From: a virus
Reading direction: 5' to 3' (one strand)
IMG/VR virus record: IMGVR_UViG_3300025769_000971
Span: 1-21,795 of that record
Length of the DNA stretch: 21,795 nucleotides
Part shown: piece after piece, positions 1 through 21,795 of the stretch
How the letters are laid out: every line of letters starts with the position of its first letter
Numbering within the stretch: position 1 is the first letter of the stretch
The notes under the pieces: generated by a model
Databases searched by the model: none
The model's input: the letters and a program-made list of their open reading frames with translations, nothing else
Told to the model about the DNA's origin: nothing
Translations under genes and position numbers: made by a program

Positions 1-21
1 AAAAACAAGATTACGAGAAAA

Positions 22-558
22 ATGCAAGATAAAAGATTAATAGGAATGCTAAACCAATATTGGCAGAAAATAGTAGATGACTTAGTAAAGTCCTTATATG
101 ATGTTGGTAGGGTAGCAAGTGGAGCTACTGCTCAAAGTATAGCTGACGGAAATACTAACCCAATAACGATAACTTCTAACGGATTTAGAATCCAGATAGC
201 TATGCCAGATTATTACCAATATATTGATGAGGGTGTAAGTGGGGCAAAAAATAATACTGGGATAAGTCGTTTTAAATATACAAGTAAAATGCCTCCTATA
301 TCAGCTATTAGAAAGTTTATGTTAAATAGGGGTATTGACCCAGCTAAAGAAAGTAATACTACTTCTGGAAAGCGTAGAGATGATGAAGCTATTAGAAACG
401 GATTAGCGTATGTTATAGCAAGGAGTATATTTGAGAATGGTGTTAAACCTACAAATTTCTATTCTAATGTGATTAACGACAAAAAATTATTAGACTTTGA
501 GAGTAAGTTATTAGACCAGTATCGTAAGTATATAATAGATATTATCAAGGTCGAATAA
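22..558 (+). CDS. HK97 gp10-like head-tail / tail completion protein
   Basis: A 178-residue protein resembling the HK97 gp10-like neck or tail-completion proteins of Bacteroidota phages. Visible features are a helical N-terminus, a central segment around residues 63-75 (YYQYIDEGVSG) followed by RFKYTSKMPP near residue 84, and an alternating basic/acidic C-terminus; the YIDEGVSG-type turn is common in this family. Its likely role is at the head-tail joint or tail terminator during assembly. The ATG at 22 is the first in the window, but the frame is open to base 1, so the true start could lie upstream. It stands alone before a moron-like insert, apart from the other tail genes. Family assignment is from recognition of motifs, not a search. 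Confidence 0.55.
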   Translation: MQDKRLIGMLNQYWQKIVDDLVKSLYDVGRVASGATAQSIADGNTNPITITSNGFRIQIAMPDYYQYIDEGVSGAKNNTGISRFKYTSKMPPISAIRKFMLNRGIDPAKESNTTSGKRRDDEAIRNGLAYVIARSIFENGVKPTNFYSNVINDKKLLDFESKLLDQYRKYIIDIIKVE

Positions 559-576
559 AAAAAAATAAAAAAAAAC

Positions 577-608
577 TTGCATTGTATTAATATTTTATAC
601 TATATTTG
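577..608 (+). promoter_or_regulatory. Bacteroidota-type promoter before the small-gene insert
   Basis: A TATATTTG box at 601-608 matches the Bacteroidota -7 consensus TAnnTTTG, and CTTG at 576-579 lies 21 nt upstream as a possible -33 element. Transcription would start near 613, giving a roughly 23-nt leader to the ATG at 636. The ten bases 601-610 are identical to the minus-strand box before the ERF gene. Confidence 0.6.
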
Positions 609-619
609 TATTATAATAA

Positions 620-640
620 TAAAAACAATAACAAAATGAA
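620..640 (+). repeat. Shared leader repeat, copy 1
   Basis: These 21 bases, including the ATG at 636 and the next two bases, are identical to 839-859 around the second small gene. The segment is A-rich (core AAAAACAATAACAAAATG) and may act as a translation leader in place of a Shine-Dalgarno site. Confidence 0.8.
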
Positions 641-797
641 CAACACAATCACAGAAAAAACAAAAGTAATTAACAAGCTTGTTAAATGGGGACACAACTT
701 AGAAAATGCTTCAAAGTACACTAACGAACATTACGAGTATGCATCTAAGTACTATACTGGAGTATCTAAAATTGCTGAGGTAATAATGTCTTTATAA
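636..797 (+). CDS. 53-aa small protein, moron-like gene A
   Basis: A 53-residue protein of unknown function, mostly helical and hydrophilic, rich in Lys, Asn and Tyr (for example YASKYYTGVSK near residues 35-45). The frame is open back to 606, but that ATG lies inside the predicted promoter. The ATG at 636 follows an A-rich leader that is repeated before the next small gene, so 636 is the better start. It has its own promoter (577-608) and its own terminator (811-839), which is how morons, the extra independently expressed genes between phage structural genes, are organised. I do not recognise the protein. The coding call rests on the leader, the flanking signals and ordinary-looking amino acid composition. 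Confidence 0.6.
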   Translation: MNNTITEKTKVINKLVKWGHNLENASKYTNEHYEYASKYYTGVSKIAEVIMSL

Positions 798-810
798 AAT
801 AACAAATACA

Positions 811-839
811 AACCCTTCATCATATGGTGAGGGGTTTTT
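811..839 (+). terminator. Rho-independent terminator after moron-like gene A
   Basis: An 11-bp stem pairs 811-821 with 826-836, with two G-T wobbles and a 4-nt loop, and runs into TTTTT at 835-839. It lies 14 nt after the stop codon. The next gene's leader begins at its last T. Confidence 0.8.
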
Positions 840-859
840 AAAAACAATAACAAAATGAA
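839..859 (+). repeat. Shared leader repeat, copy 2
   Basis: Identical to 620-640. It begins in the T-run of the preceding terminator and ends in the first codons of the gene at 855. No separate promoter is visible, so expression may depend on read-through of the terminator. Confidence 0.8.
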
Positions 860-1001
860 TACATTTACAATTACATTCAAAAACAGATTAGGAGAAATTA
901 AAAAAGAGGAATTTTTTTTAGACTTTTATTCAGTACAAGCAGTATTTAATTGGTTTGAAGATACTTTTGCTACAAGACCTCAATCAATTTCAAAACACTA
1001 A
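855..1001 (+). CDS. 48-aa small protein, moron-like gene B
   Basis: A 48-residue open frame with an ATG at 855 and TAA at 999-1001. The product begins MNTFTITFKN and has an aromatic, amphipathic middle (FFLDFYSVQAVFNWF, residues 20-34) and a polar tail. The N-terminus could be a beta strand followed by a helix. It is placed after a copy of the same leader used by the gene at 636 and before its own terminator (1032-1057), which supports real expression. Function is unknown. The two small proteins share only the MN..TIT flavour of their N-termini, too little to call them paralogues. Confidence 0.5.
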   Translation: MNTFTITFKNRLGEIKKEEFFLDFYSVQAVFNWFEDTFATRPQSISKH

Positions 1002-1015
1002 CAATAAATAAACCC

Positions 1016-1029
1016 AAAACCTAAAACAA
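1016..1029 (+). repeat. 14-nt A-rich repeat before a terminator
   Basis: AAAACCTAAAACAA occurs here and at 7530-7543, each time just upstream of a terminator hairpin. It may be part of a recurring 3' end module, or a chance match in A-rich DNA. Confidence 0.5.
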
Positions 1030-1031
1030 TT

Positions 1032-1057
1032 AAACCTCCAGAGATGGGGGTTTTTTT
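1032..1057 (+). terminator. Rho-independent terminator after moron-like gene B
   Basis: ACCTCC (from 1034) pairs with GGGGGT (to 1051) with one wobble around the 6-nt loop AGAGAT, extended by AA/TT on the outside, and followed by seven T at 1051-1057. It separates the small-gene insert from the tail operon. Confidence 0.75.
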
Positions 1058-1077
1058 ATGACCCTAAATTTATCTGT

Positions 1078-1094
1078 CTATTTTTGTATATATA
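1078..1094 (+). promoter_or_regulatory. Putative promoter of the tail operon
   Basis: TATTTTTG at 1079-1086 fits TAnnTTTG and is followed by TATATATA at 1087-1094, with the ATG at 1100. A clear -33 TTG is not seen. A similar arrangement (CTATTTTT then TATATATA then TAGATGG) precedes the capsid unit at 7626-7661. Confidence 0.5.
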
Positions 1095-1099
1095 AATAG

Positions 1100-2359
1100 A
1101 TGGCACTTACAATTCAAGACCAACCGACAACCAATATACCAGAGCCAAGCTTTGCTCCTATTGAGTATTTAGTTAGCAGCACAGAAACTGCTCAGAGTGG
1201 ATTCAAAGTTATAGCAAGTCTATTTACTGACCCAACTGGAGCAAATACTAAGATAGCTACTTTGCAGTTAAATACTATCCCCTCAGCTACACAAGTTGTA
1301 ACGGATATTCAAAATATTATACAATCGTTTGTAACGAGTGATTATTCTGTATTGGCTGGAGATACTATTGGGGTTTCTCAAAGTGCCTTAAAAGACTTTA
1401 AAATAGCATTTCAAGAGTATTATAGTGGTGCTTTACAAGGTAGTGCAGTAAGTGGCAATACTTTTACAAGTTGGAACTCATCTCCCAAGTATATTGAATG
1501 GGCTGATTTATCTGAGGGTTATAAAAAATACGAGAAATGGAAAGTAGAGGATTCTATTGCTAATAATGATGGCGAATTTTTAAATGGGTTTGAGCAGCAA
1601 GACGAGTGGTTTAATTTTAGCAGTAGTAATAATTTTGTAAGGGTTATGCCTACTCAGAAATATCAAACCTCTTGGATTATGAAGCCAAACAATTCAAGCA
1701 CATACCAAATCCATCTAAAGACCCTTGATTCTACCTTTACTGCTTTGACTACTTCTACATTATCTATACCCAATACAGAGAGCTTATATACTCTTGATAT
1801 AGGTTTAGCTGAATTAGATTCTCATAGCTGGAGTGTTACACCAAATACAACAGATTCTAAATATTATGCTCTTAGAATTTTAGACGTTACTAATGACTTT
1901 TGGGCTACAAATACAATAATGTTTGAAATTGATAGGTGCGAAAATACTTACACAGACTACGAGCTACATTGGTTAAACAGAAAGGGAGGATATGATAGCT
2001 ATACTTTTACTGGCAAATCAAATCAAGCAACAAGCATAAATAAGAACTTTGCTAAGTACAACACTCGTTCAATAGGAACAAGTAGCATAACTCATAATAC
2101 CTATGCACAACGTAAGAGAGCATTCCACACCTCTTTAAGAGACAATTACAGACTTAATAGTAGATTGCTAAAAGATTTTGAAGTTGAGGGCTTAGAGGAC
2201 TTGTTTTCATCTCCAGAGGTTTACTGGAAAAATGACGCTAATTTTGTTTCGGTTAATGTAACTGGCAATACTTTTGAACACGCTAAGAGTGAGAATGGTC
2301 AAGTGTATAGTATGGAGGTTAGTATGGAGATTGATAATAGCGATAAGCGACAATGGTAA
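1100..2359 (+). CDS. Putative tail structural protein (419 aa)
   Basis: A 419-residue protein, rich in Ser, Thr and Asn and apparently mostly beta strand, with no signal peptide or membrane segment, as expected for a virion component. The segment ELHWLNRKGGYDSYTFTGKS near residues 288-307 and the following basic RKRAFHTSL resemble a conserved family of Bacteroidota phage tail proteins. It begins the tail operon and overlaps the next gene by 7 nt, which suggests coupled expression with the 995-aa tail-tip-like protein. A distal tail (Dit-like) role is possible from its position next to the hub-like protein, but that is inference. The start is the first ATG after the promoter-like element. Confidence 0.5.
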   Translation: MALTIQDQPTTNIPEPSFAPIEYLVSSTETAQSGFKVIASLFTDPTGANTKIATLQLNTIPSATQVVTDIQNIIQSFVTSDYSVLAGDTIGVSQSALKDFKIAFQEYYSGALQGSAVSGNTFTSWNSSPKYIEWADLSEGYKKYEKWKVEDSIANNDGEFLNGFEQQDEWFNFSSSNNFVRVMPTQKYQTSWIMKPNNSSTYQIHLKTLDSTFTALTTSTLSIPNTESLYTLDIGLAELDSHSWSVTPNTTDSKYYALRILDVTNDFWATNTIMFEIDRCENTYTDYELHWLNRKGGYDSYTFTGKSNQATSINKNFAKYNTRSIGTSSITHNTYAQRKRAFHTSLRDNYRLNSRLLKDFEVEGLEDLFSSPEVYWKNDANFVSVNVTGNTFEHAKSENGQVYSMEVSMEIDNSDKRQW

Positions 2360-5340
2360 TAGAGCATATAATAGCTGGGTATTCTATACCACATAACGAA
2401 GGTGCAATACCTTTGACTAAAGAGGCATACGATGTCAATAATCCACAGAAGCGTTTAACGGACTTCTCTAAGACTATTACTATTCCAGAGAACAGAATTG
2501 TTAACCAAATATTTGAACACGCATTTGACGTTAATATAGACCTCCAGACATTTAACCCTAATCTTAAAACAAGCTACCAAATAATACAAGACGGAATAAC
2601 TGCCATAGACGGCTATTGTCAGCTAAAAGCGATTAGTAATGTAGATGGATTAATTAATTACGAGATACAAGCGACTGGAAAGATTGGAGATTTATTCGAG
2701 AAAATACGAGATAAATACTTACAAGACTTAGACCTTACCAGCTTAAACCACACTTGGACAGAGGCTAATATAGTTAATAGCTGGTCAGCTACAATAGGGC
2801 AAGGATATGTCTATCCAATGATTGATATAGGTGGGAGGTCAAGATATGACATATGGACAACAAAAGATTTTAAACCCTCTATATATCTTAAACAATATAT
2901 TGACACGATTCTAACAGAGGCTGAATATACTTACGATAGTACATTCCTAAATAGTGATTTATTTAAGCGTCTAATTATTCCGTATGGTAGTGGGCAAATA
3001 CTCTTAGATAATTCGGCTATACTATGCAGAGAGTTTAATGTAAAAAGAACAAGCAATCAAATAGTAGATTGTCAGAGCTTCAGCAATCCAGCAAATAGCA
3101 TTAATAGTTTACTTGTTTTTAATGATGATAGTAGCCTTTTTGCATACGAAAGCAGAGTAATTGCAGATGGTGGAATAGTAGAGGCTTTAAGTTGTGCTGA
3201 AGCTGAGTTTGGTTTTTCTGATGACTTTTACAATACTTGTACAAATGAGTATAGTAGTACAACTGGTAAGTATATTTCTACTGAAAATAATAAGATGTCA
3301 TTTCAAGGTATTATCAACTTTGACATTGAGTATAACGAAAGTTTTGATTTAACTACTTATTGGATGAATGCTGATATACAATCTGCTTGGGTAGAATTGT
3401 ATTTAGTAGAAAAAAATGGCTCAAATTATTCTGTTAAAGAAAAAATCAATCTTTATTTTACAGATAATGCGATAGCTAATCCTCTACAAAATGCTCCAGC
3501 GACTACAATAATACCTAATAATACTTCCTCTTTCGCTACTGGTCAAATAGATGTTATTGCTGGAAGAGAATATTATTTATCTGTCGGCTCAGTAATTTAT
3601 AACTCTTTAAGTATTTCTGGAACGAATGTATATTATACCGACAAACCAAACTCATATGATTTTGAATTTATATTAAAGCCAGATTCTACCTTTGGCAGTA
3701 ATTTACTTGAGACAGAAATAAAAGTAGGCGACACAATAGATACTCGCTTAGTAGTACCTAAAGAAATTAAGCAATCTGATTTACTCAGTAGCGTCATTAA
3801 GCGATTTAATTTATATATTGATTACGACCCAATAGACAAAAACAAATTAATAATAGAAACAAGAGACGGATTTTTAACGGATGAAAGGGTTAATTTAGAG
3901 CATTTAGTGGATAGGTCTAAGGACTATAAAATAATGCCTTTAGGTGCTTTAGATGCTGGTAGGTTTATATTTAAAGACCAATTAGACAAAGATAATCTAA
4001 ATGATACTTATAATAAGGTTAATGACGAGGTTTATGGTCAGCTAACCTTAGATGTACAGAACGACTTTTTAAATGCAGACAAAACTATTACAACGATATT
4101 TGCCCCTACTCCATTAGAAACATTTTCTGGAGTAAATGACAGAGTGCTATCTTCTATGAGATTTGTAGATAAGGACAATAATCCAGCACAAGCTACTGCT
4201 AAGATACGTCTATTGTATTGGGGAGGTCTTTTAAATACTCAAAAAACTTGGTACATAGACCCTTTTGGTAGTGGATATACTCAATATCCTTATGCTGGGC
4301 ATTTAGATAATCCTTATAACCCTACATTTGATTTAAACTGGTTTGTACCTAAACAATTATATTATGATTTCAGTTACGGAAATAAATTTACTTTGTCTTA
4401 TAGCAACAATAATTGTTACAATATATATTGGAAAAAATATATAGAAGAGATTACTGACAAGAATAGCAAGATACTCGAATGTAACTTAGCATTAAGACCA
4501 TACGATTACCAAGAACTTGACTTTAGAAAGAATTACTACATAGATGGTACTTATTGGAGGTTATTAAAAGTTGAGGATTTTGACGCAATGTCAGAAGATA
4601 CTACTAAATGTATGTTCTTAAAGGTAGAGCCAAAAGATATATTCATTCCAGAGATAAAGCCAGTAAGAGGAGGTATAGACGATTTTGCAGACGATACACC
4701 AGTACCAATAGGCGATGCTCTTGTATTCCCTAATAACAATAACGGAAAGACACAAGATAGACTACAATTTGGAGATAATATAAAAGGTGGTACTCGTTCA
4801 ATAGTTGCAAGTGACTTTATAGAGCAAGGTATTGAATGTAAAAATAGCTTAATAGTAGGTAGTGATAATAGCAAGGCATTTGCTGATAATGTTACAATGA
4901 TTAATAGCCCCTATGTGGAAACTAATAGACCCAATGAGGCTTATATAAATGGATTATTTGCAGAGAAACTTGTAAGCATAGTATTAAATTATGATATGCT
5001 AATTAACCTTGAATTAGAAGTCCCAGTATTACCTCCTTTGCCAGATGATGAATTTTACGAAGTTACGAGAGGATATGTTAGGTTAATAGGCAACGCTCCA
5101 AGTGGAGGAACGCATAAAATAGATATAGTAGAAGATGATGCTTCGCTACACTTATTAGCAGAGATTCCGAGTGCATTTTTTAATACAGATAACAATACAG
5201 ACCTATTAACTATAATACCTCATAACACAACCCCTATACACTTTGGTAGTGGGCTTAAAATAACGACTAATTCAGCGATGACTTTTGATGCTGGAACTCA
5301 ATTAATAATAAACTTAGTATATAGAATAATTAAATTATAA
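2353..5340 (+). CDS. Putative tail tip / baseplate hub protein (995 aa)
   Basis: A large 995-residue protein. Residues about 1-120 form an N-terminal domain with the pattern RLTDFSKTITIPEN and FNPNLKTSYQI, seen in large Bacteroidota phage tail proteins. Residues about 465-510 (EIKQSDLLSSVIKRFNLYIDYD) resemble the hub-type domain of tail tip proteins, where a short helix is followed by strands. The C-terminus beyond about residue 780 is beta-rich and may face outward. It overlaps the preceding gene by 7 nt and shares one base with the tape measure start (TAATG). It probably sits at the tail tip; whether it has receptor-binding or enzymatic activity cannot be seen. Confidence 0.5.
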   Translation: MVIEHIIAGYSIPHNEGAIPLTKEAYDVNNPQKRLTDFSKTITIPENRIVNQIFEHAFDVNIDLQTFNPNLKTSYQIIQDGITAIDGYCQLKAISNVDGLINYEIQATGKIGDLFEKIRDKYLQDLDLTSLNHTWTEANIVNSWSATIGQGYVYPMIDIGGRSRYDIWTTKDFKPSIYLKQYIDTILTEAEYTYDSTFLNSDLFKRLIIPYGSGQILLDNSAILCREFNVKRTSNQIVDCQSFSNPANSINSLLVFNDDSSLFAYESRVIADGGIVEALSCAEAEFGFSDDFYNTCTNEYSSTTGKYISTENNKMSFQGIINFDIEYNESFDLTTYWMNADIQSAWVELYLVEKNGSNYSVKEKINLYFTDNAIANPLQNAPATTIIPNNTSSFATGQIDVIAGREYYLSVGSVIYNSLSISGTNVYYTDKPNSYDFEFILKPDSTFGSNLLETEIKVGDTIDTRLVVPKEIKQSDLLSSVIKRFNLYIDYDPIDKNKLIIETRDGFLTDERVNLEHLVDRSKDYKIMPLGALDAGRFIFKDQLDKDNLNDTYNKVNDEVYGQLTLDVQNDFLNADKTITTIFAPTPLETFSGVNDRVLSSMRFVDKDNNPAQATAKIRLLYWGGLLNTQKTWYIDPFGSGYTQYPYAGHLDNPYNPTFDLNWFVPKQLYYDFSYGNKFTLSYSNNNCYNIYWKKYIEEITDKNSKILECNLALRPYDYQELDFRKNYYIDGTYWRLLKVEDFDAMSEDTTKCMFLKVEPKDIFIPEIKPVRGGIDDFADDTPVPIGDALVFPNNNNGKTQDRLQFGDNIKGGTRSIVASDFIEQGIECKNSLIVGSDNSKAFADNVTMINSPYVETNRPNEAYINGLFAEKLVSIVLNYDMLINLELEVPVLPPLPDDEFYEVTRGYVRLIGNAPSGGTHKIDIVEDDASLHLLAEIPSAFFNTDNNTDLLTIIPHNTTPIHFGSGLKITTNSAMTFDAGTQLIINLVYRIIKL

Positions 5341-7514
5341 TGCCAGTAGATAAAAAAATAGCTTTAGACTTAGAGATTAAACTCAAAAGTGGGGAGATAA
5401 CTCTGGGAGAACTCAATAAGCAATTAGAGCTTTTAGGGGGTACAATACAAGAGCAAAAAGATATATTAATAGAATTTGAAAGAGAGCTTTTAAAATTAGA
5501 ATCAATACAATCTAAGACCTCTAAAACAGACCTTACAAGACAAAAACAACTGAAAGACCAAAGAGGTAGATTAACTGCTGCTATAAAAGACCAGAGGTTA
5601 TCAATAAAAGAATTAAAAAATACTGAAACAAAGGCAACGCAAGTAGTAAAAAAATATAGTGACGCTACTAAGACATTAGGAGGAACTACTAAGAAATTAG
5701 AAAAAAATCTAAAAGGCACAAAAGATGCTGCTGGAACTTTAGGAGGTACATTAAATGATATGTCTGGGGTTACTGGTGGGCTTGGAGGTAGGTTTACTGC
5801 TTTGCGTGGGGTTATTGGTGGGGTGGTTAAGTCCTTTAAAACGCTTAGAGGTGCTATTATAGCGACTGGGATAGGTGCTTTAGTGCTTTTACTCGTATCG
5901 TTACAGAAAGCCTTTACAACAAGTGAGGAGGGGCAAAATAAATTTGCCAAATTGATGGGTATGATTGGGGCTGTTACTGGTAATGTTGTAGATATATTAG
6001 CTGATTTAGGCGAGGCTATAATAGAAACCTTTACAAATCCACTCGCAGCAGTCAAAAGTTTTGGTAATTCAGTAATTAAGTTTATTAAAAACCCAATAGA
6101 TTCTGTAAAAAATGCAGTTACTGGAGCTACTGAGGCAACTAAAGAATTTATAGAAGAGCAACAAAAGGAAGCTAAATTAGCTGGTCAAGTTGCCGATATG
6201 AGGGCAAAGGCTGATATAATAGAAAGGAAATTAGTCGTAGAAAGAAGTAACCTACAAAGTAAGATAGCACAACTTAGATTAAAAGCAAGAAAAGAGGAGG
6301 AATTTTCAGCAGCAGAACGTAGAAAGGCTTTACTTGAAGCTCAAGAGTTAGAGGATACCCTATTAGATAAAGAAACTGAGGCTTTAGAACTTCGTAAAAA
6401 TGCTCAAATATTAGAGAATACTTTTAGCAGAACAGATAAAGCTAATAAGGACAAAGAGGCAGCAGCAATAGCAGCAGTTAATAACCAAATAGCAAGACGA
6501 GCAAATGTAGCAAGACAACTACAAAGAGAGCTTAACACTATATCTGCTCAACAAAGAGCTGAACAGACAAAAGCTGATAACGAGGCTAAGGCAGCAGCTA
6601 AAGAGAAAGCAGATGCTTTAGAAGCGATTAGACAAGCTGAAATAGTTAGCATAGAGGATAAGAGGAAAGAGGAGATAAGAGCCGAAAAAGAGAAATATGA
6701 CGAGCTAATAAAACAAGCTGATAAGTATGGTAAAGATACTGCTGATTTAAAGGTTGCTCAAGAAACCAGACTAAAAGAGATACAAGATAAATTTAATAAA
6801 GAGGATGCAGATGCAGCACTTGAGAAGCAAGAGAAAAAATTAGCTGAATTACAATACGAGCAAGAGAAAGATGAGGAGGATTTTGAGCTAAGAAGAGAAG
6901 AGCTTAAAAGAAGAGAAGCATTATTATTAGAGGACAAAACCTTAACAGAAGAGCAACGAATAGACTTAGAGAACCAATTTAAAGCTGAATCTATAAAGAT
7001 TGATAATGAAGAGGCAGCAAGTAAAGCTGAAAACTTACAAGCTCGTTTACAATTAGCTGGAGAGGTTTTAGGGTCATTATCTGCTCTTACTACTGCATTT
7101 GCTAAAGATGATGAGGAGAGCCAAAAGAGAGCATTTAAAATTAACAAGGCTATCAGTATAGGTCAAGCAGTTATTTCTACTGCTCAAGGTATAGTAGCTC
7201 AATTAGCCGTACCTCAAGATGCTTTGACTGGTGCTAACTTTGTTAAGGCTGGGATAGTTGCTGCTACTGGTGCAGCTCAGATAGCTACAATATCTAAAAC
7301 TCAATTTAAAAGTCCATCAGCCACTAAGCCAACTACTCCATCTCCTCCAGCTTTAGGAGGGAATGGAAATGTAGGAACTCAGCCCAGAGGGTTTACAAGC
7401 CCAATAGTTGAAACTGAGATACCGACTACAAAAGTAATTGTAACCGAAACAGATATACGCAACGTATCTCGTAATGTGGATGGGGTTTATAGTAGAGCTA
7501 CTGTGGTGCAATAA
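5340..7514 (+). CDS. Tail tape measure protein
   Basis: A 724-residue protein with the classic layout of a tape measure, which fixes tail length and is ejected with the DNA. Residues about 25-125 and 265-560 are long charged coiled-coil stretches rich in Lys, Glu, Ala and Gln. A glycine-rich hydrophobic region at about 140-190 (GAIIATGIGALVLLLVSLQK) could cross a membrane. A second hydrophobic, alanine-rich region lies at about 590-665. At roughly 0.15 nm per residue the tail would be near 105-110 nm, an inference from the general rule. The start codon shares its A with the previous stop. No G/GT-type chaperone frameshift gene precedes it, and it lies downstream, not upstream, of the tip genes. 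Confidence 0.85.
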   Translation: MPVDKKIALDLEIKLKSGEITLGELNKQLELLGGTIQEQKDILIEFERELLKLESIQSKTSKTDLTRQKQLKDQRGRLTAAIKDQRLSIKELKNTETKATQVVKKYSDATKTLGGTTKKLEKNLKGTKDAAGTLGGTLNDMSGVTGGLGGRFTALRGVIGGVVKSFKTLRGAIIATGIGALVLLLVSLQKAFTTSEEGQNKFAKLMGMIGAVTGNVVDILADLGEAIIETFTNPLAAVKSFGNSVIKFIKNPIDSVKNAVTGATEATKEFIEEQQKEAKLAGQVADMRAKADIIERKLVVERSNLQSKIAQLRLKARKEEEFSAAERRKALLEAQELEDTLLDKETEALELRKNAQILENTFSRTDKANKDKEAAAIAAVNNQIARRANVARQLQRELNTISAQQRAEQTKADNEAKAAAKEKADALEAIRQAEIVSIEDKRKEEIRAEKEKYDELIKQADKYGKDTADLKVAQETRLKEIQDKFNKEDADAALEKQEKKLAELQYEQEKDEEDFELRREELKRREALLLEDKTLTEEQRIDLENQFKAESIKIDNEEAASKAENLQARLQLAGEVLGSLSALTTAFAKDDEESQKRAFKINKAISIGQAVISTAQGIVAQLAVPQDALTGANFVKAGIVAATGAAQIATISKTQFKSPSATKPTTPSPPALGGNGNVGTQPRGFTSPIVETEIPTTKVIVTETDIRNVSRNVDGVYSRATVVQ

Positions 7515-7529
7515 AAAAAACAAATAATT

Positions 7530-7543
7530 AAAACCTAAAACAA
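7530..7543 (+). repeat. 14-nt A-rich repeat before a terminator, copy 2
   Basis: Identical to 1016-1029 and again just upstream of a terminator. Confidence 0.5.
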
Positions 7544-7549
7544 ACAAAG

Positions 7550-7578
7550 CCCTTACAAAAATGTGAGGGTTTTTTTTT
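7550..7578 (+). terminator. Rho-independent terminator after the tape measure
   Basis: CCCTTACA at 7550-7557 pairs with TGTGAGGG at 7562-7569 (8 bp, one wobble) around the loop AAAA, followed by nine T at 7570-7578. It ends the tail operon. Confidence 0.9.
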
Positions 7579-7590
7579 GGACAAATAATG

Positions 7591-7652
7591 GACTATATAT
7601 AAAAAAGACTATATACTGCAATTTCCTATTTTTAGCTTATAGGGTATATATA
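7591..7652 (+). promoter_or_regulatory. Leader region of the capsid unit with possible promoter
   Basis: This stretch holds a direct repeat GACTATATA (7591-7599 and 7607-7615), then CTATTTTT at 7626-7633 and TATATATA at 7645-7652, five bases before the ATG at 7658. The last two elements mirror those before the tail operon at 1078-1094. The -7-like box here ends in A and not G, so the match to TAnnTTTG is imperfect. Confidence 0.35.
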
Positions 7653-7657
7653 GGTAG

Positions 7658-8797
7658 ATGGACTTACCTTTTATCGAATTTAAACTTACTGACGAGGTCG
7701 AGGGACTTCAAGCGATAGCTTTAGTAGACAGACCAGCAATAGGTCTAAACTATCAAGCATTTGCCCCACATAAATTTGAGGTAATTAACGAAGATAAGCG
7801 TATTGTGATGGGAGCTGCTATGATTCCAGACCTACCTATTTATCGTAGAGATGAGAGAGGCGAATATTACGCTATCTTCAAAAAAGAAACAATCAAAGCA
7901 CTTGTACAAAAGCTATTCAAAGAGAATAAGCACAACGTATTTAACGAAGAGCATAACGCTTTTAAGATACTTGATGGAGTATATATCTATCAATCCTTTA
8001 TAACTGATGCAGAGTTAGGCATTTCAGCTCCCTCTGGTTTTGAGAATGTAGCAGACGGAACTTGGTTTATCGCTGCTAAAGTAGAGAATGACGAGGCTTG
8101 GGCAAAGGTTAAAGAGGAAGGTATTTTAAAAGGGTTTAGTGTCGAGGGTGTATTTGACTTAGAGCCGTATAAATTTAAAAAGATGAATAAATTAAACTTA
8201 GAGAGTGTTATAAGCACTTTAAAATCTGTATTTTCAGATACTGAGGAAGCTACGGAGGTAAACTTCGGAGAGGCTACTTTAGTAGATGGGACTATTGTTA
8301 AATGGGAAGGCGAATTAGCTGACGGAACTGCTTTAGTAGTAGTTATGCCAGAGGGCGAAGTTGCTGCTCCAGATGGTATTCACGAATTATCAGATGGTAC
8401 TTTAATTGAAACTGCTGGAGGATTAGTAGTTAATATTGAGGCTGCTGCTGGACAAGAAAAAGAAGAGGAAGATGAAATGTACGACAATGAGTTTACTTCT
8501 GAGGAGTTAAACGCATTAATTGAAAAAGCAATGGCAAAATATGCTGAGGCTTTTACTGCTTCTTTGGAACTTGTTAAGTCTGAGAATGAAACCCTTAAAG
8601 CTGAATTGGCTGAGGTTAAGAATGCTAAAGACGAGTTAAAAAATGAGTTTTCTGCGACACTCAACAAAGTCGGAGAGGAATTAGAGGAAATTGTTAAGGC
8701 TGAGCCGTCAACATCTTCTAAGCCACAAGAATTTAAAGCACTTACAAGAGCTGAGAGAGCTGCTCAAATGGGTGCTATTATAAGAGCAAATAAATAA
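7658..8797 (+). CDS. XkdF-like prohead protease fused to scaffold
   Basis: A 379-residue protein. Residues about 45-170 resemble the XkdF-type phage serine protease domain: VMGAAMIPD near 50, EEH with His99, GTWFIAAKVENDEAW near 134-148 and GFSVEG with Ser161. By analogy His99 and Ser161 are candidate catalytic residues. Residues about 205-260 hold a short beta-rich insert with repeated DGT turns, and 265-350 form an acidic coiled coil typical of scaffold or delta domains. The protein would template capsid assembly and then cleave itself and capsid components. It directly precedes the major capsid gene, the usual arrangement. An internal ATG near residue 274 could allow a separate scaffold product. 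Confidence 0.75.
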   Translation: MDLPFIEFKLTDEVEGLQAIALVDRPAIGLNYQAFAPHKFEVINEDKRIVMGAAMIPDLPIYRRDERGEYYAIFKKETIKALVQKLFKENKHNVFNEEHNAFKILDGVYIYQSFITDAELGISAPSGFENVADGTWFIAAKVENDEAWAKVKEEGILKGFSVEGVFDLEPYKFKKMNKLNLESVISTLKSVFSDTEEATEVNFGEATLVDGTIVKWEGELADGTALVVVMPEGEVAAPDGIHELSDGTLIETAGGLVVNIEAAAGQEKEEEDEMYDNEFTSEELNALIEKAMAKYAEAFTASLELVKSENETLKAELAEVKNAKDELKNEFSATLNKVGEELEEIVKAEPSTSSKPQEFKALTRAERAAQMGAIIRANK

Positions 8798-8806
8798 ATA
8801 GAATAA
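8797..8806 (+). promoter_or_regulatory. Pre-start motif AATAGAATAA, copy 1
   Basis: The ten bases AATAGAATAA lie 6 nt before the ATG of the major capsid gene and recur 5 nt before the tail tube gene at 9757-9766. This may be a translation-enhancing leader for highly expressed virion genes. Confidence 0.4.
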
Positions 8807-8812
8807 TATATT

Positions 8813-9748
8813 ATGAGTTTTGATGTATCAAGTTTAACTAATTACGTTAACGAACAATCGACAGACCTTATCTCAAGACTATACTTTGAGAAAACGTCCA
8901 GCGACTACTTCACGCTGCAATCTGGGGTAAAGAAAACTGATGCTTTGCATCTATTGGCAGTAACTGCTTTTCCTCAAGATGGTTCATCTTGTGCAGTAAG
9001 TGCTTCTGGTGATGTAACTTTCTCAGACAGAAACCTTACAGTAGGACAAATTACTTACTTCTCTGGTTTTTGTATGAAAGACCTTATCCCTAAGTACACT
9101 CAAATCTTGCTTAGAGCTGGAAATGGAGAGACTGAAGAGATGGCTTTCGAAGCTGAGGTTGCTGAATCTGTAATTAAAACAATTATGGAGCATAACGAGG
9201 TTGCTGACTGGCAAGGAGATACTGCTTCTGCTAATGTTTATATTAACAGATATGATGGTTTAATTAAAACTATTGACGCTGCTACTACTGCCGTAGATGG
9301 TAACACCTCTTCTGCTACTGCAATCACTTCTGGTGCTTCTGGTAACATTGATGGATTGATTACTGATATTTGTAATGCACGACCAGCAAAAGTTAAGTCT
9401 GCTGCTAATCAAGTATTATTCGTAGGTCAAGATACTTTTGACAAATACGTAGATACTTTAAACGCTAAAAACCTATACCACATTAATGCTACTGATTGGG
9501 CTAATTACGAGACTTCAATCGCTGGTAAAAATGTAACTTTAGTAGGTGTTGCTGGATTAGACGGAACTAACAGAATGTTCTTGGGTACTAAAGATAACTT
9601 TTTCTTAGGATTCGACTTACAAGGAGATGACGAAGAGTTTGATATGTGGTACGACAAGAAAGACGATAAGGTATATTACCGAGTTAAATTTAAGAGAGGA
9701 TTACAAGTAGCATACCCAGATGAGATAGTTGAATTTACATTAGTCTAA
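8813..9748 (+). CDS. Major capsid protein (HK97 fold)
   Basis: A 311-residue protein directly after the protease/scaffold gene. It has the layout of a Bacteroidota phage HK97-fold capsid protein: an N-terminal helical arm, a strand-rich region near residues 60-90, a long helix at about 105-130 (EEMAFEAEVAESVIKTIMEH) as the spine helix, and a C-terminal region ending in YYRVKFKRGLQVAYPDEIVEF. It has no signal peptide. It should form the icosahedral shell around the packaged DNA. Alternative starts are not needed: the ATG at 8813 follows the scaffold stop by 15 nt and the leader motif at 8797. Assignment rests on length, position and characteristic C-terminus. Confidence 0.8.
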   Translation: MSFDVSSLTNYVNEQSTDLISRLYFEKTSSDYFTLQSGVKKTDALHLLAVTAFPQDGSSCAVSASGDVTFSDRNLTVGQITYFSGFCMKDLIPKYTQILLRAGNGETEEMAFEAEVAESVIKTIMEHNEVADWQGDTASANVYINRYDGLIKTIDAATTAVDGNTSSATAITSGASGNIDGLITDICNARPAKVKSAANQVLFVGQDTFDKYVDTLNAKNLYHINATDWANYETSIAGKNVTLVGVAGLDGTNRMFLGTKDNFFLGFDLQGDDEEFDMWYDKKDDKVYYRVKFKRGLQVAYPDEIVEFTLV

Positions 9749-9756
9749 CCCTTTAA

Positions 9757-9766
9757 AATAGAATAA
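9757..9766 (+). promoter_or_regulatory. Pre-start motif AATAGAATAA, copy 2
   Basis: Identical to 8797-8806 and 5 nt before the ATG at 9772. No promoter-like box is seen in this 23-nt gap, so the motif more likely acts in translation. Confidence 0.4.
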
Positions 9767-9771
9767 AGATT

Positions 9772-10284
9772 ATGGCGTGTAATTTAACAACTGGTTTCGC
9801 AGTAGGATGCAATGACTCAATCGGTGGAGTAGCCGAGTTCTGGATAGCAAATATGCCTACAGATTTTGCTGCTACTAACGATGGAAGTGGAGAAGTAACT
9901 GCATTAAGTGGTACTGGACTTATTTATTATAAGTTTGAGTGTACTAATGCTCAAGGTGCTGCTTCTGTAATGAATGATAATCCGACTGTGAACGATGCAA
10001 ATGGAAGTAGCTTTTTTGACCAAACTGCGACTTATGTTCTCAACAAAATGGAGAAAGCAAAGCGTAATGAGGTTAAAATGTTAGCAAGAGCTAAGATGAG
10101 TATAATTATTAAAGATAATAATGGTACTTACTGGCTAATGGGAGAAACTAACGGAGTGAGGTTGGTTTCTGGCGACAATGGAACTGGAACTGCTTTAGGA
10201 GATAGAAATGGTTATAGCCTTTCTTTCCAAGCACAAGAGCCAGAGCCTATGCCAATAGTAACGGTAACTTTACCTTTACCATAA
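9772..10284 (+). CDS. Putative major tail tube protein
   Basis: A 170-residue protein beginning with LTTGFAVGCNDSIGGVAEFWIAN, a pattern I associate with Bacteroidota phage tail tube proteins, together with VLNKMEKAKRNEVKMLARAKM near residues 89-109 and DNNGTYWLMGETNG near 114-127 followed by GTALGDRNGYSLSF. The beta-helix-beta pattern fits a tube subunit that stacks in rings around the tape measure. It is co-transcribed with the capsid gene and shares the same pre-start motif, as expected for two of the most abundant virion proteins. It is followed by a strong terminator. A head decoration protein is the main alternative. Confidence 0.6.
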   Translation: MACNLTTGFAVGCNDSIGGVAEFWIANMPTDFAATNDGSGEVTALSGTGLIYYKFECTNAQGAASVMNDNPTVNDANGSSFFDQTATYVLNKMEKAKRNEVKMLARAKMSIIIKDNNGTYWLMGETNGVRLVSGDNGTGTALGDRNGYSLSFQAQEPEPMPIVTVTLPLP

Positions 10285-10311
10285 GAGATAGACAACTCTA
10301 AAAAACACAAT

Positions 10312-10344
10312 AGCCCACTACTTAATAGGTGGTGGGCTTTTTTT
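10312..10344 (+). terminator. Strong terminator after the capsid/tube unit
   Basis: A 12-bp stem (10312-10323 with 10327-10338, two G-T wobbles, loop AAT) has an outer AGCCCAC/GTGGGCT and runs into TTTTTTT at 10338-10344. The next gene starts 12 nt later without an evident promoter. Confidence 0.9.
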
Positions 10345-10355
10345 AAAATATCAAA

Positions 10356-10718
10356 ATGGACATAATTAATAAGGATACCACAAATTATATTTATTGTAAC
10401 ATCTCTAACGAAGTTGAGAATACTTACTACACTATGACCATTGAAAGTGCTGAGTACGAAGTTAATGTTACTTTAGCAGCTCCAGAAGGAGTAAATGATA
10501 GGTATGTAGCATTTGAATTAATAGAAGGCACACAAGACCTCACAAACGCTACAATAGAACTACCTAACAACGGAGATTATCCGTATAAGATAATAAACGC
10601 CACTACGCTGGGAGGAACTGAGGGGATTGAAATTCACAGAGGCATATTAAGATTGAAACAACCACAAGAAGTCGTATATTCGTACACAGACGAACAAAAT
10701 ACTTACATATATGAATAA
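10356..10718 (+). CDS. Hypothetical beta-rich protein before the portal
   Basis: A 120-residue protein of unknown function. It appears to be a single beta-sandwich, with alternating polar and hydrophobic residues, the segment RYVAFELIEGTQDLTNATIELPNNGDY at about 49-75 broken by turns, and EIHRGILRL near 92-100. It is acidic and has no signal peptide. The gene starts right after a terminator and overlaps the portal start by 8 nt, so it is probably translated together with the portal and may be a virion accessory or decoration protein. That role is inferred from position only. How it is transcribed is unclear, because no promoter fits between the terminator and the start. Confidence 0.65.
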   Translation: MDIINKDTTNYIYCNISNEVENTYYTMTIESAEYEVNVTLAAPEGVNDRYVAFELIEGTQDLTNATIELPNNGDYPYKIINATTLGGTEGIEIHRGILRLKQPQEVVYSYTDEQNTYIYE

Positions 10719-13191
10719 GTTTCCAATAGTAACGGAATTTGCTTCACAAGAAGTGCCTAAATTCTTAGAGAAAAAAAATAAAAATATAGTTTGGTTTGGG
10801 GCAGATAATATGTACCCTTACGAGCTAATAGACCTATATAATGATAGTAGCACTCATAACGCTATTATTAATGGTAAAGTAGGCTATACTGTTGGTAATG
10901 GATTAGAGGGAGAGGATTTAGAGACTAAGAAATGGTTAAGCCAAGCTAATATAGACCAAGATTGGACTTCTTTAATGAAGAGTTTGTCATTAGATTATGA
11001 GATATTTAATGGCTATGCTATTGAGGTAATTAGAACTAAGGTGGGTAACCAGTATCATCATATAGATTTTGCTAATATTAGGTTAGGATTAGACGGCAGT
11101 ATACAATATGCTGATGATTGGATTACTGATAAGGGTTTAAAGAACTCAAAACCAAGTATTCAGTATTTAGAGAGATATAATCCAAGAGATGCAGAGCAAA
11201 AAAGAGGGGTTATTTACCACGTTGATTATAGACCTAACCTTAAATACTACCCTTTACCAGTTTATGTAGGTTCATTAGCTGAGATTAAAACGGATGTTCA
11301 AATTGGAGATTATTGGCTTAATGAGGTAGAGAATGGCTTTGTAGGTGGAACGTTAATACAACATAATAACGGAGTACCAGAAACCAAAGAGGAGGCAGAA
11401 AAATTCGAGAAAGCATTTCAAGAGAAATTTGGTAAGGCTACTGGCACTAAAATAGTACACTTATTTAGCCCAGCTAAAGACAATAGTAGCGAGATTACGA
11501 GCCTTAATGGTAACGATTTACACGAAAGATATATAGAGATGTCTAAGCGTGTTAAAGAATCTATTTTTATTGGGCATAGAGTTACTAACCCTATCTTATT
11601 TGGTGTAAAAGAAGAGGGGCAATTAGGTGCAAGAAACGAGCTTGACTTAGCATATGAGATATTTACTAATACTTATATCGCTGAACGTCAAAATACGCTC
11701 CTTAGAACTATCAAAAAATTAGCTTTTTACGAGATACAAAGAACAGATATTGAGATTATACCACTTAAACCTATTGATGTTATTGATTTAACAAGTGATA
11801 TTATCTTAGCTAACCTTGATAGAGAGGAAATTAGAGAGCTTATTACTGACCAAACTGGATTAGAGCTTAAAGAGGCTATCGAAGAGCCAGTAGAAAGTAA
11901 TTTTGTAAAGCCAAAAGCTGGAGAGGAACACGACCCTTTTATGGGTAGATGTATTTCTAAACTCGTAGGCGAAGAGGGCTATGAGCAAGACCAAGCCTCA
12001 GCAATATGTCATACTTATTGGGAGGATGTACACGGAGAAACTAAAATGTCAGATTTTCAAGAGAATGACAAAGAGATGGTAGACGGTATAATCGAACTAT
12101 TGCTAAAAGTAGAGGATTTAGAAAACCGTAAAAAGATGGTTTTAGACACTTTAAGAGACTTTGACGAGGAAGGTGTTGTATATGATAAGGAAGATTTTTT
12201 AAATAGAGTGGGGATAACTTTAGAGGGGTTTAACCATATAACTAAATTTGATACCTATAACGATTATCCTAAAGCAGCGAGTAGAAACGCACAGACTGCT
12301 CTAAATTGGGCAGAAAAAAACGGCTGGGGAAGTTGTGGTACTCCAGTAGGAAAAAAAAGAGCTAATCAACTTGCGAAGGGAGATAATATAAGCCGAGATA
12401 CGATAGCTCGTATGGCAGCTTTTGAACGACACAGAAAAAACTCTAAGAAAAAACTTGGAGATGGGTGTGGTCGTTTAATGTGGTTGGCTTGGGGAGGCGA
12501 TGAAGGTGTAGATTGGGCTAAGAGAAAGCTAAAACAGATAGATGCTGCTAAGATGTGTTCTTGTAGTAGCTTTTCTAAAGACGAAAATATAAGCCACTTA
12601 TTCAAAAATATAGGAGTATTGGAGAAAGATTACGAGGTAATAGATAGCTTCAATATTAATTTTGATACAGATGGAAGTCCTATTGAATTTGCAACGGAGG
12701 AGCAAGAAACAACACAAGAAGTATTAAACGCTTTAAAGAACAATCCTTTATTAACATCAGTTGAGTTAGCTACTTTGTTAGGATTAGAATTTGAGGAGCT
12801 TATAGGGGCTATAAATGTGCTTAAAACTGCTGAATTAATTACCATAGAGGGTAGTGCTTTAGGATTAACAGATGTAGGAGCAAGAATAGCAGATGCAATA
12901 GTATTGCCAGAGAGAGAAGTAAAGTATAGATATGAGCTTAGACCAGATGCACCAGCTTTATCAGAGGGGGGAAAGTCGAGAGATTTTTGTAAAGATATGA
13001 TGGCAATGGGTAGATTATGGTCAAAGCAAGAAATACAGACTGTGTTAGATAATGGTATGAAATCGAGTGGCATAGCAGATGTTACTAATGTTTGGTTGGC
13101 TCGTGGTGGTTGGTATAGACGACCAGATACAACTACCTCAGTACCTTATTGCCGACATATATGGAAACAATTAATAGTTAGAAAAAGATGA
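10711..13191 (+). CDS. Portal protein with several C-terminal extensions (826 aa)
   Basis: The first 390 residues look like a phage portal protein: NMYPYELIDLYNDSSTHNAII near 33-53, and a helical region with NPILFGVKEEGQLGARNELD at 293-312 followed by a long helix. Portals form the dodecameric ring through which DNA enters and leaves. Beyond this are extra modules: about 405-440 with CISKLV...EQDQASAICHTYW; about 517-613 with SCGTPVGKKRANQL, RDTIARM and WLAWGGDEGVDWAKRKL; a winged-helix-like segment at about 665-730; and 735-826 with RPDAPALSEGGKSRDFC, VWLARGGWYRRP and PYCRHIW. Typical portals are 400-550 residues, so this is a fusion. It shares ATGA with the next gene. Confidence 0.75.
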   Translation: MNKFPIVTEFASQEVPKFLEKKNKNIVWFGADNMYPYELIDLYNDSSTHNAIINGKVGYTVGNGLEGEDLETKKWLSQANIDQDWTSLMKSLSLDYEIFNGYAIEVIRTKVGNQYHHIDFANIRLGLDGSIQYADDWITDKGLKNSKPSIQYLERYNPRDAEQKRGVIYHVDYRPNLKYYPLPVYVGSLAEIKTDVQIGDYWLNEVENGFVGGTLIQHNNGVPETKEEAEKFEKAFQEKFGKATGTKIVHLFSPAKDNSSEITSLNGNDLHERYIEMSKRVKESIFIGHRVTNPILFGVKEEGQLGARNELDLAYEIFTNTYIAERQNTLLRTIKKLAFYEIQRTDIEIIPLKPIDVIDLTSDIILANLDREEIRELITDQTGLELKEAIEEPVESNFVKPKAGEEHDPFMGRCISKLVGEEGYEQDQASAICHTYWEDVHGETKMSDFQENDKEMVDGIIELLLKVEDLENRKKMVLDTLRDFDEEGVVYDKEDFLNRVGITLEGFNHITKFDTYNDYPKAASRNAQTALNWAEKNGWGSCGTPVGKKRANQLAKGDNISRDTIARMAAFERHRKNSKKKLGDGCGRLMWLAWGGDEGVDWAKRKLKQIDAAKMCSCSSFSKDENISHLFKNIGVLEKDYEVIDSFNINFDTDGSPIEFATEEQETTQEVLNALKNNPLLTSVELATLLGLEFEELIGAINVLKTAELITIEGSALGLTDVGARIADAIVLPEREVKYRYELRPDAPALSEGGKSRDFCKDMMAMGRLWSKQEIQTVLDNGMKSSGIADVTNVWLARGGWYRRPDTTTSVPYCRHIWKQLIVRKR

Positions 13192-13691
13192 TTTTAATAG
13201 TTAGCCCAGCATTTGTTAAAGAAAATAGTGTACTGCATTATAATATAGATGACGGATATTTAAAGCCGTTAATTGATAGTATTCAAAATACTTTTATACG
13301 ACCAATTTTAGGTAGTGCATTATTTGATGAAATATTAAACCAAATTAAAACAAATACAGTTACTTCTTTAAATGAAACATTAATTAAGGAGTATATGCGA
13401 GATGCATTAAAATGGGAGGTATGCCACAAATACACTCGTATAGGTACATACAAACTACGCAATAAAGGAGCTGGTACTAAGTCTGGAGATAACTTTACTC
13501 CTCTAAGCGAAGGAGAATTAGTAGTAGCTAAAAGCATATATAAGGACAATGCAGATTTTTATAGACGAAAATTGCAGTTATATTTGAAGGAGAATGAGGA
13601 TAGCTATCCATTATTTAAAACTCCTCCAAGTGGATTAGATATAGTACACCCAGAACACGATACTAAATGGAGAAGCCAATTTATACTGTAA
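13188..13691 (+). CDS. Head-tail connector-like protein
   Basis: A 167-residue, mostly helical protein with the pattern LKPLIDSIQNTFIRPILGSALFDEIL at about 25-50, which is characteristic of gp6-like head-tail connectors in Bacteroidota phages, where helices pack below the portal. The middle contains YMRDALKWEVCHKYTRIGTYKLRNKG and a polar turn, and the C-terminus is rich in Pro, Trp and His. It starts within the portal stop (ATGA), the standard location for an adaptor gene. It probably binds the portal ring and forms the docking surface for the tail. The call rests on motif and position. Confidence 0.6.
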   Translation: MILIVSPAFVKENSVLHYNIDDGYLKPLIDSIQNTFIRPILGSALFDEILNQIKTNTVTSLNETLIKEYMRDALKWEVCHKYTRIGTYKLRNKGAGTKSGDNFTPLSEGELVVAKSIYKDNADFYRRKLQLYLKENEDSYPLFKTPPSGLDIVHPEHDTKWRSQFIL

Positions 13692-13715
13692 ACAAGGAAG
13701 AGAAATTAGAGAAAT

Positions 13716-14186
13716 ATGTCGAAAAGTTTAACTATAAAAAACATAAGGACAATAATGGAGGGGATAAAGGCAGAACATCCTCAAATAAATACTATCCTAA
13801 AGGGTAATATCTGGGACGTAGATTTAACAAAAGATGTTACTGGAAGCTACCTTATATACGATGTTGTCAATATTACTCCTAATGGGTTTAACGGAATAGA
13901 CTACTCGCTTGATATTTTCTTATGCGATAATGTTACTGAGATAAACACAGAATCTAACGAGGTTAGTGTGCAAAATGAGTGTTGCCTAATCGCTCTTGAT
14001 ATAATGTCTATATTCGAGAGTTACAACAAGGGTAGCTACTCAGACAAAGACATTGCTTTGGTACTGAATAAGAACTGGAGTATACAACCTTTTGCCGAAA
14101 GATTTGATAGTTTATATGCTGGAGCAGCGATTAGCGTATCGTTGTCGAGTGCTTATGGATACGCAAGATGTAAAATACCAGTATGA
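13716..14186 (+). CDS. Putative tail completion / terminator protein
   Basis: A 156-residue protein with an N-terminal helix (IKNIRTIMEGIKAEHPQI) followed by a strand-rich core, including YSLDIFLCDNVTEINTESNE near residues 63-82 and a helix with CCLIALDIMSIFESYN. Proteins of this size, order and alternating layout in Bacteroidota phages behave as tail terminators or completion proteins that cap the tail and join it to the connector. It follows the connector by 24 nt and shares ATGA with the fibre gene. Function is inferred from order and general resemblance. Confidence 0.45.
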   Translation: MSKSLTIKNIRTIMEGIKAEHPQINTILKGNIWDVDLTKDVTGSYLIYDVVNITPNGFNGIDYSLDIFLCDNVTEINTESNEVSVQNECCLIALDIMSIFESYNKGSYSDKDIALVLNKNWSIQPFAERFDSLYAGAAISVSLSSAYGYARCKIPV

Positions 14187-15865
14187 GCGTAATATCAAAA
14201 GCAAGTTTAGTACAAATACCGAGTGGGTACGGAGAAGATAAACTCTATTCCGAAGTACCGAATACGGCTGCTGGAGATTTTACGTTCACAAGGGCTTCGA
14301 CTGGAACAAGGGTAAACGCTGATGGATATATTGAGGAAGTATCTTGGAATTTAAATACATATTCTGAGGATTTTACTAATATAAGTTATGTCAAGGATAG
14401 TGGAATAACCATAGCGAGTACAAATAATGTGTCGCCTATTGGCAACAATACTGCAACTCAAATTGATGTCACAAATAGTGGTCGAATATACAAGAATGTT
14501 ACAAGTGCTGTATATAGAACGTCTGTTTATTTAAAAGCTGGAACTTTTGCTTACTTTAAATTTGCAAACTCGCAAATAGACTTAAATTTGGGGACAATAA
14601 GTAGTCCATATTCAAGTAGTATTGAAGATGTTGGGAATGATTGGTATAGAATTAGTGTAAGTTACATAGCCACGATTAGACCTTTTCAAATTCAAGCATA
14701 CCCAGACGATACTTATTCAACTCATACAACAAGTGGAAACTATTTTGTTTGGGGTGCAATGTTGAATTATGGAGATACCACAAAGCCCTATATAAAAACA
14801 ACGGACAGACTTGACATTCCGAGATTAGATTATTTAAACGACAACTGCCCAACTTTATTACTTGAACCACAGAGGACGAATACTATTTTATATGATTCTG
14901 ACTATACTCAAACTCAATGGCAAAAAGTTAATGTTTTAACAACTGGAACTCCTATCGTTTCGCCGAGTGGTTTAACTGATGGTCAAAAACTAATAAGTGC
15001 AAATACTTTTGGTCAACATTATATAAGACAAACAACATATGGAGGTGTCGTTGGTCAACCATACGTTTATAGTGTATTTGCAAAAGCTGGAGAAATTACC
15101 ACTTTATCGTTACGATTATTAAACGGAGGAGGTCCAACTTTTGTTAATTTTGATTTAACTGATGGCACACACGATGGAGGTGCAAATGGTGAAATGGTTG
15201 GCTATGGAAATGGGTGGTATCGTTGCATATCTTATCATACGTCTGCAACATCGACAACATTGTATCCATACATTTATACTAAAACTGGCAACACACAAGG
15301 GGATGGAGTAAGTGGATTATATGCTTGGGGTGCTCAACTTGAACAAGGCAGCTATCCAACTTCATACATACCAACAAGTGGAACGAGTGTGACGAGATTG
15401 GGAGATGTTTGCAATGATGGTGGAGATGCAACCATTTTTAACGATGCAGAGGGTGTTTTATTTGTAGAGGTGGCAGTATTTACAAGTGTAGGTGAAAAAG
15501 TTATTAATTTGTCAGACGGAGGAAATAGTAATAGAATACAGATAGGTTACAATACAAATAACAGACTTGATGTAAATGTTCGAAGTGGTGGAAGCTATCA
15601 AGTTATTTTTAACTATACTGGTGTAACAAATCCTAACTCATTCAATAAAATAGCTTTTAAATATAAAGAAAATGATTTTGCTTTATGGGTTAATGGTGTA
15701 GAAGTATTGACTGATACAAGTGGCATAACTCCAAACGGATTAGATAGATTAAATTTGTCTGCACCGAATGCAATTTCACAATTTTTTTACGGCAAATGTA
15801 AGCAACTAATATATTTCAACGAAGCATTAACCGACACAGAACTTGAAACATTAACAACGATATGA
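14183..15865 (+). CDS. Receptor-binding tail fibre/spike with tandem beta-sandwich domains
   Basis: A 560-residue protein. Residues 30-52 (DFTFTRASTGTRVNADGYIEEV) are a short attachment motif seen in phage spike and fibre proteins. Two related carbohydrate-binding-like domains follow, about 56-210 and 232-406; both contain a VYLKAG or VFAKAG strand, a GN.WYR motif and a WGA..L..G...YI..T closing strand. A third, LamG/concanavalin-like domain spans about 420-560 (ALWVNGVEVL near 500-509). Such proteins bind surface glycans and set host range. No catalytic depolymerase motif is visible, and no reverse transcriptase is nearby to suggest targeted diversification. It shares ATGA with both neighbours. 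Confidence 0.75.
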   Translation: MSVISKASLVQIPSGYGEDKLYSEVPNTAAGDFTFTRASTGTRVNADGYIEEVSWNLNTYSEDFTNISYVKDSGITIASTNNVSPIGNNTATQIDVTNSGRIYKNVTSAVYRTSVYLKAGTFAYFKFANSQIDLNLGTISSPYSSSIEDVGNDWYRISVSYIATIRPFQIQAYPDDTYSTHTTSGNYFVWGAMLNYGDTTKPYIKTTDRLDIPRLDYLNDNCPTLLLEPQRTNTILYDSDYTQTQWQKVNVLTTGTPIVSPSGLTDGQKLISANTFGQHYIRQTTYGGVVGQPYVYSVFAKAGEITTLSLRLLNGGGPTFVNFDLTDGTHDGGANGEMVGYGNGWYRCISYHTSATSTTLYPYIYTKTGNTQGDGVSGLYAWGAQLEQGSYPTSYIPTSGTSVTRLGDVCNDGGDATIFNDAEGVLFVEVAVFTSVGEKVINLSDGGNSNRIQIGYNTNNRLDVNVRSGGSYQVIFNYTGVTNPNSFNKIAFKYKENDFALWVNGVEVLTDTSGITPNGLDRLNLSAPNAISQFFYGKCKQLIYFNEALTDTELETLTTI

Positions 15866-16200
15866 TTTTTAGAAAATACGAATTTGATACTAAAGACGAT
15901 TGGGAGCTTATAAGAGATACTCTTTATGTAGAGGGAGCATTAATACCAGAGATTGAGGCAATCCACGAAATAGGACATATTTGTTTTGACTATAACGAAG
16001 AGGGAGAATGTACTGACCTTAGTACACACTATGCAGTTGATATATTACTAAACGAAGATTTACTGAGATTAAACGAGTTTGAAGTATATCCTAACCCAGA
16101 CGGAGTGCATATTTTTGCTGGATGCAGCGAACTTTATTTAAAGACATTCTGCGAGGTAAACCCAGAAAGTCCATATTGTAAAGATGAAGATATATTTTAG
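15862..16200 (+). CDS. Conserved small protein downstream of the fibre
   Basis: A 112-residue acidic protein of unknown function. It has HEIGHICFDYNEEGECTDLS near residues 35-54, a central AVDILLNEDLL, and a C-terminal YPNPDGVHIFAG at about 76-87 followed by a Cys-containing tail. Small proteins with the HIFAG-type ending are frequent after tail fibre genes in Bacteroidota phages, so a role in fibre assembly or attachment is possible but unproven. It overlaps the fibre gene by 4 nt and the holin gene by 17 nt. Confidence 0.65.
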   Translation: MIFRKYEFDTKDDWELIRDTLYVEGALIPEIEAIHEIGHICFDYNEEGECTDLSTHYAVDILLNEDLLRLNEFEVYPNPDGVHIFAGCSELYLKTFCEVNPESPYCKDEDIF

Positions 16201-16603
16201 TAGCATATTGTACTCGATATTATTATTCTTTGCTCCAATAAAGGGCATAATTTTACTTGTAGCATTATCTACCATTTTAGATACTGGCTTTGGTGTATGG
16301 AAAGCTAAGAACTTAGGAGAAAAATTATCAAGCAAGGCATTTAGGACTGGATTAGTGCCAAAACTATTGTCGTATGTCGGAGCAGTTATGATGATTTATG
16401 GCTCAGACGTGTTTATAATTAACTCGCTTGTTTCTAATGTAGTTGATGTGGAGTTTATGGCGACTAAGGTTATTGCATTAACGCTAATAATTAATGAAGC
16501 AAAATCAATAGATGAAAGTTTTGAAGCAGTTAAGGGCTATTCTATGATAGCTAAGATTCTGGAAATTATCAACAATCTGAAAAAAGTTAAAAAACAACTA
16601 TAA
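16184..16603 (+). CDS. Phage holin
   Basis: A 139-residue membrane protein. Hydrophobic segments lie at about 4-30 (SSILYSILLFFAPIKGIILLVAL), 60-82 (LLSYVGAVMMIYGSDVFIINSLV) and 88-105 (FMATKVIALTLIINEAKS). The loop GVWKAKNLGEKLSSKAFRTGL between the first two is typical of the toxin-secretion/phage-lysis holin family found in Bacteroidota phages, and the C-terminus is basic (LKKVKKQL). It would open the inner membrane at the end of infection. The endolysin gene follows at 16743 and the TTG-started gene begins directly after the holin stop. The start at 16184 overlaps the preceding gene. Confidence 0.8.
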   Translation: MKIYFSSILYSILLFFAPIKGIILLVALSTILDTGFGVWKAKNLGEKLSSKAFRTGLVPKLLSYVGAVMMIYGSDVFIINSLVSNVVDVEFMATKVIALTLIINEAKSIDESFEAVKGYSMIAKILEIINNLKKVKKQL

Positions 16604-16756
16604 TTGAATTACGAGATATACATAGTAGGACATTATCCACACGATAGATTCGCTTTAGGATGGGAGTATGTAGGTGCTGATGAGGATTTTAGTTATAATA
16701 CCTTTACTTTGTATTTCTTGATATTCACAATTACGATAAATTATGAAAAAAAATAG
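16604..16756 (+). CDS. 50-aa protein with a TTG start, between holin and endolysin
   Basis: An open frame of 50 codons begins with TTG at 16604, immediately after the holin stop, and ends with TAG at 16754-16756, 14 nt inside the endolysin gene. The product starts (M)NYEIYIVGHYPHDRFALGW and ends in a hydrophobic, aromatic stretch (FTLYFLIFTITINY) and two Lys, so the C-terminus may insert in a membrane. No ATG is available in the frame. The tight fit between neighbours and the well-structured composition support a real gene. Its position suggests a lysis accessory role, but this is inference. It is not recognised as a named family. Confidence 0.55.
   Translation: MNYEIYIVGHYPHDRFALGWEYVGADEDFSYNTFTLYFLIFTITINYEKK
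16633..16641 (+). other. Perfect DnaA-box-like 9-mer
   Basis: TTATCCACA, the canonical DnaA-box sequence, occurs here inside the TTG-started gene (codons for HYPH). A one-mismatch relative, ATATTCACA, is at 16721-16729. A single 9-mer can occur by chance, but the window also encodes a DnaA domain IV protein. Confidence 0.35.
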
Positions 16757-17144
16757 TAAGCAAAAAAGCGTAAAGATTCCAAGCAGTAAACATTTCAAAT
16801 TAGAGGAGTTTGCTTGTAAAGATGGTACACCAGTCCCAGAGGAATTTTACGACAACGTACAAGAGCTAATGGATAACTTGGAGGTTATTAGAGAGCATTT
16901 TGGTACTTTCGCTATCAAGATAAATAGTGGTTATAGAACACCAGCATATAACAAATCAGTAGGAGGAGCTAAAAATAGCCAACACTTAACTGCAAGTGCT
17001 GCTGACTTTAGAATGAATATAACTCCAAGAGTTGTGCAAGATGCAGTAGAGCAACTACAAAAAGACGGAAAGATTAAAGAGGGGGGCTTAGGTAGATACC
17101 CAACCTTTACTCATTACGATATAGGCGAGTACAGAAGCTGGTAA
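16743..17144 (+). CDS. M15-family peptidase endolysin
   Basis: A 133-residue protein with the whole fold of the short peptidase M15 family (D,D/L,D-carboxypeptidase-like zinc enzymes that cut peptidoglycan cross-links). Visible motifs: FKLEEFACKDG at 18-28, INSGYRTPAYN at 60-70, SQHLTASAADF at 79-89 with zinc ligands His81 and Asp88, and GGLGRYPTFTHYDIG at 114-128 with the third ligand His124. There is no signal peptide, so it needs the holin just upstream to reach the wall. The alternative, a virion-associated peptidase, is less likely given the position. It shares one base with the next gene (TAATG). Confidence 0.85.
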   Translation: MKKNSKQKSVKIPSSKHFKLEEFACKDGTPVPEEFYDNVQELMDNLEVIREHFGTFAIKINSGYRTPAYNKSVGGAKNSQHLTASAADFRMNITPRVVQDAVEQLQKDGKIKEGGLGRYPTFTHYDIGEYRSW

Positions 17145-17533
17145 TGTGGAATGAGGAGCAATTATTTGACTGGTTAAAGGAATATGTGTACTTTGACTTA
17201 GTTAAGGCAAAGAATCAAATGAGCCGTTGGGATTGCTACTCTCCAAAATTTAGACATAGAATAGAACTTAAATGTAGAAGGAAGCATTATGATAGTTTAC
17301 TGCTTGAAAAAAGTAAATATGATGCTATGATATTTGAAGCTGGAAAGCATTTAGACGTACCTATGTACATTAACTCTACTCCAGAGGGGATATACTCATT
17401 TGACTTATTAGAAATTGAGCCAGAATGGATATTTAAGAGCCTAAGAGCTACTACCCAATTTGCAAATAATAAAAACGTATTAAAGAAAATAGCTTTTTTA
17501 GATATTGATAAAGCTATAAAATTAGAGCTTTAA
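17144..17533 (+). CDS. Putative PD-(D/E)xK nuclease
   Basis: A 129-residue protein with a restriction-endonuclease-like core: Asp30 in RWDCYS, then RIELKCRRKHYD at 39-50 with Glu41 and Lys43 forming an ExK motif. A helix then carries KYDAMIFEAGKHLDVPMYIN, and a strand follows at 83-88. The spacing fits a small PD-(D/E)xK enzyme of the resolvase or VRR-like kind. It could act on branched DNA or aid DNA processing before packaging; the exact substrate cannot be read. It is the last gene of the late operon, translationally coupled to the endolysin, and its TAA overlaps the stop of the convergent minus-strand gene. Confidence 0.55.
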   Translation: MWNEEQLFDWLKEYVYFDLVKAKNQMSRWDCYSPKFRHRIELKCRRKHYDSLLLEKSKYDAMIFEAGKHLDVPMYINSTPEGIYSFDLLEIEPEWIFKSLRATTQFANNKNVLKKIAFLDIDKAIKLEL

Positions 17534-17850
17534 AAGTTTTTGTCATAATTTTTACGTTCTACTTCAAGTTTAAAGAAGTGGAAAGATGATAAACCATTTA
17601 TATGCGAATCAGTAGGAAAAAAATACCTCCAGCCCTTAGAATAACCTTTAGGAATATAATAAAAAAAAGCTGCTGCTAATTTACCAGTATCTTTCTTAAA
17701 TACTACTGAGGCGGTATGGTCTGACATTGGTATAATTTCGTCTATTGCAAATGTTTCGTTATTATAATTTCCCTCTCTGTTATGGTTAGAGAATCTTTTT
17801 GCAATTATCTGAGCTTGTTCTTTTAATTCTATCGCTATTTGTTTATTCAT
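17530..17850 (-). CDS. Hypothetical protein, last gene of the minus-strand operon
   Basis: A 106-residue protein of unknown function. The N-terminus is helical (IAIELKEQAQIIAKRF), the middle carries strands (SVVFKKDTGKLAAAFFYYIPKG), and the C-terminal part GWRYFFPTDSHINGLSSF is rich in aromatic residues. It resembles conserved small phage proteins from Bacteroidota, but no function is assigned. It has no membrane segment or signal peptide. Its start overlaps the upstream spanin-like gene by 4 nt (ATGA), and its stop lies in the TTAA shared with the nuclease gene on the other strand. Confidence 0.7.
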   Translation of the reverse strand: MNKQIAIELKEQAQIIAKRFSNHNREGNYNNETFAIDEIIPMSDHTASVVFKKDTGKLAAAFFYYIPKGYSKGWRYFFPTDSHINGLSSFHFFKLEVERKNYDKNF

Positions 17851-18227
17851 AACAACGCTTGTAAAACTATTATTCCGACCATAACTAAACCTATCTTTCT
17901 ATTGCGTTTCATTTTATGCTCTTGTATTTTTGATATGGTCAATAAGTCGTTATTATCCTCCTCAATGGCATTTATATACGTTTTAAGCGAGTTTATATCT
18001 TTTTTAGTGCTATCTATTAGCTGGATATATTTAAACTCCTTAGAACGGCTTATTTGAGATTGAGCTAATAAACTATCCTTTTGTATTAACTCCAGATATA
18101 TTCTATCCATTTGAGAATAGGTTATGCAAATAAGGGTATCTCCTTTGTTATCTGTTAATTCTATCTGCGAATAACTTAACACGCATAGAACGAGGAAGGA
18201 TATTGTAATTAGAAACCTTTTTTTCAT
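17847..18227 (-). CDS. Spanin-like protein with signal peptide, coiled coil and C-terminal TM
   Basis: A 126-residue protein. Residues 1-21 (MKKRFLITISFLVLCVLSYSQ) form a typical Bacteroidota signal peptide ending in SYSQ. Residues about 40-105 are charged, helical and likely coiled coil, and RKIGLVMVGIIVLQALL at 110-126 is a C-terminal membrane segment. Cys15 is not in a good lipobox (LVLC), so a lipoprotein is doubtful. The layout recalls a spanin that links the membranes at lysis (a u-spanin has a lipidated N-terminus and C-terminal TM). Its start lies 80 nt inside the preceding gene, in another frame, as in Rz/Rz1-type overlaps. Function is inferred. Confidence 0.55.
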   Translation of the reverse strand: MKKRFLITISFLVLCVLSYSQIELTDNKGDTLICITYSQMDRIYLELIQKDSLLAQSQISRSKEFKYIQLIDSTKKDINSLKTYINAIEEDNNDLLTISKIQEHKMKRNRKIGLVMVGIIVLQALL

Positions 18228-18423
18228 AATATAGTTTAATTGTATCTGATTTAAGTTGTAGTGTATCTATCTCGTTGAGCAATCCATCAATATTGCTTAA
18301 CTCTGGTTGTTCGATAATCGCCTCTATTGTTTGGAGTTTGCCACGTTTAGAAAGCAAATCTGTTATTATAACGATTTGAACTATAATAGTAATCATTAAG
18401 TATATTAAAATGTGTTTATTCAT
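18148..18423 (-). CDS. Inner-membrane spanin-like (Rz-like) protein
   Basis: A 91-residue protein with an N-terminal membrane anchor (residues 4-24, HILIYLMITIIVQIVIITDLL) followed by a charged, probably helical periplasmic part with repeated leucines (LSNIDGLLNEIDTLQLKSDTIKLYYEKK). This is the Rz (i-spanin) plan. It starts within the ATGA shared with the upstream lysozyme gene, and its last 80 nt encode the start of the next gene in a different frame. Together with the lysozyme it forms an apparent lysis block in the early operon. No sequence identity to a named spanin is claimed. Confidence 0.5.
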   Translation of the reverse strand: MNKHILIYLMITIIVQIVIITDLLSKRGKLQTIEAIIEQPELSNIDGLLNEIDTLQLKSDTIKLYYEKKVSNYNILPRSMRVKLFADRINR

Positions 18424-18818
18424 AAGTGTTGTTTGACTTTGTTCCAGTATTTAATTGTGCTTGGTTTTTTATAGCCATTTGGACCTCCATTCCAGTTTCT
18501 GGCTAACTTTTCGTTGGTAGGGTTTATGGTATTATCTTTTATTACGTTAAACATTTCTATTGATTTAGTTTTGTTCCATCTGTCGTTAAGTTTATATTTT
18601 TGAAATCCCAGTAATCTGTTTACCTCTCGAAGCATTATAGGACGTATTTGTAAACATCCTACTGCATCTTCTGAAATATTATGTGCTAAAGTATCTCCTC
18701 TGCTTTCAACGTAAATTATAGCGTCTATTAAATTGTTTTTAGGAATACTCCTAACTACTCCCATTGAGGAAGTAGTCAGAAATAAACCAACATTTAACAC
18801 TATTAAAATTAATTTCAT
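18420..18818 (-). CDS. Secreted SLT-type lysozyme/transglycosylase
   Basis: A 132-residue protein with an N-terminal hydrophobic signal sequence (residues 1-20). The lysozyme-like fold is recognisable from IDAIIYVESRGD at 31-42 with candidate catalytic Glu38, AVGCLQIRPIMLREVNRLL at 52-70, YKLNDRW and, near the end, LARNWNGGPNGYKK at 105-118, motifs of small SLT-family peptidoglycan-cleaving enzymes. It would cut glycan strands in the periplasm. The signal sequence means it could be exported by the host Sec system and act without the holin. It lies between a small helical protein and the spanin-like pair and overlaps both by 4 nt. Confidence 0.75.
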   Translation of the reverse strand: MKLILIVLNVGLFLTTSSMGVVRSIPKNNLIDAIIYVESRGDTLAHNISEDAVGCLQIRPIMLREVNRLLGFQKYKLNDRWNKTKSIEMFNVIKDNTINPTNEKLARNWNGGPNGYKKPSTIKYWNKVKQHL

Positions 18819-19087
18819 TTGTAACCTAATTCTTGTCTAACTTTAGGAGCTAAAACCTCTTTACGATGCCTCCACTTTTCGCCTCTTAATTCTTCATTAA
18901 GTTGTTGAACTCTTCTACTGCATCTCATTATAGATTCTACCTCTTTGTAATGGTCTGATATAATCATCGCTAATAATACATTAGTGCCATAAAGGTCTTG
19001 TAATGCTCGTCTAACCAGCTTTTTAGGGTTATCTCTCATCTCTTTGTTTTCTGTCAATAGCTGTGTGATTTGTTTTTTAATGTTCAT
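18815..19087 (-). CDS. Small helical phage protein of unknown function
   Basis: A 90-residue, strongly basic, helical protein. Visible segments are NPKKLVRRALQDLYG near 20-34, a hydrophobic stretch LLAMIISDHYKEVESIMRCSRRVQQLNEELRG at about 38-69, and a basic tail with KWRHRKEVLAPKVRQELGYK. The RCSRRVQQLNEELRG segment resembles a motif common in phage replication-region proteins, where a basic helix precedes a conserved ELRG-type turn. It may bind nucleic acid or a replication partner; this is inference from the basic helices and its place after the DnaA-like gene. ATGA overlaps link it to both neighbours. Confidence 0.65.
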   Translation of the reverse strand: MNIKKQITQLLTENKEMRDNPKKLVRRALQDLYGTNVLLAMIISDHYKEVESIMRCSRRVQQLNEELRGEKWRHRKEVLAPKVRQELGYK

Positions 19088-19683
19088 AAGTTTGTTTTTA
19101 TAAATTCGTTCAATCTGGTGTAATCTTTTTTAAATTGTTTGTCGTACTGCATTAAGTCAGCAGCTTTTTGTATTGAGTGTATGACTGTCGAATGGTCACG
19201 ACCTCCTAAAGCAGCTCCAATAGTTTTAAGTGAGCTATTAGGCATATTATCTCTGGCAATATAACAAAACATTTGCCTACATATTACTTTCTCTCTATGT
19301 CTTTTAACGCCTTGTATCTCTCTTTGAGATATATTGTAGTATTTAGATATGCAGTTTAATAGCTTATCAAATGTAAGCCGACCTTTTAGTACACTATCCG
19401 TCTGCCATCCTCCCAGCTTTTCAATACCAGCAGCAGAATAATAAGAGGGCTTATCTTGTTTGGGGTAATATTTATATTTAATATCTCCACATTCATCTTG
19501 TACCATCACTTGTTCTATCTGACCCATCTTAACAAGGTCAGTTATTTTTCTATTTGCTTCTACCATACCTACCTTTCTGCATAGCCCTAAGATAGTATTT
19601 AGGTGGGTGTATCCTTTTTTAAGTGTATTGCGAATAAATAGGTAGTCTTGGTGTTCTGTTTTATAATGCTTTACTAATTCCAT
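19084..19683 (-). CDS. DnaA domain IV-type protein without AAA+ ATPase
   Basis: A 199-residue protein. The C-terminal part, about 103-180, is a clear DnaA domain IV, the DNA-binding domain that recognises DnaA boxes, with FDKLLNCISKYYNISQREI and the signature LGGRDHSTVIHSI at 159-171. The N-terminal 60 residues (YLFIRNTLKKGYTHLNTILGLCRK, then ANRKITDLVKMGQI) look like a winged helix. The AAA+ domain of host DnaA is absent. The protein could initiate phage replication, or bind host origin sites and interfere with host DnaA. It lies between the recombination exonuclease and a basic small protein, in a replication-type operon, with overlaps of 23 and 4 nt. Confidence 0.85.
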   Translation of the reverse strand: MELVKHYKTEHQDYLFIRNTLKKGYTHLNTILGLCRKVGMVEANRKITDLVKMGQIEQVMVQDECGDIKYKYYPKQDKPSYYSAAGIEKLGGWQTDSVLKGRLTFDKLLNCISKYYNISQREIQGVKRHREKVICRQMFCYIARDNMPNSSLKTIGAALGGRDHSTVIHSIQKAADLMQYDKQFKKDYTRLNEFIKTNL

Positions 19684-20272
19684 TGATATATTCTCTTGAT
19701 TGTTCTACTTTTAATTGCATCTCTTGCATAACCTCCTCATCATATTCTATGTCAAATGTCTTAATTCTATACTTACTGCTTATTTCTGAGTAGTCGTGGC
19801 TCTCCTCAAAGGTTAGCTCTTCTGGTGTGTTCATCAATACATAGACTAATTGAGCTTTTTTCTTTCCAGTTAGGTGCATATAAGTCTGAAGCTGGTAATA
19901 ATAGTCTTTATTTGGTATGCCATTATAGAATAAAGGAAAGCTAAAGCAGTCCCAACTTGATTTAATATCTATAATTCTATCCTCAAGTATAACATCTGGA
20001 GTACCACAAAAATATTCATCCTCAAAATACTCTTCGTTTTTCTCAGCGAATAACCAACCCTTCTCAGCAGAAGCGTATTTAATAGCTTCATCCTCAACTT
20101 CGTTTCCTTTGGTTAGATATTTAGATTGGATGTTTTTACGCACTCCGTATATCTGTTCTTTAGTCCACTCCTCTAAATATGATTTAGTAGTTTTAGACAA
20201 AACCTCACTCTTAGAACGAGGCTTTGTCATTAATTTACCAGAAGCAGAAGCTCTTATCTTAAATTCTTTCAT
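19661..20272 (-). CDS. YqaJ/RecB-like PD-(D/E)xK exonuclease
   Basis: A 203-residue nuclease of the YqaJ/RecB-like group. Motifs are KGNEVEDEAI near 55-64, GTPDVILEDRIIDIKSSWD at 90-108 with Asp93, Asp102 and Lys104 as the catalytic PD-(D/E)xK core, and YQLQTYMHLTG at 126-136 carrying the QxxxY motif (Gln127, Tyr131). Such enzymes resect DNA ends to expose single strands for an annealing protein, and the ERF gene lies immediately upstream with a 4-nt overlap. The two should act as a phage recombination pair. The 3' end overlaps the DnaA-like gene by 23 nt. Confidence 0.85.
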   Translation of the reverse strand: MKEFKIRASASGKLMTKPRSKSEVLSKTTKSYLEEWTKEQIYGVRKNIQSKYLTKGNEVEDEAIKYASAEKGWLFAEKNEEYFEDEYFCGTPDVILEDRIIDIKSSWDCFSFPLFYNGIPNKDYYYQLQTYMHLTGKKKAQLVYVLMNTPEELTFEESHDYSEISSKYRIKTFDIEYDEEVMQEMQLKVEQSREYINGISKAL

Positions 20273-20763
20273 TTGATAGGATATAATTCTGCGTTAATTC
20301 TACTTATGGAATAGTGTTTTTTTAGCTCTGTAAGGGTTACTCCTTTGTCTACTGCTGCACTCCATATCTTATCGTCTTTATTTACCCATTGTTTTTGACT
20401 TTTTGTAGCTTGACTGGCTGAATTTGCGTCATCATCTTCGGCTTGTAATCCTAATAATGATTGAAGCGTATATCTTCTATAATAAGTTACTGCCGAACCA
20501 AGTTTCTGTGGGTCATCCATTTGTGGAAGAGGTATTGAACTGGTTACGCTTTCTCCAGATTCAATATCAATAACCTCTGAGAATACTTCTCCCTTGATAA
20601 TAGGTTGTAACAATAGTAGCCCATTCTTTTGCAGTAATGGCTCAACGTGCTTTAGTAGCGAGTTAATGTCAAAGTACTTAGATTTAAAGAAGGGGTTTGT
20701 TGCGTCTTTAGAGATAGCTCCTATCTCTTTTTTGACCTCGTTTAGTTTTGTGTATAAATTCAT
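20269..20763 (-). CDS. erf: ERF-family single-strand annealing protein
   Basis: A 164-residue ERF-superfamily protein. The first 113 residues hold the family core: an N-terminal helix with LYTKLNEVKKEIGAISKD, FFKSKYFDINSLLKHVEPLL at 26-44, and the diagnostic LGSAVTYYRRYTLQSLLGLQAEDDDAN at 88-113. The remaining 50 residues are a lysine-rich linker and a short helical tail. ERF proteins bind single-stranded DNA and anneal complementary strands during phage recombination and repair. It heads the operon that continues with the exonuclease and replication protein. The TATATTTG box ends only 4 nt before the start codon, so the messenger may be leaderless. Confidence 0.9.
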   Translation of the reverse strand: MNLYTKLNEVKKEIGAISKDATNPFFKSKYFDINSLLKHVEPLLQKNGLLLLQPIIKGEVFSEVIDIESGESVTSSIPLPQMDDPQKLGSAVTYYRRYTLQSLLGLQAEDDDANSASQATKSQKQWVNKDDKIWSAAVDKGVTLTELKKHYSISRINAELYPIK

Positions 20764-20767
20764 ATTA

Positions 20768-20775
20768 CAAATATA
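20768..20775 (-). promoter_or_regulatory. TAnnTTTG box before the ERF operon
   Basis: On the minus strand TATATTTG spans 20775 to 20768, four bases before the ATG at 20763. Transcription would start at or beside the start codon. A -33 element is not clear. The ten-base box TATATTTGTA is the same as at 601-610 on the plus strand. Confidence 0.5.
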
Positions 20776-20844
20776 ATTAAAATGTTTAAATAATGTTTAC
20801 TTAGTTAAATTTTTTCTCGTTAATGTTGTTCTTTGTTTTGTGTG

Positions 20845-20862
20845 AACAATAGTTTTATTGTT
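20845..20862. repeat. Perfect 7-bp inverted repeat, candidate operator
   Basis: AACAATA (20845-20851) and TATTGTT (20856-20862) are perfect inverted arms with a 4-base spacer GTTT. It lies about 70 bp upstream of the ERF promoter box and just after the HTH gene. It could be an operator or a weak AT-only hairpin. Confidence 0.4.
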
Positions 20863-20870
20863 TTTATTAT

Positions 20871-20902
20871 AAAGCCCTCCAGACCAGAGGGCTTTTTCTT
20901 TT
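20871..20902 (+). terminator. Hairpin terminator oriented rightwards
   Basis: AAAGCCCTC (20871-20879) pairs perfectly with GAGGGCTTT (20887-20895). The T-rich tail TTTTTCTTTT (20893-20902) is on the plus strand, while on the minus strand the hairpin is followed only by TTTATAAT. The hairpin lies right after the HTH gene on the minus strand and could also help terminate that operon, but it fits a rightward transcript better. Confidence 0.65.
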
Positions 20903-21155
20903 ATAATTGTCTTAGGTCTTGATAATAGTCTAATAGTGAGTAGTGCATTTCTTTAGCGTTATTTACTGCTATTCGCATTAAGTCAGTAACGCAATTTTGA
21001 TTATTCATATTAACCTTTCTTTTACCCTCTATAACGCTATTTAAAGTGTGTATAGATATTTGGTGTTTACTGGCTACTGATTTACGCTGCTCTACGCTTG
21101 TGCAAGACTTTAAGATGTCTTTAAGCTCTGTCGATATTGTTTTTGTATATTTCAT
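20901..21155 (-). CDS. Small HTH transcription regulator
   Basis: An 84-residue protein with a helix-turn-helix of the Cro/CI-like kind. Residues 22-48 (EQRKSVASKHQISIHTLNSVIEGKRKV) show two short helices with the turn QIS and the recognition helix SIHTLNSVIEG. A hydrophobic helix follows (CVTDLMRIAVNNAKEMHY), probably for dimerisation. It may regulate the neighbouring ERF promoter through the inverted repeat at 20845-20862. Its start shares ATGA with the upstream gene, so it is part of the small-gene run from the right edge and its own terminator region lies just after it. It is not enough on its own to say the phage is temperate. Confidence 0.65.
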   Translation of the reverse strand: MKYTKTISTELKDILKSCTSVEQRKSVASKHQISIHTLNSVIEGKRKVNMNNQNCVTDLMRIAVNNAKEMHYSLLDYYQDLRQL

Positions 21156-21430
21156 ATAAATAGGTTTTTGTAATCTTCGTTAATATTGTCATCTGATTTA
21201 ACTGATTCGTTAAAGTTAGCAATAGACTTTGTTAGATATTCATACTTTAATATCTCGTCTAACTTGTTAATTAAAGCATCAATCATATTAGCCTTGTTAT
21301 CGCACATTAGACTGATAGACTTATCGTCCTCATTGTCATTGTACCACTCTTTTGACTTTTGTTCCATTAAATCTCTCTCTTTTTTTAGGATGTGTTGTAT
21401 CTCCCAGATTTCGTTTTTTGTTAATTTCAT
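21152..21430 (-). CDS. Small acidic helical protein
   Basis: A 92-residue protein starting with the ATG at 21430. A longer open frame extends to 21526, but the extension covers another gene's reading frame on the same strand and the 21430 start forms an ATGA overlap with it, so the short form is preferred. It begins MKLTKNEIWEIQHILKKERDLMEQKSKEWY and continues with an acidic stretch (NDNEDDKS) and a second helix (MIDALINKLDEIL), consistent with a helical hairpin. Function is unknown. It is followed by the HTH gene with a 4-nt overlap. Confidence 0.6.
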   Translation of the reverse strand: MKLTKNEIWEIQHILKKERDLMEQKSKEWYNDNEDDKSISLMCDNKANMIDALINKLDEILKYEYLTKSIANFNESVKSDDNINEDYKNLFI

Positions 21431-21576
21431 TTTCTTGTTTTTATATATGTTAATTCTAAGGCTGCAAATAATCCAATAAGGAATAAAATTGCTGCTGCTC
21501 TTGGCTCTTCTACTGCCCAGCACCATAACGACATAGGCATAAATGCTGAGATTACTTTTAAAATTGATTCTTTCAT
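21427..21576 (-). CDS. 49-aa small membrane protein
   Basis: A 49-residue open frame with an ATG at 21576 and TGA at 21427-21429. The product has two hydrophobic stretches, ISAFMPMSLWCWAV (9-22) and AAAILFLIGLFAALELTYI (27-45), and ends with the basic KTRK, so it should be a one- or two-pass inner membrane protein. It shares ATGA with the next gene and starts 4 nt after the upstream stop, which puts it in the same tight gene run. Its role is unknown. Small membrane proteins in this part of a phage often affect entry or superinfection, but nothing in this sequence proves that. Confidence 0.6.
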   Translation of the reverse strand: MKESILKVISAFMPMSLWCWAVEEPRAAAILFLIGLFAALELTYIKTRK

Positions 21577-21580
21577 ATTA

Positions 21581-21795
21581 TTAAAATGATTGTATTATAA
21601 ATTGTCCTTTATCGCCAAAAGCATAATAGTTTGTAGCATCCATAATGCTCTCTTCGTCTGGATAATCCTCTTGGTCGTAATCTAACCAAAACTCTTCTAT
21701 ATTATCATACTCGATATACTCGCAACATAAAGCTATAACGTCAAGCTCTATCTCTTCTCCAGTACATTCTTCGTATTCTTCTAAGTAGTCAAATA
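21581..21795 (-). CDS. Partial, extremely acidic small protein
   Basis: The C-terminal 70 residues of a gene that enters from the right edge; the start lies outside the window. Of these 70 residues about 23 are Asp or Glu and only one is Lys, with no Arg. The segment begins FDYLEEYEECTGEEIELDVIA and closes GDKGQFIIQSF. The charge pattern suggests a surface like that of DNA-mimic proteins, but I recognise no named family and the pattern also occurs in unrelated small phage proteins. It is followed after 4 nt by the 49-aa membrane protein, so it belongs to the same operon. Confidence 0.6.
   Translation of the reverse strand, partial: FDYLEEYEECTGEEIELDVIALCCEYIEYDNIEEFWLDYDQEDYPDEESIMDATNYYAFGDKGQFIIQSF

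Follow-up and report, generated by a model that had tools for sequence, protein, structure and literature searches.

The PeSL cassettes of T4-like phages, credited to Arbiol 2010 and Comeau 2014 (both cited in PMC4503421), reportedly surround small genes of plastic regions with a conserved promoter and stem-loop, and gene shuffling is their proposed role. Morons lie singly between phage genes, each equipped with a promoter and a terminator (PMC2147016). The start-associated sequences of cluster K mycobacteriophages are 13-bp sequences around a Shine-Dalgarno core that occur in 11–19 copies per genome, in the non-structural half (PMC3203893). Lambdoid phages have boundary sequences, which are, as summarized in PMC3029335, short sequences shared at gene borders and proposed as sites of homologous module exchange (Susskind and Botstein 1978; Clark 2001).

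The region described here, positions 577–1057 of a 21,795-nucleotide stretch of viral DNA (hereafter, the window), belongs to a set of slots for tiny genes that work like morons and PeSL cassettes. Like a moron, the slot separates two genes that are direct neighbors in relatives, and it has its own promoter motif (for its first gene, ORF1, only), terminator, and low GC content. The GC content of 25.5% is near the lowest of any 541-nt stretch in the window (median 34.4%), which is a weak test of unusual composition because the slot is partly intergenic. Insertion, own promoter motif, own terminator, and unusual base composition are the testable moron features; all were found, and with relatives that lack the insert, they bear out the original prediction that it is moron-like. 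Unlike in morons, the expression signals are common to unrelated genes and to three sites, and tandem cassettes lie behind one promoter. As in PeSL cassettes, a conserved promoter and stem-loop flank the exchanged ORFs; however, the shared unit here comprises promoter, leader, and start codon on the 5′ side and a terminator on the 3′ side, no promoter (no TAnnTTTG) follows the stem-loop between tandem cassettes, and the slots mark operon borders both among the virion genes and in the early region. The phage is also a small non-T4 phage, whose portal and other genes match PHROGs with no T4-like match seen. Two defining PeSL features, a promoter between tandem ORFs and a T4-like genome, are therefore absent. 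The start-associated sequences are similar in that a short repeat directly precedes the starts of unrelated genes (16 families here), but the leader described below, AAAAACAATAACAAA, has no GGGATAGGAGCCC-type core, is A-rich, comes with a promoter, and occupies three slots. The lambdoid boundary sequences, to the extent that they are covered in the citing paper, are likewise short common sequences at gene borders proposed as exchange sites, whereas here the expression signals themselves form the borders, and the units exchanged are single tiny genes.

In the window, the slot lies on the plus strand between two virion-region genes, one of 178 aa on the left (22–558), which weakly matches a PHROG with no assigned function, and one of 419 aa on the right (1100–2359). 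The element TATATTTG (601–608) fits TAnnTTTG, as originally proposed, a Bacteroidetes promoter motif of the −7 type; it is homologous to the early-operon promoter and sits 35 nt upstream of the ORF1 ATG. A first copy of the leader (620–640) runs into the start codon of ORF1 (636–797, 53 aa), an orphan small gene, which is followed by terminator 1 (810–838), a hairpin at 810–837 (−16.7 kcal/mol, z −4.9) with a short T-run. The second leader copy (839–859) begins within this T-run and runs into the start codon of ORF2 (855–1001), which encodes a 48-aa protein predicted to fold as beta-beta-alpha-beta. Downstream are AACCTAAAACAA (1018–1029), a 3′ flank common to slots A and B (see below), and terminator 2 (1032–1057), with a hairpin at 1032–1053 (−11.9 kcal/mol, z −3.2) and a T-run. 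The virion operon that comes next has its late-type leader, GTATATATANNTAGATGG, at 1086–1103. The two leader copies are exactly identical over 21 bases, TAAAAACAATAACAAAATGAA, and both genes start at the ATG of the repeat. With up to three mismatches allowed, the repeat 20-mer has two sites in the 21,795 bases, compared with 0.03 expected. Thus, the layout read from the sequence in the original prediction stood: a 21-base segment that includes both start codons and recurs nowhere else in the window, genes of 53 and 48 aa that are not clearly related (ORF1 and ORF2 are separate families), a terminator after each, and a second leader that starts in the T-run of the first terminator. The idea that both genes are independently expressed was not supported, since ORF2 lacks a promoter motif of its own. 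No TAnnTTTG was found between ORF1 and ORF2 of the window, nor in the two-gene slots of L002, L010, L005, and L003. ORF2 is therefore not an independently promoted unit, and its expression probably needs read-through of terminator 1.

To see what occupies this site elsewhere, we used the right-hand gene to find relatives in IMG/VR, which gave 36 loci, 35 of them with the junction visible. The neighbors of the site, hereafter slot A, are conserved (left 45–100% identical, right 75–93%), and the slot itself is hypervariable: it is empty, contains an RNA-like element, or carries one or two tiny genes. The genes differ behind a promoter, leader, and start codon, and ahead of a terminator, that hardly change; all-against-all blastp sorts the small ORFs of slot A, including those of the window, into 18 protein families. 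The original prediction had called for a search for different genes behind the same leader in related phages, and IMG/VR provided them; its proposal that the leader is kept as a cassette is supported by these unrelated genes changing behind a constant leader. Seven loci (L011, L012, L014, L033, and L035–L037) have an empty slot A of 45–59 bp, and L022 has a promoter, an RNA-like element, and a terminator with no ORF. The core leader is present within one mismatch in 18 of 29 filled slots (window counted) and is variant or different in the other 11, with none in L013 and the L023–L028 group. Of 30 slots tested across A, B, and C (window included), 22 have TAnnTTTG 27–40 nt upstream of the first ATG. 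The distance is 125 nt in four more, because an 83-nt element intervenes, and 16 nt in three of the L023–L028 group; the motif was not found in the L013 slot. In the 3′ part of slot A of L015, L018, L019, L021, and L077, ACGTATGAAAAAGTGGAAGCCCCACAAGTAATACGTTTAGAAAGCCCTCAG, with ACGTAT/ATACGT ends, precedes the last terminator.

The leader is shared far more closely than the genes it precedes. Over positions −20 to −1, the leaders of 16 unrelated families have a mean identity of 76%, whereas other window genes average 34% and base composition predicts 52%; chance similarity of A-rich leaders was rejected on this basis. The similarity continues into the genes, where codons 2–6 are 52% identical (37% for other genes), and drops to 32% at codons 12–21. 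In IMG/VR, the 22-nt leader is found in this lineage only, and all 14 stretches that carry it have it in slot A, B, or C. A shorter 17-nt form adds matches that are mostly chance, in unrelated phages, and the 22-nt form is therefore the specific marker.

This same leader stands before unrelated genes at three operon boundaries: slot A, slot B between the tape-measure gene and the protease gene, and slot C at the first position of the early operon. Slot B contains no gene in the window (7515–7657, plus strand) but keeps AACCTAAAACAA (7532–7543), a terminator hairpin (7546–7573), and a second late-type leader; it is filled in L039, L088, L089, and L094. Slot C is represented by the end part of a variable first early-operon gene (21581–21793, minus strand), which belongs to the same family as the slot C gene of L188 and whose leader is beyond the window end. 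Families are shared between slots: F6 (104–108 aa) occurs in slot A (L034), slot B (L094, behind a different leader), and slot C (L182 and L183), and F8 occurs in slots A and B. In most comparisons, slot A and slot C promoters align better than shuffled controls. The late-type leader GTATATATANNTAGATGG has only two copies in the window (1086–1103 and 7644–7661), each exactly before a virion operon; it is less far from chance, with two loose matches reached in 11 of 100 shuffles, and is a candidate late promoter or leader of the lineage. Because slots A and B both end at GTATATATANNTAGATGG, the early-type cassettes sit at late-operon borders.

Two RNA-like elements, of about 83–94 and 330 nt, are shared by slots A and C and immediately follow the promoter. 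The shorter one is found in slot A of L022 (4281–4374), L030 (2681–2774), and L031 (4579–4672) and in slot C of L041 (5975–6068), L184 (2214–2307), L185 (2023–2116), and L200 (2028–2118). It is 96–100% identical between the two slots and is closed by AAAAGGG/CCCTTTT plus a T-run. It had no Rfam match, and its folding energy (one sequence) was not unusual; a role as a regulatory RNA for the early promoter is possible. The 330-nt non-coding element, in slot A of L028 (4347–4700) and slot C of L193 (1958–2283) and of L186, L187, and L189 (1846–2171), is 88–92% identical between the slots and is a candidate structured RNA. An Rfam search of the window and slots, this element included, gave no match. 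Upstream of the protease gene, slot B of L112, L115, L117, and L118 has a conserved stretch of ~280–360 nt without an ORF, a candidate for a further RNA.

Pairs of closely related loci locate the joins. The left flank of the window differs from that of L034 at 2 of 550 nt, yet their cassettes are unrelated. Likewise, L007 and L032 (flanks 98.8% and 95.0% identical) and L015 and L018 (98.3% and 96.8%) have different genes inside. In such pairs, identity runs through the promoter and leader to or near the start codon, breaks off there, and returns only in the 3′ flank and terminator. Chimeric pairs place the join in the first codons: ORF2 of L002 and the L021 gene have the leader and 11 nearly identical codons (…TIKQPKEM) in common and nothing beyond, and ORF2 of L003 and the L088 gene have about eight codons in common.

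The tandem state can be followed in the same way. Aligned with L165, the end of another contig, the window differs by exactly the 219 bases between the repeats (620–838, plus strand), which L165 lacks. This state would be expected as the product of recombination between both leaders or as the parent of an insertion; it is also possibly an assembly join, given that 126 nt separate the start of the repeat from the contig end. Two loci, L004 and L007, have ORF2 by itself immediately after the leader; in L010, ORF2 is the second gene, behind a terminator of the same type as terminator 1, with no amino-acid difference from ORF2 of L007. The type-1 terminator hairpin also closes the single cassette of L034. 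The cassette is therefore leader plus ORF plus terminator. Tandem arrangements with other genes occur in L002 and L010.

Based on these comparisons, we consider it likely that 577–1057 is one of at least three exchangeable slots, in a joint reading that includes swapping by recombination, read-through, and early host-directed genes. In this reading, a filled slot has an early-type TAnnTTTG promoter and, in most cases, the common A-rich leader that extends into the start codon; one or two tiny genes follow, with hairpin terminators. The surrounding parts would stay while the genes inside are swapped, added, or lost. Annealing would take place at two shared regions, the promoter-leader-ATG block ahead of the gene and the 3′ flank with its terminator behind it, between co-infecting relatives or, alternatively, between repeats (the two leaders) within one genome. 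The phage's own ERF annealing protein and exonuclease would carry out the joins. Both are encoded on the minus strand of the window: an ERF-type single-strand annealing protein (20269–20763; Pfam PF04404, E 4.5e-23; also by PHROGs) and its partner, a RecE/YqaJ-type exonuclease (19661–20272; phrog_5715, E 1.8e-58; 45.5% identity to a YqaJ-annotated gene of P12024S). ERF/Exo pairs efficiently recombine diverged sequences, and related Red functions use short homologies (PMC3945230). The presence of this pair points to short-homology recombination at the shared flanks as the likely swap mechanism, and host recombination, or illegitimate joining followed by selection, could give similar patterns. 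A single promoter would serve both cassettes, with ORF2 reached through terminator 1, and with two cassettes in tandem, the 21-base repeat would be the seam between them. More tentatively, and with less than even odds in our estimation, the promoter-leader-ATG block and 3′ flank may be maintained as exchange handles, through which a tiny-gene pool of the phage population is moved among three docking sites by the phage's own annealing recombinase. If so, the handles would amount to integron-like gene capture without a site-specific integrase, and an incoming gene would be expressed at once because the handle is the expression signal.

Other explanations account for parts of this pattern. The leader could be kept only as a good ribosome landing site, with genes arriving by illegitimate recombination and selection in the absence of Shine-Dalgarno pairing making or keeping an A-rich leader. 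Flavobacterium translation does favor little structure near the start and an A at positions −3 and −6 (PMC6847099), and the leader is 69% A. However, the other window genes do without it, the composition effect gives 52% identity and not the observed 76%, and the 22-nt form is restricted to a single lineage, at three sites. The common block, moreover, spans promoter, leader, and first codons and then ends suddenly. We therefore regard this explanation as unlikely, and the leader as a pure translation signal was rejected since the sudden identity ends, the three-site confinement, and the leader length are left unexplained.

A duplication in this phage, in which the leader was copied once (with or without a gene) as a local accident, would account for two exact copies 219 bases apart, but we give it almost no credence: the two proteins are unrelated and in separate families, the same tandem occurs with other genes in L002 and L010, and the leader is present in two other slots. 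Simple tandem duplication was rejected because relatives contradict it: in L004 and L007, the leader is followed by ORF2 only. It is also quite improbable that the slot serves chiefly as a border between transcription units or as a site for non-coding RNA, insulating early from late transcription, with tiny ORFs of little importance. Slots A and B are indeed at operon boundaries, L022 has its RNA element with no ORF, and slot B of the window retains only 3′ flank and terminator; against this, several slot families are under purifying selection (F9, pN/pS 0.10; F6, 0.22–0.35; F15, 0.21), and empty slots of 45–59 bp with neither promoter nor terminator occur.

The coding status of the two window genes differs in its support. 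Frames like those of ORF1 and ORF2 are open by chance in about 1–4% of shuffles (ORF1 about 1%). ORF1 has no homologue in IMG/VR, so its coding status rests on position and open frame. ORF2 has homologues whose pN/pS is mostly 0.25–0.6, which supports coding. The members of the ORF2 family found here are from phages only; those outside the lineage (L168–L180) lie mostly beside other tiny genes, without the leader. Neither the ORF2 family nor the neighbor gene matched GTDB genome contigs, and ORF2 and F6 had no match in named phages. For the defense, counter-defense, or exclusion functions considered in the original prediction, the slot proteins tested gave no functional match in Pfam, PHROGs, or NCBIfam, and 10 slot proteins had no PADLOC match to known anti-phage defense. 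The ORF2 model is a beta-beta-alpha-beta fold (pLDDT 96) with weak fold matches, the best in PDB at E 0.17, with phi29 p56 at E 0.55 and T7 Gp2 at TM 0.61/0.58 and E 0.86. Matches in BFVD have a best E of 0.007 and include a protein named RNA polymerase inhibitor (TM 0.77, E 0.02). The predicted shape may, on weak grounds, be that of some small beta-beta-alpha-beta phage inhibitors (T7 Gp2, phi29 p56, and T4 Dmd). F6, the family found in all three slots, had no usable Foldseek match. Based on the early-type promoters and on relatives among the small genes of other phages, we see about an even chance that the slot genes act early on the host, in takeover or counter-defense.

Few matches came from named phages. 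A DNA search with 577–1057 gave no match in named phages, nor did the right-hand neighbor gene or the structural gene at 8813. The tape measure matches, among named phages, only Nonlabens phages P12024S/L and one Bacteroides phage, and the leader was not found in P12024S. The promoter type and the distant tape-measure match to Nonlabens phages suggest that this is probably a marine tailed phage lineage infecting Flavobacteriia. The portal gene (10711–13191) is unusually long (826 aa), and its C-terminal half carries a separate domain that matches phrog_2859, a possible fusion.

Altogether, in these uncultivated marine bacterial viruses, an on-switch and an end-signal stay fixed between big genes while tiny genes are exchanged, added, or lost. 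The 22-nt leader is a sequence marker for where this marine phage lineage stores its fast-changing small genes, the class for which action on the host or its defenses is most likely; this stock of quickly changing genes is probably host-directed. The joints of exchange are visible, with fixed expression signals, joins in the first codons, and empty, single, and tandem states, and the question of short shared boundaries in phage mosaicism therefore becomes directly testable.
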